This document shows, piece by piece, positions 1 to 64,000 of a stretch of 64,000 nt of DNA. Numbering within the stretch: the stretch's first letter is position 1; the number at the start of each line of letters is the position of its first letter. The DNA lies in contig NZ_CP091092.1 in assembly GCF_029633915.1 (NCBI RefSeq), positions 868,001 through 932,000 on the forward strand, given 5' to 3'. The notes under the pieces were generated by a model that did not search any database, was not told where the DNA came from, and saw only the letters and a program-made list of their open reading frames with translations. A program made the position numbers and the translations under genes. This DNA comes from Methanomicrobium antiquum (GTDB taxonomy: Archaea; Halobacteriota; Methanomicrobia; Methanomicrobiales; Methanomicrobiaceae).

Positions 1-129
1 TCAACATACAATCTAAACGATGATGAGGTCAAAATTGGTGAGAACATCGCTCAGGCAATAAAAAGCATGCAGATGAGTATTAGACTCCAGGAAGAAAGGC
101 TTGATCAGATAAAAAAGTCATTTAAATAA
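1..129 (+). CDS. C-terminal end of an unidentified protein (partial)
   Basis: An open frame enters from the left edge and stops at TAA 127-129, giving the last 42 residues of a protein. The tail is rich in Glu, Lys, Gln and Ile and could form a coiled coil. No recognisable motif is visible and the family cannot be named. The next 230 bases are very A+T-rich and hold no gene. Confidence 0.6.
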   Translation, partial: STYNLNDDEVKIGENIAQAIKSMQMSIRLQEERLDQIKKSFK

Positions 130-362
130 CAAATTTTTTAAAAATCTCAATAATTAAGATAATTTGAATAAATTCTTTTTTTAAAAAATATTTATGATAC
201 AAATATTTCTGCAACTTTTCATACAACTTTCCGTGTAAATTTTAATTCAAATAAAATGTTAATTTCATGTGATTATTTAGTAATAATAACCATATATTCT
301 GCTTAAATGAACTTTTTAAAGAATCTGAAAAGATGAATTACTAAAATTTTTCATCTTATTTT

Positions 363-1676
363 TTAATATGGATAAAATATAAAAAACAAAAGGCACAATG
401 CAAACAAAAACCAGGTTCCTTTATTTATCTCCTTTGTTTTTCCTGAAATTATCTTAAACATCGGATAAAGGACAAAACCACTACAAAGACCAACACCGAT
501 ATTGTATGTAAAGCTCATGAGAATAATAACTGCAAGTGCAGGAAAAATCTCAGAATATTCTGTAAAATTCATATTTTTTATAGGCTGCATCATTAAAAGC
601 CCGACCATTATCATTGCAGACCCGGTAGCCGCTGCAGGAATAACTGATAAAAGCGGATAAAAAAACAGACCCAAAGCGAATAAAACTGCTACAACAACGG
701 CACAAAGTCCTGTCCTTCCGCCTGCCATAACACCTGTTGCAGACTCCATAAAAGCACCACTTGTTGTTGTTCCAAATATTGGCGCAATTATGTTTGAGAT
801 GGCATCTGCCAAAAAAGGTTTTTCAATATCAGGCAGATTTCCGTCTTTATCCAAAAATCCTGCCCTGGCTGAAACACCAATAAGACCTGCCATGGTGTCA
901 AGAAAAGACATTGTAAAAATTGTTAAAACAACTGCAAAAAATCCCCACGAAAATGCACCAATAATGTCCAGCTGAAATAACAGCGGGCTGATATCGGGCG
1001 GCATACTAATAATTGCTTCAGGGGATGGAACAATACCAAAGATAAATCCAATCGCTGATGTGGCAATAATTCCAATCAGAATTGCTCCTTTTATCTTTCT
1101 GATTGTTAATGCGGCGATTATAATAAATCCGAGAATTGCCAGAATTACTTCAGGGCTGTTTAATGAACCTACATGGACAGGAGCACTTTCTGTTCCAATT
1201 GTAACAATTTTGGAGTTTACAAGACCTACAAATACCATGAAAAGGCCAATTCCAACAGCAAAACTATATTTTAAGTTTTCAGGAATTGCTTCACACATCA
1301 CCCTCCTGCCGCCGATGACAGTAAGAATTACTAACAATATTCCACTGATAAAAACTGCTCCAAGCGCTGTTTGCCAGGGATATCCCAAAACTCCACATAC
1401 TGTATATGCGATAAATGCATTTTCACCCATGTAAGGAGCTATTGCAAAAGGTCTGTTTGCATAAAAACCCATTATCAGTGTGCCAAAAATTGCTGTAACA
1501 ATAGTTGCAACCATTGAAGGGCCAAATGGAATTCCTGCGGCAATAAGAATTGCCGGATTTACAACAATTATGTATGCCATAGTCATAAATGTGACTATGC
1601 CTGCGTTTATTTCCAGTTTTAGAGTTGTATTGTATTTTTTTAAACCAAATAGTTTTTCAAGAAAAAGCAAATTCAA
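363..1676 (-). CDS. NCS2/AzgA-type purine (xanthine/guanine/hypoxanthine) permease
   Basis: A 437-residue polytopic membrane protein with about 12 hydrophobic segments. The N-terminal region (MAYIIVVNPAIL, about residues 32-43) and the glycine-rich APYMGENAF stretch (about residues 79-87) are typical of the AzgA/PbuG branch of the nucleobase:cation symporter-2 family, which imports purine bases with protons. Length matches the family and the ATG start gives a normal N-terminus. It stands alone, with A+T-rich spacers on both sides, so genomic context does not refine the substrate. Family assignment is firm; choosing among guanine, hypoxanthine, adenine or xanthine is not possible here. Confidence 0.9.
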   Translation of the reverse strand: MNLLFLEKLFGLKKYNTTLKLEINAGIVTFMTMAYIIVVNPAILIAAGIPFGPSMVATIVTAIFGTLIMGFYANRPFAIAPYMGENAFIAYTVCGVLGYPWQTALGAVFISGILLVILTVIGGRRVMCEAIPENLKYSFAVGIGLFMVFVGLVNSKIVTIGTESAPVHVGSLNSPEVILAILGFIIIAALTIRKIKGAILIGIIATSAIGFIFGIVPSPEAIISMPPDISPLLFQLDIIGAFSWGFFAVVLTIFTMSFLDTMAGLIGVSARAGFLDKDGNLPDIEKPFLADAISNIIAPIFGTTTSGAFMESATGVMAGGRTGLCAVVVAVLFALGLFFYPLLSVIPAAATGSAMIMVGLLMMQPIKNMNFTEYSEIFPALAVIILMSFTYNIGVGLCSGFVLYPMFKIISGKTKEINKGTWFLFALCLLFFIFYPY

Positions 1677-1819
1677 TCCTCTGCAAAATAAATTATGATT
1701 TAATTAAATAAAACTTGCGTGTTGATAGTTTTAATTAAAATTCATTTGTTATTGAAAAAAATTAATTTGCTCAAAAATAATATATGGTTTTAATTCCTCT
1801 TTTTAAATTAACTAAGTAT

Positions 1820-2443
1820 CTATATTTGATATTGCCATAAGATTTCCCTGCATGTGCAGTGATTTCCAAGATGACAGACTGCCAGATTTTCAAAAATAAA
1901 TTTGGATGGGATAAGAGGAATTTGTTTTAACTCATAAATATTTCCATTTCCGAGTGTTATGTGCGGTGAAAAGTTAATTCCTGTTGAATTTAAAAAATAA
2001 TCTGATGAATATTCTATTGTGAATTTAGTAATTTTATTATTGTCGGGGTATACCATATTCTCTGAAACCCGCTTTAGATTATACTTTTGAAAAGCAGATA
2101 TGATATCTTCAGAAAGATTTGAAATAACATCATCCTTTACAATATCAATTCCTGAAACAAGGGAATTATCTGATGTCTTTACGACATTAAAGTCTTTGTA
2201 TCCTGCCTCCAGCGGGAGGTATTTTTTACAGATATAGTCAAGTTCATCTGATAAAGATTCCAGAGAGTCTGTTTTCACCGTTCCCATAGCAAGTGATACA
2301 TGAGGAAGGCATGATTTTAAGTCCAAAACAAGTGAGTTGTCACCTGTTAAGGAGTTTAGCAGTCTGTTGATTTTAACAGCAGTTTTTGCAATATCTGGTG
2401 GCGGTATTAACACTATGTCAATTGCTTTATATTCAGAATTCAC
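1820..2443 (-). CDS. 2H phosphoesterase (LigT/2'-5' RNA ligase-like)
   Basis: Two HxS/T motifs mark the 2H phosphoesterase fold: PHVSLAMG near residue 48 and PHITLGNG near residue 163, separated by the usual distance. Such enzymes act on cyclic phosphates or 2'-5' linkages in RNA or nucleotides; the substrate here is unknown. The open frame extends upstream to 2542, but that part overlaps the 3' end of the FTR-rubredoxin gene and does not look like the fold's N-terminus. I chose GTG at 2441-2443, which leads directly into the first beta strand (IDIVLIPPP). A TTG about 33 nt further upstream is an alternative. It follows the redox pair on the same strand and is probably cotranscribed. Confidence 0.75.
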   Translation of the reverse strand: MNSEYKAIDIVLIPPPDIAKTAVKINRLLNSLTGDNSLVLDLKSCLPHVSLAMGTVKTDSLESLSDELDYICKKYLPLEAGYKDFNVVKTSDNSLVSGIDIVKDDVISNLSEDIISAFQKYNLKRVSENMVYPDNNKITKFTIEYSSDYFLNSTGINFSPHITLGNGNIYELKQIPLIPSKFIFENLAVCHLGNHCTCREILWQYQI

Positions 2444-2468
2444 ATGAAAAATTTTATTTTTAAAATAT

Positions 2469-2987
2469 TTAGATATATTTTTCAAATCTTTCCGAATCTG
2501 CTTTGCAGATAGGACACTTTTCCGGCGGAGTGTTCCTTGCACAAAGATATCCGCAGACTTTGCATCTGAATATGGGATATTTGAGATCTAAACATTTCAT
2601 ACCTTTGATATTTTTGTCTTCAAAAGTTTCTGACAGGCTCTTTTCTTTTTTCATTCCTCTTCTGTCAGGAATGGGTTTTGGTGTTTTGTTATTTTTGATT
2701 ACATCTTCTGATACATATAAGGCGCAATAGCAGTATCCATATTCTGTTATATCATCATCTCTGTAATCACACGGACAGATTATATCAAGGTTATTCTCCT
2801 TTTTTCCGATTGTAAGTCTGCATGGACATGATTCAAATCCATATCTCATACGGTTTGTGAGAATGCCTGATACAAGCTCTTTTACAAATTTTTCATCTGT
2901 GTTAAGATAATAGCCTGAATTTTGGGCATCTTCTTTTATCTCTTTAAAATTTTCTTCAATCATACTTTCAGAGACTATGTCAGCCAT
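2469..2987 (-). CDS. Ferredoxin:thioredoxin reductase catalytic chain fused to rubredoxin
   Basis: Residues about 1-110 match the catalytic beta chain of ferredoxin:thioredoxin reductase: the cysteine series CPCR, CPCDYR and CYC supplies the [4Fe-4S] ligands and the redox disulfide. The last ~35 residues are a rubredoxin-like knuckle pair, CKVCGY and CPIC, expected to bind iron. In methanogens such fusions pass electrons from ferredoxin to disulfides of small thiol proteins. The gene overlaps the end of the upstream glutaredoxin-like gene by 8 bp, so the two are translationally coupled and that protein is the obvious partner. The family call is firm; the partner is inferred from context. Confidence 0.88.
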   Translation of the reverse strand: MADIVSESMIEENFKEIKEDAQNSGYYLNTDEKFVKELVSGILTNRMRYGFESCPCRLTIGKKENNLDIICPCDYRDDDITEYGYCYCALYVSEDVIKNNKTPKPIPDRRGMKKEKSLSETFEDKNIKGMKCLDLKYPIFRCKVCGYLCARNTPPEKCPICKADSERFEKYI

Positions 2988-3270
2988 CTAAACCAATCTC
3001 CTTTCTTATTTCATCAAGCCTTGAGCCTACAATTACTTTCTTTCCATCAATAACCAATGTTGGAAATGAGCCTGCCGGATTATATTTTTTCATCTCTGAA
3101 TAAACTTTTTCAAGCTCATCCTCTTCTAAAAGATCAACATATATGTAGTCATATGCAACTTCGAGGCTGTTTAGAAAATCTCTTGTTGTTTTGCAGTGTC
3201 CACAAGTACTTAATGCATAAAGTTTTAAGTCTTTCAATGATTTTCCTTCATTATGTGACCATTCAATCAT
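2980..3270 (-). CDS. Glutaredoxin-like redox protein (NrdH type)
   Basis: A 96-residue thioredoxin-fold protein with active site STCGHC (CxxC) near residue 20 and the cis-proline segment GSFPTLVIDG near residue 70. These are hallmarks of NrdH/glutaredoxin-like thiol-disulfide carriers. The ATG at 3268-3270 gives a slightly long N-terminus; a later start is possible. It overlaps the FTR-rubredoxin gene by 8 bp. Together they form a ferredoxin-driven disulfide reduction pair: FTR takes low-potential electrons and reduces this protein, which then reduces cell targets. That role is inferred from family knowledge and gene order. Confidence 0.87.
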   Translation of the reverse strand: MIEWSHNEGKSLKDLKLYALSTCGHCKTTRDFLNSLEVAYDYIYVDLLEEDELEKVYSEMKKYNPAGSFPTLVIDGKKVIVGSRLDEIRKEIGLDG

Positions 3271-3475
3271 ATAATCCTCTTTTGCTCTAAAAAGATATAA
3301 TGGGAACCCTTATTTTTTTTTGATATTACCTTCTTTTACAAATAGAAAAAAATTAATGGAGATAAAAAAGGTTAATGAAGTTAATACTGATGTTAAAACC
3401 AGGAATTTTTCCTGAGAATCATATATAATCAATTGCTTATGAATGTTTTTTATATGAGATTTATCAATCATTATT

Positions 3476-4285
3476 ATGATATATTTATCAGGTTCTTATC
3501 GTTTAATTCTTATACTCGGAGTTATCCTGCTCTGCATTCCTTTGGCTACCGGTCAGGCGGTTTCGCAGACTACAATTCAGGTTTACACAGATGAGGATAT
3601 TCTTGGCCGCATTACATCAATAACCGCAAATAATGATATTGGTGTATACTCTGTAACCATCACACGCGGGATGAGCGTTTCACCTGCACAGGTAGGAGAC
3701 ACTTTAAAGCACAAAGATGTCATTACCCTGCAGAAAGGCTCTTTTGCCGATATACAGCTTGTCGACAGAAGTGAAAAGACTATGCTTGGCGGAGGCACGG
3801 GCGGAACTGCGATTCTGATTGAAAAAGCAGGCGGCAGTTCTGCAAAGGCGGCAACTCCTGAAGTGACAGAATCAGAGAGTGGGAGCAGGACAGTTTATGT
3901 GGAAACAGAATATGGTGATGTCGGAAGCATAAAATTTATTGAGGGAAAAGGAAAAATCTGGAGAGGTGGTGGAAATAAACTGTCTTATCCGGCAACTGTT
4001 AGTTATCCTCTAATTGACGGTGATGTTTTGACAGTAACAGAAGGCTATGCGGTAGTCGAGCTTCATGACTCAAGAGTTTTAACTGTCAATGAGGGAGATA
4101 AACTATATCTGTATAAAAAAGAGCCTATGTCACCTGAGTCTTTTTTGGATCCGGTAATCAACCATCCACTTGTAAAGCAGGCCGGCTCATTTCTGGATGA
4201 TACCTGGGAGTCATTTAAAAAACTTCTCCGGGGAGAGTCATTTGAGGTAAAAGTTCCTTCAGCAACCGCAGGTGTCAGAGGATAA
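3476..4285 (+). CDS. Secreted FecR-like domain protein, C-terminus ends at the VRG motif
   Basis: An N-terminal hydrophobic segment (about residues 8-26) ending near ATGQA suggests a signal peptide or anchor. The rest is beta-rich with a central linker rich in Gly, Ser, Ala and Glu. Two similar halves (GDTLKHKDVITLQKGSFADIQL and the later DGDVLTVTEGYAVVELHDS) resemble FecR repeats that present a surface domain outside the membrane. The protein stops immediately after PSATAGVRG, the motif which in FecR proteins normally continues into another strand, so it may be truncated. A TATA-like tttttatatg lies about 25 nt upstream of the start. No neighbour explains its function. Confidence 0.6.
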   Translation: MIYLSGSYRLILILGVILLCIPLATGQAVSQTTIQVYTDEDILGRITSITANNDIGVYSVTITRGMSVSPAQVGDTLKHKDVITLQKGSFADIQLVDRSEKTMLGGGTGGTAILIEKAGGSSAKAATPEVTESESGSRTVYVETEYGDVGSIKFIEGKGKIWRGGGNKLSYPATVSYPLIDGDVLTVTEGYAVVELHDSRVLTVNEGDKLYLYKKEPMSPESFLDPVINHPLVKQAGSFLDDTWESFKKLLRGESFEVKVPSATAGVRG

Positions 4286-4380
4286 ATTAATTTAGAAAAT
4301 TTTTCCAATATTTTTTTGCTGTTCTGCGGCTCAAATCTTTTATCAGATCTTTTTGAAAAAGAAATCTTAGTTTTTTTTGC

Positions 4381-4908
4381 TTATTTTCCGGCGTGTGTTA
4401 AGATATGCCTTATTTCAGGAAGTATTATCTCGTTCATTGCAAGCTTTACAGCGCCTGTTGATCCTGGGATGCAGAAGATTGCTTTTTTATCTTTTATTCC
4501 TGCGGCCGCCCTTGATAGAAGTGCTCCTGTTCCAATATCATCATAGCTTTTAAGCCTGAAGAGCTCTCCAAAGCCATCTATTTTTTTATCAAACATCGGC
4601 AATACAGTTTCAATTGTGATGTCATCGTGCGTAAGTCCTGTTCCTCCGTTTATGACGATACAGTTTGAGGATGAAAGTGCTTCATTTACGGCATCTTTAA
4701 TATCTTTTTTAGAATCCGGAACAATTTTGTAGTATACAACATTTAATTTGTTCTCTGAAAATAATTTTTTTATTTCATTTCCACTTGTATCATTTGCTTC
4801 ATTTCTTGTGGTTGAAACTGTTATGACTCCCGTTTTTATATCAATATCCTGTATGTGACTTGAATCCATGACTAGGTTATGTTGTTTTATAAAAAAAAGA
4901 TTATTCAT
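4381..4908 (-). CDS. moaB: Molybdopterin adenylyltransferase family protein MoaB/MogA
   Basis: The MoCF-biosynthesis fold is clear: INGGTGLTHDDIT (about residues 82-94) is the substrate loop, GELFRLKSYDDIGTGALLSRA follows, and the end FCIPGSTGAVKLAMNEIILPEI is the family signature. MoaB/MogA enzymes adenylylate molybdopterin before Mo or W insertion, needed here for formylmethanofuran or formate dehydrogenases. The ATG at 4908 gives 175 residues; an internal Met at residue 14 is an alternative start that fits better to family length. A TATA-like acaatataat lies about 35 nt upstream. No other cofactor gene is adjacent. Confidence 0.9.
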   Translation of the reverse strand: MNNLFFIKQHNLVMDSSHIQDIDIKTGVITVSTTRNEANDTSGNEIKKLFSENKLNVVYYKIVPDSKKDIKDAVNEALSSSNCIVINGGTGLTHDDITIETVLPMFDKKIDGFGELFRLKSYDDIGTGALLSRAAAGIKDKKAIFCIPGSTGAVKLAMNEIILPEIRHILTHAGK

Positions 4909-5024
4909 TTTATCTAAAGAAGCAGTATGTTTTTTTTCGAAATTATATTGTAATCTTATTGAATAATTCTGAATTAGAAAGTAAGTATCAATAATTAAAT
5001 ATGTAACTAACTAATGTCAAAGAC

Positions 5025-5669
5025 ATGAATAAACCATTTGGTGTTTTTTTGCTTCTTGTGTTTTTAATATTTGTAATCTTTACTTCAGGGTGTGCCAAAA
5101 TGCCGGAGGACTCCTCTGTTACATCATCCTCCGGAAATGGAAACAGTATCTCTGACATTGATAAACAGACATCTACTGAATCAGTTGTTACTCTTTCAAC
5201 ACCTTTGCCTACAGATACTCCTAAACCGAGACCAACATTTAGTATACCGCCTTCTGATGGCATTAATGTGGAGAATAATTATTCAGTCATCTATGTTGAC
5301 AAAACAGCGTTTAATTATGAAACTGTTTCATTTGATTATAATCTGATTTACCCGCCGATGGTTTTTGACTACCTGGCAAATGTCCGGACTGTGACTGAGA
5401 AAAAAGCCGGAACCAGTGAATTTGGAACCAAGAGTGATTATTCTGTTACTTACGAGACCCCAAATCCGCTTGCATTTTATGAAGTGGTAATTTATGACAG
5501 AATTACAGATGAGGTTGTGGATAAATATGAGATCCCCCGGTTTCAGAAAAAAACAGATAAAGGAAAATTTAAAGTTTTTGAATCAGGCGATTATCATATT
5601 GAAATAACCGGAAATCTTGCAACGATTGAGACTGTCATTAGTGTACCGCCTCAAAATCTTGAAGTATGA
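5025..5669 (+). CDS. Predicted lipoprotein of unknown function
   Basis: The N-terminus has a positively charged start, a strongly hydrophobic core and a lipobox-like TSGC at residues 20-23, so the protein is probably lipid-anchored on the outer face of the membrane. A low-complexity Ser/Thr/Pro linker (about residues 30-75, including TPLPTDTPKPRPT) follows, as in many archaeal surface proteins, then a beta-rich domain of about 135 residues. No enzymatic motif was recognised. It is monocistronic between MoaB (opposite strand) and tRNA-Arg. Confidence 0.75.
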   Translation: MNKPFGVFLLLVFLIFVIFTSGCAKMPEDSSVTSSSGNGNSISDIDKQTSTESVVTLSTPLPTDTPKPRPTFSIPPSDGINVENNYSVIYVDKTAFNYETVSFDYNLIYPPMVFDYLANVRTVTEKKAGTSEFGTKSDYSVTYETPNPLAFYEVVIYDRITDEVVDKYEIPRFQKKTDKGKFKVFESGDYHIEITGNLATIETVISVPPQNLEV

Positions 5670-5862
5670 TTTTTAAATTGTCATATCATTTTATCTGAAT
5701 TTAATTTTAATTTTCAAATAAATTCTTAAATTTAAAAATAAACATCATATTTAGAGAAATTAAATTATCATCGTGTCCACTCAATCTAATTTAAACAGAT
5801 ATATATGTGATTAGATCTAATTTATTTAAGCACAGAAGGCATTGGTTCTTCTTTGTTTGCAG

Positions 5863-5934
5863 GTCCCGGTAGGGTAGTGGATATCCTAGAAGCCTGCGGA
5901 GCTTTTGACCCGGGTTCAAGTCCCGGCCGGGGCG
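5863..5934 (+). tRNA. tRNA-Arg (anticodon GCG)
   Basis: A cloverleaf folds by eye. The acceptor GTCCCGG pairs with CCGGGGC (one G-U), with G as discriminator at 5934. The anticodon stem GAAGC/GCTTT encloses loop CTGCGGA with anticodon GCG at 5896-5898. The T arm CCGGG-TTCAAGT-CCCGG occupies 5910-5926. No CCA is encoded and no intron is seen. A T-run follows immediately. It reads CGC/CGU codons. The downstream region holds restriction-system remains, so this tRNA may have served as an integration point. Confidence 0.93.
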
Positions 5935-6242
5935 TTTTTGTTTTATTGGGTTCAAAGCCCTAACTTTTCCAAATTGCTAATATTGGCTTTTTTTCATAAT
6001 TTGATAATTAACGACTTTCACGAACAAACTTTTTTTAATGATTTATTCAGCATTATAGGCCTTAGCTATGATCTGATTTAATTTTTAATGGATATACACT
6101 ATGATCTTTTTTCAAATCCGGGTCCAAAGCCCGGAAAAAATTTGAGAAATCTTCTGTTCAAATCTCTAAAAGTATATGAAAATTTATTTTAATAAAATTC
6201 TTAACCTATCCAGAATATATCCAAAATCATTGTTATCATCAA
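5935..6242. other. Gene-free spacer with two T-arm-like hairpins
   Basis: No open frame of note. Two sequences with tRNA T-arm geometry lie here: GGG-TTCAAAG-CCC at 5948-5960 and CCGGG-TCCAAAG-CCCGG at 6118-6134 (5-bp stem, 7-base loop). They sit between tRNA-Arg and the broken hsdM fragment and could be scars of past integrations at the tRNA, or chance hairpins. The second is followed by six A and is not a terminator on the plus strand. Confidence 0.4.
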
Positions 6243-6617
6243 ATCGTCACAGGGCGTCTGAAACAGATCAAAAAAGATCCCGATGCCGATGAAGAAAGGG
6301 ATTGCACTTTCAAACAAGGAATCCGATGCAAAAGCGGCTGTAAAATCAGCGGAAGAGGCGCTTTACACAAAGGTTGTTGAAAAATACAGGTCGCTTTCAG
6401 AAGACGAGGTAAAGACGCTTGTTGTTGACGATAAATGGGCGGCATCGCTCTGTTCGGATATCAAATCAGAACTAGACCGCGTATCACAGAGATTTACGGG
6501 AAGAATAAAAGAACTTTCTGACCGGTATGAAACACCCTTCCGGAGATCGAGGCAGAGGTCGAAGCACTCAGCGCAAAGGTGGATGAACACTTAAAAAGGA
6601 TGGGATTTGACTGGTAA
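6243..6617 (+). pseudogene. hsdM remnant: C-terminal part of a type I restriction methyltransferase
   Basis: Three reading frames together spell the C-terminal ~120 residues of HsdM. The first piece reads VTGRLKQIKKDPDADEER (about 6253-6306). The second is the middle part with VEKYRSLSEDEVKTLVVDDKW and ELDRVSQRFTGRIKELSDRYETP. The third reads PEIEAEVEALSAKVDEH and continues to a stop at 6617. One frameshift lies near 6302 and a second near 6537, where a single missing base in a C-run would explain the change. The catalytic NPPF-containing domain is absent. The gene is dead; what remains marks the left end of a former type I restriction locus. Confidence 0.82.
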
Positions 6618-6727
6618 TTGGCATACTTTTCAGATTTGATTTTATAAAATTATCATTTGTGCGACAGCCTGTTGCACAATTTAATCCGGAAATTGAGCCT
6701 GAAATATTTCATAAAATGGTGGATTGA

Positions 6728-7630
6728 ATGAGTGAAAGAGGTCTGGTGAATACCGGCAGGGATGCAATCCAAAATAAGATTTACACAATAAGAAATGTCC
6801 AGGTAATGCTGGACAGTGACCTTGCCAAAATATACGGAGTTGAAACAAGGTCTTTCAATCAGGCTGTAAAGAGAAATATAGAAAGATTTCCTGAGAGATT
6901 CAGGTTCCGGCTTACAGAAGAGGAGTATGAAAACTTGAGGTCACAATTTGTGATCTCAAGTGACGGTCATGGCGGGAGGCGTTATCTCCCGTATGCTTTT
7001 ACGGAACAGGGAGTTTCGATGCTTTCTGCTGTTCTCCACAGCAATACCGCAGTTGAGGTGAGCATAAAGATAATAGATGCTTTCGTTCAGATGCGGCATT
7101 TCATAAAGAGTAATGCCGAATTCTTTTCACGTCTTGAATCTGTTGAAAAACGGCAGATGAGGTTTGAGATCGAAACTGCGGAAAATTTCGGGAAGATTTT
7201 CAGTGCTCTAAAAAGCGGGGAGAAAAGCCAAAAGCAGGGAGTTTTCTTTGACGGTGAGCTATTTGACGCCTATACTTTTGTCTCAGACCTGATAAGAAGT
7301 GCAGAGAGTTCCGTTTTTTTAGTAGATAATTTCGTTGATGACACAGTGCTTCTTATGCTTTCAAAAAGAAAAGAGGGTGTAAGTGCCACCGTTTATACGC
7401 ATAATATCACCCCTCAGCTCAAACTTGACCTTAGAAAGCACAATTCCCAGTATCCGCCTGTTGAAGTAAAAAGAATGACCGTCTCCCATGACCGTTTCCT
7501 GATTCTCGACAAAGAGGAGATCTATCATCTCGGCGCCTCCCTAAAAGACTTAGGGAAGAAATGGTTTGCCTTTTCAAAGATGGATAAAGACGGCTTAAAG
7601 ATTATCGACAGGCTGGAGGATTTGGGATGA
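6728..7630 (+). CDS. ORF6N-domain protein associated with a type I restriction locus
   Basis: Residues about 17-125 form an ORF6N/KilA-N-like DNA-binding domain (IYTIRNVQVMLDSDLAKIYGV, then FPERFRFRLTEEE and LPYAFTEQGVSML). A coiled linker and a C-terminal domain of about 120 residues follow (VFLVDNFVDDTVLLML to HLGASLKDLGKKWFAF), the latter with a phospholipase-D-like HDRFLIL segment. Proteins of this build are common cargo inside bacterial and archaeal type I restriction operons, usually between hsdM and hsdS, as here. The frame is intact although both neighbours are broken. Its stop overlaps the ATG of the hsdS stub (ATGA), the normal coupled arrangement. Confidence 0.8.
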   Translation: MSERGLVNTGRDAIQNKIYTIRNVQVMLDSDLAKIYGVETRSFNQAVKRNIERFPERFRFRLTEEEYENLRSQFVISSDGHGGRRYLPYAFTEQGVSMLSAVLHSNTAVEVSIKIIDAFVQMRHFIKSNAEFFSRLESVEKRQMRFEIETAENFGKIFSALKSGEKSQKQGVFFDGELFDAYTFVSDLIRSAESSVFLVDNFVDDTVLLMLSKRKEGVSATVYTHNITPQLKLDLRKHNSQYPPVEVKRMTVSHDRFLILDKEEIYHLGASLKDLGKKWFAFSKMDKDGLKIIDRLEDLG

Positions 7631-7725
7631 GCAGTGAAGCGGTAAAGGCAGGATACAGGAAGACCGAGGTTGGGGTGATCCCGGAGGGTTGGGAGGTAAA
7701 AAAGATTATTGATATCTTCCACTAA
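7627..7725 (+). pseudogene. hsdS stub (specificity subunit N-terminus)
   Basis: Only 32 codons remain. The segment KAGYRKTEVGVIPEGWEVKK is the characteristic N-terminal signature of HsdS target-recognition subunits. Translation would start at the ATGA overlap with the ORF6N gene and run into TAA at 7723-7725. The frame is then lost because a deletion joined it to a hydrolase gene fragment near 7710. Both DNA-recognition domains are missing, so no specificity function can remain. Confidence 0.78.
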
Positions 7726-8021
7726 TAGAAAAATGGGAGTCTCTTGTCGGTGTTGAAGTCTCCGACTGGGGTGTAAAAAAGATGAAGACAAAATGGGGAA
7801 GCTGCAATACAGGAGCAGGCAGAATCTGGGTCAACCTTGAACTTGCAAAAAAACCTCCCCTTTGCCTTGAATATATTATTGTGTATGAAATGGTGCATCT
7901 TCTTGAAAGGCATCATAATGATAATTTCAGGCAATTAATGGACCATTTCATGCCACAATGGAAATTATATCGGGACGAGTTGAATAAGTCGCCTTTAGCT
8001 CATGAAAACTGGGATTATTGA
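7713..8021 (+). pseudogene. YgjP/DUF45-type metallohydrolase fragment with altered active site
   Basis: The frame opens within LPLIEKWESLVGVEVSDWGV and continues through MKTKWGSCN, RIWVNLELAKKPPLCLEYI and a C-terminal MPQWKLYRDELN, the C-terminal half of the YgjP-like (DUF45) zinc metallohydrolase family often found beside type I restriction genes. The N-terminal half is gone, deleted together with hsdR. The expected HEMVH zinc motif reads YEMVHLL, so the first metal-binding His is lost. Translation from the internal ATG at 7782 would give 79 residues, but an active product is very unlikely. Confidence 0.78.
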
Positions 8022-8214
8022 AATAAATACTACAAAACTATTTCATCTATAATTAATATAAGTAGTAATATGGCCCAAATATGCCAGGATTACAATAAAA
8101 AACCAAAATAATCGTTATTGAATTTGACAGTTGGAACATATTTGTATGATGTGGCAAACTTAGGTTTTAAACAAAATCCCATAATTTATAGTTACGGGAA
8201 GGTTAACTTATATT

Positions 8215-8481
8215 ATGAGTCAGTTTAAAAAGGCATCTGAAATTGACAAAAGTAATAAAAGAGCTTTTTTTCCTGAAATTCGGGATGTAATCATCAGTTA
8301 TCTCAAAAACAGCATACATCCTGTAACAGTTACCGGAACAATCATTGAGCTGAACAAATACGGCCTTAATCCTTCTAGAAATATTGTGAAAAGATATTTT
8401 GATGATCTTGAAAAAGCCGGAGTTGTAACTGTAAGGCTTAACGGGAATGTCTATGAATTTACTTTAATCAAAAAAGAATGA
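8215..8481 (+). CDS. Small winged-helix-like protein, function unknown
   Basis: An 88-residue charged protein. The segment PSRNIVKRYFDDLEKAGVVTVRLNGNVYEF has the helix-turn-wing pattern of a small winged-helix DNA-binding domain, and the N-terminal half (REVIISYLKN-like helix, then TGTIIELNKYGL) would supply the preceding helices. The ATG at 8215 follows an A+T-rich promoter-like stretch. It is a single gene between the restriction remnants and the radical SAM gene. A regulator is possible, but no target can be named. Confidence 0.55.
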   Translation: MSQFKKASEIDKSNKRAFFPEIRDVIISYLKNSIHPVTVTGTIIELNKYGLNPSRNIVKRYFDDLEKAGVVTVRLNGNVYEFTLIKKE

Positions 8482-8558
8482 TTTTTTTAAATCCGGATTA
8501 ACTTTTCAAAAAAGTACTTTCTGAAAAAACGTTTTCTGAATATACACAAGCAGCGCTT

Positions 8559-9428
8559 TTAGAAATATCCGACAAGGCTTTTTTGCCTTTTATCCTCATA
8601 GGTATTAAGATAAGAAAATACCGCATCCCTGTCGCAGACAATGCTTTCTTTTTTGCATACATCATGCAGAATTTTTGCAAGACGGCTATTGTGCGGGCTT
8701 AATATCTCATAGCTGTTCCCGTAATTTATCTGATAGATTTCTTTTAGTCCGGGGAAGTGCTCATCTAATTTTTCGTAAAAATACTCTCTGCTACCCGGCC
8801 TTAATGTAAGTCCTGCGCCAAAAAAGAGCACTCCGTAAACTTCTGCCTCTTTGCATAAGCCGAGCAGGCCGCGTATATTTTCTTCAGTGTCATTGATGTA
8901 TGGAAGAATCGGGCAGAGCCAGACAACTGTTGGTATATTGTTCTCTTTTAAGGTATCTAAAAGTTCAAAGCGTTTTTGTGTTGTACAAACTCCGGGCTCA
9001 AGAATTTTGCACAAATCGTTGTCAGATGTTGTAAGAGTCACCTGCACAACACATTTGGAATTTTCGTTGATTTTTATTAAGAGATCCAGATCCCTTAATA
9101 TTCTGTCTGATTTTGTAAGGATGCTTAAGCCAAAGTCAAATTTTTCAATAATTTCCAGACATCTTCTTGTGATTTTAAGTTCTGATTCCTCAGGAATGTA
9201 TGGATCGCACATTGAGCCTGTCCCAATCATGCATCTTTTCCTGCGGCTTCTCAGCTCTTTTTCAAGAAGTGCCGGAGCATTTATTTTTACTGCCACATCA
9301 GAAAAATCGTGGCCCATATTATAGCAGTCGCTTCTGGAATCGCAGTATATGCACCCGTGTGTGCATCCGCGAAAGACGTTCATTCCGTTTTTTTTAGACA
9401 AAAGGCTTTTGGCTTTTATAAAATGCAT
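8559..9428 (-). CDS. Radical SAM protein (SplB-like / Rv2578c family)
   Basis: The N-terminus carries the [4Fe-4S] motif CTHGCIYC (CxxxCxxC) at about residue 22, followed by GTGSMCDPYIPEE and the LTKSDRILRDLDLL and TLTTSD segments typical of the SplB-like radical SAM family. Length (289 residues) is normal. Members are often loosely called DNA repair photolyase-like, but a true spore photoproduct lyase function is not expected here and the substrate is unknown. It is monocistronic. A dispersed hairpin repeat lies upstream of it. Confidence 0.85.
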   Translation of the reverse strand: MHFIKAKSLLSKKNGMNVFRGCTHGCIYCDSRSDCYNMGHDFSDVAVKINAPALLEKELRSRRKRCMIGTGSMCDPYIPEESELKITRRCLEIIEKFDFGLSILTKSDRILRDLDLLIKINENSKCVVQVTLTTSDNDLCKILEPGVCTTQKRFELLDTLKENNIPTVVWLCPILPYINDTEENIRGLLGLCKEAEVYGVLFFGAGLTLRPGSREYFYEKLDEHFPGLKEIYQINYGNSYEILSPHNSRLAKILHDVCKKESIVCDRDAVFSYLNTYEDKRQKSLVGYF

Positions 9429-9551
9429 TTTCTGTTATCAGTATATTGATTGCCTGGCATAATTTTATTCTGCCTGAAAAATATCATCCTGAAAAAATAA
9501 AATATCGCAGAATTTGATTAAATTGAAATATAATAAAAATGCTAACTTTTT

Positions 9552-9612
9552 AAAAAAATATTCATGAAACTAATTTTTCATGTAAATCACAAAGTGATTA
9601 TCATGGTAAATG
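9552..9612 (-). repeat. Dispersed hairpin repeat, copy a (minus orientation)
   Basis: Read on the minus strand it contains the central hairpin AATCAC-ttt-GTGATT followed by a CATGAAA...TTTCATG hairpin and a T-run. It is a partial copy of the family described at 37291 and 45431. The central stem differs from those copies but keeps pairing. Confidence 0.6.
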
Positions 9613-9629
9613 ATAAAACAGTTATTTTA

Positions 9630-9703
9630 TGCCTCAACCCGGATTTGAACCGGGGACAACCAGATCTTCAGTCTGGCGCTCTCCCAGGCTGAGCTATTGA
9701 GGC
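9630..9703 (-). tRNA. tRNA-Phe (anticodon GAA)
   Basis: On the minus strand the acceptor GCCTCAA pairs with TTGAGGC, with A as discriminator. The anticodon stem CCAGA/TCTGG encloses loop CTGAAGA (anticodon GAA), and the T arm is CCCGG-TTCAAAT-CCGGG. The length is 74 nt, with no intron and no encoded CCA. Confidence 0.95.
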
Positions 9704-9796
9704 ACTCAAATCGTTATCATTTGAGCAACTAATATTGGCCATACATACTAATAAATGATTTGATTTTGTTTTAATATTGTGCGTTCCCTGTCGGGA

Positions 9797-9832
9797 TAAT
9801 ATATATTAACATATCAAATTCACTTTCACACC
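9797..9832 (+). promoter_or_regulatory. Promoter of the RecA-like/PolB2/SRAP operon with 12-bp motif, site 1
   Basis: A TATA-like taatatatatta lies at 9797-9809, followed by the 12-mer CACTTTCACACC at 9821-9832 (extending into GCATCC), 48 nt before the ATG at 9881. The same 12-mer occurs upstream of the second RecA-like gene (15373-15384), in the same orientation and at nearly the same distance. Its position between TATA box and start suits a repressor operator. Confidence 0.55.
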
Positions 9833-9880
9833 GCATCCGCATCACTATTATACACGCTGACAATGCAAGCATAAGTTCAC

Positions 9881-10387
9881 ATGGTGCAATACAATATCCG
9901 GAAAATATCAATATTCAAAAACAGGTTCAACCTTATTAATGCAAATGAGGAAATACTGGTACCTTTGCTCGAATCGCTCCTAAACAATGAAAAAAGAGTG
10001 TCCTGTCTTTATATATGCGGAATTTATCCAAGAATACTTCCTCTGCTTTGCCGTGAAAATCCTTTTTATCTGAGGCGTGCGGCAAATCCCTATCAGATTC
10101 TTACAATTTTAAGTGAGGTCTGTCAGAATATGGTAATAATAGAGCACGACCCTTCAGTCTTTGAAGATGCAGAAGATGTTGCAAAAGAGATTGGAAAGCG
10201 TTGCTGTGAAATCAGCAAATATTCGACAGTAATCTATTTCTGGCCGTATCCTGACAGAATTATAAGAACCCATATTGAGAGAGAGGCAGAGAGAATTACT
10301 TTCATCATCTGTGAGCGAATGAAAAAAAAGTGCCTCAAATCTCATATTCTCGATTCCGGCCAGACGACATTTGAGAGGAACTGGTAA
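9881..10387 (+). CDS. RecA-fold-like protein encoded with PolB2
   Basis: A 168-residue protein without a classical P-loop. Its core shows the RecA/RadB pattern: a Walker-B-like strand QNMVIIEHDPSVF (about residues 86-98), a helix, a strand STVIYFWPYPD, and the final AERITFIICE strand in the place of the 'ADrvi' strand of RecA-fold ATPases. ATP hydrolysis is doubtful. The polymerase gene starts 2 bases after the stop codon, so the two products are surely coupled. A second protein of similar build is encoded at 14801-15328. By analogy with bacterial ImuA it might link the polymerase to recombinase filaments; that is inference. Confidence 0.6.
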   Translation: MVQYNIRKISIFKNRFNLINANEEILVPLLESLLNNEKRVSCLYICGIYPRILPLLCRENPFYLRRAANPYQILTILSEVCQNMVIIEHDPSVFEDAEDVAKEIGKRCCEISKYSTVIYFWPYPDRIIRTHIEREAERITFIICERMKKKCLKSHILDSGQTTFERNW

Positions 10388-10389
10388 CA

Positions 10390-12387
10390 ATGCCTAAGGG
10401 ATGGTTATTTGATATTTCTCATGAAAATGACGGACTTTGTCTATGGGTTAAGCAGGGTGGTTTTGTAAAACAATATCATAAGGAATACAAAAACAGTTTT
10501 TTTATGTGCCTTCCGGAAGGCTTTGACAGCAGCGGTCTGATGACTGATGCTGAGGCAGATAAACTTGCAAAAAAAGAGACCTTTAGGACAATCTATGGTG
10601 AATGCCGGGGCTGGAGAATTCACTCTGATAAAAATTTTGCACTGGAATTGGAGAAAAAAACCCGTTATTATGCTGAATTTTATAATCTGGATGTTCGCAT
10701 TGAACAAAAATACCTTGCAGAGAACAATCTCTCACTTTGCAAAAATGTGGATGAAGAGACTTTTTCTGCGGATTCAAAAAGTCCTCTTACTGAGATTACT
10801 GTCGCTGTTGCCGGCAAACCATATTCTGATAAAGAGATGAAAGGAATTTCAATAGAATGTAGAGGTGAAATCGAAAAAGAGTCCGGTGAGGACCTGGATC
10901 TTTGCAAATTTCTCATATCGGCAGTATCAGAATATGATCCTGATGTAATTTTGTTTGACAACGCTGACGGCTGGATGCAGAAAATATGCTCGGTTGCAAG
11001 GGAAAATCAGATATTTAACAGTTTAAGCCGGACAGGAATTTTCAGACCCTTAAAGAGCAGGTCATATTTTTCATACGGCAGAATGGAGTACAAACCGTCT
11101 GCAATGATACCTTGTGGCAGAATAATTATTGATTCTGCCCGGAATTTTATGTACAGGCAGGGAGGAATGTCCGGAATATTTCTTGCATCACGCCTCACAG
11201 GAATTTCTCCAAATCTTACTGCCAGGTTTACTCCCGGAACTGTTGTATCAAACTATGAGGTTTTTGAAGCGCTTAAGAAAAACATCTGTGTACCTTTTAG
11301 AAAATCAGACGCAGAAATGATGCGAATCTCCGATGAAGTGAGAATTGATTATCGCGGAGGTTTGATTCTTCAGCCAAAGCCGGCAGTATATGAATGTGTC
11401 AGTCAGCTTGATTTTACATCTTTTTACCCTTCAATTATTGTAAAATACAATCTTTCTCCTGAAACGATGCAGAATCCTTCAATAGAGGGTTTCCTGCCGT
11501 CTGTAATAGGCCCTCTTCTCGATTTCAGAGTCCAGACCAAGGAGGCTAAGAAAACAGACGATTCTTTTGCCGGAATGGATGCGATGCTCAAGTGGATGCT
11601 TGTCACATGCTTTGGTTATACAGGATATAAAAACGCAAAATTCGGACGGATAGAACTTCATGAAAAGATTACAACAATAGCTACTGAAATTTTGACAGAT
11701 GTCTGCAAAATATCAGAATCCTTTGGTTTTGAGGTTTTACACGGCATTGTTGACTGTGTCTGGGTTAAAGGCGGCGATACAAAACCGCTGAAATGTACAA
11801 TTGTTGAAAAATACAAAATTCCCATTGAAACAGAATGTTATGACTGGATCTGTTTTCTTCCGCAAAAAGACGGTTCCGGTTCATACACAAGCTATTATGG
11901 GAGACTTTGTTCCGGGAAGATGAAAATTCGTGGAATCTGTGCAAGGCGAAAGGACATACCTTTGTATGTCAGAAATATGCAGAATGAGATGATAAATCTC
12001 ATTAGCAAAGCCAAAAACAAAGAAGAGATTCTTCTGTTTGAAGATGATATAAGAGGGATTTACAACAATTTTTATGAGTCACTGCCCGATGCACCGGTTT
12101 CTGAATTTTTAGTAAGAAAAAGGATGGGGCGTTGTGAATACTCAAAAAATTGTATATCTGCGGCTGTAATTGAGATGTATAAAAAATCCGGCGCTCAGAT
12201 ATCTCCGGGGATGGATGCAAATTTTGTTGTCAGGGATGCGGTCCGGCATATTACAGACCCTGAGTGGAATATCCGTGGGATTGATGTTTCCTATTACAGA
12301 AAACTTCTTGATAAAGCGGCTGATGAAATTTTCTTTTTGTTTTCGTCAATAAAAAAAGAGGAAAAATATTTTCCCTTAAAGCATTAA
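10390..12387 (+). CDS. PolB2-type family B DNA polymerase homologue with disrupted motifs
   Basis: A 665-residue family B polymerase. Motif A is well kept (LDFTSFYPSII, Asp341). Motif B is altered: Lys401 is present but the usual NSxYG reads VTCFGYTGY. Motif C, normally YGDTDS, reads HGIVDC (451-456), so the first Asp is lost and only Asp455 remains. The N-terminal exonuclease motifs are not recognisable (DNADGW replaces the NxxxFD region), so proofreading is unlikely. This fits the archaeal PolB2 clade described as apparently inactivated. Crenarchaeal PolB2 (Dpo2) has been linked to DNA-damage responses. Upstream lies a RecA-like partner; downstream, 11 bp away, the SRAP gene. Confidence 0.82.
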   Translation: MPKGWLFDISHENDGLCLWVKQGGFVKQYHKEYKNSFFMCLPEGFDSSGLMTDAEADKLAKKETFRTIYGECRGWRIHSDKNFALELEKKTRYYAEFYNLDVRIEQKYLAENNLSLCKNVDEETFSADSKSPLTEITVAVAGKPYSDKEMKGISIECRGEIEKESGEDLDLCKFLISAVSEYDPDVILFDNADGWMQKICSVARENQIFNSLSRTGIFRPLKSRSYFSYGRMEYKPSAMIPCGRIIIDSARNFMYRQGGMSGIFLASRLTGISPNLTARFTPGTVVSNYEVFEALKKNICVPFRKSDAEMMRISDEVRIDYRGGLILQPKPAVYECVSQLDFTSFYPSIIVKYNLSPETMQNPSIEGFLPSVIGPLLDFRVQTKEAKKTDDSFAGMDAMLKWMLVTCFGYTGYKNAKFGRIELHEKITTIATEILTDVCKISESFGFEVLHGIVDCVWVKGGDTKPLKCTIVEKYKIPIETECYDWICFLPQKDGSGSYTSYYGRLCSGKMKIRGICARRKDIPLYVRNMQNEMINLISKAKNKEEILLFEDDIRGIYNNFYESLPDAPVSEFLVRKRMGRCEYSKNCISAAVIEMYKKSGAQISPGMDANFVVRDAVRHITDPEWNIRGIDVSYYRKLLDKAADEIFFLFSSIKKEEKYFPLKH

Positions 12388-12495
12388 AATGAAAATTTAT
12401 GTGCGGAAGATTTGCCCTTTATAATGTGGAATTGTTCTCTGAGATGTTTGGGGTTTATAATCCCCTTCCGCAGATAAATCTCTCATATAATATAG

Positions 12496-14215
12496 CCGAC
12501 CATCCGCACTAAAAATCCACACATTTCACAATATTCGACCGCAAGATCCTTGTACTTTGAGGGAATAACCTATAATATGCCCTTCATTGACGGTTTTGAT
12601 GACGAATCAATCCTTTCCGTTGGCCATCTTGGCATCGTAGCCGGAGCCTACGACTCTCTTGGTATCGCGAATATAATCGACAATGCAATACCCAAGACCC
12701 GAAACCATAATCTCACCCATTCTCAGGCCGTGAAAGCTATGGTGATCAATGGTCTTGGATTCATCGAACGCCGTCTTTATCTTTTTCCGGAATTTTTTGA
12801 TGATATTGCCGTTGAAAGACTATTTGGGGAGGGAATTTCCCGAGAACAGATAAATGATGATGTATTAGGCAGAACACTGGATGCTATTGCAGAATATGGT
12901 CCAACTGAGTTATTCAACGATATCGTAGCAAATTGCCTTATTCCAACAGAATATGGCTCGCATTGCATTCACGTCGATACCACTAACTTTAGTGTGACAG
13001 GCGAATACGAATCCGATTTCAACACAGAAGGAATTCAGATTACCTACGGTCATCCGAAGGATGGCCGATGGGATCTCAAGCGTTTTGTCCTTGGCATGGC
13101 ATCAAATCAGCATGGTGTACCATTATTTCTCCAGACTTTTTCCGGGAATGAATCGGATAAAGAGACACTCCGAATCATTATTGAAAAACTTCAGAACAGT
13201 CTCAAATCAGGCGAAAAAGTCTATCATGTAGCTGATGCTGCATTTTATACCGAAAAAAATCTCCAGACTTTAGGTCAGCACACTTTCTGGATTAGTCGTG
13301 TACCGGTTATCATTAAAGAGGCTAAGGAACTGGTCAAATCAGATTGTCAGTTCATACCGTGCGATGATAATCGCTATTCATATAGTGAATCTTTCAGTGA
13401 ATATGCAGGAATCAGACAGAAATGGGTGATGTACCATTCAAAACCAATGCATGAACAACAGAGTAAAACGTTTGATAAGAATCTGGTAAAAGAACTGGAA
13501 AAAGCCAAAACATCTCTTCGAAAAGTCTGTGCACAGGAATATGCATGTGAACCTGACGCACGCATTGCAGCAGAGAAATGGTTAGAAAAAAATCATAAGT
13601 ATCAGTTTAGCGAGCTTGAAATTCTCATGATTCAAAGGAAAGAAGAGAAAAAACGAGGTAGACCAAAAGCCGGTGAACCATTAGTTAATTCATATAAGAT
13701 TACTGCTGATATCGAATACAATGACAGCGTAGTCGAGCAGGAACGCCAAAATCTTGGACGTTTTGTTCTGGCAACGAATGACACTGAGATGTCTGCCGAT
13801 GAATTGCTCAGGAATTATAAAGCTCAAGGAACAGTTGAGAGAGGATTTAGGTTCCTGAAAGACAAGTCGTTCCGGGTTGCTGAGGTCTATTTAAAGAAAA
13901 ATTCGCGGATTCAGGCTTTGGCTATGATCATGGTATTGTGTCTTTTTATTTACTCTATGACTGAGTTTCGGCTGAGAAAGATGCTGGTACAGTCTGGTGA
14001 AACAGTCACCAGCCAGACAAAAAAGCAGACACAAAGACCGGCATTGAAATGGACATTTTTCCTGTTCAGGAGGGTGAGGGAGTTCTCATTTGTTGAGGGT
14101 GATAAAAGAATAAAACGAATTACAAATCTGAATGATGAATTGAAAAAGATATTGCGGTTATTGGGGGGAGAGTATGAAAAATACTATTGTTGAAGAAATA
14201 CCTGCGGAAAGTCGG
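12496..14215 (+). mobile_element. IS1634-like insertion sequence (1,720 bp)
   Basis: The boundaries are defined by a 6-bp target duplication ATATAG (12490-12495 and 14216-14221) and imperfect terminal inverted repeats: left CCGACCATCCGCAC, right (reverse complement) CCGACTTTCCGCAG, with three mismatches in 14. One transposase fills the element. It interrupts the SRAP gene. Precise excision would restore the reading frame. Confidence 0.9.
12577..14193 (+). CDS. IS1634-family transposase (DDE)
   Basis: A 538-residue transposase from ATG 12577; an upstream TTG at 12550 would add nine residues. The DDE triad is visible: Asp in HVDTTNFSV, Asp in VADAAFYTE and Glu in GTVERGFRFLKD. The C-terminal catalytic segment is followed by a basic tail. 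The frame is intact, so the element may still be active. Length and motif spacing agree with the IS1634 branch of the IS4 superfamily, common in methanogens. Confidence 0.9.
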   Translation: MPFIDGFDDESILSVGHLGIVAGAYDSLGIANIIDNAIPKTRNHNLTHSQAVKAMVINGLGFIERRLYLFPEFFDDIAVERLFGEGISREQINDDVLGRTLDAIAEYGPTELFNDIVANCLIPTEYGSHCIHVDTTNFSVTGEYESDFNTEGIQITYGHPKDGRWDLKRFVLGMASNQHGVPLFLQTFSGNESDKETLRIIIEKLQNSLKSGEKVYHVADAAFYTEKNLQTLGQHTFWISRVPVIIKEAKELVKSDCQFIPCDDNRYSYSESFSEYAGIRQKWVMYHSKPMHEQQSKTFDKNLVKELEKAKTSLRKVCAQEYACEPDARIAAEKWLEKNHKYQFSELEILMIQRKEEKKRGRPKAGEPLVNSYKITADIEYNDSVVEQERQNLGRFVLATNDTEMSADELLRNYKAQGTVERGFRFLKDKSFRVAEVYLKKNSRIQALAMIMVLCLFIYSMTEFRLRKMLVQSGETVTSQTKKQTQRPALKWTFFLFRRVREFSFVEGDKRIKRITNLNDELKKILRLLGGEYEKYYC

Positions 14216-14800
14216 ATATAGCGCCGGGAGAAGAGATTTGCGCTGTCTGTGGCGGAGCTGAAAATTATGCTGTTAATGCAAACTGGGGCATTAAGAGAGA
14301 GAAAAAATCCGGTTCAAAGAACCTTTTGGAATATTTCATGATAAACACAAGAGATGATACCTTAATTGATAGTGAGTATTTTCTGAGAAATAAAACGACC
14401 GGAAGATGCCTGATTCCTGCAAACGGTTTTTATGAGTGGGATAATAAAGGAAAAAGGAAAACGCCGTATTATGTGCATATAAGAGAAAGCCCGCTTTTTG
14501 CTTTTGCAGGCGTTTATGAAACTTCTTCTGCTTCTTTGGATTTGTCTTATTCCTGCAGTATCATAACAACTGATGCAAATGAGGCTTTGAGCGGTATTCA
14601 TGACAGAATGCCTGTGATACTTGACAAAAATGATTCAATGAACTGGATAAATCCGGATTTTGACGAATATCTTTCTTTACTAAAACCGTATCCTGCGGAA
14701 AAAACTGTCTGTTATGCTGTTGGAAACAGTGTTGGAAGTGTTGAAAATGATGGAGCTTATCTTATAAAACCTGTTTATGAGAACAAATGGTGGTAAATTT

Positions 14801-15328
14801 TTACATGAAGTCTGCAATTGTTCTCTGCCGTTTTACATAACATCCTGTTGTTATATCTTTGAAGATAAAATCCCCGTCTTTATTTGAATTTTTGTCCTCA
14901 ACAATCAAAACCCTGTCAGCCCATTCACAAAGAATTTTTAAGTTTTCATCCATTATAGGTGATATCATAAGGTACCTGGCGTTTGAGCTTTCTGCAAGTT
15001 TTTTTAATTCACTACCTGTATTTTCAATAACGGCCTGATTTACGTTGAAAGTATATCTGTTGTATTCTATTATCGCAAGCGCGGGTCTGATTCTTTTTAG
15101 GCGTGAAATTATCTGGTCCGGATAATCACACTGAAAAAGACCGAGTCTGTTGTGGAAAACCTTCAGATTTTGATAAAGTTCAGTGTTTTTATCTGTTAAG
15201 TAAACTGCCCGCTTATCTTCACCGGAGACTGCTCTGCCTATTGCCGGAAGAATTGTGCTTTTAGGAGCTGATATTATGTTAAAAACACCTTTTTCTTCGA
15301 CATATACATAATTTGGAACATATATCAT
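14801..15328 (-). CDS. RecA-fold-like protein, possible partner of the damage module
   Basis: A 175-residue protein. Its order of segments matches a RecA/RadB core: an early strand and loop NIISAPKSTILPAIGRAV in the P-loop position (but without GKT/S), a Walker-B-like strand PALAIIEYNRYTF, a helix ending ELKKLAESSNA, strand RYLMISPIM and then WADRVLIVED, the typical 'ADrvl' strand. Nucleotide hydrolysis is doubtful. It converges with the SRAP gene with 4 bp between stops. Its promoter carries the same 12-mer as the RecA-like/PolB2 operon, which suggests co-regulation. It resembles the 9881-10387 protein in build, though sequence similarity by eye is weak. Confidence 0.6.
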   Translation of the reverse strand: MIYVPNYVYVEEKGVFNIISAPKSTILPAIGRAVSGEDKRAVYLTDKNTELYQNLKVFHNRLGLFQCDYPDQIISRLKRIRPALAIIEYNRYTFNVNQAVIENTGSELKKLAESSNARYLMISPIMDENLKILCEWADRVLIVEDKNSNKDGDFIFKDITTGCYVKRQRTIADFM

Positions 15329-15372
15329 TGTTTTTCTGATGCGTCTTTTTTTGATATAATCAATTTGCGCAT

Positions 15373-15400
15373 GGTGTGAAAGTGTGATTAAAAAAATAAT
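15373..15400 (-). promoter_or_regulatory. Promoter with 12-bp motif, site 2
   Basis: On the minus strand a TATA-like attattttttta (15388-15399) is followed by CACTTTCACACC (15384 to 15373), 44 nt before the ATG at 15328. The motif is identical over 12 bases to site 1 at 9821-9832 and has the same orientation and spacing relative to its gene. Confidence 0.55.
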
Positions 15401-15561
15401 GTTTTGAAAGCCTCCGGATTTTCAGAAGGTGATTTTAGAAGGCATTAGAATTTCTGGTAATTACCAGTTAATTTTCTCAATGAGCTGAAAAAAGAATAAT
15501 AAACTTTTACTGTTTTGTTTTTCCGGCAGGTTTTTCTTAGAGCCGGGCAATTTTTTATTAT

Positions 15562-18500
15562 ATGCCGCTTCCGGATGGGATTTATGAGCAGATTATTAAC
15601 AGTTACATCAACAATAAACTTCGATCACCAGATTTTGAGTCAAAATCAATTGAAACTAACAACATCGACAAAGAAGAATCCCAGACGGTTTTATCAGAAT
15701 ATCTATATCATATAATTAAAAATTCTTTGAGATTTGCTAAAGAAAAAGGAGCAAACCTTGAAAAACAGATTGAAATCTGTAACAATATAATCCAATACCT
15801 CAAAACAGAGACAAATGAGGATTTTTTAAATCAGTGTGCAATAGAAAAAGATGGAGAAATTCTTCTCTCAATTTTTGATAAATTAAATTATCCATCAATT
15901 GGGCAAAAGCGGATAGTAAGACCAGAGACATCAATTGCACAAAGCAGTCTTTTCACAGGCTCAGGACTTGAGCCAAATATGGTAAATGAGCTTCAGCTTG
16001 AGATTGAGTCATCTGATAGAATTGACATTTTAGTTTCTTTTGTTAAATGGAGTGGAATCAGACTCATTAAAGATCAACTGACTGAGTTTTCCAAAAAAGG
16101 CAGATTAAGAGTAATAACAACATCATATATCGGTGCAACAGACCTAAAAGCAGTTGAATTTTTAGCTTCACTTGACAATACCGAAGTTAAAATTTCTTAT
16201 GATACAAAAAGAACAAGGCTTCATGCAAAAGCCTACACATTTTATCGGGACAGTGGTTTTTCAACATCATATATCGGCTCATCAAATCTTTCAAACTCAG
16301 CGATTACAATCGGTCTTGAATGGAATGTTAAAGTAACTCAAAAAGATGCTTATGATATTATTCAAAAAGTAGAGGCAACTTTTGAATCATATTGGAATGA
16401 TCCAGAATTTAAGACATACACTTCAAAAGATGCACAATATCTTCAAAATGCACTCTTAAGTGAGAGAGGCATTAGAGAGAATCAGGATATTGCAATTTTT
16501 GATATAACACCTTATGACTTTCAAAAAGAAATTTTGGATAAACTTTCAGCAGAAAGAAAGATCCATAATAATTGGAAAAATCTCATTGTATCTGCAACAG
16601 GTACAGGAAAAACAGTAATTTCTGCATTTGACTATAAAAATTTCAAAAAAGAACTTAAAAGAGTTCCAAGACTTCTTTTTGTCGCACATCGTGAAGAGAT
16701 TTTAAAGCAGAGTGTTTCTGTATTTCGAGGAGTCTTAAAAGACTCAAATTTTGGCGAACTTCTTACAGGAAATTTCAAACCAGAAAAATTAGACAATCTT
16801 TTCATATCTATTCAGAGTTTTAACAGCAATAATTTGCCAGAATATACACCTTCTGATTATTATGATATGATTATTGTTGATGAATTTCATCATGCTGCCG
16901 CACCATCATATCAAAAACTTCTCTCATATTACAATCCAAAAATTCTTCTCGGTCTTACTGCAACGCCGGAGAGAATGGATAATTTAGATATTTTATCATA
17001 TTTCAATGGAAAAATTTCTGCTGAGATAAGACTTCCTGAGGCAATTGATAGAAAATTACTCTCTCCATTTCATTATTTTGGAATCTCTGATAGTGTTGAT
17101 TTAGACTCAATTTCATGGAAACGTGGCGGATATGACAGAGATGAGTTGTCCAAACTATACACTGGAAATAAAGAACGTGTAGCACAGATAATTCACGCAA
17201 TTGATACATATATAACAGACAAAACTGAGATTGTTGGACTTGGGTTTTGTGTTAGTATTGAACATGCAAATTTTATGGCAGATTCTTTTAACAAAGCCGG
17301 GATTTCTTCTGCATCACTTCATTCAAACAGTCCTATGGATGAGAGAAACACAATTCAGCGAAAGCTTGTTTCAAAAGAGATTAATTTTATTTTTGTCGTA
17401 GATTTATACAACGAAGGCGTTGACATTCCAGAAGTAAATACTGTTTTATTCCTTCGACCAACTGAGAGTTTAACAGTATTTTTACAACAATTTGGAAGAG
17501 GTCTTCGACTCTCTGAGGAGAAGGAATGCTTAACTGTTCTTGACTTTGTTGGTCGCCAGAATATTCATTTCAAGTTTGAAAAGCGTCTTTTAGCAATTAC
17601 AAAAAAGAATAAAGTTTCAATAAAAAAACAGGTTGAAGACGATATATTTTCTCTTCCAAAGGGTTGTTATATTCATCTTGAGAGAGTTGCACGTGAAAAA
17701 GTGCTTGAAAACATAAAAGTTCAAAGTAATAATCGCAATCATCTAATTGAACTTGCAAAAAGTTATGAATTTGAAACCGGTGAGAAGATTTCACTTGCCG
17801 GTTTTGTAAGTTATCATGACATTGCTTTGGATGAAATTTATTCAAAGACAACTTTTATTGAGATATGTTCTCTTGCAGGACTAAAAGACGGATTAGAACA
17901 AAAGGAAAATGAATTCTTAAAAAAGTCAGCCTTAAAATTAACAGACATTGATTCTGCTGAGTTAATCAAATTTTCATTAGAGCTTTTTGAAAATACAGAA
18001 AAATATTTACTTAAGGTATTGTCAGATTATCAAAAAAATATGCTTACAATGCTTTATTATTCATTTTATAACTCGCCACTAAACAATTACAATAAAATTT
18101 CAGACATTTTCCCTGAGATCTTTGGTAGTGAAAAAATTAAATCAGAAATCATTGAAATCTTAAAATTAAAGTATGAAAGAATTGATTTCATTGACAAACC
18201 TCTTGATTTAGATTTAAAAGCTCCATTATTTTTGCATTGCAGTTATACAAGAAACCAGATTTTTTCTGCTCTTGGTCATTTTACCTTAAATGAAACACCA
18301 TCTCATGGTCAGCGTGAAGGTGTGATTTATTTAAAAGATAAAAAATTAGACGTTTTTTTTATTACATTGAATAAGACTGAAAAGCAGTATTCTCCTTCAA
18401 CGATGTATGAAGATTATGCAATAAATGAAAGGCTCTTTCACTGGCAGTCTCAAAGTACAACATCTGATAAATCTCCAACAGGGATAAGATACATAAATCA

Positions 18501-18699
18501 CGAAAGTGAAAAAAGCAATATTCTTCTCTTTGTAAGAGAGTCAAAATCAATTAATAATCGCGCACAGCCCTACATTTGTCTTGGAACAGCTCGTTATGTA
18601 AGCCACACCGGAAGTCGTCCAATGAACATTATATGGAGTCTTGATGAGGAAATTCCTGCGAAAATTTTAAAGTCTGCAAGAAAGATGATTGACGGATAA
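15562..18699 (+). CDS. PLD-nuclease/SF2-helicase/DUF3427 protein (SauUSI-like restriction enzyme)
   Basis: A 1045-residue multidomain protein. An N-terminal helical part is followed by a phospholipase-D-type nuclease (HAKAYTFYRDSGFSTSYIG with the HxK motif near residue 220, then SSNLSNSA). Next is an SF2 helicase: Walker A ATGTGKTVIS near residue 349, DEFHH near 440, motif III GLTATPERMD and motif VI QQFGRGLRL near 643. The C-terminal ~280 residues match DUF3427. This order is that of SauUSI, a modified-cytosine-dependent type IV restriction enzyme, and of many uncharacterised defence-linked helicases. It lies beside other accessory genes. The domain call is firm; restriction activity is inference. 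Confidence 0.82.
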   Translation: MPLPDGIYEQIINSYINNKLRSPDFESKSIETNNIDKEESQTVLSEYLYHIIKNSLRFAKEKGANLEKQIEICNNIIQYLKTETNEDFLNQCAIEKDGEILLSIFDKLNYPSIGQKRIVRPETSIAQSSLFTGSGLEPNMVNELQLEIESSDRIDILVSFVKWSGIRLIKDQLTEFSKKGRLRVITTSYIGATDLKAVEFLASLDNTEVKISYDTKRTRLHAKAYTFYRDSGFSTSYIGSSNLSNSAITIGLEWNVKVTQKDAYDIIQKVEATFESYWNDPEFKTYTSKDAQYLQNALLSERGIRENQDIAIFDITPYDFQKEILDKLSAERKIHNNWKNLIVSATGTGKTVISAFDYKNFKKELKRVPRLLFVAHREEILKQSVSVFRGVLKDSNFGELLTGNFKPEKLDNLFISIQSFNSNNLPEYTPSDYYDMIIVDEFHHAAAPSYQKLLSYYNPKILLGLTATPERMDNLDILSYFNGKISAEIRLPEAIDRKLLSPFHYFGISDSVDLDSISWKRGGYDRDELSKLYTGNKERVAQIIHAIDTYITDKTEIVGLGFCVSIEHANFMADSFNKAGISSASLHSNSPMDERNTIQRKLVSKEINFIFVVDLYNEGVDIPEVNTVLFLRPTESLTVFLQQFGRGLRLSEEKECLTVLDFVGRQNIHFKFEKRLLAITKKNKVSIKKQVEDDIFSLPKGCYIHLERVAREKVLENIKVQSNNRNHLIELAKSYEFETGEKISLAGFVSYHDIALDEIYSKTTFIEICSLAGLKDGLEQKENEFLKKSALKLTDIDSAELIKFSLELFENTEKYLLKVLSDYQKNMLTMLYYSFYNSPLNNYNKISDIFPEIFGSEKIKSEIIEILKLKYERIDFIDKPLDLDLKAPLFLHCSYTRNQIFSALGHFTLNETPSHGQREGVIYLKDKKLDVFFITLNKTEKQYSPSTMYEDYAINERLFHWQSQSTTSDKSPTGIRYINHESEKSNILLFVRESKSINNRAQPYICLGTARYVSHTGSRPMNIIWSLDEEIPAKILKSARKMIDG

Positions 18700-18741
18700 A
18701 AAAAAACCCAAAAATTAAATTTCCCAAAAAAACAAAAGGAA

Positions 18742-19197
18742 ATGTCTCAAATGGAATTTGTGAAAATTGCTGACAGCGATAAAAAAAATTACATGGAGCT
18801 TTTGCTTATCGCCGATGAGCAGGAGGATATGATAGAGAAATATCTCTGTCGCGGCGATATGTTCGCCCTTATAGATGATGGTGTAAAAGCGGTCTGCGTT
18901 GTAACAGAGGAGAAGCCCGGTGTTTATGAAATAAAAAATATCGTTACTGTTCCAAAATTTCAGCGCAAAGGCTACGGACTGCGCCTGATGTCATTTATTG
19001 TTGATTACTACAAAAACTCCGGCGGCGAGCTGTATGTTGGAACAGGTGACTGCCCTTTTATACTTCGCTTCTACGAAAGATGCGGATTTGAAAAATCACA
19101 CATTGTCAAAAACTTTTTCATAGACAATTACAATCACCCGATGCATGAAAACGGAAAACAGCTTGTGGACATGATTTATCTGAAAAGAAATCTGTAA
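18742..19197 (+). CDS. GNAT-family N-acetyltransferase
   Basis: A 151-residue protein with the GNAT fold. The acetyl-CoA-binding loop reads VPKFQRKGYGLRLM (Q/RxxGxG) near residues 73-86, and FILRFYERCGFEKS is the usual strand 5/helix 4 signature. It begins 42 bp after the helicase gene on the same strand and could be cotranscribed. The substrate is unknown; small-molecule or peptide amines are usual for this family. Confidence 0.85.
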   Translation: MSQMEFVKIADSDKKNYMELLLIADEQEDMIEKYLCRGDMFALIDDGVKAVCVVTEEKPGVYEIKNIVTVPKFQRKGYGLRLMSFIVDYYKNSGGELYVGTGDCPFILRFYERCGFEKSHIVKNFFIDNYNHPMHENGKQLVDMIYLKRNL

Positions 19198-19236
19198 AAT
19201 AAATATATGTCACATATATGGAACTTACATGGGTTT

Positions 19237-19460
19237 GCGTTGACCATAGAATCCTTGTTCAGGCAGATAATTCGCTGATATAGATCAGGATAAAGCATGT
19301 ATTTCCATGCCGGGATTATTACAATCTCCTTTCCTGATATTTCTTCAAGACCACTGGTATTCATTGTCAGGATGAAACCTTTCTTTAGTTTATATTCATT
19401 TAATGCGTCAAGAAGTCCATTTACTTCTCTTGTTGTAAGATTACATCTGAGAGTTGATCT
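19237..19460 (-). pseudogene. C-terminal fragment of a DUF4143-type AAA ATPase
   Basis: On the minus strand the frame reads LTTREVNGLLDALNEYKLKK, then GFILTMN and EIVIIPAWKYML, which is the end of the DUF4143-containing AAA+ ATPases common in archaea (family consensus near ...EGLLEAM...GLILT...IPVWKWLL). An in-frame stop precedes the piece and no P-loop exists nearby, so only a scar of the gene remains. Confidence 0.6.
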
Positions 19461-20002
19461 TTATCCATGTCTTAGGTTCTTATTGGGTTTTCATTTATAT
19501 GACTGTTCTTCCATAAAGAACAGTATTGATACCTGGCGGGTCACCTATAAAGAACGGTTTGAAATTTCATAGTATTTGGGGGAAGAGGAAATCTCCTTCT
19601 TTTCCTAACCGAAGGGCTGTAGCCCTTTCGAAACCTGAGGGCGACCTTTGGTCACCTTACCCTGGTCACTTTAATTCTGATAAGTCACTCGTCGGGATGG
19701 GCAAGCATCCTTCGTCTCCAATATAAACTCATGGATTTAAGAAATATTCAGATAAAGTATAACTTAAATGGCCCTCCAAATCGGCTAAAAACCTCATTTT
19801 TCCAATCCATACAGAAGCCCTGTATTGGACGAACTCTTCCTTTCCCTATGCAAACATCGTCTGAAAAGAGGGGGCAATAACATGCCGTTATATCTTTAAT
19901 CTCTATCGTTTGAAAATCCCAAAAAGGCCATTTCGAGGCTCTTTTCATCAGGATATCTGAACTTTCCAAAAGAGGAGAAAATAAGGGCATATCGGGCTTT
20001 AT
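19461..20002. other. Gene-poor accessory stretch with strong hairpins
   Basis: No convincing gene. Around 19608-19660 there are compact hairpins (CGAAGGGCT-gt-AGCCCTTTCG and GACC-ttt-GGTC). On the minus strand a short frame ending GDEGCLPIPTSDLSELK precedes them. This is reminiscent of the right end of an IS200/IS605-type element, where tnpB ends beside structured RNA, but no TnpB zinc motif is present. A minus frame at 19748-19990 (80 residues) has no recognisable features. Confidence 0.3.
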
Positions 20003-20254
20003 TTGGCTCGGTTAAATGCCGAATACGAAAAAAAATTAAGAGATTATCTCTCGCGTGAAGATTGTCCTTATAGCAGTCAGGCAGATTTTCTAAGTAACTT
20101 AATCATTAATTTCTTTGCAGAGGAAGAAGCAAAAGCGCGCCAAAAAGAGATATTAATTGATTTTATTAAGAATGATTCTGATATTGCCGCCGCGATTTTA
20201 GAGCGTGCAATAGTTTTGCTTTCTCAGGATTTGAATCTGGAAAAGAAGCCTTAA
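20003..20254 (+). CDS. Small RHH-like protein, possibly truncated
   Basis: From TTG 20003 the frame encodes 83 residues, ARLNAEYEKKLRDYLSRE followed by YSSQADFLSNLIINFFAEEEAK and a helical tail. The beginning resembles a ribbon-helix-helix strand and helix pair, and the tail is an amphipathic helix. No good ribosome binding site is seen and the upstream context is decayed, so the start is uncertain and the gene may be a remnant. It sits in the unstable strip between the helicase and tRNA-Thr. Confidence 0.4.
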   Translation: MARLNAEYEKKLRDYLSREDCPYSSQADFLSNLIINFFAEEEAKARQKEILIDFIKNDSDIAAAILERAIVLLSQDLNLEKKP

Positions 20255-20359
20255 TTTGATCATCAAAACATCCGGCTTTAATTAAATTAACTAATAATTG
20301 TTTACTTCCCATCATTATTGACCAGATACACGTATTTTTTTTAAATATAGCATTTTTCC

Positions 20360-20402
20360 GGTGCGGTATGAAAGTGATCTGTATCGACCGCAAAAAATAT
20401 TT
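20360..20402 (-). promoter_or_regulatory. 12-bp motif, site 3 (one mismatch), with TATA-like sequence
   Basis: On the minus strand CACTTTCATACCGCACC (20376 to 20360) follows a TATA-like ttataatcaaatatt (about 20388-20402). It matches site 1 over 14 of 15 bases (CACTTTCAyACCGCA). An ATG at 20315 on the minus strand lies about 45 nt downstream, the same spacing as sites 1 and 2, but the short frame there (to 20166) is not recognisable. The plus-strand antitoxin gene starts 54 nt on the other side. Confidence 0.4.
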
Positions 20403-20429
20403 GATTATAAACAATAGATAAAAGGGTAC

Positions 20430-20642
20430 ATGCAGACAATTGAGATATCAGATAAACTGTATAAGGAGATCCTCGCACACAAACAGGGTCAGGAATCTAT
20501 AAGCAAGGTTATAGAGCGGAATTTTAAGCCGGAAAAATCACAACTTGAAAATGATATAAATAAATTGGATGCTGAAATCAGGGCAAGCAGGAAATCAAAG
20601 AAATACACGTCTGCACAAGTCAAGAAAGAATTAGGGTTATAA
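20430..20642 (+). CDS. Antitoxin-like protein (VapB/RelB-type)
   Basis: A 70-residue protein. The N-terminus MQTIEISDKLYKEILAHK with QESISKVIER is the strand-helix-helix pattern of archaeal VapB/DUF217-like antitoxins. The C-terminus SKKYTSAQVKKELGL resembles the toxin-binding tail of RelB-type antitoxins. Its last codons overlap, tail to tail, the last codons of a RelE-like toxin on the opposite strand (20637-20642). Pairing with that toxin is plausible, although the usual head-to-tail operon is absent. Confidence 0.6.
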   Translation: MQTIEISDKLYKEILAHKQGQESISKVIERNFKPEKSQLENDINKLDAEIRASRKSKKYTSAQVKKELGL

Positions 20643-20948
20643 ATCGATTTGTGAATAATTTTGATGTGCTGCTTCATAACCTATAATTTTATGAATCTCA
20701 ACCCACTTTTCCCTTTCACCTTCAATAGTATAAAGTACTGTAAATTTCCGCTGAATATGCAATCTATGTGTATTCTCTTTACCTTTAAGCTTCTTCTTAT
20801 TGCATTGACTGATCGAATCAAACAGATGTTCACCAAGACAAAATTCGATCTTGTCTATCATTTTTGAAATATAACTCTTATCACCACGTTTTATGGCTTT
20901 CATATTTTTCAATGCCATTTCTGTATAAATTATTTCATATCTTCCCAT
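20637..20948 (-). CDS. RelE/ParE-superfamily toxin-like protein
   Basis: From ATG 20948 the protein has 103 residues: MGRYEIIYTEMALKNMKAI (beta strand then long helix), KMIDKIEFCLGEH, then KKLKGKENTHRLHIQRKFTVLYTIEGER, which follows the LKG...yRlrig.yRvlY pattern of RelE-type mRNA interferases. The frame continues upstream to 21041, but the added residues do not fit the fold. The gene converges with and overlaps the antitoxin-like gene by 6 bp. Toxin activity and pairing are inferred. Confidence 0.6.
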   Translation of the reverse strand: MGRYEIIYTEMALKNMKAIKRGDKSYISKMIDKIEFCLGEHLFDSISQCNKKKLKGKENTHRLHIQRKFTVLYTIEGEREKWVEIHKIIGYEAAHQNYSQIDL

Positions 20949-21241
20949 TATTACCCTCTTAAATAATAGTATAGAAGCGTTACAATAATTTTCTATTGGA
21001 CAAAAACCTTCTAAAGATACAATCAGCCACCACAATAACAAGCCCTTGAGTTACTACGTATTAATTCAATGTAATCTTCTGAAACTATCAATTTATGATA
21101 GTGACGTGCTAAAAGTGATATGCCAGTGATTTTCATCAGTCAAATCTCCATTTTTTAGCGGTTAAATTTGGAACTATTCTTTTATCACGTGAGCTATTAT
21201 AATAATTATCTCATCCCAAAAACAGGGTTTTTGTGCGCATG

Positions 21242-21261
21242 TGTCCGGACATGTCCGGACA
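21242..21261 (+). promoter_or_regulatory. Tandem palindromic operator before the RHH gene
   Basis: Two adjacent copies of the perfect palindrome TGTCCGGACA (21242-21251 and 21252-21261) have a 10-bp period, one helical turn. A TATA-like attataataattatc lies at 21196-21210 and the ribosome binding site GGAG directly follows the second copy. The position over the likely transcription start fits autoregulation by the RHH protein encoded next. Confidence 0.55.
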
Positions 21262-21274
21262 GGAGAAAAGAGAA

Positions 21275-21460
21275 ATGGAAAAGAGAGAAAAAGCAAAAAA
21301 AACAAAAATACAGCGAATTAGAAAAAGATTACATTTGACCATAAATCCAGAGAATTATGAATATATAAAAAAATAATGGCTTAAACGCTTCCAGATTAGT
21401 AGATACTGTCTTAAATGAACTCCAAACGAAAACTAAAAGAGAATTGGTTTTTATTTGCGA
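21275..21460 (+). pseudogene. Ribbon-helix-helix protein gene with a +1 frameshift
   Basis: Translation from ATG 21275 (ribosome binding site GGAG at 21262-21265) gives a basic N-terminus followed by RKRLHLTINPENYEYIKK and a stop at 21376. A run of seven A (21367-21373) immediately precedes. Skipping one base, the adjacent frame continues naturally as NNGLNASRLVDTVLNELQ and KTKRELVFICEN, completing an RHH domain. The shifted frame then runs antisense through tRNA-Thr, which is not protein-like. Either one extra A has inactivated the gene, or slippage makes the full product, or the run is miscounted. Confidence 0.6.
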
Positions 21461-21465
21461 AAATA

Positions 21466-21537
21466 AGCCTCAAGCGGGAGTTGAACCCGCGACCTCGTCC
21501 TTACCAAGGACGCGCTATGCCACTAAGCCACTGAGGC
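21466..21537 (-). tRNA. tRNA-Thr (anticodon GGT)
   Basis: On the minus strand the acceptor GCCTCAG pairs with TTGAGGC (one G-U), with T as discriminator. The anticodon stem CGTCC/GGACG encloses loop TTGGTAA (anticodon GGT), and the T arm is GCGGG-TTCAACT-CCCGC. The length is 72 nt with no intron and no CCA. It marks the right border of the unstable strip that starts after the helicase gene. Confidence 0.93.
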
Positions 21538-21644
21538 ACAATTTAGATTGCATTATAAAGTCGATGTAAAACATATAAAATCTTAACTAAATAATCACAA
21601 CGAAAAATTTAGTTGTGTTGCTTATTCGTTCAGAAAAATAAAAC

Positions 21645-22370
21645 TTATATCTTCTTCATTTCCTTCTTTAAGAGATTAACGCTTCTAATTGCACTGTCAA
21701 GTGTGTCTGTCTCAATTATCGGACATCTGCCCGACTCTGCTATTTTTTTAAACACTGGCGCAAAATCAATATTGCCGTCACCGATTGCAAGATGTGAATC
21801 TAAAAAACCTTCATTATCATGGAGATGGAAATGAGAAATATCGTGTTTTAAAAATTCATTTAAACAATTGTTTGTATTTGCATGACCAACATCTAAGGCA
21901 AGGGGAAAACCTGAGATCAAAGATAGCTCTTCCGGCGTCTTGAGAAAGAAAAAATCCCATTTTGGCATATTCTCAATAAAAACTTTGGTCGAATATTCTT
22001 TTGAAAATTCAATAATCTCAATAAGTGACTTCTGAAGCTGAAAAGCACAGATGTCTCTTTCATCAGCCCATCCAAAATAACCTGGATGAACTATAATTCC
22101 CTGTGCATCAACTTCAGATCCAATTGAAACACAATGCCTTATAACTTCCACACTTGCTTTTCTTATTGGCTCCAGGTGCGATGAAATATTCACTCCGCGT
22201 GAAGGGGCGTGTAGAAAATATTTGAATGAAAAAGATTTCAGAATTTCAGATGAATCAAGAAAATGTGGTCCGTCATCCATCACTTCGACAACAGACGTTA
22301 AATCGGCAAGAATTGAAAGGGCAGAATTCAGGGGTTTATTGATAAGACAATTGGTTGAAACGCCAAACAT
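21645..22370 (-). CDS. Sugar phosphate isomerase/epimerase-like TIM-barrel protein
   Basis: A 241-residue protein of the AP-endonuclease-2/xylose-isomerase-like TIM barrel family. The metal-binding positions can be followed along the strands: the His of FLHAPSRG, the His of IIVHPGYFG, the Glu of VFIENMP, Asp and His of LDVGHANT, FHLHDNEG, and Glu in PIIETDT. Function may be sugar isomerisation or DNA-abasic-site cleavage (Nfo-like), but length and divergence favour the uncharacterised archaeal epimerase-like group. It is monocistronic. Confidence 0.8.
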   Translation of the reverse strand: MFGVSTNCLINKPLNSALSILADLTSVVEVMDDGPHFLDSSEILKSFSFKYFLHAPSRGVNISSHLEPIRKASVEVIRHCVSIGSEVDAQGIIVHPGYFGWADERDICAFQLQKSLIEIIEFSKEYSTKVFIENMPKWDFFFLKTPEELSLISGFPLALDVGHANTNNCLNEFLKHDISHFHLHDNEGFLDSHLAIGDGNIDFAPVFKKIAESGRCPIIETDTLDSAIRSVNLLKKEMKKI

Positions 22371-22566
22371 TATTCTTATTTAAGAGAGAACTTTTTAAAA
22401 GACTATCTGAAATGCATATCTGATGAACAAGTCCGGTATTTCGCATTAATACCATATGATCAAATATTGCTTTTTTAATTTTTAAAAAGGTCAGATGTAT
22501 TAAATCTTTTCAGGTCTTAAAAGGTTTTGTTGAAAAATTCAGATTAGGTAATCTGGGAGAAATGAT

Positions 22567-23595
22567 ATGAAAAAAAGATACTCTCTGGTTGAGTTCAACA
22601 GAGAATTTATAATGATGGTAAATACAGTTTCAGATGCTGTAATTCTTTTTGATAAGGAAAAAAGAATCACACTCTGGAATAAATCTGCAGAACTCCTGAC
22701 CGGTTATGACTCTGAAGAAGTGCTTGGAAAAATAATTACAGACATAGTTGATTCCTTTACAACTCTTGATACAAAAGAGAACCTGAGCAAAAAGGTTTCT
22801 GAAATATTATCCGGATTGTCAGAGGAGAATCCACGAATTCATTTAAAAGGCGCTATATACAAAAAAGACAGAACTGAAATATTATTGAGCGCTTCTCTCT
22901 CATCCGGTGAGATAAACGAGGAATGGTATGCAATTATTATTGCACGGGATATTACTGAGCAGATTAAAAACGCTCATGAAATGCAAAAACTGTATGATAT
23001 TGTACAGTCTTCAAATGATGCTATTGTCGGAGTGGACTTAAACCAAAAGATAACAAGCTGGAATCCCTCTGCTGAAGCAATATACGGATATAAAGAATCT
23101 GAAGTTATAGGAAAAAACCTCGCAATGATAGTGCCTGAAAACTGGCTTAATACAATATCCCTTGAGATTGAGAAAGTAAAATCCGGCAAGTCACTAAAAC
23201 AATTTGAAATTGAAAGAATAACAAAATCCGGAAAAAAATTTACAATTTTATTGAGCTTTTCTCCAATATATAATGAATTTAACTTAGTAACAGGCGTTTC
23301 TATCATTGGAAGGGATATTTCCAGTGAAAAGGAGATGATGATGACTATGGTCAGGTATATCTCCGAAGCGGCAATGAGGCTTAAAAATCCGACTGAGCTG
23401 GTATTACTGAATCTTTCAAATATAATTCAGGCTATAAAGGAGGATTCAGTTAACAAAGAAGATTTGATCTTAAATATTTCCATTCAGATGAAAAACATGG
23501 AACAGATTATTCATAATCTAAGAGAATTAAACCAGGCAATTATTGGAAGTTATGAAGAAATCCCTGACGAATATGTGAAATATTTTGAACATTAG
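22567..23595 (+). CDS. Double PAS-domain sensor protein without a kinase domain
   Basis: Two PAS/PAC modules occupy about residues 12-130 (SDAVILFDKEKRITLWNKSAE) and 135-255 (NDAIVGVDLNQKITSWNPSAEAIYGY). The last ~85 residues are two long helices resembling a degenerate dimerisation domain without a phospho-accepting His box or ATPase domain. The protein is cytoplasmic, with no membrane segment. It is coupled to the next gene, whose open frame overlaps its 3' end, suggesting that the PAS sensor signals through the DUF835-like partner rather than by phosphotransfer. The ligand is unknown. Confidence 0.8.
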   Translation: MKKRYSLVEFNREFIMMVNTVSDAVILFDKEKRITLWNKSAELLTGYDSEEVLGKIITDIVDSFTTLDTKENLSKKVSEILSGLSEENPRIHLKGAIYKKDRTEILLSASLSSGEINEEWYAIIIARDITEQIKNAHEMQKLYDIVQSSNDAIVGVDLNQKITSWNPSAEAIYGYKESEVIGKNLAMIVPENWLNTISLEIEKVKSGKSLKQFEIERITKSGKKFTILLSFSPIYNEFNLVTGVSIIGRDISSEKEMMMTMVRYISEAAMRLKNPTELVLLNLSNIIQAIKEDSVNKEDLILNISIQMKNMEQIIHNLRELNQAIIGSYEEIPDEYVKYFEH

Positions 23596-23605
23596 GTGGA
23601 AATTT

Positions 23606-24154
23606 TTGATTAATCTTGGTGATTCAATAGATAAAAAAGACATTTTTATGGTCTTTTCAGATGCGGAAAATCTAAAAGATGATGACATAAACATAATATC
23701 ACAGCTTTTAAAACTGAATTATGAAACAATAATCATCACTTCAAATCAGCCATACTCAAATCTTGTAAGAATATATGATGCTGAAGATATCGATCTGTCA
23801 AAAATTGTGTTCATAGATTTAATTACCCGTTTTGCAATAGGTAAAATCCCGGAGGATGTATCCCCGGGGAGATGTCATTTTATAAGTAACCCGGCAAATC
23901 TGACTGATATTGGAATAATACTGACTGAAATTCTGAATGATGGAAACAATGAAAAAAAGGCTTTTGTATTTAATTCAATAAATACAATGCTTATTTACTT
24001 ATCATCTGAAAAATTATCCAGATTCATTCATCTGATCATAAATAAATTCCGTTTAACGGGTGTAAAAGGATATTTTTTAGCTGTTCATGGGGGAATTGAT
24101 CCTGAACTTGAATTAAAATTTAATATTTTTGTAGATCTGGTAATAAAAAGCTGA
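23606..24154 (+). CDS. DUF835-like protein coupled to the PAS sensor
   Basis: I chose TTG at 23606 because GGTGG (23595-23599) sits at the right distance; the frame is open further upstream to a TTG at 23585. The 182-residue product has alternating strands and helices (YETIIITSNQPYSNLVRIYD, then KIVFIDLITRFAIG, AFVFNSINTMLIYLSSEKLSRFIH and VKGYFLAVHGG) that match the DUF835/KaiC-like pattern often found as the output of archaeal PAS or receiver proteins. No P-loop is present. It likely acts with the preceding PAS protein. Confidence 0.65.
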   Translation: MINLGDSIDKKDIFMVFSDAENLKDDDINIISQLLKLNYETIIITSNQPYSNLVRIYDAEDIDLSKIVFIDLITRFAIGKIPEDVSPGRCHFISNPANLTDIGIILTEILNDGNNEKKAFVFNSINTMLIYLSSEKLSRFIHLIINKFRLTGVKGYFLAVHGGIDPELELKFNIFVDLVIKS

Positions 24155-24254
24155 TAACCATTTTTCCGGTTATTCTGTTTTTTTACTGAGATTTCTTTGT
24201 GGTTTAATTAAGTACAGATAAATCTGATAAGTCCTATAATTCATACAGATACTA

Positions 24255-25283
24255 ATGTCAGGCGGAAAAGATATCAAAAAAGCACTTGATGAGATTGTTG
24301 ACAGGGAATATACCTTCATGCATATCTGCGGTACTCACGAAGCCGCGATTGCAAAATCAGGATTAAGAAGCGTTCTTCCAAAAGGTCTGAAAATTGTTAT
24401 GGGTCCCGGATGCCCTGTTTGCATAACTCCTCAGGGTGAGATTGATGCGGCACTTGAACTTGCCGGAAAAGACTGTATTATTGCAACATATGGGGATTTG
24501 ATGAGAGTTCCGGGAACCAAAGGCACTCTTGACTCCTGTGGCGGGGACGTAAGAGTTGTTCAGGGTGTCCACAAGGCTGTCGATATTGCAAAAGAGACTG
24601 AAAAAGAGGTAGTTTTCATATCTGTAGGTTTTGAGACAACTGCACCTACCGTTGCCGCAACACTTCTTACAAATCCGCCTGATAATTTCAGCATCCTCTG
24701 CTCGCACCGGTTTGTTCCGCCGGCGATGAAGTTTCTGCTGGAACAGGGTGAAGCCTCGCTTGACGGATTTATGCTTCCCGGACATGTGTGTGTTGTTTCA
24801 GGCTATGAGATGTATGAGAAGTTTGCCGTACCGCAGGTTGTAGCAGGATTCGAACCTGATGATATTCTTCTTGGGCTTTACATGCTTGTCAAACAGGTTA
24901 AGGAAGGAAGGGCAGAGGTTGAAAACGCATATCCGCGTGCGGTTTCAAAGGAAGGAAACAAAAAAGCGATGGAGATGCTCTATCAGGTATTTGAGCCCTG
25001 CGATGTTGAGTGGAGAGGATTTCCAGTCATTCCAAAGTCAGGCCTCAGGCTTAAACCTGAGTTTAAAAAATATGATGCTTTGGATAAGTTTGGCGTCACA
25101 ATAAAACATGTTGAGAAAAATTCCGCCTGCATCTGTGATAAGGTTTTAAGAGGCATTGCAGATCCTACAGACTGTAAACTCTTTGGAAAAGCCTGCACAC
25201 CGCAAAATCCGGTCGGGCCCTGCATGGTCAGCCATGAAGGAGCATGCAGGATTTGGGCGTTGTACAACCAGAAAAAATACTAA
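24255..25283 (+). CDS. hypD: Hydrogenase maturation protein HypD
   Basis: A 342-residue HypD. Signatures are intact: FMHICGTHE (residues 21-29), GPGCPVCITP (51-60) and GFETTAP (near 125-131), with the C-terminal [4Fe-4S] cysteines in ACICDKVLRG, CKLFGKACTPQNPVGPCMVSHEGACR. With HypC, HypD assembles the Fe(CN)2CO unit of [NiFe] hydrogenases in the cytoplasm; methanogens need it for Ech/Eha, F420-reducing and Mvh-type enzymes. No other hyp gene is adjacent. Start ATG 24255 fits the family. Confidence 0.97.
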   Translation: MSGGKDIKKALDEIVDREYTFMHICGTHEAAIAKSGLRSVLPKGLKIVMGPGCPVCITPQGEIDAALELAGKDCIIATYGDLMRVPGTKGTLDSCGGDVRVVQGVHKAVDIAKETEKEVVFISVGFETTAPTVAATLLTNPPDNFSILCSHRFVPPAMKFLLEQGEASLDGFMLPGHVCVVSGYEMYEKFAVPQVVAGFEPDDILLGLYMLVKQVKEGRAEVENAYPRAVSKEGNKKAMEMLYQVFEPCDVEWRGFPVIPKSGLRLKPEFKKYDALDKFGVTIKHVEKNSACICDKVLRGIADPTDCKLFGKACTPQNPVGPCMVSHEGACRIWALYNQKKY

Positions 25284-25530
25284 AAAAACCTTTTCACTCA
25301 TGTGCTGAATGATTAAAAAGCAAAAAATTTTAGTTTAACATCTTCCAGATAATCTGAAACGAAAAACACATGAAGCAGATTTTAATGTTTGAGAGTTAAA
25401 GTTATAGTGTGAAAATTTCATTGAACAGTTAAATTTAGTAAATGTCTGATGCAATTTTTAAAGTTTGAATAAAACATGCTTTTTATGTGAAAATAAAAAG
25501 TAAGTCCGGAAAATTTTTTAGAGCGGTTTT

Positions 25531-25602
25531 GTCCTGATAGGGTAAAGGATATCCTGAAAGCCTCCGGAGCTTTCGATCCGGGTTCAATTCCCGGTCAGGA
25601 CG
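25531..25602 (+). tRNA. tRNA-Arg (anticodon CCG)
   Basis: The acceptor GTCCTGA pairs with TCAGGAC, with G as discriminator. The anticodon stem AAAGC/GCTTT encloses loop CTCCGGA (anticodon CCG), and the T arm is CCGGG-TTCAATT-CCCGG. The length is 72 nt without intron or CCA, followed by a T-rich run. It is closely related to the tRNA-Arg(GCG) at 5863 in its D and anticodon arms. Confidence 0.93.
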
Positions 25603-25789
25603 TTTTTCTTTGTTTTTCAATAGAAGTTAAAAAATCTGGAAAAATTAAATCTTAAATGATAAACCAGTTAAAAATCCGTTTTTTTGAAAAGCTAAAATCT
25701 TATCATTGTTTCATGTAAAAATTATTTTGCAATTATTTTTCTATGGGAGTTAAAATTTGGAGTGAAAATTTTAAAAAGATCTAATATTT

Positions 25790-25877
25790 GATTTTTGTAT
25801 GATGAAATACGCTCATTATGTGGGTTTACATTAAAATCACGTTGTGATTCACATGAAAAATTTCATGAATGTTTTTT
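25790..25877 (+). repeat. Dispersed hairpin repeat, copy b
   Basis: It contains GATGAAATACGCTCATTATG, then the central hairpin AATCAC-gtt-GTGATT, then CATGAAA-aa-TTTCATG and a T-run. The order of elements matches the full copies at 37291 and 45431, but the central stem is AATCAC/GTGATT instead of AGTTAC/GTAACT, so base pairing is kept while the sequence differs. Confidence 0.65.
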
Positions 25878-25888
25878 ATCTGATTTTA

Positions 25889-26170
25889 TTATTTAGTACC
25901 TGTAATTTTTATTATATGGTAACCAAACTGGGTCTTCACCGGACCTACAACATCGCCTTCTTTTCCCTTGAAACTTGCGTCTTCAAACTCCTTAACCATC
26001 ATTCCTTTGCCAAACCATCCAAGATCTCCTCCGTTTCTACCTGAAGGGCATTGGGAGAATTTCTTTGCAACTTCTTCAAATTTATCTCCTGCTTTAATTT
26101 TGGAGAGAATTTCATTTGCTTCATTTTCGGTTTTCACAAGAATATGCGAGGCTTTTACTTTAGCTGCCAT
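25889..26170 (-). CDS. Parvulin-type peptidyl-prolyl cis-trans isomerase
   Basis: A 93-residue single-domain parvulin: KASHILVKTENEA at the N-terminus, FEEVAKKFSQCPSGRNGGDLGWF in the middle and FGYHIIKITG at the end are the family hallmarks, including both active-site His residues. No signal peptide, so it is cytoplasmic, assisting protein folding. It is monocistronic. Confidence 0.95.
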   Translation of the reverse strand: MAAKVKASHILVKTENEANEILSKIKAGDKFEEVAKKFSQCPSGRNGGDLGWFGKGMMVKEFEDASFKGKEGDVVGPVKTQFGYHIIKITGTK

Positions 26171-26471
26171 TCATACAAATTGGCAGACATTTCTAAAATA
26201 ATTATGCATGAGGTATATGCCATGATTAATTCAAAATGGCATAATACAGTAGAGTTAATCTGACTTTGGCAGAACATGATGTTATAGACTACAATAATCA
26301 AAATCTATGAAAAAAAAGTCTGCAAAAAAATTCATCAGATTTTTTGAGAGGGAAAAAAACTTCAAAAAAAGTTTACAAAATAAAATATAATTTCAAAAAA
26401 ACCTGCGAATTCTATCAGATATTGATGACAAAACAAAAAGAATTTATTTTGATTTTGAAAACTGATTAATA
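26171..26471. other. Intergenic region with an 8-bp inverted repeat
   Basis: No gene is visible in this 301-base spacer between the divergent parvulin and pilin genes. It holds a perfect inverted repeat TATGCCAT-N12-ATGGCATA at 26216-26243, upstream of a TATA-like element for the parvulin gene (about 26193-26206), plus A-rich sequence before the pilin gene. Confidence 0.45.
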
Positions 26472-26978
26472 ATGCAGAATGGTGAAGATGCAGTCTCTCC
26501 TACAATATCTACTATCCTAAATGTTATGATTACTCTAATTATGGCATTAATTGTTCTTCTATACGTAATGAATTTCAATGTGTCCTTATATTCACCTCCT
26601 GAAAAAGTACCGGTTATTTTTAAGATAACCAAAGTTTCAAGTTGTGCTCCAAATTATGAGAGCAAAATTACTCTTAGAAATGTAGGACTTGAAAAATACA
26701 ACAATTCTTTGCTTACTGCTGAAATCTATTCAAACGATGTTCTTCTTGGCTGTGCCATTAATACCTTAAACGGCTATGAATTTATCTCAACCAGGCATTA
26801 CTATGTAAAAACAATTGGTGGAAGCGGATGTAGAAATGCAGAGTGGTATCCGGGTGAAAAAACCGCAATTGATATAACAGATCGTTTGATAAAGCCCGGA
26901 GACACAGTTCGGGTTGACATATTTCTAAAACCTGATATGAAGAAAATTTCTACTGACACATTTACTCTTCAACAATAG
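26472..26978 (+). CDS. Type IV pilin-like protein (archaeal pilin N-terminal domain)
   Basis: The start MQNGEDAVSPTISTILNVMITLIMALIVLLYVM has the short charged leader ending near EDAVSP and the long hydrophobic helix of archaeal type IV pilins (formerly DUF1628); prepilin peptidase would cut just before the hydrophobic part. The rest (about 125 residues) is a beta-rich exposed domain with three cysteines. It probably forms or decorates a surface pilus or functions as a pseudopilin. The 3' end overlaps the convergent DUF99 gene by 17 bp. No assembly ATPase gene is nearby. Confidence 0.8.
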   Translation: MQNGEDAVSPTISTILNVMITLIMALIVLLYVMNFNVSLYSPPEKVPVIFKITKVSSCAPNYESKITLRNVGLEKYNNSLLTAEIYSNDVLLGCAINTLNGYEFISTRHYYVKTIGGSGCRNAEWYPGEKTAIDITDRLIKPGDTVRVDIFLKPDMKKISTDTFTLQQ

Positions 26979-27534
26979 TAAAATCCGATGATGCGTGCGC
27001 TAATAGTCCTGCAACTCTTAGAGGTTCCGGGATTCTTCCCTGGAGAGTAAAGGCATTGCACAGCCATCCTGCATCTTTAAAGGATATGCCTGAACATCTC
27101 AGATATATATAAAAGCCGGTTTTCAGCTGAAATTTTTCTCTTATACCTGTATTTTTGTATTTTAAAAGTCGGTCTGAATCACCTGGAAAATATTTATTTA
27201 TTTTCGTTTCAATTCCTTCTGAATTCTCATATGTCGCACAGATCACAGGAAAACCTGTTTTTTTATGAATTTCTTCAATGTCAATTATGTTAAACCACGA
27301 AACAATGCATCCGGAGAGCATTATGCAGTGCAGATCTTTTCTTGAAAGTTTAGTGAAAATATCAATTACAGTATCTGTAGCATCCATTCCTCCAACAGTT
27401 GCGGTTGAAAATGCTACTCCATCAATAATTTTGTCTTTTCTCATTACAACTCCGGCAAAAAAGGATTTTTTTGCGCTTCTTGTAAAACTTTCAGCTATGC
27501 CCAGTACCCGGATTCCTGATTTTGCAGTCTGCAT
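26962..27534 (-). CDS. DUF99 family protein (endonuclease V-like fold)
   Basis: A 190-residue member of DUF99: IRVLGIAESF at the start, VDGVAFSTATVGGMDAT (IDGVAFSTATVGGMDATDT here), CIMLSGCIVSWFNIID and the end RIPEPLRVAGLLAHA are the conserved segments. DUF99 is distantly related to endonuclease V but its function is unproven. It diverges from aglJ with 39 bp between starts, so both promoters share a small region. Confidence 0.9.
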   Translation of the reverse strand: MQTAKSGIRVLGIAESFTRSAKKSFFAGVVMRKDKIIDGVAFSTATVGGMDATDTVIDIFTKLSRKDLHCIMLSGCIVSWFNIIDIEEIHKKTGFPVICATYENSEGIETKINKYFPGDSDRLLKYKNTGIREKFQLKTGFYIYLRCSGISFKDAGWLCNAFTLQGRIPEPLRVAGLLAHASSDFTIVEE

Positions 27535-27573
27535 GAAAGGACTTATGAATGTAGATTTTAATATAATGTAGCA

Positions 27574-28500
27574 ATGGATATCAAAAAGGATGACGTCTGT
27601 ATTTTCATCCCTACACTAAACGAGGCGCCAACAATAGGAGAACTTGTCAGATCCTTTAAAAAAACCGGTTATAATAATATTTTTGTAATGGATGGAAACA
27701 GCAGTGATGATACTGTAAATATTGCTGAATCCGAAGGTGCAATTGTAAAAATTCAGACAGGAAAGGGTAAAGGCAGGGCAATAATAGAAGCGATAGAATA
27801 CATAAAAAGCCCTTATGTTTTAATGCTTGACGGAGATGGTACTTATCTTCCTGAAGATGCAGAAAAAATGCTTATTCCTCTTTTTGAAGGATATGATCAT
27901 GTAATTGGAAATCGTCTTGATACATTTGAACCAGGTGCACTTAGTCGTTTCAACCATTTTGGAAATGAAGTTATAAATTATCTTTTCAAGGTGGCACATG
28001 GACAGTACCTGCATGATATTTTATCCGGATATCGGGCATTTAATCTTGAGTCTCTTAAAAAAATGAACCTTAAAGAGTATGGATTTGAGATAGAAACCGA
28101 AATTTCAGTTGAGGCTGTAGGGGGCAGACAGAAAATTGCAGTTGTTCCAATAAGCTATAAACCAAGACCCGGGACTCCTACAAAACTTCATCCTGTAAGA
28201 GACGGTGCAAAGATAATATCTGCTGTATGGAGACTTGCCAGAGTCAGCAATCCGATTTTTTACTTTGGAGTTATCGGTGTTTTTGTATCTCTTGCCGGAG
28301 TTTTAATGGGAATCTATGTTGTATATGACTGGTTCCAGGGAATTTCCCATACAGAGATGTCAATATTTACTGTTCTTTTAATTATTCTTGGATTTCAGAT
28401 CTTTATGTTTGGTGTTATTGCCGATATGATTGTTTCATTTAACAGAGAGTTAAGGCTGGAAATTCAGGGGCTTAAGCCGCCAAAGCCTCCCATCAAATAA
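27574..28500 (+). CDS. aglJ: AglJ-like dolichyl-phosphate glycosyltransferase (GT2)
   Basis: The GT-A domain (about residues 8-220) has IPTLNEAPTIGELV, VMDGNSSDDTV and MLDGDGTYLPEDA, the nucleotide-sugar and metal sites, followed by HDILSGYRAFN. Two C-terminal membrane helices (about 228-250 and 262-285) anchor it to the inner face of the membrane. This build is that of archaeal AglJ, which loads the first sugar onto dolichyl phosphate for N-glycosylation of surface proteins. The 3' end overlaps the convergent aldolase gene by 37 bp. Confidence 0.85.
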   Translation: MDIKKDDVCIFIPTLNEAPTIGELVRSFKKTGYNNIFVMDGNSSDDTVNIAESEGAIVKIQTGKGKGRAIIEAIEYIKSPYVLMLDGDGTYLPEDAEKMLIPLFEGYDHVIGNRLDTFEPGALSRFNHFGNEVINYLFKVAHGQYLHDILSGYRAFNLESLKKMNLKEYGFEIETEISVEAVGGRQKIAVVPISYKPRPGTPTKLHPVRDGAKIISAVWRLARVSNPIFYFGVIGVFVSLAGVLMGIYVVYDWFQGISHTEMSIFTVLLIILGFQIFMFGVIADMIVSFNRELRLEIQGLKPPKPPIK

Positions 28501-29009
28501 ATTACTTTACACGCATGCTCTGCAATTGATGTTAATAGATATGCTTCTTTTAGGTCTTTTCCTGTTGCAAATGTACCATGTCCTTTAGCTATTACAACAG
28601 GTGCATCTTTTAGTGCAACAGAGATATTCTTTGCCAGAATGTCTGATCCCGGCTCTCCTGCAACAACAGGAATTACGGGACAAAGCATCTTTCCTTCGCT
28701 GTCTTCAGGAATAACCTCCGAATAAAAAAATGATGCGGCAACGGAGTATGCAGGATGTGCATGAACAATTGCTTCCTTTTCAGTCAGTTTATATGTTTCA
28801 TAGTGAACACGCCATTCACTTGATGCACCGGATTCTACAGTTTTGTCCATTGAGACAAATTTCAAATCACCTGGCTCATCAAGATAAGATCCACTTTGAG
28901 TTATAAAAAAGCCGTCTTTGTCTTTTAGACTTAGATTTCCAAAATTTCCCCCAACAAGACCTTCATTAAAAAGTCTCTTTCCAATAATTTCAAACTCTTT
29001 AATTCTCAT
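28464..29009 (-). CDS. Class II aldolase/adducin family protein
   Basis: A 181-residue class II aldolase. GNFGNLSLKD is the phosphate loop, VHAHPAYSVA carries the two zinc-binding His residues and KGHGTFATG supplies the third. Family members split or epimerise sugar phosphates such as fuculose-1-phosphate. In archaea they are often poorly defined, so the substrate is open. It overlaps aglJ tail to tail by 37 bp. Confidence 0.88.
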   Translation of the reverse strand: MRIKEFEIIGKRLFNEGLVGGNFGNLSLKDKDGFFITQSGSYLDEPGDLKFVSMDKTVESGASSEWRVHYETYKLTEKEAIVHAHPAYSVAASFFYSEVIPEDSEGKMLCPVIPVVAGEPGSDILAKNISVALKDAPVVIAKGHGTFATGKDLKEAYLLTSIAEHACKVIYLMGGFGGLSP

Positions 29010-29240
29010 TTATACACCTATTTTTAATTTTTCAAATGCCTCAAAGAAAAATATATTTTTTACTTTAACAAGTCTGTCCTGTTGAATGTATTATATAATT
29101 TTGCAAACAGAAATAAACCCACAATCTGAGATTACAGCCTGTTTAAAATCAAAGTCTGTTAAAATTAAATTTTTTTATTTGCCTGAATAAAAATATGTCT
29201 AATTAATCAACAAAAAATTCATAATTTTACCTTTTCTTAA

Positions 29241-29285
29241 AAAAAACGTTTGCATGAAATAGAATTTCATGGACATTTTCAGGGT
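29241..29285 (+). repeat. Dispersed hairpin repeat, copy g (partial)
   Basis: Only the last hairpin is present: CATGAAAT-ag-AATTTCATG at 29252-29270 followed by GGACATTTTC, matching the corresponding part of the copy at 37291 (AATTTCATGGACGTTTT). The remainder of the 29010-29310 spacer is A+T-rich with no gene. Confidence 0.5.
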
Positions 29286-29310
29286 AAATTTATATTTATT
29301 TAATGCTTTT

Positions 29311-29580
29311 TTAAAGCAATGGCACAATCAGACCCTGCAGTGTATCCGCAGGAGTTACACCCTCAAGTCTGTGTTCGACTTTCCCGTCTTTTTCAATGAT
29401 TATTGTTGGAACAACCTGAATACCATATTTTGCGGCAAGTTCCATATTGTTGTCAACATCTATCTTTTTAATCTCAACAGAGTCACCCATCATTTTTTTT
29501 AACTGTTCAAGAATTGGAGTCTGCATTTTGCATGGTCCGCACCATTCTGCATAAAAATCCATTAACACTGGTTTTGACAT
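29311..29580 (-). CDS. Thioredoxin
   Basis: The active site WCGPC lies near residue 13 of an 89-residue protein starting MSKPVLMDFYAEWCGPCKMQ; the cis-Pro loop VVPTII follows. I chose the ATG at 29578-29580 because GAGGTG sits just upstream at suitable distance. The frame is open to 29652, but the extra residues do not belong to the fold. It reduces protein disulfides in the cytoplasm, perhaps supplied by the FTR system at 2.5-3.3 kb. It lies 78 bp downstream of secD on the same strand. Confidence 0.93.
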   Translation of the reverse strand: MSKPVLMDFYAEWCGPCKMQTPILEQLKKMMGDSVEIKKIDVDNNMELAAKYGIQVVPTIIIEKDGKVEHRLEGVTPADTLQGLIVPLL

Positions 29581-29658
29581 AATTGTATCACACCTCTTTA
29601 CAGAGAAAAGGTCAGAAAAAGATATATAATTTTGTTTTTTTGTCTCTGACAAAAGGTA

Positions 29659-31137
29659 TTACTTTGATGGCTTTTTGGATAAAATTGCCATTATCATCTT
29701 ACCGTATGCCGGACGAGTGATTAATACACCAACCAAAACACCTAAGATTGTAATTATTGCAAAACCTTTCAGAGTTGAGAGATCCATGAGAGCTAAAGGA
29801 AGCATTGCAATAATTGCAGTACTTGCGGCCAGAGTGATAATTACAAGTGCACGCCTGAATCTTTTCATGTATACATTTGGAGAGGGCACTTTTCCGTCAT
29901 GCAAAACCTCGTCTGTTACAATTACAAGCTGATCAATACCTGTTCCTATAACTGCAATAATACCTGCAATACTTGCAAAATCAAGCTGTTGGATATATCT
30001 TGCTATACCTAAAAGGATGATAATTTCTGCAAGATTTGTAAGAATCATCGGAAGGACAATTGAGGGTTCTTTGTAGCGGAAATATACAGAGATTCCAACT
30101 GCAACTAATGCCAGAATCGCTGCTACTATACAGACAATCTTGAAATAATCCCCAAGTTCGGCTGTTACAGAACCTGATCCTGCAATTGAAACATCTACGG
30201 GAAGGGCACCTGCGCGAAGGTGAATTTCAAGAATCTGTGCTTCTTCCAAAGCTTCTTTGCCTGAACCGGTGGATGCGCTCAAATCACGGACTGTTCCGGT
30301 GCTGAGCTGTCTTGCAAGATCAGGTGAAAGTGGTGCTGAATAGACCTCTTCTCCGTCAAGAAGCATTACAAGGTAGTGATTCTGTGGATCGGCAACTGCA
30401 CCGTATTTTATTGCGGCGTCTCTAAAGGCTTGTGCTCCTGTATCATCGAGGGTAAATCCAACTCCCCAGTTCTGACTTCCCGGAGGATTCTGGCTTGGCC
30501 TTGAAACGCTTGTTACAGAATCGCCAAAGAGCACATGCTCTGATTCATTTCCGGAGGTTACTATTCTGATCTCAAATTTACCCTGAGAACTTACAAGATC
30601 CTGGGCACTGTTGATATCTGCTCCGGCAAGTTCAATTCTGATATATGTCGCAATATCATTCAAACCGCTTATAATGTTTAATTTTGCATCCTGGGTTCCA
30701 AGATTATTGACCTTGTCTTCAAGAATGCGTTTAATGTCATCTGCGGTTTCCTTTGAAACACCCTGCTGATAGGAAACAATCTTTGCCCCGGATTCGGCAA
30801 AAATCTCTTTTAATTCATCTTCTGGATAATATTTTCTGATTTCAAGCTGATCATCACTCAAAACTATAACTTCAGCATCTATTCTTTTTGATAGTTCTTC
30901 TGAAAGGTCATATGCTGATTTGTCTGATGAAAATCTGACTACTTCTGACTGGAATGAAAGCTGAATCCAGCTTCCTCCCTGAAGATCAAGACCTAACTGG
31001 AGATTTCCTTCAATTCCTTTATTAACTGCGGGCGGAAGTGCGTAGATGCTTAATATTGAAAATATTATGAGTCCGACCATTATTAAAATGCGCCAGTCAG
31101 TAAAAATCTTCTTTAGTGTACTGTCTTCATCTGACAT
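29659..31137 (-). CDS. secD: Protein-export membrane protein SecD
   Basis: A 492-residue SecD. After the first membrane helix comes LGLDLQGGSW, the SecD D1 motif, a long extracellular domain (to about residue 330), then five helices containing GIIAVIGTGIDQLVIVTDE and a C-terminal GFAIITILGVLVGVLITRPAYGK. With SecF it uses the ion gradient to complete preprotein translocation through SecYE. It overlaps secF by 11 bp; order secF-secD is usual in archaea. Confidence 0.96.
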   Translation of the reverse strand: MSDEDSTLKKIFTDWRILIMVGLIIFSILSIYALPPAVNKGIEGNLQLGLDLQGGSWIQLSFQSEVVRFSSDKSAYDLSEELSKRIDAEVIVLSDDQLEIRKYYPEDELKEIFAESGAKIVSYQQGVSKETADDIKRILEDKVNNLGTQDAKLNIISGLNDIATYIRIELAGADINSAQDLVSSQGKFEIRIVTSGNESEHVLFGDSVTSVSRPSQNPPGSQNWGVGFTLDDTGAQAFRDAAIKYGAVADPQNHYLVMLLDGEEVYSAPLSPDLARQLSTGTVRDLSASTGSGKEALEEAQILEIHLRAGALPVDVSIAGSGSVTAELGDYFKIVCIVAAILALVAVGISVYFRYKEPSIVLPMILTNLAEIIILLGIARYIQQLDFASIAGIIAVIGTGIDQLVIVTDEVLHDGKVPSPNVYMKRFRRALVIITLAASTAIIAMLPLALMDLSTLKGFAIITILGVLVGVLITRPAYGKMIMAILSKKPSK

Positions 31138-31993
31138 TTTTTCCTCCTTTTGTCTCTTTTAAATACCATTTTAAAAGACCTGCATTGAGCATCCAGGTAT
31201 TCATAAGATCAACAAAGAGACCAATTAACAAAACAGCTGAAATATCACGGATTATCCCTATCTGACCTATTGCTGATACAATAAACATCGCAGCTACAGC
31301 AGTCATTGTTGTGGTGGTCATAATAAATCCGGTCTTAAAAGCTCCTTTTAATTTTTCATCCGGTTTTCCCTGTCTTTTCAGAAGTCTTGTAGTAAGCAGT
31401 ATATTGCTGTCAACAGAATATCCGATGAGCATTAATAATGCCGCAGTTGTTCCAAGTGATAATGTGACTCCGAAAACATCCATGAAAGCCGCTGTTATTA
31501 CCATATCTGAAAATGCCGCCAAAACAATGGCAATACTGGGCACGTAATTTCTAAAAGCCGCAAAGACAAATATTCCCATTAAGGCAAATGCAATCAGAAT
31601 TGCCCAGATTGCCTGTGTCTGAAGAGTTTTTCCAAATGTTTCACCAATTTGATCCACTTTTGCATCCGGATATCTGTCTGATATATGCTCAGTCAGCGAT
31701 CTGAATTCAGAATCCCCAAGAGATTCGAAGACAATATAGAATCCGTCATTAATGCTTTCCCCAACACTCTTTAACGGATATTCGCTGAAATATTCATATA
31801 TATGTTCCTGAGAATCACTTGTAAAAAGAGTGACTGCAACTCCTCCGGAAAAATCAATACCAGGCGTTATTGGCATCCCTGTTGCGAATGTGTTAAACGC
31901 CAGAAATATTATGGATATGATAAGAAGTCCGGCCGGGAGTGCAACCATCTGCCGTGGCTCATATCTTGTTATATCATAGGTAAATTTACCCAT
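31127..31993 (-). CDS. secF: Protein-export membrane protein SecF
   Basis: A 288-residue SecF with a first membrane helix, the ITPGIDFSGGVAVTLF motif near residues 44-59, a short extracellular domain and five further helices including LLMLIGYSVDSNILLTTRLLK. It forms the SecDF complex with the coupled downstream gene. A TATA-like region is expected upstream of 31993, but no distinct operator was seen. Confidence 0.96.
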   Translation of the reverse strand: MGKFTYDITRYEPRQMVALPAGLLIISIIFLAFNTFATGMPITPGIDFSGGVAVTLFTSDSQEHIYEYFSEYPLKSVGESINDGFYIVFESLGDSEFRSLTEHISDRYPDAKVDQIGETFGKTLQTQAIWAILIAFALMGIFVFAAFRNYVPSIAIVLAAFSDMVITAAFMDVFGVTLSLGTTAALLMLIGYSVDSNILLTTRLLKRQGKPDEKLKGAFKTGFIMTTTTMTAVAAMFIVSAIGQIGIIRDISAVLLIGLFVDLMNTWMLNAGLLKWYLKETKGGKNVR

Positions 31994-32206
31994 GTTATAA
32001 AATTTGTATCACGAGTGATTAATTGTTATGATAATAAAATTAAAATACCAATTTTTTAGCCGTAAAAAATACCGGATGACTGATGAAAAATGAAATTTTC
32101 AAAAATTAAAAAAAAGAGTATATTTCAGTTTTTGCAGGAATTGAATTTAAAAAATGTCTTTTATCAGGGAAAAGGTATATATAACGTCCCGTATATATTA
32201 AACCTC

Positions 32207-32524
32207 ATGAGATCAGCGGCTGATCTAAAAAATGAGATAGAAAAGCGTCTCCGTAACTATCTATCCAGGGATAAAAATGGCATCCGCCGAACGCTGCTGA
32301 ATATTTTTGTTAAAACCAGGTCTATGACTATTGCAGAGACGCATGCAAAGCTTAAGGAAAAATTTGATGTCAGTTATCAGTCAGTTGCCTCAATGGTTGG
32401 CATTATAGCTTCTAAAATTGGCATTTTACATGTTATCAAATCGAAGGATAACGATCAAAACTGCTACAAACTAAAAGATCAATATGCCGATATGGTCGCG
32501 CGTGTTGTTACTACTTCAAATTAA
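32207..32524 (+). CDS. DUF2551 winged-helix-like protein
   Basis: From ATG 32207 the protein has 105 residues: RSAADLKNEIEKRLRNYLSRDKNGIRRTLLNIFV, then TIAETHAKLKEKFDVSYQSVASMVGIIASKIGIL, a helix-turn-helix followed by a beta wing. This is the DUF2551 family found in methanogens, probably a DNA-binding regulator. The frame extends upstream to 32090, but TATA-like sequences (tatatataac near 32176 and gtatatatta near 32191) lie in that part, so the shorter start is better. Targets are unknown. Confidence 0.75.
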   Translation: MRSAADLKNEIEKRLRNYLSRDKNGIRRTLLNIFVKTRSMTIAETHAKLKEKFDVSYQSVASMVGIIASKIGILHVIKSKDNDQNCYKLKDQYADMVARVVTTSN

Positions 32525-32577
32525 ATTTTAATTATACATCACAATCTATTTTTATATATCCTGCTTAAACTTTATCA

Positions 32578-32847
32578 ATGGATATTGATATTTTTGAAAA
32601 TTCCAAATCCACCGGGATAACTATTTCTGAAGAAGTAAGTCAGTATATTCTTGAGAAAAAAAATAATTTCAGGGTATGTACATCCTGCGGGGGGCCTGTT
32701 ATTTTATCAACGCTTGTAAAACCTCCAAAACCCTCAGATCTGGAGATTTATGTGGGTGATTACATTCTTTATGTCTCAATTTATCAGGCGCGCTTTATTG
32801 ACAGAATTGATATCAATATGATTCCCAGATTCTCTGATTATATCTGA
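32578..32847 (+). CDS. Conserved small protein with a CxxC pair, function unknown
   Basis: An 89-residue protein. A helical beginning (ITISEEVSQYILEKKN) is followed by FRVCTSCGGPVILSTLVKPPKPSDL, a possible half zinc site, and a beta-rich end. The layout resembles small conserved proteins of methanogens without assigned function. ATG 32578 follows TATA-like sequence (tttttatatatcc) about 25 nt upstream. Confidence 0.6.
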   Translation: MDIDIFENSKSTGITISEEVSQYILEKKNNFRVCTSCGGPVILSTLVKPPKPSDLEIYVGDYILYVSIYQARFIDRIDINMIPRFSDYI

Positions 32848-33142
32848 TTAGTGTCTCATAATTATATACAAAAAAATCCTGATTTGCTTTTAAAGTTGTG
32901 TAATAGTTGCAGATACTAAAAAAAGGAATGTCATGTAATTGTCATGTCATTGATAAGATGTTTTATTGACATGTATTGACTATTATTCAGAATATGTATT
33001 TTTTAACTCATATATGCTCATATAATGTGCAGAGACTTTGCATCCTTAAAAAACCGGTAAATATTTTTTATAATTTTTAATTAATTTAGATAATAATCAA
33101 AGTGAGAAAGAAGCAGAGTAAAAAAGATAACTCAGGGATTTG
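32848..33142. other. Intergenic stretch with CATGTCA/TGACATG repeats
   Basis: No gene is seen. Between 32930 and 32979 the heptamer TGTCATG or its complement recurs four times, including CATGTCA and TGACATG in inverted arrangement with 17 bases between. The remainder is A+T-rich. It adjoins dispersed repeat copy c. Confidence 0.35.
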
Positions 33143-33249
33143 AAAAAAACGATCATGAAATTATTATTTCATGCTAACTGTTTCATGTAAGTTACGAAGT
33201 AACTTTCATGTAAAAAACGCATGATGAGCGTTTTTCACCACACATAAAT
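33143..33249 (-). repeat. Dispersed hairpin repeat, copy c (minus orientation)
   Basis: On the minus strand: AAAACGC-tcatcat-GCGTTTT, then CATGAAAGTTAC-ttc-GTAACTTACATG, then CATGAAAT-aata-ATTTCATG and a T-run. It has the same order as the plus-strand copies at 37291 and 45431. The first stem has CGC/GCG where copy d has GC/GC, a paired change. Confidence 0.75.
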
Positions 33250-33295
33250 GATGATAAATATGTCACGAATTTTAACTATCATAACAAATTAAAAA

Positions 33296-33766
33296 ATGTC
33301 CTTTGAAGAGATGGAGCATACTGCAGATTTTCTGTTCAGGTGCAGAGGAAAAACAATGGAAGAACTTTTCTCAGAAACAGCGTCTGCTATGTTTTCAATA
33401 ATGTTTGAATCAAAAACAAAAGAAAATTCTCTGAATAGAAAAGAAAAAAGTATAATCTCCAAAAAAAATGATGAGATTACAAAAGCGGCTGTAAAAAATG
33501 AATTTGATTTAACGTCAGATTCATATGAAAACCTTCTTGTGGATTTTTTGTCAGAGCTTCTTTTTTTATCAGAGATCAATGGTCTTGTTTTTTCAGATGT
33601 ACGGGTATTCATAAATGACTTTTCTCTCCATGCAGAGGTTTTTGGAGAAGAGTTTGACAGAAAAATTCACCTGGGCGGAGCTGAGATAAAGGGAATATCG
33701 CGTTCAGGTGTAAAGATTATAAATAAAAGCGGCAATTATCAGGTTGACGTAATATTTGATGTTTAA
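33296..33766 (+). CDS. Archease (RtcB cofactor)
   Basis: A 156-residue archease. The beginning FEEMEHTADFLFRCRGKTMEELF holds the conserved metal-binding residues (EHTAD), SYENLLVDFLSELLFLSE is the central signature, and the C-terminus follows the family. Archease speeds guanylylation and turnover of RtcB in tRNA splicing and RNA repair. It lies 32 bp upstream of rtcB. A 30-residue Lys/Asn/Glu-rich insertion (about residues 42-72) is longer than usual. Confidence 0.93.
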   Translation: MSFEEMEHTADFLFRCRGKTMEELFSETASAMFSIMFESKTKENSLNRKEKSIISKKNDEITKAAVKNEFDLTSDSYENLLVDFLSELLFLSEINGLVFSDVRVFINDFSLHAEVFGEEFDRKIHLGGAEIKGISRSGVKIINKSGNYQVDVIFDV

Positions 33767-33798
33767 TCTGAATTATTCTATTTGGGAAGTATTTGGAA

Positions 33799-35232
33799 AT
33801 GATTGATGGAATTGAAATGATAAATGAGGTTGAATGGGAGATTAAGAAGGGATTTGTTCCTGATATGCGAGTTCCCGGAAGATTTTTTTTATCAGAAAAG
33901 CTTTGTGAAACGCTTGAAGAAGGAGCTTTAAATCAGCTTGCAAACGTTGCCACACTTCCGGGAATTATTAAAAATTCCCTTGCTATGCCTGACATTCACT
34001 GGGGGTATGGTTTTCCGATAGGAGGTGTTGCGGCCTTTGATATGGATGAGGGAGTAATCTCTCCCGGAGGAGTAGGATTTGACATAAACTGCGGAGTAAG
34101 ATTGATAAAAACTCCTTTGGATGTATCTGAAATCGGTAAGATAAAGCGGCTTATAACAGAGCTGTTTCATACTGTTCCAACTGGTGTTGGAACAAAAGCT
34201 GAAAAAAAATTCAGCTCCGGCGAACTTGATGAGATAATGCTTGGTGGCGCAGGATGGGTTGTCGGTGAAGGATATGGAACAAAAGAGGATTTGATCCGGT
34301 GTGAGAGTAACGGGTGCATGAAAGAGGCTGGCACAGAACACATAAGCACAAAAGCCAGGCAACGTGGTATGCCGCAATGCGGAACACTTGGATCAGGCAA
34401 CCATTTCCTTGAAATACAGACTGTAAAAGAGATAATGGATGAGGAGGCGGCATCTGCGTTTGGAGTTTCAAAAGATGATGTCTGTATTATGATACACTGT
34501 GGTTCAAGAGGCCTTGGGCATCAGGTATGCACCGATCATCTGAAAAGTATCGAAGCCGCAACAAAAAAATACAAGATTAAAATACCTGACGGACAACTTG
34601 CATGTGCACCTGTTAAAAGTCCTGAAGGAAGGGCATATTATGAGGCAATGGCCGCATCAGCCAATTATGCATGGGCAAACAGACAGTTAATTACTCATAT
34701 GGTAAGGGAGATTTTCACTAAAATATACAAGGTGGAATACGAAGAGCTAAAGCTTGTATATGATGTTTCCCATAATGTTGCAAAATATGAAGAGCATGTT
34801 GTTGACGGGATTAAGAAAACAGTATGTGTGCACAGAAAAGGTGCCACACGTGCGTTTGGTCCCAACTGTCATGATATTCCGTCTGATATTGCAAATATCG
34901 GCCAGCCGGTGCTAATCCCGGGGAGCATGGGGACTTCATCTTATCTTCTCAAAGGAACAATGACTGCAATGGAAAAAACATTTGGCAGCACCTGCCATGG
35001 TTCAGGAAGAATTTATTCAAGATCAAAAGCCAAAAAAGATCTAAGTGGTCTTAAAATAAAAGAAGATCTTGAAAAAAGAGGCATTTATGTTAAAGCCACA
35101 AGCAACAATGTAATTGCAGAAGAAGCACCGGTCGCATACAAATCAAGCAGTGAAGTGGTAAATGTGGTGCACAGAGCAGGATTATCATTGGAAGTTGCAA
35201 GGCTTGAGCCTCTGGGAGTGATAAAAGGATGA
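33799..35232 (+). CDS. rtcB: tRNA-splicing RNA ligase RtcB
   Basis: A 477-residue RtcB from ATG 33799 (a TTG six bases upstream is an alternative). The essential residues can be seen: Cys in GFDINCGVRLI, His in SGNHFLEIQ, the HCGSRG site, and the guanylylated His in GSTCHGSGR. RtcB joins 2',3'-cyclic phosphate to 5'-OH ends using GTP in tRNA exon ligation. No intein interrupts it. Archease lies upstream, and the next gene overlaps the stop by 4 bp (ATGA). Confidence 0.96.
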   Translation: MIDGIEMINEVEWEIKKGFVPDMRVPGRFFLSEKLCETLEEGALNQLANVATLPGIIKNSLAMPDIHWGYGFPIGGVAAFDMDEGVISPGGVGFDINCGVRLIKTPLDVSEIGKIKRLITELFHTVPTGVGTKAEKKFSSGELDEIMLGGAGWVVGEGYGTKEDLIRCESNGCMKEAGTEHISTKARQRGMPQCGTLGSGNHFLEIQTVKEIMDEEAASAFGVSKDDVCIMIHCGSRGLGHQVCTDHLKSIEAATKKYKIKIPDGQLACAPVKSPEGRAYYEAMAASANYAWANRQLITHMVREIFTKIYKVEYEELKLVYDVSHNVAKYEEHVVDGIKKTVCVHRKGATRAFGPNCHDIPSDIANIGQPVLIPGSMGTSSYLLKGTMTAMEKTFGSTCHGSGRIYSRSKAKKDLSGLKIKEDLEKRGIYVKATSNNVIAEEAPVAYKSSSEVVNVVHRAGLSLEVARLEPLGVIKG

Positions 35233-35813
35233 AATGTAAAGCAGGGATTGCCTGGGATTCTGAAGGTTTTATAAACAAATATATAGCCGGCTGTGGAACA
35301 AGCTGTGAGCCTGTAACACCACAGATGCTTGGCGCACCGTATTACAGAGGAAATTTTAATGCACTTGTTATCCCGACCGGGTTTGGAAACAGTATGTATT
35401 CCTCGATTCTTCCGGCTCTTCGCGCATCATCCGGCAGAATTGAAAAATTTGTTAAAAAGGGAGGACGGGTAATAGCATTTGGTGCTATGACAAATGATTC
35501 AGATTCATACAACTGGCTTCCGTTTAAATGTGAATATGTACATGAATATTTCAGCGCTTCTGTTAGTGATGATAATGCCGGTGAATTCCACGGATTTTTA
35601 GAGGATTTCGATGCATCAAATGTTGAATGTGACGGTTATTTCAAAACAAAAGATGTTGATTTTGATGTAATTGCAAAGACTGAAGATGAAAAAGCAGTTA
35701 TGATAGCAAAAAAATACGGTGACGGATATTACCTTGTAACCTCAGTTCATGAACTGCCTTCCAAATCTTTCATCCGGAAATTCTGTTCTGGCAATGTAGA
35801 AATTTTATTTTAG
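35229..35813 (+). CDS. GATase-like protein resembling the N-terminal domain of eukaryotic biotin ligases
   Basis: A 194-residue protein with a class I glutamine-amidotransferase-like core: NALVIPTGFG, a helix, IEKFVKKGGRVIAFGAM, and a C-terminal KKYGDGYYLVTSVHE. A usual catalytic Cys nucleophile elbow is not obvious, so it is probably not an active amidotransferase. The pattern resembles BPL_N, the GATase-like domain in front of eukaryotic biotin ligases, and birA is two genes downstream. The start overlaps rtcB (ATGA). The function is unknown; the biotin link is inference. Confidence 0.55.
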   Translation: MKCKAGIAWDSEGFINKYIAGCGTSCEPVTPQMLGAPYYRGNFNALVIPTGFGNSMYSSILPALRASSGRIEKFVKKGGRVIAFGAMTNDSDSYNWLPFKCEYVHEYFSASVSDDNAGEFHGFLEDFDASNVECDGYFKTKDVDFDVIAKTEDEKAVMIAKKYGDGYYLVTSVHELPSKSFIRKFCSGNVEILF

Positions 35814-35857
35814 TTATAGGACAGACAAGAAACGTAAAATGTTTACAGGAGAATAAA

Positions 35858-36277
35858 ATGAGTGAACACAAATTATCTGCAGATTCAGATGCCTCTGATT
35901 TTTTGCCGGTTGCAATGGCAATACACCGCATAATAAGGCTTCCTGTCACTGCCCGTTCCAAAAACTGTAGGGGAGTGCAGATTGAAAACGGACATGTCGT
36001 AAATGATGATTATTCAGGGCCTGTATTAGAAGAAGTTATAAAGCTAAACAGCCTTTTAAAGACCAGTCCTCCGGATGGCCCATACAAAGGGGTTCCTGTA
36101 ATTGTAGCCCCTATCAGAGATCAAAACGGAGAAGCAACAGGGGCAATCGGAGTTGTTGATTTCGCAGGAGTATTTGATCTTGCAACATTAATGGAACACC
36201 AGTCTGCAATATTAAAGCAGGTATGCGGTAAAGATCCGTGTCCTCTGCCTTCTGAATTATCAGCTTCAAAAAAGTAA
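35858..36277 (+). CDS. DUF2111 family protein
   Basis: A 139-residue protein of DUF2111, known from methanogens. Conserved segments include ARSKNCRGVQIENGHV, PPDGPYKGVPVIVAPIRDQNGEATGAIGVVDFAGVFDLATLMEHQ. The fold resembles a GAF/PAS-like ligand-binding domain. The role is unknown. It lies 44 bp after the GATase-like gene and 15 bp before birA, probably one operon from archease to birA. Confidence 0.85.
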   Translation: MSEHKLSADSDASDFLPVAMAIHRIIRLPVTARSKNCRGVQIENGHVVNDDYSGPVLEEVIKLNSLLKTSPPDGPYKGVPVIVAPIRDQNGEATGAIGVVDFAGVFDLATLMEHQSAILKQVCGKDPCPLPSELSASKK

Positions 36278-36292
36278 TAGAAGGTAATTATA

Positions 36293-37273
36293 ATGAATAA
36301 AACTGCTGAAAAAATTCTTGCTATACTTGAAAAAAGGAAAGGTCCGGTGTCTGGTGAAGAAATAAGCAGAGATCTTGATATTACCAGATCTGCTGTATGG
36401 AAACAGATTAATGAGCTTAAAAATAAAGGTTATCAGATAAATTCATCAAAAACAGAGGGTTATGAATTGATTGCTCCATCTGATCTTTTGCTTCCATATG
36501 AGATAAAAAAATACTTAAAAACCAATTTTATTGGTCAGGATATTTTCCATTTTCAGACAACTCCTTCAACAACATGGATTGCAAAAGATTTGTGCCGAAA
36601 AGAAGAACCTGACTCATTAAACGGTACAATTATTATAGCCGAAGAACAGACCGGAGGTGTTGGCCGTCTTGGAAGAGCATGGTTTTCACCAAAGGGAGGA
36701 ATATGGGCTACAATAATTCTAAAGCCAAAAGTTCCGATTGAAAGGCTGTTTTTTGTGACAATGGCAGGATCAATTGCTGTTGCAAGAGCTATAAGGCAGA
36801 TGTACAATATTGGTGCTCTTATAAAGTGGCCAAATGACATATACATTGGCGATAAAAAAATATCCGGTATTCTTCTGGAATTATCAGCAGAGGCAGACCA
36901 GATTCACTATTGCCTTCTTGGAATGGGAATTGATGCAAATATAAGCCCTGATGATCTTCAGGATGGGATGAAAACTCCGGTAACCTCACTTAATGTCGAA
37001 ACAGGAGAAGATATAAATCGTGCCAAATTCCTTGCGAATGTTTTACTTGAATTTGAAAGGAGATTAAATCTTATTGAAGAAGGTGAATATGAGTCTCTTG
37101 TAAGGGAATGGAAGAGTCTTTCACTGACGCTTGAAAAAAGAGTAAGAATTACAACACCCAGAAAGACAATTGAGGGTGAGGCAATGGATATAGACGACCA
37201 TGGCGCTTTGATAATCAAAAAAGACAATGGTATGGTTGAAAAAGTCCTTTCCGGAGATTGTACCCCAATCTGA
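36293..37273 (+). CDS. birA: Biotin protein ligase/repressor BirA
   Basis: A 326-residue bifunctional BirA. Residues 1-62 are a winged helix (LEKRKGPVSGEEISRDLDITRSAVWKQINELKNKG), the DNA-binding part found only in regulatory BirA. The catalytic domain has EEQTGGVGRLGRAWFSPKGG (GRGRxG-like loop) and IKWPNDIYIGDKKISGILLE, and a small C-terminal SH3-like domain follows. It biotinylates the carrier Lys of PycB. A BirA-box-like inverted repeat lies before bioY, so it probably also represses biotin uptake. Confidence 0.95.
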   Translation: MNKTAEKILAILEKRKGPVSGEEISRDLDITRSAVWKQINELKNKGYQINSSKTEGYELIAPSDLLLPYEIKKYLKTNFIGQDIFHFQTTPSTTWIAKDLCRKEEPDSLNGTIIIAEEQTGGVGRLGRAWFSPKGGIWATIILKPKVPIERLFFVTMAGSIAVARAIRQMYNIGALIKWPNDIYIGDKKISGILLELSAEADQIHYCLLGMGIDANISPDDLQDGMKTPVTSLNVETGEDINRAKFLANVLLEFERRLNLIEEGEYESLVREWKSLSLTLEKRVRITTPRKTIEGEAMDIDDHGALIIKKDNGMVEKVLSGDCTPI

Positions 37274-37290
37274 ATAAATCTGAATTTGGT

Positions 37291-37431
37291 ATGAAAGTCA
37301 AAATCCCTGATAAACTTTCATCACTTTTTGTGTGATGAAAAAAGCTCATCATGGGGCTTTTACATGAAAGATACTTCGTAACTTACATGAAACAGTTAGC
37401 ATGAAATATAATTTCATGGACGTTTTTTGAA
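37291..37431 (+). repeat. Dispersed hairpin repeat, copy d (full length)
   Basis: About 140 bases with four hairpins: TTTCATCAC-tttttg-TGTGATGAAA, AAAAGC-tcatcatggg-GCTTTT, the central stem around ttc with GTAAC on its right side, and CATGAAAT-ata-ATTTCATG followed by T-run. It aligns with copy e at 45431 over its whole length. It fills most of the birA-bioY spacer. Confidence 0.8.
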
Positions 37432-37545
37432 TAAATTAATTTTTTATCGGGTTTTAAATATCAGATTTTGGTATTCTGAAAATATTTATATGCATTTTTT
37501 CTTCTTATCACGTGCATTATCCGCCAGATTTTAGAAATCTATATC

Positions 37546-37577
37546 TTGTCAACCACAAAATAAAATGAGGTTGACAT
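37546..37577 (+). promoter_or_regulatory. BirA operator (biotin repressor box) before bioY
   Basis: TTGTCAACC (37546-37554), 14-base spacer, GGTTGACAT (37569-37577): an inverted repeat with one end mismatch, matching the bacterial BirA box pattern TTGTxAACC-N14-16-GGTTxACAA. A TATA-like aatctatat lies directly upstream (about 37536-37544), and bioY starts at 37580. Binding would cover the transcription and translation start. Confidence 0.8.
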
Positions 37578-37579
37578 AG

Positions 37580-38101
37580 ATGTACGGTGATGAAAAAAGA
37601 ACACAGATTATTTCCCAGACCGGGCTTTTTATTGCATTAACTGCTATTGGAAGTTATATTACAATACCTATGATACCTGTTCCTTTTACTCTGCAGACCC
37701 TTTTTGTTCTTCTTTGTGGATGTATTATGAAAAGGTATGCAGTAGTTGCCATATCACTGTATTTAATAATTGGTCTTATTGGTCTTCCTGTTTTTCACCA
37801 GTTAACATCAGGGCCGGGAATTCTTTTGGGCCCTACCGGCGGTTATCTTATAGGGTTTGTCGCGGCATCGTTTATTGTAGGTATTTTTTATGAGAAAAAA
37901 AGCAGAATTCTAAGAATATCCGGACTTTTTTTTGGAACCGCAGCAATATTGGTATTTGGAGTGTTATGGATAGCAGTCTCAAGTGGAATTTCCATATGGT
38001 CGGCATTTTTAATCGGCGCTGTTCCTTTCGTTGTTGGAGATTTAATAAAATTCATTCTTGCTTTTCTCATATCTGAAAGAGTTGAAGGTATTGATGATTG
38101 A
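37580..38101 (+). CDS. bioY: Biotin transporter substrate-binding protein BioY
   Basis: A 173-residue S component with six membrane helices. MIPVPFTLQTLFVLLCG and LLGPTGGYLIGFVAASF are BioY signatures. It binds biotin and docks with the ECF module encoded next (two ATPases and a T component), in the order bioY-ecfA-ecfA-ecfT. The stop overlaps the start of the first ATPase by 8 bp. It is preceded by the BirA-type operator. Confidence 0.95.
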   Translation: MYGDEKRTQIISQTGLFIALTAIGSYITIPMIPVPFTLQTLFVLLCGCIMKRYAVVAISLYLIIGLIGLPVFHQLTSGPGILLGPTGGYLIGFVAASFIVGIFYEKKSRILRISGLFFGTAAILVFGVLWIAVSSGISIWSAFLIGAVPFVVGDLIKFILAFLISERVEGIDD

Positions 38102-38774
38102 TTTACAAAATATTAAACACAAAATACTTGATATAGACAATTTCCAGATACCAAAAGGTTATACATGCATAATAGGAGAGAATGGGAGCGGAAAAAGTAC
38201 GCTTTTAAATTTACTCTCCGGAATGGATCTGTCAGAAAAAGGCAGTGTTTATGTAAACAGAAGACGAATCCGGGATATAAACGTAGGATATGTTCCTGAA
38301 TGTCCTGAAAGGCAGATTATTTTTGAGTTGGTTTTTGATGAGATAATCTCTCCGCTTCGTTTTTCCTTTGTAATATCTGATGAGGCATCAGAAAAAACAA
38401 TGGCGATTTCAAAACTGCTTGGCATCACTCATCTTTTAGATAAAAAAACATTTGCACTTTCAGGTGGCGAGAAAGCATTTGTCTCACTGGCAGTGGCAAT
38501 TGTGTCATCACCTGAGCTTTTGATTCTTGATGAACCGGATTCTCATCTTGATTTTGACACAGCGGGAAAATTAATGTCTGTTTTGAAAAAATCAGGCACT
38601 GATTATGTTATTCACTGTACACAAAATATGGAGATTGCCAAAACGGCTGATTTTCTGATATATATGGAAAAAGGCAGAATAAAATTCAGCGGTCATCCGG
38701 AAACTGTTTTTAAAAATTTAAAAAACACAAATTTTTTTCCGGTTATGTGGAGGCTTGAAGAAATTGTCGGATAA
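38094..38774 (+). CDS. ECF transporter ATPase 1 (biotin module)
   Basis: The frame is open from 38058, but ATG 38094, overlapping the bioY stop, starts directly at the first strand (MIDLQNIKHKIL). The 226-residue ATPase has Walker A GENGSGKST, signature LSGGEKAF, Walker B LLILDEPDSH and a following switch His (VIHCTQ). It pairs with the next ATPase and the T component to drive biotin import. Confidence 0.92.
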   Translation: MIDLQNIKHKILDIDNFQIPKGYTCIIGENGSGKSTLLNLLSGMDLSEKGSVYVNRRRIRDINVGYVPECPERQIIFELVFDEIISPLRFSFVISDEASEKTMAISKLLGITHLLDKKTFALSGGEKAFVSLAVAIVSSPELLILDEPDSHLDFDTAGKLMSVLKKSGTDYVIHCTQNMEIAKTADFLIYMEKGRIKFSGHPETVFKNLKNTNFFPVMWRLEEIVG

Positions 38775-39480
38775 TTTATCTGAGCCTCAGATAATTTTAA
38801 AAGATTTAATTTTAAAAAGAGACGGATTTACTCTTTTAGCTAATGGCGTCTTTGAAAAAGGCGTACATCTTATCACCGGAAAAATAGGGTGTGGCAAAAC
38901 AACTCTTTCAATGGCTCTTGCCGGCTATCTAAGACAAGAGTCCGGTCTGATAGAATGCAAAAATATTGAAAAAACGCTCCTTTCTATGCAGTTTCCCGAG
39001 TACCATCTGACCGGACTGACACTCGAAGATGAAATTAAATCCTGGGGACTGTCCTCTGATGAAATATTAGATAAATCAGAACTATGTGGATATGGAAAAA
39101 CCGACCCTATGAAAATGTCAAGAGGGGAATTAAAAAGACTTCATCTGGTATGTATTTTATCTAAAAGAAAAGATCTGTTAATTCTTGATGAACCGTTCAG
39201 CACTCTGAGTCCAATGTGGAAAGAACGTTTCTGCAATAATCTGGCGATTCAGGAAGGCATCACTATTATTTTCACGCATGAACAGACTTATTTTCCAAAA
39301 ACAGATTATATCTGGGATATCGATTCAGGAGAGCTGAATTATATAGGTCATGTTCCTGAGTGCCTGGATTCCTGGAAAAGTGCTCCTGAATATATCAAAA
39401 CAGCACTTAAAAAAGGTGTTTTGCCAAAAAATATCAGGTTTGAAGATACTCTGGAGGCAATATGCAGGATGCAAGATTAA
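38764..39480 (+). CDS. ECF transporter ATPase 2 (biotin module)
   Basis: The frame opens at TTG 38755, but GGAGG at 38749-38753 better serves TTG 38764 (10-base spacing), giving 238 residues. Walker A is GKIGCGKTT, Walker B LLILDEPFS, switch His in IIFTHEQ. The signature is degenerate, MSRGELKRL instead of LSGGQ, so this subunit may be the less active half of a heterodimer. Overlaps: 11 bp with the first ATPase, 19 bp with the T component. Confidence 0.9.
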   Translation: MSDNLSEPQIILKDLILKRDGFTLLANGVFEKGVHLITGKIGCGKTTLSMALAGYLRQESGLIECKNIEKTLLSMQFPEYHLTGLTLEDEIKSWGLSSDEILDKSELCGYGKTDPMKMSRGELKRLHLVCILSKRKDLLILDEPFSTLSPMWKERFCNNLAIQEGITIIFTHEQTYFPKTDYIWDIDSGELNYIGHVPECLDSWKSAPEYIKTALKKGVLPKNIRFEDTLEAICRMQD

Positions 39481-40103
39481 GAATATTTTCAATATTTTTG
39501 CTATCATTTTCGGCATTTACCAGTATTACAGGTGCAGGACTTGTTTTCATATGGTGGCTTTTTTTTTCAGAAAGGGAAAAATCAATTCCGTCAGTCAGAA
39601 TATTTCTGGGATTTTTTTTCTTAACATCAGCAGTTGCTTTTTTTATGGAGATTAGAGGTTTTAACGGACTTTTTTACTTCTGCAAAATGATTGTTATTCT
39701 GCTTGTTGCCTGCTGGGCATTTAGTCATATTACATCTAAGGATTTACTAAATTTCATGACCTGGATGTTTGGCCAGAAATATGGTTTTGAACTGGGGCTG
39801 ATATCAGCAATAGCGCTTAATAAAATAAAATTAACATCAGAAGATTACAGTCGGGCAAAGATTGCATACAGCATTAAAAAAACAAAAATAAGATGGTATG
39901 ACTACATATCCGTTTTGGGAAATATTTTCATATGGTCGCTTAGGGACGCATCACAGCAGGGAAAAATTCTGGCACTTCGCGGATACACATTTGGCGGAAG
40001 TATGCAGCCTTCATTTGAGAAGTCGAAAAATGACATAATACCTGCCTTTCTGGCAATAACGATTTTTTTATTCTCTTTTTCCACCTTAGTGACATATTTA
40101 TAG
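39462..40103 (+). CDS. ECF transporter transmembrane (T) component, BioN-like
   Basis: A 213-residue membrane protein with four to five helices. The coupling segment ALRGYTFGGSMQPSFEKSK contains the Ala-Arg-Gly-type motif that touches the ATPases in EcfT proteins. Position after the two ATPases of the bioY operon makes it the T component for biotin uptake. It ends 75 bp before pycB. Confidence 0.9.
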   Translation: MQDARLRIFSIFLLSFSAFTSITGAGLVFIWWLFFSEREKSIPSVRIFLGFFFLTSAVAFFMEIRGFNGLFYFCKMIVILLVACWAFSHITSKDLLNFMTWMFGQKYGFELGLISAIALNKIKLTSEDYSRAKIAYSIKKTKIRWYDYISVLGNIFIWSLRDASQQGKILALRGYTFGGSMQPSFEKSKNDIIPAFLAITIFLFSFSTLVTYL

Positions 40104-40113
40104 TTCGGATGAG

Positions 40114-40139
40114 AAAGTTATTAGAGACCTGATAACTTT
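40114..40139 (+). promoter_or_regulatory. Inverted repeat in the pycB promoter
   Basis: Perfect 8-bp inverted repeat AAAGTTAT-N10-ATAACTTT, about 20 nt downstream of a TATA-like catatttatag (40092-40102), and 40 nt before the pycB ATG. The strong ribosome binding site TTGGAGG follows. The half-sites differ from the BirA box, so another regulator is likely. Confidence 0.45.
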
Positions 40140-40178
40140 AAAAATATCGATACAAGCCGCCCTTTTTGGAGGTAATTT

Positions 40179-41915
40179 ATGAGTGTGACAAATCCTGTAA
40201 AGATAACAGATACTACCCTTAGGGATGCACATCAGTCCTTGATCGCAACGCGTTTAAGGACTGAGGATATGATCCCTGTTGCCCGTGAGATAGATAAAGC
40301 TGGCTTTTTTTCAGTTGAAGCATGGGGCGGTGCAACTTTTGACAGCTGTATAAGATATCTAAATGATGATCCCTGGCAAAGGCTCTCTGATTTAAATTCT
40401 GTTTTGAAAAACACTCCTATACAGATGTTGTTACGTGGACAAAATCTTGTAGGCTACAAGCATTATCCTGATGATGTTGTTGAAAAATTCATTGAGGCCG
40501 CAGGCAGAAACGGTGTTGATATCTTCCGTATATTTGATGCCTTAAATGACATTCGGAACATGGAAAAATCAATGGAAACTGTAAAGGACATTGGTGCGCA
40601 TCTTCAGGGAACAATAAGTTATACAACAAGTCCTGTCCACTCAACAGAAAAATTTATTGGATTTGCCGAGGCTCTTTACTCAAAAGGCTGTGACTCAATA
40701 TGCATAAAAGATATGGCCGGCCTGATTATGCCAAAAGCGGCAAAAGAGTTGATCACAGGAATAAAAGATAAAGTAGACATTCCGGTAAACCTGCATTCTC
40801 ATTCAACAAGCGGAATATCTCCTATGAGCTATCAGGCGGCGATAGAAGCAGGTGTTGATATACTTGATACGGCTATGTCTCCGTTTGCCATGGGAACATC
40901 ACAACCTCCGACAGAAAGCGTTGTTGCAAGCTTGAAAGACACAGATCGTGATACAGGTATCGATCTGATGAAGCTTAAGGATATCAAGAATCAGTGTATG
41001 CTGATGAGAGAAAAATACGCAGGACTGATTGATCCAATTTCTGAGAGAATCGACAGTGACGTACTTATCTATCAGCTTCCAGGCGGAATGATCTCAAACC
41101 TTGTTTCACAGCTAAAAGAGCAAAATGCCCTTGATAAAATTGATCTTGTCCATAATGAAATTCCTCATGTAAGGAAGGATTTGGGCTATCCGCCTCTTGT
41201 TACACCGACAAGTCAGATTGTTGGAACACAGGCAGTTCTAAATGTACTGATGGGCGGGGAGAGATACTCAAACGTCACACAGGAAGTAAAAGACTATGTA
41301 AGAGGTCTTTATGGAAAACCGCCCGGAAAAATATCAGATGAGATAATCAAAAAGATAATAGGAGACCAGAATCCTTTTTCCGGAAGACCGGGCGATCTTT
41401 TAGAACCTTTATATTCCAAGATGGCAAAAGAAGCCGCTGAGAAAGGTCTTGTCAAAAAGGATGAGGATATTCTTACATACATTTTATATCCTGCAATCGC
41501 ACCCTCCTTTTTGAAGGGAGAGAGAAATGCAGAGGCAATACCAAAGTTATCTGCCAAATATGCATCCCGTTCTTCTGAGATTCCAAGCTGTATGGAGGTT
41601 GAAGTTGACGGAGAAATATTTTCGGTAAGAATTCTCTCAGTAGAAGGCAGTGCAGTTGAATCCGCAGATTCTGTGGGTGCAAAGAAGATTCCGCGTGACA
41701 TTAAAGGCGGAATTATGAGCAATATGCAGGGAATGGTTTTGAAGGTTGAGACTAACATCGGCGCACAGGTAAAACCCGGAGACACTCTTGTTGTCCTTGA
41801 GGCAATGAAGATGGAAAACCCGATAAAATCCACAAAGGAAGGAAAAGTAACACAGATTTTTGTGGATGAAGGTGATACTGTGCAAAACGGTGACGTTTTG
41901 CTGGTGATTGAATGA
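40179..41915 (+). CDS. pycB: Pyruvate carboxylase subunit B (carboxyltransferase + biotin carrier)
   Basis: A 578-residue PycB. The carboxyltransferase TIM barrel starts [17 protein letters not shown], with catalytic and metal residues in IKDMAGLI and [10 protein letters not shown]. The C-terminal ~70 residues are the biotinyl domain with the biotinylated Lys in [10 protein letters not shown] and the usual GDTLVVLE. With PycA it makes oxaloacetate from pyruvate, the anaplerotic step of autotrophic methanogens. The stop overlaps pycA (ATGA). Biotin uptake and ligase genes lie just upstream. Confidence 0.96.
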
Positions 41916-43393
41916 AGTATTTTGAAAAAGTACTGATTGCAAACCGCGGTGAGATTGCAATAAGGATAATGCGTGCCTGCAGAGAACTTGGAATAGAGAC
42001 GGTTGCAATTTATTCGGAGCCTGATAAAAATTCCCTGCATGTAAAGTATGCAGATGAGGCATTTCCTGTTGGCGAGGCTCATCCCTCTAAGAGTTATTTA
42101 AATAAGGATAAGATAATAAAAACCGCCCGTCAGGCAGGAGCAGATGCTATTCATCCGGGATATGGTTTTCTTGCGGAAAATTCCGGATTTGCAAAACTCT
42201 GTGAAGAAGAAAATATAAATTTTATCGGTCCTTCATGGAAGTCAATTGAAGCTATGGGCTCAAAACTCGGCTCCAAACATATGATGGAAAAGGCAGGTGT
42301 GCCTGTTCTGCCATATACTCCTGAGGGTGTGAAGTCCATTGACGAGGCAAAAAAAATTGCTGGAAAAATTGGCTATCCTGTTATCGTCAAAGCCAGTGCA
42401 GGTGGTGGCGGAATTGGAATGCAGATTGTTGAATCTGAAGATGGGTTAGAAGAAGCAATTGAAAAGGGAATGAGGATTGCACAATCTGCTTTTGGCGACC
42501 CAACTGTTTTTATTGAGAAATATCTTGTAAAGCCCAGGCATATTGAATTTCAGATTCTTTGCGACAAACAGGGAAACGGTGTCCATTTATTTGACAGGGA
42601 ATGCTCCATACAAAGAAGACATCAAAAGCTTGTCGAAGAAGCACCCTGTCCTATAATGACTGATGAATTAAGGGAGAAAATGTCACATTCTGCTCTTAAG
42701 GTAGCTGAGGTTTCTGGATATTATAATGCCGGAACAGTTGAATTCCTCTATTCCGAGGGTAATTACTACTTTATGGAGATGAATACACGTCTTCAGGTGG
42801 AGCATACTGTAACTGAGATGATAACTGGAGTTGACCTTGTCAGACAGCAGTTAAAGATTGCGGCAGGAGAGGATCTTTCACTGTCACAGGATGACATAAC
42901 AATTCGTGGACATGCGATTGAATGCAGGATAAATGCCGAAGATCCATTAAATAACTTTACAGCAGACCCTGGCAAAATCGTAAGATACAGATCCCCTGGG
43001 GGTCCCGGAATCAGGGTTGATTCGGGAATCCATATGGGATACTCTATTCCACCAATGTATGATTCAATGATATCCAAACTTTGTTCATGGGGTATGAACA
43101 GGCAGGAGTGTATTGAAAGAATGCGTCGTGCAATCTATGAATATGTTATAATCGGTGTTCATACAACGCTTCCGATGCATCATGCTATTATGTGCGACAG
43201 GGACTTTATAACCGGAAATACACATACGCATTTCTTAACTGACGAACACATAAAAAAGAATCTTGCAAGATTCCTTCGTGACGATGAGGCTAGGATGCAG
43301 ACTCTGGCGGCATCTCTGAGGCATGGAAAACAGTCTGCGGCAATAACTGCCGCTGTTAATGTATATATTCGTTCACAAAACCCTGAATCATAA
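41912..43393 (+). CDS. pycA: Pyruvate carboxylase subunit A (biotin carboxylase)
   Basis: A 493-residue biotin carboxylase. Features: [23 protein letters not shown], the glycine-rich ATP loop [15 protein letters not shown] near residues 160-175, the HIEFQILCD strand, the [22 protein letters not shown] catalytic segment and a conserved C-terminal lid. It carboxylates the biotin of PycB with ATP and bicarbonate. The start overlaps pycB by 4 bp. The last ~40 residues form a short Ala-rich tail. Confidence 0.97.
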
Positions 43394-43487
43394 AAAAAAT
43401 GAAAATTCAATAATTTTCTTAAATTTTCTTAAATTAAAAAAAATCTTTTCTGAATGTTCTTTTAAAAAAGAGATATTTTCATCTGTT

Positions 43488-44678
43488 TTATTTTTTTATT
43501 TTATCTGTGTCTGCAAATATATCTGAAAGTACTTCAATGCCCTTTCTGATATCATCTTCATCAGAGTTTGAGAAATTAATTCTCACAGTGTTGTCTCCGC
43601 CGCCGTTTACATAAAAAGGGTATCCTGGAAGAATTGCCACATTTTTCTCCATAGCCTTTTCAAACAATTTTTGTGATGAGATATTCTGTGGTAATGTCAG
43701 CCAAATAAACATCCCGCCTTTTGGACTGGTGTGTCCAATCTCAGCCGGAAACATCTCATCCATCAGTCTGGTCATAAAACTGCATCTATTACTATATTCT
43801 GATCTGATTTTTTGGATGTGTATATCAATATCATTTGTCTGAAGATATTGCGTTATTATTCTCTGGCTGAGGTAATTTGAATGAAGATCAGATGCCTGTT
43901 TTGCGGTAGATATTTTGTCAATAATTTCTGTTGGAGCGCAAATCCATCCAAGCCTCATTCCGGGAGATATAATCTTTGAAAAAGAACCCGTCATTACACC
44001 AAGGTCCGGCAGATATTTCTTTACAGGTTCAAATATCTCGTCTGTGAAATTTAATTCGCCGTATGCATCATCTTCAATGAATAAAGTATCAGTGTCTGAT
44101 AAAATTTCTCCAATTTCTTCTCTTTTTTCCCTGGAATATGTAATTCCTGAAGGATTTTGCGAATTTGGTATGCCATAAAAAATCTTTGGATTTTCTTCAG
44201 AAACTATATTTTGAAGTTCATTTGTATCAGGTCCGTCTTCAAATAATCCAACAGAGAAAAATTCAGGTTCATATAAAGAGAAGGCCTGAATAGCTCCAAG
44301 ATAGCCCGGACGTTCGATTAAAACAGCATCATCTTTGTCAATCAGAATTTTTCCTAAAAGATCAAGGCATTGCTGGGAACCGTTAGTAATCAGTATTTCA
44401 TCACTACTTATCAAAAGACCATACCTTTTCCTGTAACGCTCTGCGATATACTCGCGAAGCGGAAGATACCCTTCTGTATTTGAGTATTGGAGAGCATTTC
44501 TTCCATCCTCTTTTATTACGGTTTCTGCGGCCTCTAAAATACCCTCTGTATCAATAAGGGAAGGGTTTGGAAGTCCGCCGGCAAATGAGATGACTTCGGG
44601 TTGCTGTGTCACTTTTAAGATTTCCCTGATAAATGATTTGGGAGTTTTTTGTATTCTTTTTGAAAAGCAGTATTTCAT
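43488..44678 (-). CDS. Class I PLP-dependent aminotransferase (LysN/AAT-like)
   Basis: A 396-residue fold-type I aminotransferase. SFAGGLPNPSLI and QYSNTEGYLPLREYIAERY are typical of the 2-aminoadipate/multi-substrate (LysN, KAT) branch. YGIPNSQNPSG and EDDAYGEL bind PLP, with the Schiff-base Lys in TGSFSKIISPGMRLGW. It probably transaminates aromatic, branched-chain or 2-aminoadipate substrates. It is monocistronic and convergent with pycA, so context does not narrow the substrate. Confidence 0.9.
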   Translation of the reverse strand: MKYCFSKRIQKTPKSFIREILKVTQQPEVISFAGGLPNPSLIDTEGILEAAETVIKEDGRNALQYSNTEGYLPLREYIAERYRKRYGLLISSDEILITNGSQQCLDLLGKILIDKDDAVLIERPGYLGAIQAFSLYEPEFFSVGLFEDGPDTNELQNIVSEENPKIFYGIPNSQNPSGITYSREKREEIGEILSDTDTLFIEDDAYGELNFTDEIFEPVKKYLPDLGVMTGSFSKIISPGMRLGWICAPTEIIDKISTAKQASDLHSNYLSQRIITQYLQTNDIDIHIQKIRSEYSNRCSFMTRLMDEMFPAEIGHTSPKGGMFIWLTLPQNISSQKLFEKAMEKNVAILPGYPFYVNGGGDNTVRINFSNSDEDDIRKGIEVLSDIFADTDKIKK

Positions 44679-44896
44679 CTAAAGATAGTATTTGTTTTTA
44701 AAATTATAAGGATTATTGAAAAAAAGAGATGCAATCCGGATTTTAATTTAATATTAATTTGCATAACTTTAATTAATACTATTTTTAAGCGCATATTTGT
44801 AACAAAAATGCGTAATCTTAAATTTACTTCCTTATCAATTCATATAGTTTTAAGAAGACTGAAATTAAATAAGAACTAAATTTTTAGGTGAGTATA

Positions 44897-45403
44897 TTGG
44901 GTTCAGGAAATTTTGTACCAAAGAAGGTTTTTTTTACATCAGGCTCGGGCTCTCATCAGGACAGACTGACATCGTTTGAAATGGCACTCCGAAAGGCTTC
45001 TATTGAGTGCTATAACCTCGTTGAAGTTAGTTCTATACTTCCTCCCAGGTGTCGGATAATTTCAAGACAAGAGGGAATTAAGGAATTGTTTCCGGGAAGC
45101 ATTGTATTTACAGTAATTTCAAGATTATCTTCAAATGAGGCTGGCAGTAGAATAACTTCTTCTGTTGGTATGGCAATTCCAAAAAATCCGGAGACTGAAT
45201 GGGGATATTTTGCAGAATATCATACTTTTGATGAGACAAAAGAGCAGGCCGGCAAATATTCCGAGATGATTGCAAATAATATGTATACCAGTATTTCAGA
45301 CAAAATTCCGGAAAAGACAATGAATATAACAGAATCAGCAGTCGTTCCCGAGAATGGTGACTGGACAACAACAATCGCCGCGGCCGTTTTTTTAATGGAA
45401 TAA
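44897..45403 (+). CDS. pdaD: Pyruvoyl-dependent arginine decarboxylase
   Basis: A PdaD proenzyme of 168 residues from TTG 44897; the ribosome binding site GGTGAG at 44887-44892 lies just upstream, though a GTG at 44888 is also in frame. The self-cleavage site is in LVEVSSILPPRC, where the second Ser becomes the pyruvoyl group. RITSSVGMAIP and WGYFAEYH are family signatures. It converts arginine to agmatine for polyamine synthesis. Confidence 0.94.
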   Translation: MGSGNFVPKKVFFTSGSGSHQDRLTSFEMALRKASIECYNLVEVSSILPPRCRIISRQEGIKELFPGSIVFTVISRLSSNEAGSRITSSVGMAIPKNPETEWGYFAEYHTFDETKEQAGKYSEMIANNMYTSISDKIPEKTMNITESAVVPENGDWTTTIAAAVFLME

Positions 45404-45430
45404 TTTAAAATAAAAAAATATCAGGATTTT

Positions 45431-45580
45431 TGCATAAAAGTCAAAAATCCCTGATAGATTTTCATCACTTTTTTGTGTGATGAAAAAAGCTCATCATGTG
45501 CGTTTTACATGAAAGTTACTTCGTAACTTACATGAAACCGGTGCATGAAAAAAATTATCATGGACGATTTTAATGAATAA
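45431..45580 (+). repeat. Dispersed hairpin repeat, copy e (full length)
   Basis: It aligns with copy d (37291) over about 140 bases with high identity by eye. Hairpins: TTCATCAC-ttttttgt-GTGATGAA, AAAGC...GCGTTT (weaker), GTTAC-ttc-GTAAC flanked by CATGAAA and TTACATG, and a last imperfect CATGAAAA...TTATCATG. It lies between pdaD and the convergent rubredoxin-TPP gene. Confidence 0.8.
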
Positions 45581-45597
45581 AAAATTTTTAAAATCTC

Positions 45598-47379
45598 TTA
45601 TTCAGCAAATCTTTTTGGATCCGTGTTAATATCAACAATGAATGGTTTTTTGGATTTCATAGCCTTAATTAATGCCGGCTTTAATTCATCAGGTTTTTCA
45701 ACTCTTATTCCGTCTCCACCGCAGTTTTTGGCATATTCAGCAAAATCCGGATTTAATAGATCTGTTGCATAATTTTCGTAATTTTCCATCATTTGTTCGA
45801 CCTGAATCATTCCAAGCTCTCTGTTAGAGAGAACGACAACAACAATTGCAAGATTGTATTTAACTGCTGTTACAAAATCCGCCATTGCCATTGAAAATCC
45901 GCCATCGCCTGTTATGCAGAATACATCCTTTTCAGGCCAGGCGATTTTAGCCGCAAGAGCGGCAGGAAAACCAAAACCCATTGTTCCAAGATAGCCGGAC
46001 ATTGCAAATTTCTGATTTTTAATCCTGAAATTTCTTCCAAACCACCACTGATTTTCTCCAACATCAAGACCAATTGCTGAATTCTCAGGGATTACATCAG
46101 AGAGTACTTTCATAATAAAAGGAGGCCTTATCGGGGTTTTATTTTCGTCTGCCTCTTTTAACAAAATTTCTTCCCAAATCTGTTTTAGATTTTTTATTTC
46201 AGTCAGAATTTTATTATTTTGTTTCTCATTTGCCAATTCCAAAAGCCCCGGAATTATAAGTGAACAATTTCCAAGCAGAGATATACCCTCTGAACTTTTT
46301 TCAAGTTTAAGCGGATTTGAATCAATCTGTATAATTTTCCTGTCTGTTGGCACGTTTGTAAGCTGTGAAAAACCTACTCCTGCGGTTATCAAAAGATCTG
46401 AATTATTTACAAATTCTCTTGCATGCGGAGTGCCTACAGAACCAAGAATTCCAAGATTCCATTCATTGTAATCTGATATTATACCTTTTGCGCGAAATGT
46501 GGTGACAATCGGAGCCTTTATTTTATTGCTTAGTTTAAGAATTTCATCTCTGCAGTCCCTGCATCCCCATCCGATAATTATTACAGGATTTTTTGCTTTG
46601 TCAATTAAATCAGCGGCCAATTTTAAAACACTACTATCAGGACTGACTTCATAATTTCCGGTAATGTTTTCTTTTTTACATTTTTCAATATCGATAAACT
46701 CTTTTTGTATGTTGTTTGGAACAGATATCTGTGAAACACCTTTTTGAATAATTGAAAATTTCAGTGCTTTTGTCAAAAGCAAAAGTGCCATGTGCTTATC
46801 ATAAATGGTGTTGTTATAGACTACAAGAGGTCTGAAAAATGCGTCCTGATCAATCTCCTGAATTCCTCCGGGTCCTGTATACTGTGCCCTGACCTGCCCG
46901 TTTATAGATATTACAGATGAGTTGTCTTCTTTTGCGTCATAAAGACCGGTTGCAAGATTTGTCGCACCTGGTCCTGCAATTGTAAGGCAGGCGGCAATTT
47001 TCCCTGTGAATTTGTTGTATGCTGATGCGGCCATTGCAGCATTTTCCTCGTGCCTTACAACAATATATTTGATATTTTTGTTTTTTCTGATAGCCTCAAC
47101 AATTCCTAGCGATGATGTACCCGGAAGTCCGAATACGACATTTATATCCCATTTTAAAAGCTCGGATACAATAGCGTCTGAAACAGTAGTTGCTGAATCG
47201 CCTGAAATTTTTTCCGCTGAAGAAATTTCACTAAATTCAGATTTTTCAGCACCGCAGACAGGACATTTCCATTCAACAGCAAGATCTTTGAATAGTGTTT
47301 CCGGTTTCGTATTAGTTGCAGGCTCGCCTGTTTTCTCATCATAGATATAGCCGCATATTCTGCATCTCCATTTTAGCAT
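45598..47379 (-). CDS. Rubredoxin fused to a TPP-dependent acetolactate synthase/pyruvate oxidase-like enzyme
   Basis: A 593-residue fusion. Residues 1-50 are a rubredoxin (CRICGYIYDEKTG and WKCPVCGAEKSEF). The remainder is a complete TPP enzyme: N-terminal domain with the catalytic Glu in VVRHEENAAMAAS and TIAGPGATN, a central domain, and the C-terminal TPP/Mg site ITGDGGFSMAMADFVTAVKYN...NRELGMI. It resembles the acetolactate synthase/PoxB superfamily. The rubredoxin suggests that electrons from the TPP reaction pass to a one-electron carrier or to oxygen/peroxide-detoxifying partners. The reaction is unproven. It is monocistronic, flanked by repeat copies e and f. Confidence 0.85.
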   Translation of the reverse strand: MLKWRCRICGYIYDEKTGEPATNTKPETLFKDLAVEWKCPVCGAEKSEFSEISSAEKISGDSATTVSDAIVSELLKWDINVVFGLPGTSSLGIVEAIRKNKNIKYIVVRHEENAAMAASAYNKFTGKIAACLTIAGPGATNLATGLYDAKEDNSSVISINGQVRAQYTGPGGIQEIDQDAFFRPLVVYNNTIYDKHMALLLLTKALKFSIIQKGVSQISVPNNIQKEFIDIEKCKKENITGNYEVSPDSSVLKLAADLIDKAKNPVIIIGWGCRDCRDEILKLSNKIKAPIVTTFRAKGIISDYNEWNLGILGSVGTPHAREFVNNSDLLITAGVGFSQLTNVPTDRKIIQIDSNPLKLEKSSEGISLLGNCSLIIPGLLELANEKQNNKILTEIKNLKQIWEEILLKEADENKTPIRPPFIMKVLSDVIPENSAIGLDVGENQWWFGRNFRIKNQKFAMSGYLGTMGFGFPAALAAKIAWPEKDVFCITGDGGFSMAMADFVTAVKYNLAIVVVVLSNRELGMIQVEQMMENYENYATDLLNPDFAEYAKNCGGDGIRVEKPDELKPALIKAMKSKKPFIVDINTDPKRFAE

Positions 47380-47502
47380 GATTAACCACTAACTCCTGTT
47401 AACTGAAATTTAAACCGTCCTGTGATAAAATGATTCCTGCATATATTATCAGCGAATAAACTGAATGGCTAAAATTTCAGAAAAAAAGGTTAAAAAAAGA
47501 AT

Positions 47503-47565
47503 TTTAGTTTACGTGAAAGTTACTTCGTAACATACATGAAATAAATTTGTTTCATGAAATTTATT
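47503..47565 (+). repeat. Dispersed hairpin repeat, copy f (partial)
   Basis: It contains GTGAAAGTTAC-ttc-GTAACATACATG and CATGAAA-taaatttg-TTTCATG, followed by a T-rich run. It lacks the first two hairpins of copies d and e. It directly abuts the stop codon of the convergent proS. Confidence 0.65.
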
Positions 47566-48999
47566 TTAGTAACTTCTTGCTACAAGGGCAGGTTTTGAAG
47601 GCTTGCCGCAGATGATGCAGTTGCCATTCTCCTCTTTGATGTATTCAGATCTAATCTCATTTCCAAGAACGCTGACATCAAGATTTTCTTCGATTATATC
47701 TGCGCACTCCTTACATCCACACCATTGAACAACAGCCACGCCTTTTTCTACAACTTCTTTTGCCTCTTCAAATGATGAAACTGAATGAATTTTTCCTTTT
47801 ATGGTGTCTGAAGCTTTTTGCTTCAAAGCATTCCTGAATAATTCAAGCTGATTGTTAATTCCTGACAGGACATCTTCTCTTTTTACAGGGGTCTTCTCAC
47901 CAAAGCGGTTAACAGTCATAATAACGCCGTTTTCAAGATCTCTTGGACCAATTTCAACTCTTAATGGAACACCCCTCATCTCCCAGTGGTAGTATTTGGC
48001 ACCAGGGCGAAGTTCTCTTGCATCCAGCTTTACACGGAATCCTGCGCTTTTTAACTCTCCTTCAAGTTCTTTTGCAGATTTAAGTACTTCTTCAGCACTA
48101 TTTTTTGTGATAATCGGAACTATTGCAATCTGGACAGGTGCAACCTCCGGCGGGAGGACAAGACCTTTGTTATCACCGTGAATGCTTATAAGTGCGGCAA
48201 TACACCTTTCAGAAATTCCATAACATGTCTGGAATGCAGGTTTTTGTTCACCATTTTCATCTTCGTATTTCAGGTCAAAAGTCTTTGAGAAATTATCGCC
48301 TAAATGGTGAACTGTTCCGACCTGAAGAGTTCTTCCGTCAGGCATTATAGCATCAGCCGCCATTGTATAGTCGGCACCGGGGAATTTGTCCCACTCAGGA
48401 CGCTTTGAAAATATTATCGGAACACAGATTCTGTCATAGAATTCTTTATATAGCAATATTGCGTCTTCTACCTGTTTTTTGGCATCATCCCATGTCGCAT
48501 GGACAGTGTGTGCCTCTTTAAACGATGTTATCTCACGAAGCCTGATAAGCGGGCGGGTATGTTTTGTCTCGTATCTGAAAGTATTTACAATCTGATAAAG
48601 TTTTAAAGGCAGATCTGCATGTGAACGCACCCAGAGTGAATACATGGGGTATATTGCAGTCTCACTTGTAGGTCTTAGGGCAAGTTTTACATCAAGCTCC
48701 GTTGTTCCTCCGTGAGTTACCCAGTATACCTCCTCTTCAAACCCTTTTATGTGTTCAGCCTCTTTCATGAATTCATTTTCAGGTATAAGAAGTGGAAAGA
48801 GCGTTTCTTCGTGGTCGCGGTCTAAAAGCTCGCGAAGAATATTGTATGTAGAACGTCTGAGAGAAAATCCATGGGGATACCAGACATAAAGGCCTTTTAC
48901 CGGATAGCGTACATCCATAATTTCTGCACGCCATAGCATTTCGTTATACCATTCACTGAAATTTTCCTTTGAAGGAAGTGTAGTGCTCTCTTCTGCCAT
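47566..48999 (-). CDS. proS: Prolyl-tRNA synthetase (archaeal/eukaryotic type)
   Basis: A 477-residue class II synthetase. Motif 2 is seen in [29 protein letters not shown] and motif 3 in [28 protein letters not shown]. An anticodon-binding domain and the C-terminal zinc-like domain with CGCKECAD and [17 protein letters not shown], ending in Tyr as in this type, complete it. It charges tRNA-Pro. It lies 2 bp downstream of the SpoIIM-like gene, forming a three-gene operon with the DUF63 gene. Confidence 0.97.
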
Positions 49000-49001
49000 A
49001 T

Positions 49002-49577
49002 TCAGACTCCCTGAAGTACTAGATCTATGATTTGTGGTGTAATAAATGCCTCTATAAATGCGGCAAATGCCAGAAGAGGAATTACTATCACTATGAATTT
49101 TCTGCCAAGCGTTTTTGCATCAATTGCCGCATCACCCTGTCCTTTAAATTCAGTCCACAATGACTCAGACAGCAAAAATCCAAGTCCGGCTGCAATCAAA
49201 AAGGCGGGAATTTCCAGTATTCCATGCGGAATTATTGATGCTAGAATTGGAAGGTAACCTGTTTTTTCTGATGCATAACTTAAAACAAACCCGATAATCA
49301 CCCCGTTTGTCATCAGAATAAAAATTGTCAAAAGTCCTAAAGTCGCTCCTCCGATAAAGAGCAGAACCGAAGCCTCAAGATTATTGAAAAAAAGCTTTCC
49401 GGCAAGAACCAAAGGATTATCGTCTGCTACAAAGGCAAACATTTCATTCTGCAGTGTCTGAATAAGTGTTTCTGCCATCTCTTCGTTTTGGGCGAGTGAA
49501 AATACACCGATAATTGCAAAGAGGATGAAAATTATTAATGAAAAGGCTACAGCCAGTGAGAGTCTGTTATCAAACAT
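49002..49577 (-). CDS. SpoIIM/DUF95-type membrane protein
   Basis: A 191-residue membrane protein with five predicted helices; [23 protein letters not shown] is the hallmark of the stage II sporulation protein M (DUF95) family, common in archaea that do not sporulate. The function is unknown; membrane remodelling or transport has been suggested for the family. It overlaps the DUF63 gene by 8 bp and precedes proS by 2 bp. Confidence 0.9.
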
Positions 49578-50415
49578 AGAGAATCATCCTCACCATATCA
49601 CGAATACCAGGCGCCATTCCAACCATTATCATTGCAAATAAGATCAGATGCCAGAAAGCCTGGCTTCCTTCCTGCCTGTACATCTCAAGGACATAAATTC
49701 CAGGGATAATGACAATGAGCTTTAGTAAAAACATTGAAAATGCTGTTCCTGTTGCTTCAATTAAAAATGACCCTGCAACATGCTGTTCCACATATGTTAT
49801 TTCGTGCAGATCGATTCCGAAACTGGTAGCGCTTGCGTCAAGAAGATGTCCGAATATCAGCAGTTTGTAGAGAATATCAGATACATATTCCCATTTTAAC
49901 ACATACCTGATGAAAGCCCAGACAATACAGGATGTAGCAGTCGCCATTGCCAAAATAAAGAGCATTACATAGATGTTTATCTGGGTCTGTGTAACGCCGA
50001 CAAAGACAAGAGGTATGAGTGAAAGAGCGCATGCAAAAATACCTGCCGCGGCCAGACCGCGACTGAAATTTTCAATAACCTTTCTGCTTTCAAGTATCCT
50101 TGAAGATATGAGCGCCGCTATAACATAAAAGAAAATTACAAAGTAAATTATCGGCGTTATTAAAAGCACATTCCAGGGCGGAGGGATAATTCCGGTATCT
50201 TCAACTACCCGTAAAAGGCCTCCTAAAACAACATACGGGATGAGAGCCAGTATAAATTCCGTATCAATGCTTATTCCTGATTTAATCAGCCAGCGGTAGA
50301 CAAAATATACTGAAACAATCAGAATCGCCGCATAGGTTAAGGTATCAACAATTGTATATGCCTCTCCGTTAAGAATCGGACCAACATAATATTTGTATAT
50401 AAAATCCCCTATCAT
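49570..50415 (-). CDS. DUF63 membrane protein
   Basis: A 281-residue protein with about seven to eight membrane helices. DFIYKYYVGPI and the segment LLIFGHLLDASATSFGIDL...YVEQHVAGS are features of DUF63, an archaeal membrane family without known function. It is the first gene of a DUF63-SpoIIM-proS operon and starts 14 bp from the divergent egsA. Confidence 0.9.
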   Translation of the reverse strand: MIGDFIYKYYVGPILNGEAYTIVDTLTYAAILIVSVYFVYRWLIKSGISIDTEFILALIPYVVLGGLLRVVEDTGIIPPPWNVLLITPIIYFVIFFYVIAALISSRILESRKVIENFSRGLAAAGIFACALSLIPLVFVGVTQTQINIYVMLFILAMATATSCIVWAFIRYVLKWEYVSDILYKLLIFGHLLDASATSFGIDLHEITYVEQHVAGSFLIEATGTAFSMFLLKLIVIIPGIYVLEMYRQEGSQAFWHLILFAMIMVGMAPGIRDMVRMILYV

Positions 50416-50429
50416 TTATTGATAAAATA

Positions 50430-51509
50430 ATGAGCGCAGATGGTATAAAAGTACTCAAAAAACCCCAATTTGATAAATCCAGATGGCTTCAGATGCCCAG
50501 AGATGTTCTTATTGGACACGGAACGATAGAACAGCTCCCAAAAGTATGCGAAGATTTGCATCTGGGAAAATCTGCTCTTATTATCGCCGGCGAAAATACA
50601 CTAAAAGCTGCCGGAGGTCATGCAAAGGAGCTTTTGGAGGAAAAATACAGCGTTGATATTTTCTGTGCGAAGAATATATCGCTGGAAACTATAGAAAATG
50701 CTGAAAAATCTGCTGAAGGTTTTGATTTCATTTTAGGAGTTGGCGGCGGAAAGGCAATAGATCTGGCAAAAATTGTGTCATACAATCTTGATTGCCAGTT
50801 CATAAGCGTCCCTACTGCGGCGTCACACGATGGAATAGCGTCTGCACGTGCATCTGTCCCAACTGCCGGCGGCAGTGTCTCTTTGGATGCACATCCTCCC
50901 CATGCAATTGTTGCAGATACAGAAATTATTGCAAAAGCACCGCACAGGCTGATGGCATCCGGATGTGCTGATATAATCTCGAATCACACCGCAATTCTTG
51001 ACTGGGAATTATCACACCGGATGAAAGGAGAATCAATCAGTGAATATGCCGCGGCCCTGTCCAAGATGACTGCAGAAATTCTTGTCAAAAATGCGCACCT
51101 GATATATCCCGGCTCTGAAGAAGGTGCATGGATTGTAACAAAAGCCCTTGTATCATCTGGAGTTGCGATGAGTATTGCCGGGTCATCAAGGCCTGCTTCC
51201 GGAGGAGAACATAAATTCAGCCATGCACTGGATATTCTGTCTCCTGAAAGAGGTCTTCATGGTGAACAGTGCGGCATTGGTTCGATTATGACAATGTATC
51301 TGCATGGCGGCAACTGGCGGGAGGTTAGGGAATCCCTCAAGGATATTGGCGCGCCCATCACTCCCCGGCAACTTGGAATTGATGATGAAACTGCTGTAAA
51401 AGCCCTTTTAATGGCAAAAGAAATCCGTCCAGAGAGATTTACAATTCTGGATATGGGTCTTGAGAGAAAATGTGCTGAAAAACTTGTGAAGATGCTATAC
51501 ATGGAGTGA
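50430..51509 (+). CDS. egsA: sn-Glycerol-1-phosphate dehydrogenase
   Basis: A 359-residue enzyme. LGVGGGKAIDLAKIVSYNLDC is the NAD(P) loop, PTAASHDGIASARASV contains a conserved substrate/metal region, and the Zn-binding His residues are in GEHKFSHALD and GLHGEQCGIGSIMTMYLHG. It reduces dihydroxyacetone phosphate to sn-glycerol-1-phosphate, the backbone of archaeal membrane lipids, and so confirms the domain. The next gene, UPF0179, follows after 6 bp. Confidence 0.97.
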   Translation: MSADGIKVLKKPQFDKSRWLQMPRDVLIGHGTIEQLPKVCEDLHLGKSALIIAGENTLKAAGGHAKELLEEKYSVDIFCAKNISLETIENAEKSAEGFDFILGVGGGKAIDLAKIVSYNLDCQFISVPTAASHDGIASARASVPTAGGSVSLDAHPPHAIVADTEIIAKAPHRLMASGCADIISNHTAILDWELSHRMKGESISEYAAALSKMTAEILVKNAHLIYPGSEEGAWIVTKALVSSGVAMSIAGSSRPASGGEHKFSHALDILSPERGLHGEQCGIGSIMTMYLHGGNWREVRESLKDIGAPITPRQLGIDDETAVKALLMAKEIRPERFTILDMGLERKCAEKLVKMLYME

Positions 51510-51515
51510 TTAAAA

Positions 51516-51971
51516 ATGACAGAGGATCAGATTCGTATAACTCTTGTAGGAAACGCTATTTCAAAAACAGGGACTGAATATATCTATAAAGGTGATCTGC
51601 CCGGTTGTGAAGGATGCAGGATGTTTAAAGTCTGCAACAATCTAATCCCAAAAAGACGCTACAGGATTGTAGGAATCAAAAATGAAGATGTTCATTCCTG
51701 CAATATTCATTATGGCAGTATGTGTGCAGTAGAAGTAATTGAATCGCCGATTGAGACTTTGATTGAGGTGAAAAAAGCAATTTTAAATTCTGAAATTATC
51801 TTCAAGCCTTCATGCACGGAGACCGGATGCAGATATTATGATATCTGTATGGCTGAGGGACTGATAGAGGGTGACAGGTACCTTATATCATCGATATCAG
51901 AGGATTTTAAACCTGAATGCATTCGTGGAAAAACACTAAAAAAAGTTGAACTGAGTAATATATCCGATTAA
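51516..51971 (+). CDS. UPF0179 family protein
   Basis: A 151-residue archaeal UPF0179 protein rich in cysteines: PGCEGCRMFKVCNNL, SCNIHYGSMCAV, and CTETGCRYYDICMAEG suggest metal or Fe-S binding. The function is unknown. It is likely cotranscribed with egsA. The last codons (CTGAGTAATATATC) begin the degenerate A+T-rich repeat that fills the following spacer. Confidence 0.92.
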   Translation: MTEDQIRITLVGNAISKTGTEYIYKGDLPGCEGCRMFKVCNNLIPKRRYRIVGIKNEDVHSCNIHYGSMCAVEVIESPIETLIEVKKAILNSEIIFKPSCTETGCRYYDICMAEGLIEGDRYLISSISEDFKPECIRGKTLKKVELSNISD

Positions 51972-52066
51972 TAAATCTGGATAATATATCTGAGAAATAT
52001 GTTTGAATCTGAGTGATATGTTTGTATGATATCAATCTGAGTAATATTTTTGAGTATTATATCTGA
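51955..52066. repeat. Degenerate short tandem repeats
   Basis: Units such as CTGAGTAATAT, CTGGATAATAT, CTGAGAAATAT and CTGAGTGATAT recur between 51955 and 52066 with variable spacing of about 13-28 bases. The tract begins inside the end of the UPF0179 gene and extends to the stop of the convergent ADP-ribosylglycohydrolase gene. Confidence 0.5.
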
Positions 52067-52948
52067 TTAAAGAGCATTTTTAGCCAGCATATATGCTGTT
52101 TTTTCAATCCTTTCGGCATCTCTTAATTTATTCATCCATCTTTTTGGAATTACATCAATACCTCCGTATGCTCCTCCAAGTGCACCGCAGATAGCACCTA
52201 TTGTATCTGTATCGCCTCCCATGTTTACTGCTCTTATCAGCATATCCTCAAAATTTTCTGATTCTAAAAATAAAGATAATGCACAATGTGTGGCTTGTAG
52301 AGAGTCGAGAGAGGGACTAAGCGGGTATGATTTATAGTGAGACAAAATTTTTTTAACAGAAATTTCTTCACATTCAAAAAGAGTACTTTTAAAAGCCTGA
52401 ATTTTCTCTTCGCCCCTGCAAAGTCTGCTTATCATGCTGTTTATGAAAGCTGAACATTCGCATGATACCGGATGGAAGTGTGTTATCTGTGAACATAATA
52501 TGCTGTAAGCGCGGACCTCTCCCGGAGGGTAAAAAACACCCAGTGGAGGACCACGCATCACACTGCCGTTGCTTTTGCCTCCTCCTTTTTTATACAAATT
52601 ATATGATATTTTAGAATAATCCATTCCTTTTAAAATACCGCTAAATACTTCTTTAGATGTGGGTCCGAAAAATCGAGGTTCCTTCTGATATTCCATACAC
52701 ATCCTAAGCGCAATGTCATCCGGGAAAAAACCCTTCATTTCGATTAGCGATTCGGCAATGGCAAGAGCCAGGAGAGTATCATCAGTTATGTCTCCGGCCC
52801 GCGTGTTGTTGTGCCCTCCTGAAATAATGTCCGTCACTGGTATTTTTTGTGCATTAAGACCCTCTAATGGCGCGCCCAGTGCATCACCTGTGGCAAGTCC
52901 TATTATTGTTCCTACTCCCCGCAAATAATCAAATATAAAGATCACCAA
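52067..52948 (-). CDS. ADP-ribosylglycohydrolase family protein
   Basis: A 293-residue DraG/ARH-type hydrolase. GLATGDALGAPLEGL, DITDDTLLALAIAESL and GGDTDTIGAICGALGGA supply the paired Mg-binding Asp/Thr residues. It would remove ADP-ribose from proteins or related molecules. The frame opens at TTG 52948; GTG 52945 or TTG 52924 (just before RGVGTIIGLATGD) are possible real starts. It is divergent from the UPF0058 gene with about 50 bp between. Confidence 0.9.
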   Translation of the reverse strand: MVIFIFDYLRGVGTIIGLATGDALGAPLEGLNAQKIPVTDIISGGHNNTRAGDITDDTLLALAIAESLIEMKGFFPDDIALRMCMEYQKEPRFFGPTSKEVFSGILKGMDYSKISYNLYKKGGGKSNGSVMRGPPLGVFYPPGEVRAYSILCSQITHFHPVSCECSAFINSMISRLCRGEEKIQAFKSTLFECEEISVKKILSHYKSYPLSPSLDSLQATHCALSLFLESENFEDMLIRAVNMGGDTDTIGAICGALGGAYGGIDVIPKRWMNKLRDAERIEKTAYMLAKNAL

Positions 52949-52999
52949 TAAATTATATCTTGTTAGGATTGTTAGTATTTTTTAAGGATTGGTGATATA

Positions 53000-53266
53000 G
53001 TGCAAAAGGAGGAATTACTTCACTTACATATGCTTCTTATTCAGGTTAAGAAGTACTACGAATCAATTGATAATGAAGAGATTGTTACAGGGAAATACAA
53101 CAAATTAAACATTTCACCTGTTCATATTCACAAAAACAAGATCTGTCATAAAGAGGCTATTCTGACTCTTGGTGAAGAGCTTGTAGGATATATTCAGCAC
53201 AATCATGTGCCGGCAGTGGAATATGCTTCCGGTGCGGGTTCTGAAGAGGTTGCCGTTGAAAACTAA
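53000..53266 (+). CDS. UPF0058 family protein
   Basis: An 88-residue archaeal UPF0058 protein starting at GTG (MQKEELLHLHMLLIQVKKYYE), with GTGATATA-type sequence just upstream. LSPVHIHKNKICHKEAILTLGEEL-like central part matches the family. The function is unknown, although it is often adjacent to translation or replication genes. Its end overlaps the start of elp3 by 11 bp. Confidence 0.88.
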   Translation: MQKEELLHLHMLLIQVKKYYESIDNEEIVTGKYNKLNISPVHIHKNKICHKEAILTLGEELVGYIQHNHVPAVEYASGAGSEEVAVEN

Positions 53267-54845
53267 TCCGGCTGACTACAACACTATTTTAAGGGAGATT
53301 ATTTCCCGCATTTTATCTGAAGCAAAATCATCATCTGACGTTCAGAAGATAAAGGCCTCTGTAGCAAAAAAATATTCACTGAATTCATTTCCAAGAAATT
53401 CAGAGCTATTTTCTGCCGCACTTGATTCTGAAAAAGAAGATTTGAGGAATTTTGTTCAGGTAAAGCCGTCCCGCACAATTTCAGGAGTAGCTCCTGTTGC
53501 TGTGATGACATCACCCCATCCGTGTCCGCATGGAATCTGCCTCCCGTGTCCGGGAGGTCCGGAAAATGAACTGTTTAAATCTCCACAGAGTTATACGGGT
53601 GAAGAGCCTGCGGCACTTCGGGGAAAACAGCTTGAATACGATCCATATGCTCAGGTTCAGGCAAGACTTAGTCAGTTTGAGATGCTTGGTCATCATATCG
53701 AAAAGGCTGAACTGATTGTAATGGGAGGCACCATGACGGCGCGTGATCCTGAATATCAGGAATGGTTTATGCGTTCGTGCATTCGTGCAATGAATGAATA
53801 CGGTAAAGAAGACCGCGGTGATATTTTTACATTTGAAGAATTATGCACCGAAAATGAAAAATCAAGGGTTCGCTGTATAGCAGTTACTTTTGAAACAAGA
53901 CCGGACTGGTGCAAAAAAGAGCATATTGACAGGATGCTTTCACTTGGTGTTACAAAAGTAGAGCTTGGTGTTCAGAGTCTTGACAACAGTATTCTTGAAT
54001 TTAACAGAAGAGGGCACTTTGTTGAGGATTCTGTACTTGCAAACTGTTCGCTAAGAGATGCAGGAATCAAAGTTGGTTTTCATGTAATGCCAAATCTTCC
54101 CTCTGCAACAATTGAAGATGACAAAAAAATGTTTGACACACTTTTTTCTGATGAAAGATTCTGTCCGGATTTCATCAAAATCTATCCTACACTTGTAACT
54201 CCTGGTTCTGAGATTGAAAGTCTCTGGAAGAGGGGAGAATACAAAGTCTATGATGAGGATGAACTTGTCAGTCTTGTTGCTTATGGAAAATCAAAATTGC
54301 CTGAGTATGTGCGTCTTCAAAGAGTACAACGTGATATACCTGCAAAATTAATTGTTGCAGGTTCACATTTCAGCAATTTCAGACAGCTTGCAAAAAACCG
54401 TCTTTTGGAAAACGGCGGCCAGTGCAGATGTATAAGATGCCGCGAAGCCGGCAGGAATGTAATAACCGGTGAGCCGGTCATTGAAATTGTTGAGTACAGA
54501 TGTTGTGGAGGTACAGAGTATTTCATTCAGGCTGTTGCTGATGACTGTCTTGTGGGCTTTGTGAGGTTAAGACTTCCCAAAAACCCCTGGAGGGAAGAAT
54601 TGAAAAATTCTGCACTTGTGCGTGAACTTCATGTATATGGAGCCCTTGTACCTCTCTCAGAGAAAGGTTCGGGCAACAGATGGCAACACAGGAATTATGG
54701 CGATCGCCTTTTAAAGATTGCAGAAGATATTTCAAAAGAGAAAGGTTACGGCTGTGTTAGCGTTATGAGTGGTATTGGTGTCAGACCTTATTACAATAAA
54801 CGCGGATATGAAAGGCGCGGGCCGTATATGGTAAAGGAATTTTAA
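53256..54845 (+). CDS. elp3: Elongator-like tRNA uridine(34) modification enzyme Elp3
   Basis: From TTG 53256 (inside the end of the UPF0058 gene, frame open further upstream) the protein has 529 residues. The radical SAM cluster motif is in HPCPHGICLPCPGG; TFETRPDWC and ELGVQSLDNSILEFNRRGH are Elp3 signatures. A C-terminal GNAT acetyltransferase domain ends with GVSVMSGIGVRPYYNKRGYERRGPYM-like sequence. It installs carboxymethyl-type groups on wobble uridine. The stop overlaps the priS ATG by one base. Confidence 0.95.
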   Translation: MKTNPADYNTILREIISRILSEAKSSSDVQKIKASVAKKYSLNSFPRNSELFSAALDSEKEDLRNFVQVKPSRTISGVAPVAVMTSPHPCPHGICLPCPGGPENELFKSPQSYTGEEPAALRGKQLEYDPYAQVQARLSQFEMLGHHIEKAELIVMGGTMTARDPEYQEWFMRSCIRAMNEYGKEDRGDIFTFEELCTENEKSRVRCIAVTFETRPDWCKKEHIDRMLSLGVTKVELGVQSLDNSILEFNRRGHFVEDSVLANCSLRDAGIKVGFHVMPNLPSATIEDDKKMFDTLFSDERFCPDFIKIYPTLVTPGSEIESLWKRGEYKVYDEDELVSLVAYGKSKLPEYVRLQRVQRDIPAKLIVAGSHFSNFRQLAKNRLLENGGQCRCIRCREAGRNVITGEPVIEIVEYRCCGGTEYFIQAVADDCLVGFVRLRLPKNPWREELKNSALVRELHVYGALVPLSEKGSGNRWQHRNYGDRLLKIAEDISKEKGYGCVSVMSGIGVRPYYNKRGYERRGPYMVKEF

Positions 54846-55999
54846 TGAATGCGGCAACAAACGAATATCTAAAGTCTCAGTTTACCCGGTATTACAAAAG
54901 AGCAGTTTTTGATCTTCCACCTGCTCTTGAACAGAGGGAGTGGGGCTTTATTTTCTTTGATTCTGCAAATGAAATGAGAATGAAGCGTCATATTGGATTT
55001 AATGAAAGATCTGATGTTGAAAATTACTTGAAAACAATGGTGCCGCGTCATGCTTATTATTCAACAGCCTATTATGCTCTTCCTTCCGCCGGAAATATGC
55101 AGGATAAAATATGGTCCGGTGCAGATTTAATCTTCGATCTGGATGCAGATCACATTGTCCGTTGTGCATATGATGAAATGTTAAAAAGAGTCCATGAGGA
55201 GACCATTAAAATTTTGTCTATGCTTAACGATGAGCTTGGATTCAGCCAGAAAGATATGTCTATTGTATTTTCCGGCGGGAGGGGTTATCATGTTCATATT
55301 AGAAATCTGGAAGTTCGCGGCTGGACAGGGCCGGAAAGGCGTGAACTTGTTGATTATGTATGTGGAACAGGCCTTGATCCTGATATTATGCTTAAAGGAA
55401 GAAAGAAAGGTGTTCTCGCCGGCTGGCCTCAGCGATACAGACAGGCTCTTATAACTTATCTTATGGGCTTAAAAAATTCCGGAGAAGATGAAGCTGTAAA
55501 AAAATTATCCTCATTAAAGGGTGTTAGTAAAAATTCAGCGCAGGAATTTTACAAATCAACAGACAGCATATTAAGGGCCTTAAAAAAACCGGAGAGAAAT
55601 GTTTTGGTCAGCCGCGTATTAAGGGCAGTGCTTACCGGAGAGGATAGTGACTTTTCTGAAAGGATAAAAGATAAAGCCGCCCTTACCGATGAGCCTGTTA
55701 CAACTGACATAAAACGACTTATCAGAATGCCCGGTTCTCTTCATGGTGGAAGCGGATTTAAAGTTATGACACTGACTCCAAGAGAATTTGAAAATTTTGA
55801 TCCATTAAATGATGCAGTTATTTTTGGCGAAGAACCTGTAAAAATTGACCTTTCATTCAAACTTGAGATGCCGCTTCTTGGAAATAAATATTCATTAGAG
55901 AAGGGAATCAATACTGTACCCGAGGCTCTGGCTGTTTTCTTATGTGCCAGAGGCATTGCGGAATATCTTGGCGGAGGCGATAAAACCAATGGATTTTGA
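54845..55999 (+). CDS. priS: DNA primase catalytic small subunit PriS
   Basis: A 384-residue archaeal/eukaryotic primase. The catalytic acidic pair lies in LIFDLDADH (near residue 99), SGGRGYHVHI follows near residue 140 and the third acidic region later (TTDIKRLIRMPGSLHG). Start ATG 54845 overlaps the elp3 stop. It makes primers together with PriL (not in this window). The end overlaps the GINS gene by 11 bp, the usual archaeal priS-gins arrangement. Confidence 0.96.
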   Translation: MNAATNEYLKSQFTRYYKRAVFDLPPALEQREWGFIFFDSANEMRMKRHIGFNERSDVENYLKTMVPRHAYYSTAYYALPSAGNMQDKIWSGADLIFDLDADHIVRCAYDEMLKRVHEETIKILSMLNDELGFSQKDMSIVFSGGRGYHVHIRNLEVRGWTGPERRELVDYVCGTGLDPDIMLKGRKKGVLAGWPQRYRQALITYLMGLKNSGEDEAVKKLSSLKGVSKNSAQEFYKSTDSILRALKKPERNVLVSRVLRAVLTGEDSDFSERIKDKAALTDEPVTTDIKRLIRMPGSLHGGSGFKVMTLTPREFENFDPLNDAVIFGEEPVKIDLSFKLEMPLLGNKYSLEKGINTVPEALAVFLCARGIAEYLGGGDKTNGF

Positions 56000-56711
56000 T
56001 TATCTTCGGCTGATCTCTCTTGATGAAAGAGAAAGCGGGAAGCTTTCATCAATATCTGCTGATACATACGATATTGCAGGAGAATATCTTGCTGAACTCT
56101 ATGAGGAGGCCAAATCCATTGATCACTTCATGACCAAAAGGGGCAGTGAACTGATTGATGAAATTGAGAGTGTCCAGTCTGTACTTCAGACTATAATTGA
56201 TCAAAGGTTTAAGAAAATAATAAAACTCGCAGAAAATCAGACCGGTACCGGAAGGGTGGATAAGGAAGAGCTAAAAATGCTCATACCTGTTGAAAGAGAG
56301 ATGTATGATGAGATTTTAGAGGCGATTGGGAAATGCAGGGATAAAATCACAGGTACTTGTACAGATTATGTTTCTCAAAGCGCAGGTTCCTTTAAACACA
56401 GAAAAAAAACCGAACCGAAAAGAACTGTATCTTCTCCTGAAATCATTTCGCCAGTCATCACAGATGATGACTTCCCTATAGAGAATAAATTCATTGAGTG
56501 TACAGGTAATCCTGAAAACCCGGATAAGGAAAGTTTGAAAAGCAGTGATGAATATGAAATTGTCTATATTAAAGAGAATATAGACTCCTTTATGGGTCTT
56601 GACGGACATATATATTCATTATCCGCTGAGGATGTTGTTTCATTGCCGGTGCAGAATGCATCTGTTCTTTGTGGACGCAACATAGCCTTAAATATCAGGG
56701 TAAGCAAATAA
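55989..56711 (+). CDS. GINS complex subunit (Gins51-like)
   Basis: From ATG 55989 the protein has 240 residues. The helical A domain (DFDYLRLISLDERESGKLSSI, then YLAELYEEAKSID) and the small C-terminal B domain (HIYSLSAEDVVSLPVQNASVLCGRNIA) are separated by an acidic/Pro linker, the domain order of archaeal Gins51. It bridges MCM helicase and GAN/primase at the fork. Coupling to priS is typical. No Gins23 gene is present here. Confidence 0.88.
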   Translation: MDFDYLRLISLDERESGKLSSISADTYDIAGEYLAELYEEAKSIDHFMTKRGSELIDEIESVQSVLQTIIDQRFKKIIKLAENQTGTGRVDKEELKMLIPVEREMYDEILEAIGKCRDKITGTCTDYVSQSAGSFKHRKKTEPKRTVSSPEIISPVITDDDFPIENKFIECTGNPENPDKESLKSSDEYEIVYIKENIDSFMGLDGHIYSLSAEDVVSLPVQNASVLCGRNIALNIRVSK

Positions 56712-56713
56712 TA

Positions 56714-56821
56714 ATGAGATTTATTGTGAAGACTTCCCTGTCGGGCTGTTTTCCTGACCCTAGAAAAACAGATGTTTTTCATCGGTTAATATCCAATTTA
56801 AAGGGGCTAAACGTTTTATGA
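56714..56821 (+). CDS. Possible 35-residue leader ORF before L44e
   Basis: An unbroken ATG frame of 35 codons ([20 protein letters not shown]..., ending GLNVL) fills the gap between the GINS gene and rpl44e and its TGA overlaps the L44e start as ATGA. The protein is not recognised. The TATA-like ttaatatcc inside it could instead be the promoter of the ribosomal operon, in which case the frame is fortuitous. Confidence 0.25.
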
Positions 56822-57096
56822 AGATGCCAACAAAGTTCAAGACATATTGTCCATACTGTAGAAAACATGAAATTCATGAGGTTGAGAAGGTAAAAAAAGG
56901 CCGTGATCTTCACCTTCACTGGATTGATCGTCAGAAAGGGCGCAGAAGCAAAGTCGGAAACATGGGTAAATTCTCAAAAGTACCTGGTGGAGACAAGCCA
57001 ACAAAGAGGATTAATGTGAGATACCGCTGTTCAGTATGTGGTAAGGCACACCTTAGAAGCGGCGTCAAAGCAGGTAAATTTGAACTTACGGAGTGA
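56818..57096 (+). CDS. rpl44e: Ribosomal protein L44e
   Basis: A 92-residue L44e (eL42) with the zinc ribbon [12 protein letters not shown] and [12 protein letters not shown], and the conserved [22 protein letters not shown] and GGDKPTKRI segments of the E-site protein. It starts the L44e-S27e-aIF2alpha-Nop10-PAC2 operon conserved in Euryarchaeota. Confidence 0.97.
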
Positions 57097-57101
57097 TTTC
57101 A

Positions 57102-57290
57102 ATGGTTCGTGTAAACAGAGAAAACAGAACAAAATTTTATACAGTAAAGTGTCCTGACTGCGAAAATGAACAGAAAATTTTCCAGAGGGCAAGTACAGTT
57201 GTAAACTGTGTCGTTTGTGGAAAAGTTCTTGCAGAGCCTAAAGGCGGAAATGCAGATATAAAGGCAGAAATTATTGCCGAGCACGAGTAA
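57102..57290 (+). CDS. rps27e: Ribosomal protein S27e
   Basis: A 62-residue S27e (eS27) with zinc ribbon CPDCENEQ and CVVCGKVL. I chose ATG 57102 (MVRVNRENRTKFYTVKC); the frame is open to GTG 57093 which overlaps L44e, but the shorter form fits the family. The role is in the small ribosomal subunit. Confidence 0.96.
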   Translation: MVRVNRENRTKFYTVKCPDCENEQKIFQRASTVVNCVVCGKVLAEPKGGNADIKAEIIAEHE

Positions 57291-57300
57291 ATATATTGTT

Positions 57301-58086
57301 ATGACTGAGAGAGAGTGGCCGGAAGAAGGAGAACTGGTCGTATGCACTGTTGCAAATGTGAAGGATTTTGTTGCATTTGTAACACTGGATGAATATAACG
57401 ATCATGAAGGCCTGATTCCAATTGCCGAAATAGCGCGTGGGTGGATAAAACATATTCGCGACTTTGTTCGTGAAGGACAAAAAGTTGTATGCAAAGTTCT
57501 TCATGTAAACACAAGTCGCGGTCATATTGATCTCTCTCTAAAAGATGTCAATGAACATCAGCGCAAAGAAAAAATTCATGAATGGAAGAATGAACAGAAA
57601 GCCAAAAAATGGATAGGCTTTATTGCAGAAGCTTCCGGAATTTCAGAAGAGACGCTGATATCTAAGTTTTATGATGAATACGGAGCATTGTTTCCTGTAT
57701 TCGAAGACATCCTTATAGATGAGGATGCAACACTTAAGAAACTGGAGCTTGACGAATCTGTTGCAAAAGCGCTTGTAAATATTGCAAATGAGAATGTCAA
57801 ACTTCCAAAGGTTACAATTTCAGGAACTCTTGTTCTGACATCTAACAAACCGGACGGAGTAAATGTCATCAGACGGGCACTAAGAAGCGCTCAGCCAAAT
57901 ATTGATGATGTTGAAATTGAGCTTGTTTATGTCGGCGCTCCAAAATACCGCGTTAAAGTAACTGCTCCTGACTATAAGTCTGCTGAAAAGGCCATCAACA
58001 AAGTTGCAAATGCGGCAATTGGTGTTATGGAACGTGCAGAGGGTCAGGGAAGTTTTATTAGAAAACAGCGCGCCGGTAAGAACTAG
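57301..58086 (+). CDS. Translation initiation factor aIF2 subunit alpha
   Basis: From ATG 57301 the protein has 261 residues: an N-terminal S1 domain (REWPEEGELVVCTVANVKDFVAFVTLDEYN...GLIPIAEIARGWIKHIRDFVREGQKVVCKVLHV), a helical middle and a C-terminal alpha/beta domain. It binds tRNAi with the gamma subunit. The frame is open upstream but overlaps S27e, so the longer start was rejected. Confidence 0.96.
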   Translation: MTEREWPEEGELVVCTVANVKDFVAFVTLDEYNDHEGLIPIAEIARGWIKHIRDFVREGQKVVCKVLHVNTSRGHIDLSLKDVNEHQRKEKIHEWKNEQKAKKWIGFIAEASGISEETLISKFYDEYGALFPVFEDILIDEDATLKKLELDESVAKALVNIANENVKLPKVTISGTLVLTSNKPDGVNVIRRALRSAQPNIDDVEIELVYVGAPKYRVKVTAPDYKSAEKAINKVANAAIGVMERAEGQGSFIRKQRAGKN

Positions 58087-58245
58087 ATGAGTCGTAAAAT
58101 AAAAAGCTGTCCTAAAGACGGCACATATACTCTCTCTTCTGAATGTCCTGTTTGTGGAGGAAAAACCGGGGTTGCACACCCGCCCAGATATTCCCCGCAG
58201 GACAGATTTGGGAAATTTCGCAGGGTGACTAAGAAAAATGCATGA
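58087..58245 (+). CDS. nop10: H/ACA ribonucleoprotein component Nop10
   Basis: A 52-residue Nop10 that directly follows the aIF2-alpha stop. The beta-ribbon zinc site (SCPKDGTYTLSSECPVCGG) and the C-terminal HPPRYSPQDRFGKFRR are family signatures. It works with Cbf5, Gar1 and L7Ae in guide-RNA pseudouridylation. It overlaps the PAC2 gene by 8 bp. Confidence 0.96.
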   Translation: MSRKIKSCPKDGTYTLSSECPVCGGKTGVAHPPRYSPQDRFGKFRRVTKKNA

Positions 58246-58984
58246 TATTACTGTAAACTTTTTTAAAGAAGATGATTATTCCTGTGATATATTAATAGAA
58301 GGTCTGCCTGGTGTAGGTCAGGTGGGAAAACTTGTCGCAGAACATATCATAGAAGAGCTTGACGCAGAGAAAATAGCGGAAATTCATTCTATATTTTTCC
58401 CTCCACAGGTTTTGATCGATGATTTGGGCATTACAAGGCTTCCCAATAATGAAATATATCGTTATAAGGGAGAAAATCTGAAAATAATGTTTCTTGTAGG
58501 AGATTTCCAGAGTTCATCTCCTGAAGGTCATTATCTCCTTACAGATACTTATCTTAATATTGCCGAAAAACTTGGAGTAAAAAAAATCTATACTCTGGGT
58601 GGCTATGGAGTTGGCCATCTTATAGAAGATATAAGAGTTCTGGCGGCAGTCAACGATGAAAAACTAAAAGAAGAGGTTGAATCTGCAGGTGCTGTTTTCA
58701 CAAACGGTGAACCCGGAGGCGGAATTATAGGAACATCCGGTCTTCTCCTTGGAATGGGTAAGAACAGAGATATTGACGGTATCTGTCTTATGGGCGAAAC
58801 CTCCGGTTATCTTGTTGATCCAAAAAGCTCAAACTGTGTTTTAAAGGTTCTCTCCAATCTCATTGGAGTTGAGGTTGACGCAACTAAACTTAAGGAAAGA
58901 GCTGATGAAATGGAGCATTTTGTTGAAAAAGTTAAAGCATCTGAAAAGGCAAGCTCTGAAGAAGAATTGAACTATATCGGCTGA
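58238..58984 (+). CDS. PAC2-family protein (proteasome assembly chaperone-like)
   Basis: A 248-residue PAC2 protein: DILIEGLPGVGQVGKLVAEHIIEEL, YTLGGYGVGHL and GIIGTSGLLLGMGKN are conserved. Archaeal homologues are proposed to assist 20S proteasome assembly, and the gene is a fixed member of this ribosomal/Nop10 cluster. A C-terminal Lys/Glu-rich helix follows. Confidence 0.92.
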   Translation: MHDITVNFFKEDDYSCDILIEGLPGVGQVGKLVAEHIIEELDAEKIAEIHSIFFPPQVLIDDLGITRLPNNEIYRYKGENLKIMFLVGDFQSSSPEGHYLLTDTYLNIAEKLGVKKIYTLGGYGVGHLIEDIRVLAAVNDEKLKEEVESAGAVFTNGEPGGGIIGTSGLLLGMGKNRDIDGICLMGETSGYLVDPKSSNCVLKVLSNLIGVEVDATKLKERADEMEHFVEKVKASEKASSEEELNYIG

Positions 58985-58987
58985 TTT

Positions 58988-60103
58988 ATGATTTTAACAG
59001 CAGATTTGCATATACATTCTCTTTTTTCAATGGCCGCATCTAAAAACACAACTCCTGAACTGTTGGAAAATTCCTGCAGGATAAAAGGGATTGATGTTTT
59101 GGGAAGCGGTGATGCTTTCCATCCTGTCTGGCGAAAAAGCTGGGATGATTTTCTTTTTGAATCTGATCTTTCTGTAATTCCTTCAGCTGAAGTAGAGGGA
59201 GAAAAAAAAGTTCATCATCTTATACTAATGAAGGATTTTTCAATTGCCGGGGAGATATCTGAGAAACTCGCGCCTTACAGTCCGAATATAAAAAAGTCCG
59301 GAAGGCCTAATGTTTCTATTTCTGCAGAGGCACTTTCAGAAATTGTTCATGACTGTGGAGGATATATAGGACCTGCCCATGCATTTACACCATGGACGGG
59401 GATGTATGGCCGGTTTGGAAGCCTCGCCGAATGCTACGGGGAAGAAAAACCCGATTTTCTTGAACTTGGTCTCTCTGCAGACACCTCTTATGGTAATAAA
59501 ATCTCAGAACTTGATAATATTCCGTTTCTTTCCAACTCTGATGCACATAGTTTCTTTCTTCACAAGATAGGACGTGAGTTTAACAAAGTTGACGCCCGTT
59601 CAAAAAGTCCTGAAGATGTACTTGATTCGGTGCTGAATGGCAATATTGTGATGAATGCAGGATTTTTCCCGGAAGAAGGAAAATATAACCGGACCGCCTG
59701 TTCAAAATGCTACCGGCATTTTACACCGGATGAAGCAGAGAAGTTAAAATGGAAATGCCCGCATGATGGCGGCAGGATTAAGATGGGTGTTCATGACAAA
59801 TCAGTTCTTATGGCTGACTGTGTTACAGAAAGTATGAGACCGCCATATCTTCATATAATGCCGCTTGGTGAAATTATAAAAGAAGTTTTGAACGTTTCTT
59901 CTCCGATGGCAAAAAAGTGCTGTAGTCTTTATTCACGATTAATATCTGAATTTGGAAATGAAATTTTCATTCTTACTGAAGCACCGGTTGAAAAGATTTC
60001 TGAAATTGACAGATCAACAGGTATTGCCATTGAAAAATTCCGTCAGGGAAAAGTAAAACTGATTCCTGGCGGCGGTGGAATGTACGGCAGGTTTGAAATT
60101 TAA
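58988..60103 (+). CDS. Endonuclease Q-like PHP-domain protein
   Basis: A 371-residue protein. The PHP nuclease domain has DLHIHSLFS, LGSGDAFHP, GPAHAFTPW and FLSNSDAHS metal-binding sites. A zinc-ribbon-like part (CSKCYRHFTPDEAEKLKWKCPHDGG) and a C-terminal helical segment ending GGGGMYGRF follow. This is the build of archaeal EndoQ, which nicks DNA 5' of deaminated bases such as uracil and hypoxanthine. It lies 3 bp after the PAC2 gene. Confidence 0.88.
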   Translation: MILTADLHIHSLFSMAASKNTTPELLENSCRIKGIDVLGSGDAFHPVWRKSWDDFLFESDLSVIPSAEVEGEKKVHHLILMKDFSIAGEISEKLAPYSPNIKKSGRPNVSISAEALSEIVHDCGGYIGPAHAFTPWTGMYGRFGSLAECYGEEKPDFLELGLSADTSYGNKISELDNIPFLSNSDAHSFFLHKIGREFNKVDARSKSPEDVLDSVLNGNIVMNAGFFPEEGKYNRTACSKCYRHFTPDEAEKLKWKCPHDGGRIKMGVHDKSVLMADCVTESMRPPYLHIMPLGEIIKEVLNVSSPMAKKCCSLYSRLISEFGNEIFILTEAPVEKISEIDRSTGIAIEKFRQGKVKLIPGGGGMYGRFEI

Positions 60104-60130
60104 AAAAGAAATTGTTCCATTCGGATTTTA

Positions 60131-60325
60131 TCATTCGGATTTGTGTGAACTATGTGAACTTTCAGTCATTTGCCCCTTTATCTGATTTTTGATCTCTCTT
60201 ATTTCTTCAAGAGCATTGTCTCTTGATTCTGTGTCTCCCCTTTCATGTGCGGCTGTAGCTATGTCAGTTAACTGGATTAAAAGAGAAAAAGTATCTCTGT
60301 CTTCGAGGATCTTTTTAGAGATCAT
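60131..60325 (-). CDS. Small helical protein of unknown function
   Basis: A 64-residue charged protein, mostly one amphipathic helical region (LLIQLTDIATAAHERGDTESRDNALEEIREIKNQI) with a Ser/His-rich tail. Such small proteins recur near this cluster in methanogens but no function is known to me. It follows the CbiA/CfbB gene direction with about 50 bp between. Confidence 0.5.
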   Translation of the reverse strand: MISKKILEDRDTFSLLIQLTDIATAAHERGDTESRDNALEEIREIKNQIKGQMTESSHSSHKSE

Positions 60326-60377
60326 TCTATCTTTCTATTTTAAACAGGTTTAATAAATAATTTCCTTAATTTTTGAA

Positions 60378-61739
60378 TCAGGGATTATTTTTCACTATTC
60401 TGATTTTTTCAACTAAATTTTTTGAAAAGTTGTCTGTGAAATATGCATGAGTATATCCAGCAAGGAGATTATTTTGATATATTCCGTCTTTTCCATTATC
60501 AATACCTTTTCCTCTGGAAAGTTCAAGAGCAAATTTCACATCTCTGTCGCAATCGAGCTTTGTATAGTGAAATTCATGCCCGTTATAACAGATGTTATGG
60601 TCAAGTATGCAGTTTTTTGCTGTGCATTTTGCACTGACATATCCAAGTGCCTGGAACCTGTCCATTTTGACTACATCTGCCGGAAGGATTCCTGCCATCC
60701 TGAAAGTTTTTCTATCTGATGTTATTTTTCTACAAAGATATGTAAGACCTCCGCATTCAGCATAGATGACTTTGTCCTGATTCGCGGCTATTTTTATCTG
60801 TGTTGTACATTTTGAAGATTCAAGCTTTTCCATATGAAGTTCGGGATATCCACCTCCAAAGTAAAAAGCGTCTGCATCCGGAAGACTATCATCTATCGGA
60901 CTAAAAAAGATTAATTTTGCACCGTACTTCTTTAGTCTGTCAAAGTTATCCTGGTAGTAAAAATTAAAAGCCCTGTCATAGGCTATTGCTATTGTAACCT
61001 CTTCTTTTGCAGAATTTTTTTCTTCAGTAAAAATTTTGTTAATTTTAGGGTCTTTAAAATGTGTATTTTCAATTTTGGCATAGAATTCTGCAATTTGGAT
61101 GAGCCCGTCAATGTCTGCGTTTTCTTCAAGAATTTCTGCAAATTCAGCCATGGCACTTGTTTCATGAGCCATCTCAAGTCCCAGGTGACGGCTTTTGACA
61201 GACTTTTCCTTTTGATTTGGAATAAAACCTGAAGCCTGTATTTCTAATGAAGCTTTTATCATTTCAGAGTGTTTTGAACTTCCAACTCTGTTGAACATGA
61301 CTCCGGCAATATTGACATCTCTGTCAAATGATGCAAAACCCCTTGCAACGGCGTTTACACTTCTTGAAGATCCTTTGGCATCTATAACAAGTATTACAGG
61401 GGCGTTTAGAATTTTTGCCACATGAGCCGTGCTACCGGTATCTTCTCCTTCTAGACCGTCATACATTCCCATAACGCCCTCTATGATGGCTATGTCTGCA
61501 CCTGATGAAGCGTTTATAAAGGTCTGTCTGACGCCATCTTCGCCCATCATATAAGGATCAAGATTTCTGGAATTTCTTTTGCAGATTGCTGTGTGATGAG
61601 AAGGATCAATAAAATCAGGTCCGATTTTATACGGCTGTACAACAAAGCCCCTCTTTACAAGTGCGGCCATAAGGGCGCTTGATATTGTTGTTTTTCCACA
61701 GCCGCTATGTGTTCCTGCAATAATCAGTGTAGGGATCAT
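60378..61739 (-). CDS. Cobyrinate or Ni-sirohydrochlorin a,c-diamide synthase (CbiA/CfbB family)
   Basis: From ATG 61739 the protein has 453 residues. The N-terminal DTB-synthetase-like domain begins IAGTHSGCGKTTISSALMAAL and the C-terminal class I-like glutaminase domain has AECGGLTYLCRK with the nucleophile Cys. It amidates the a and c side chains of cobyrinate (vitamin B12) or of Ni-sirohydrochlorin (F430). Methanogens carry both types, and the two cannot be separated by eye. The adjacent divergent cbiMNQO favours a cobamide link. Confidence 0.85.
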   Translation of the reverse strand: MIPTLIIAGTHSGCGKTTISSALMAALVKRGFVVQPYKIGPDFIDPSHHTAICKRNSRNLDPYMMGEDGVRQTFINASSGADIAIIEGVMGMYDGLEGEDTGSTAHVAKILNAPVILVIDAKGSSRSVNAVARGFASFDRDVNIAGVMFNRVGSSKHSEMIKASLEIQASGFIPNQKEKSVKSRHLGLEMAHETSAMAEFAEILEENADIDGLIQIAEFYAKIENTHFKDPKINKIFTEEKNSAKEEVTIAIAYDRAFNFYYQDNFDRLKKYGAKLIFFSPIDDSLPDADAFYFGGGYPELHMEKLESSKCTTQIKIAANQDKVIYAECGGLTYLCRKITSDRKTFRMAGILPADVVKMDRFQALGYVSAKCTAKNCILDHNICYNGHEFHYTKLDCDRDVKFALELSRGKGIDNGKDGIYQNNLLAGYTHAYFTDNFSKNLVEKIRIVKNNP

Positions 61740-61856
61740 CTTAATATTCAATCGAATTATCTTTTTTTAACACTAAAAAAATCTCTGATTATCTTTCAAT
61801 ATATTCTTCCAATATATAATTAATTTGCATTAATTCAAATTACTCTGATCCAAATA

Positions 61857-61935
61857 ATTATAAATAAATAGTCCTATGTCAAATTAAATTGTTGATTGTT
61901 TGATAAGTTTGAAATTTATCAGATATTTTAGGAGG
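61857..61935 (+). promoter_or_regulatory. Promoter region of cbiMNQO with inverted repeat and strong RBS
   Basis: TATA-like attataaataaata at 61857-61870, then TGATAA-N9-TTATCA at 61901-61921 near or after the expected transcription start, then AGGAGG at 61930-61935, ten bases before the cbiM ATG. The inverted repeat could be an operator or a short 5'-leader hairpin; a cobamide riboswitch-like fold was not recognised. Confidence 0.45.
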
Positions 61936-61945
61936 TTTTAATTAA

Positions 61946-62644
61946 ATGCATATTATGGAAGGTTTCCTGCCATCACCATGGTGGCAGATATGGTGGATTC
62001 TTGCACTACCCTGCCTGATTTATGGATTCTATAAACTGAAAGCAATGATAAAAGAAAACCGTGAACTTCTTGCTCTTTTAGGGGTGGCAGGAGGTTTTAT
62101 CTTTGTTCTTTCAGCGTTAAAACTGCCGTCAGTGACCGGAAGCTGTTCACACCCTACAGGAACCGCACTTTCAGCAGTAACATTTGGACCCTGGATAACT
62201 GCAGTTTTAGGATTTATTGTCCTTCTGTTTCAGGCACTTTTTATTGCGCACGGAGGTCTTACAACCCTTGGAGCAAATGTAATGTCTATGGCAGTTGCCG
62301 GTCCGTTGGTTGGATATTATGTCTATAAATGTCTTGATAGGATTAACATAAGCTTCTTTGTAAATATTTTTATAGCCGCATTTTTATGTGATGTAATAAC
62401 TTACTGCTTTACATCTTTAGAGCTGGCTCTTGCATTTCCTGCAACGGCCGGAGGATTTATTGCATCATTCATGGCATTCTTTGGCGTATTTGCAATTACA
62501 CAAATCCCGCTTGCGATTATTGAAGCTTTAGTTTTTGTAGTGATCTTTAAGTATATCATAATGTTAAAGCCGGAACTTCTTGTAAAACTAAAAGTTCTTT
62601 CTGAAGAAAAAGTAATTAAATTAAAGGGAGAATTGGAAGAATGA
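61946..62644 (+). CDS. cbiM: Cobalt ECF transporter substrate-binding protein CbiM
   Basis: A 232-residue membrane protein starting MHIMEGFLPSPWW, whose N-terminal Met-His chelates Co(II) in this family. GSCSHPTGTALSAVTFGPWITAVLG and FIAHGGLTTLGANVMSMAVAGPLVGY are typical. First gene of cbiMNQO for cobalt import. The stop overlaps cbiN by 4 bp. Confidence 0.96.
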   Translation: MHIMEGFLPSPWWQIWWILALPCLIYGFYKLKAMIKENRELLALLGVAGGFIFVLSALKLPSVTGSCSHPTGTALSAVTFGPWITAVLGFIVLLFQALFIAHGGLTTLGANVMSMAVAGPLVGYYVYKCLDRINISFFVNIFIAAFLCDVITYCFTSLELALAFPATAGGFIASFMAFFGVFAITQIPLAIIEALVFVVIFKYIIMLKPELLVKLKVLSEEKVIKLKGELEE

Positions 62645-62952
62645 AATATAAACTGGAGATAATTACAGCAATCGCAATTGTAATTTTTATAGGAATATTT
62701 CTCTATACTGATACTCTTGTTCAGGCAACAGGTGAGGAAGGCTGGGGCGGAACAGATGGCGTAGGATCAGAAATGCTTGAAGAACAGGGATATGAGCCCT
62801 GGATTGACAATTCTGATTATACATTTACACCTCCGTCAGGAGAAATTGAATCCTGTCTTTTTGCGCTTCAGGGTGTAATTGGTGGCCTTTTGATAGGTTT
62901 TGTATTTGGATCATGGACCACTGAGAGAAGATTTAAGAAAAATTCAAACTAA
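62641..62952 (+). CDS. cbiN: Cobalt transport accessory protein CbiN
   Basis: A 103-residue protein with two membrane helices (about 5-25 and 78-95) around an extracellular loop containing GGTDGVGSEMLEEQGYEPW, the CbiN pattern. It stimulates metal loading of CbiM. Translationally coupled to cbiM and 18 bp before cbiQ. Confidence 0.93.
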   Translation: MKYKLEIITAIAIVIFIGIFLYTDTLVQATGEEGWGGTDGVGSEMLEEQGYEPWIDNSDYTFTPPSGEIESCLFALQGVIGGLLIGFVFGSWTTERRFKKNSN

Positions 62953-62970
62953 TTTTTTTGTACATATTAA

Positions 62971-63774
62971 ATGTATTATGAATTTTTGGAGGATATTGCC
63001 CAGACTAATTGTATTCGTGATATCCATCCGCTGATAAAACTGATAGTTGGTCTTGGCTGTATATTAATATCTGTATCCTCCAAAAGCGTAATTGCACCCC
63101 TTTTGATTATAATAGTCCTTAGCATTGTAACTGTTAAAATTGCAGGAATAAATCCTAAATTTTATTTAAAACTGCTCTTTATTCCTCTTGGTTTTGCGGT
63201 TATAAGTGTAGCTGTAATAATGTTTATGAGAAACAGTGGCGAGGTAATTTTCAGCTATCCTGTTTTTGACTGGTTTAATTTAACAATTACAAGGGGGAGT
63301 GTAAATGAAGGAATATTGATTCTTTCACGGGTTTTTGCCGGCATGTGCTCTTTGTTTTTTATATCGCTGACAACACCGGTCACAGATATGTTTTTACTTG
63401 CAGTAAAATGTCGTATTCCACGCGAATTAATAGATCTTTCAATGTTAATATACAGGTTTATTTTTGTTCTTATTGAACAGGCCATCCAGATTTATAATGC
63501 ACAAAAAATGAGGCTTGGCTATGGTAGTCTAAAAGAAGGTATAAACAGTTTTGGAATCATGGCAGGAGCACTTTTTATTAATACCTGGAATACTGCAGAA
63601 TCACTTATTCTTGCCATGGATTCAAGATGCTATGACGGAAAATTTGCATTAAATAATGAAAACAACAAATTATCTTATCCCCTTTTGTTTGTGGCCGGAT
63701 TATTCATAGTAATTCTTGGGGTAATTGCATTTTTTACAAAAGATTTCACAATTTTTGGAGCTGTTTTTTCATGA
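62971..63774 (+). CDS. cbiQ: Cobalt ECF transporter transmembrane component CbiQ
   Basis: A 267-residue T component with about six helices. HPLIKLIVGLGCI at the start, KCRIPRELIDLSMLIYRFIFVLIE in the middle and the coupling helix around LILAMDSRCYDGKF are the signs of CbiQ. The stop overlaps cbiO (ATGA). Confidence 0.95.
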   Translation: MYYEFLEDIAQTNCIRDIHPLIKLIVGLGCILISVSSKSVIAPLLIIIVLSIVTVKIAGINPKFYLKLLFIPLGFAVISVAVIMFMRNSGEVIFSYPVFDWFNLTITRGSVNEGILILSRVFAGMCSLFFISLTTPVTDMFLLAVKCRIPRELIDLSMLIYRFIFVLIEQAIQIYNAQKMRLGYGSLKEGINSFGIMAGALFINTWNTAESLILAMDSRCYDGKFALNNENNKLSYPLLFVAGLFIVILGVIAFFTKDFTIFGAVFS

Positions 63775-64000
63775 ATACACTAATAGAAATAAAAAAACTG
63801 AATTACTGTTACCCAAATGGTCCTGATGCTTTAAAAAATATTAATTTCAGCATAAAAAAAGGTGAAAAGATTGCACTTGTCGGACCTAACGGGGCAGGCA
63901 AATCAACACTTTTGTTAATGTTAAACGGGATGTTAAAACCTGATTCCGGAGAAGTATCATATCTTGGAGAACCGGTAAAATATGACCGGAAAAACCTTCG
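63771..64000 (+). CDS. cbiO: Cobalt ECF transporter ATPase CbiO (partial, cut by window end)
   Basis: The first 76 residues are present: LIEIKKLNYCYPNGPDALKNINFSI and Walker A GPNGAGKSTLLLMLNG, followed by a typical PDSGEVSYLGEPVKYD stretch. The signature and Walker B lie beyond the window. It starts in overlap with the cbiQ stop. Confidence 0.95.
   Translation, partial: MNTLIEIKKLNYCYPNGPDALKNINFSIKKGEKIALVGPNGAGKSTLLLMLNGMLKPDSGEVSYLGEPVKYDRKNL

Follow-up and report, generated by a model that had tools for sequence, protein, structure and literature searches.

Sequence comparison across the Methanomicrobiales indicates that biotin-loaded BirA very probably represses two genes of Methanomicrobium antiquum through identical operators: bioY, whose box lies next to birA and whose product belongs to a biotin importer, and ppcA, which encodes an archaeal-type phosphoenolpyruvate (PEP) carboxylase. 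We also consider it likely that BirA acts in this order as a cofactor-sparing switch, governing both biotin import and a swap from pyruvate carboxylase to archaeal-type PEP carboxylase; on that reading, biotin-auxotrophic methanogens could keep making oxaloacetate without the vitamin. The window, that is, the whole stretch of 64,000 nucleotides analyzed here, holds the first box, and the second lies outside it. The features that bear on the argument are as follows.

36293..37273, + strand: birA, a biotin protein ligase with an N-terminal winged helix and the predicted repressor (Pfam HTH_11, BPL_LplA_LipB, BPL_C)
37535..37545, + strand: TATA-like element AAATCTATATC, abutting the box on its 5' side (predicted from sequence; AT-rich in relatives)
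37546..37577, + strand: predicted BirA-type operator TTGTCAACC-N14-GGTTGACAT before bioY (pattern search; published consensus)
37580..38101, + strand: bioY, the biotin-specific S component of an ECF importer (Pfam BioY, E 2e-39)
38097..38774, + strand: first ECF-type ABC ATPase (protein family match)
38755..39480, + strand: second ABC ATPase of the bioY operon (protein family match)
39462..40103, + strand: probable transmembrane T component, the third ECF component, assigned by position only (a Pfam search of this protein gave no match)
40179..41915, + strand: pycB, the biotin-carrying subunit of pyruvate carboxylase (protein family match)
41912..43393, + strand: PycA, pyruvate carboxylase (protein family match)
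G000:C1:1532716-1532747 (L005:4717-4748), outside the window: second BirA-type box, upstream of ppcA, a perfect copy of the dyad
L005:4771-6249: ppcA, archaeal-type PEP carboxylase (full-length PF14010 match, E 4e-191; TIGR02751 above its cut-off)

A preliminary description of this DNA had claimed a dyad at 37546-37577 that fits the bacterial BirA operator, directly follows a TATA-like element and ends two bases before the bioY ATG. The dyad is present exactly as described, and the coordinates agree, with the ATG at 37580. The likeness to bacterial sites also holds: the published BirA consensus is TTGTAAACC-[N14/15]-GGTTTACAA (PMC545781), and the box at bioY consists of TTGTAAACC-like inverted half-sites with the N14/15 spacing of an operator. 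At position 5 it has C in place of A, a variant shared with delta-proteobacterial BirA sites of the form TTGTcAACC...GGTTgACAA (PMC545781).

Window shuffles, genome counts and family-wide counts with a reversed control rule out the box at bioY as a chance match. No match to the dyad occurred in 100 dinucleotide shuffles of the 64-kb window. In the whole genome, which was searched as one contig of 2,438,126 bases (2.44 Mb, 99.7% complete), the 16-base dyad TGTCAACC-N14-GGTTGACA has exactly two perfect copies, at bioY and at ppcA (the latter at G000:C1:1532717-1532746), and no site with one or two mismatches; with three mismatches allowed, 10 sites were found versus 8 for the reversed-pattern control. 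Across the 28 genomes of the family, every site with at most one mismatch lies upstream of one of these two genes; the one exception, a third site in G001, falls within an ORF and was taken as chance. The reversed pattern gave no site at this threshold in the same 28 genomes. The second site, at ppcA, was not expected beforehand and could not be seen from the window alone.

The surroundings of the box look like those of a promoter. It stands in the putative promoter of a biotin gene both here, between the TATA-like element and the ATG, and in 63 relatives. In the relatives, where the preliminary description had suggested looking for it, the same box sits between an AT-rich element, whose AT content is highest at -10 to -1 relative to the box, and a bioY start shortly after. 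Because the AT-rich element and the bioY start flank the box so closely, BirA bound there would cover the start region. The best reading of the box at 37546-37577, which we hold with high confidence, is that of a predicted BirA operator through which bioY would be repressed in response to biotin. Repression had been put forward from the window, and the consensus, the alignment of BirA with its bacterial counterpart and the tracking of the box with the BirA helix (below) all support it. Archaeal BirA signals are already known in kind, and the box before bioY is of that kind. According to its title, the study by Rodionov, Mironov and Gelfand (2002, Genome Res 12:1507) reports a BirA signal common to Eubacteria and Archaea; going by that title, the bioY box resembles the archaeal signals described there.

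The putative regulator has the structure that such a role would call for. As stated in the preliminary description, BirA carries a winged helix: the window protein has the Pfam HTH_11 domain and aligns end to end, HTH included, with Staphylococcus aureus BirA (3rir, E 6e-38). It has the layout of Group II (bifunctional) BirA, with an N-terminal winged HTH followed by the BPL catalytic and C-terminal domains, and the recognition helix residues SGE...TRSAVWK are conserved. When an intact helix was defined by G at the SGE turn and by R/Q, A/T and W at the helix, intact helix and bioY box were both present in 71 of 98 genomes of the order, both missing in 24 and discordant in 3 (G077 and G191 have an intact-looking helix without a bioY box, and G082 is the reverse). 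All 72 box-containing genomes keep the G of the SGE turn, W and K, and the motif is lost in most genomes that have no box. In genus g11, TRSAVWK is replaced by IPRSTVSHH, IPISSVTRQ or IPGSSVARH; SGE is lost in g35, and the helix is also changed in g23 and G135.

An HTH-type BirA in a genome with no box at bioY had been named in advance as evidence against repression. Such genomes do occur, in g11, g35 and others, but they fit the proposal, because bioY there usually follows birA after 1–10 nt and lacks a separate promoter, and conserved residues of the HTH are usually lost. This close spacing, which is general in g11 and g35, indicates that the separate bioY promoter region has been lost in these two genera.

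The box at ppcA follows the same pattern. ppcA scores above the cut-off in 52 of the 199 genomes of the order, and 51 of its upstream regions could be assessed: 31 have the box and 20 do not. In the 50 genomes with both regions readable, boxes occur at both bioY and ppcA in 30, at neither in 20 and at one only in none. All assessed f1 and g18 genomes keep the ppcA box, and the box-less ppcA genomes are all assessed members of g11 and g35 together with G047 (g23) and G135, the last of which has only a 14/18 box remnant far upstream in its bioY region. Some of the genomes compared are incomplete MAGs. On a quick tree of the BirA ligase domain, from which the HTH columns had been removed, 8 changes are counted for the bioY box and 3 for the ppcA box, every ppcA change coinciding with a bioY change; a sign test on these three independent co-changes is weak (p 0.25), the events being too few for significance, although all 50 genomes are concordant. 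ppcA thus behaves as a member of the regulon, with a conserved site where BirA is of the box type and no site where the BirA HTH and the bioY box have been lost. We also considered whether the box-less ppcA genomes simply have no pyruvate carboxylase, which is ruled out by the presence of PycB in nearly all genomes of the order.

In detail, the two sets of sites look alike. Half-site positions 3, 4, 6, 7 and 8 (G, T, A, A and C) are near-invariant at both bioY and ppcA, so that the two sets have the invariant bases G-T-x-A-A-C in common, with spacers of 14 or 15, and g18 genomes carry the variant TCGTC...GACGA at both of these unlinked sites. Several ppcA upstream regions have T-rich, promoter-like sequence directly before the box, and in two ppcA copies the box is unusually far upstream, 194 and 315 nt from the STQHP codon. 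None of 1,600 draws of shuffled upstream sequence reached a 15/18 match, and beyond the Methanomicrobiales the PEP carboxylase loci of other archaea and of bacterial MAGs do not exceed this background. Contigs with bacterial labels, among them Chloroflexi, Dehalococcoidia and Omnitrophota (loci L149, L153, L160-L162, L167, L168 and others), also encode close relatives of the archaeal-type enzyme, again with no box.

These observations bear on whether one protein reads both boxes, as BirA probably does. BirA might instead repress bioY alone, the ppcA box being bound by another regulator or being a remnant; the tie between BirA and ppcA is one of sequence, which leaves some room for this account, but we regard it as very unlikely. 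Both loci have the same invariant bases and 14/15 spacing, the g18 variant is common to both, the ppcA box is kept in 31 of 51 assessable genomes, including all of those assessed in f1 and g18, and the two boxes were lost together in three lineages along with changes in the BirA helix. Those helix changes likewise make it very unlikely that the inverted repeat is no DNA operator but an RNA hairpin (an attenuator or a mask over the start codon), even though its 9-bp arms, separated by a 14-nt loop and close to a start codon, could pair in RNA. A hairpin would need pairing only, whereas the same letters recur at positions 3, 4, 6, 7 and 8, and pairing of the outermost bases is frequently interrupted. 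Moreover, with the TATA-like element abutting the bioY box and the ATG just after it, little of the box would be transcribed, and at ppcA the box stands at differing distances from the start.

The direction of control at ppcA is read from box position only, and BirA could in principle occupy both boxes yet activate ppcA, raising PEP carboxylase when biotin is present. We judge this very unlikely, since BirA is a repressor in the systems described (PMC6391492, PMC545781), since binding directly after the T-rich promoter-like sequence seen in several ppcA regions should occlude it, and since a biotin-induced PEP carboxylase makes little metabolic sense. Repression of both genes by BirA is the reading that we carry forward.

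What this repression might achieve is suggested by the enzymes concerned. Pyruvate carboxylase is biotin-dependent and carries biotin covalently, and PEP carboxylase is not described as biotin-dependent (PMC8100219); the latter converts PEP and bicarbonate to oxaloacetate, the same product as that of pyruvate carboxylase. The pyruvate carboxylase genes had been placed just downstream of the importer operon, and the PycB and PycA family calls stand. PycB is the only protein with a Pfam Biotin_lipoyl domain found in this genome, and a single match of this kind is present in 26 of the 28 family genomes, making PycB the only evident substrate for the predicted BirA ligase here. No bioB was found above the cut-off in this genome, so biotin probably has to be imported.

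From the sites, which have no further copy in the genome and occur together across the order, and from the helix changes that match them, we infer binding, repression and a response to biotin of the following form. With plentiful biotin, dimers of biotinyl-AMP-loaded BirA would occupy both boxes and block preinitiation at the bioY operon and at ppcA, and oxaloacetate would come from biotinylated pyruvate carboxylase. When biotin is scarce, or when apo-PycB consumes biotinyl-AMP, BirA would leave the boxes; the importer would then be made and uptake would rise, and the biotin-free PEP carboxylase would take over oxaloacetate synthesis. The predicted rise of PEP carboxylase as biotin falls draws on the position of the box and on the action of BirA as a repressor elsewhere (PMC6391492). 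A sparing switch best explains the arrangement because it combines a sensor of biotinyl-AMP, PycB as the only evident substrate of that sensor, and boxes at both the importer and a biotin-free substitute.

The system resembles bacterial Group II BirA regulons in its operator half-sites, N14/15 spacing and wHTH-BPL protein (PMC545781), and bioY is a target of S. aureus BirA as well (PMC6391492). Unlike in the bacterial regulon, the predicted promoter here is archaeal, no biotin biosynthesis target is present, and the second target is a PEP carboxylase. S. aureus BirA likewise controls an operon beyond biotin synthesis and transport, yhfS-yhfT, but this encodes other enzymes and provides no biotin-free substitute for a biotin enzyme, as ppcA would here (PMC6391492). 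By contrast, BirA of Corynebacterium glutamicum is a monofunctional ligase and no regulator (PMC3398298). In the open-licence literature, judged by title and abstract, no link between BirA and PEP carboxylase was found. B12 riboswitches control B12-independent methionine synthase, such that shortage of the vitamin turns on an isofunctional, vitamin-free enzyme. The sparing logic is the same as that proposed here, where the switch would be protein-mediated and would act on biotin, at the oxaloacetate node, in archaea.

If the proposal is correct, it gives a transcriptional reason for the two oxaloacetate-forming enzymes in many of these methanogens and brings central carbon metabolism into the archaeal BirA regulon. 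Methanomicrobiales with ppcA would then be predicted to survive biotin starvation better than relatives that have no ppcA. The loss of helix, bioY box and ppcA box in the same lineages also offers a natural test of regulator-site co-evolution.

Several further observations concern the regulator and its sites. In G119 (L254), of the Methanogenium-type genus g5, the bioY box is lost and the BirA helix is scrambled (VPEAEIKDS), and its congeners keep both. In genomes of family f6, genus g21 (L263, L265-L267, L285-L288), there are two BPL genes, of which some at least include an HTH; the box there is of the variant TTGTTAACC...GGTTAACAA and the SGE turn is altered (AGN/TGT), possibly a matched change of protein and site. 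A tandem pair of BirA-like boxes seems to be present in several bioY promoters of the Methanoculleus-type genus g12 (L120, L121, L124, L126, L130).

We also examined the genes near the two boxes. The genome-wide pattern search found no BirA-type box at the pyruvate carboxylase genes of this genome, which rules out a direct box at pycB, and autoregulation of birA was set aside because no comparable box lies upstream of birA in box-containing genomes. A large CetZ/tubulin-like protein with a long, acidic, repetitive tail is encoded divergently from ppcA (L005:1525-4284, - strand). Upstream of pycB, the inverted repeat AAAGTTAT-N10-ATAACTTT (40114-40139) lies just before or over a TATA-like stretch and, to judge from its sequence, could be the operator of another pyruvate carboxylase regulator. 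Directly upstream of birA, 35858-36277 encodes a DUF2111 protein (PF09884, E 1e-32); this conserved coding stretch seems to precede birA in several relatives too, and its product is possibly an unrecognized partner.
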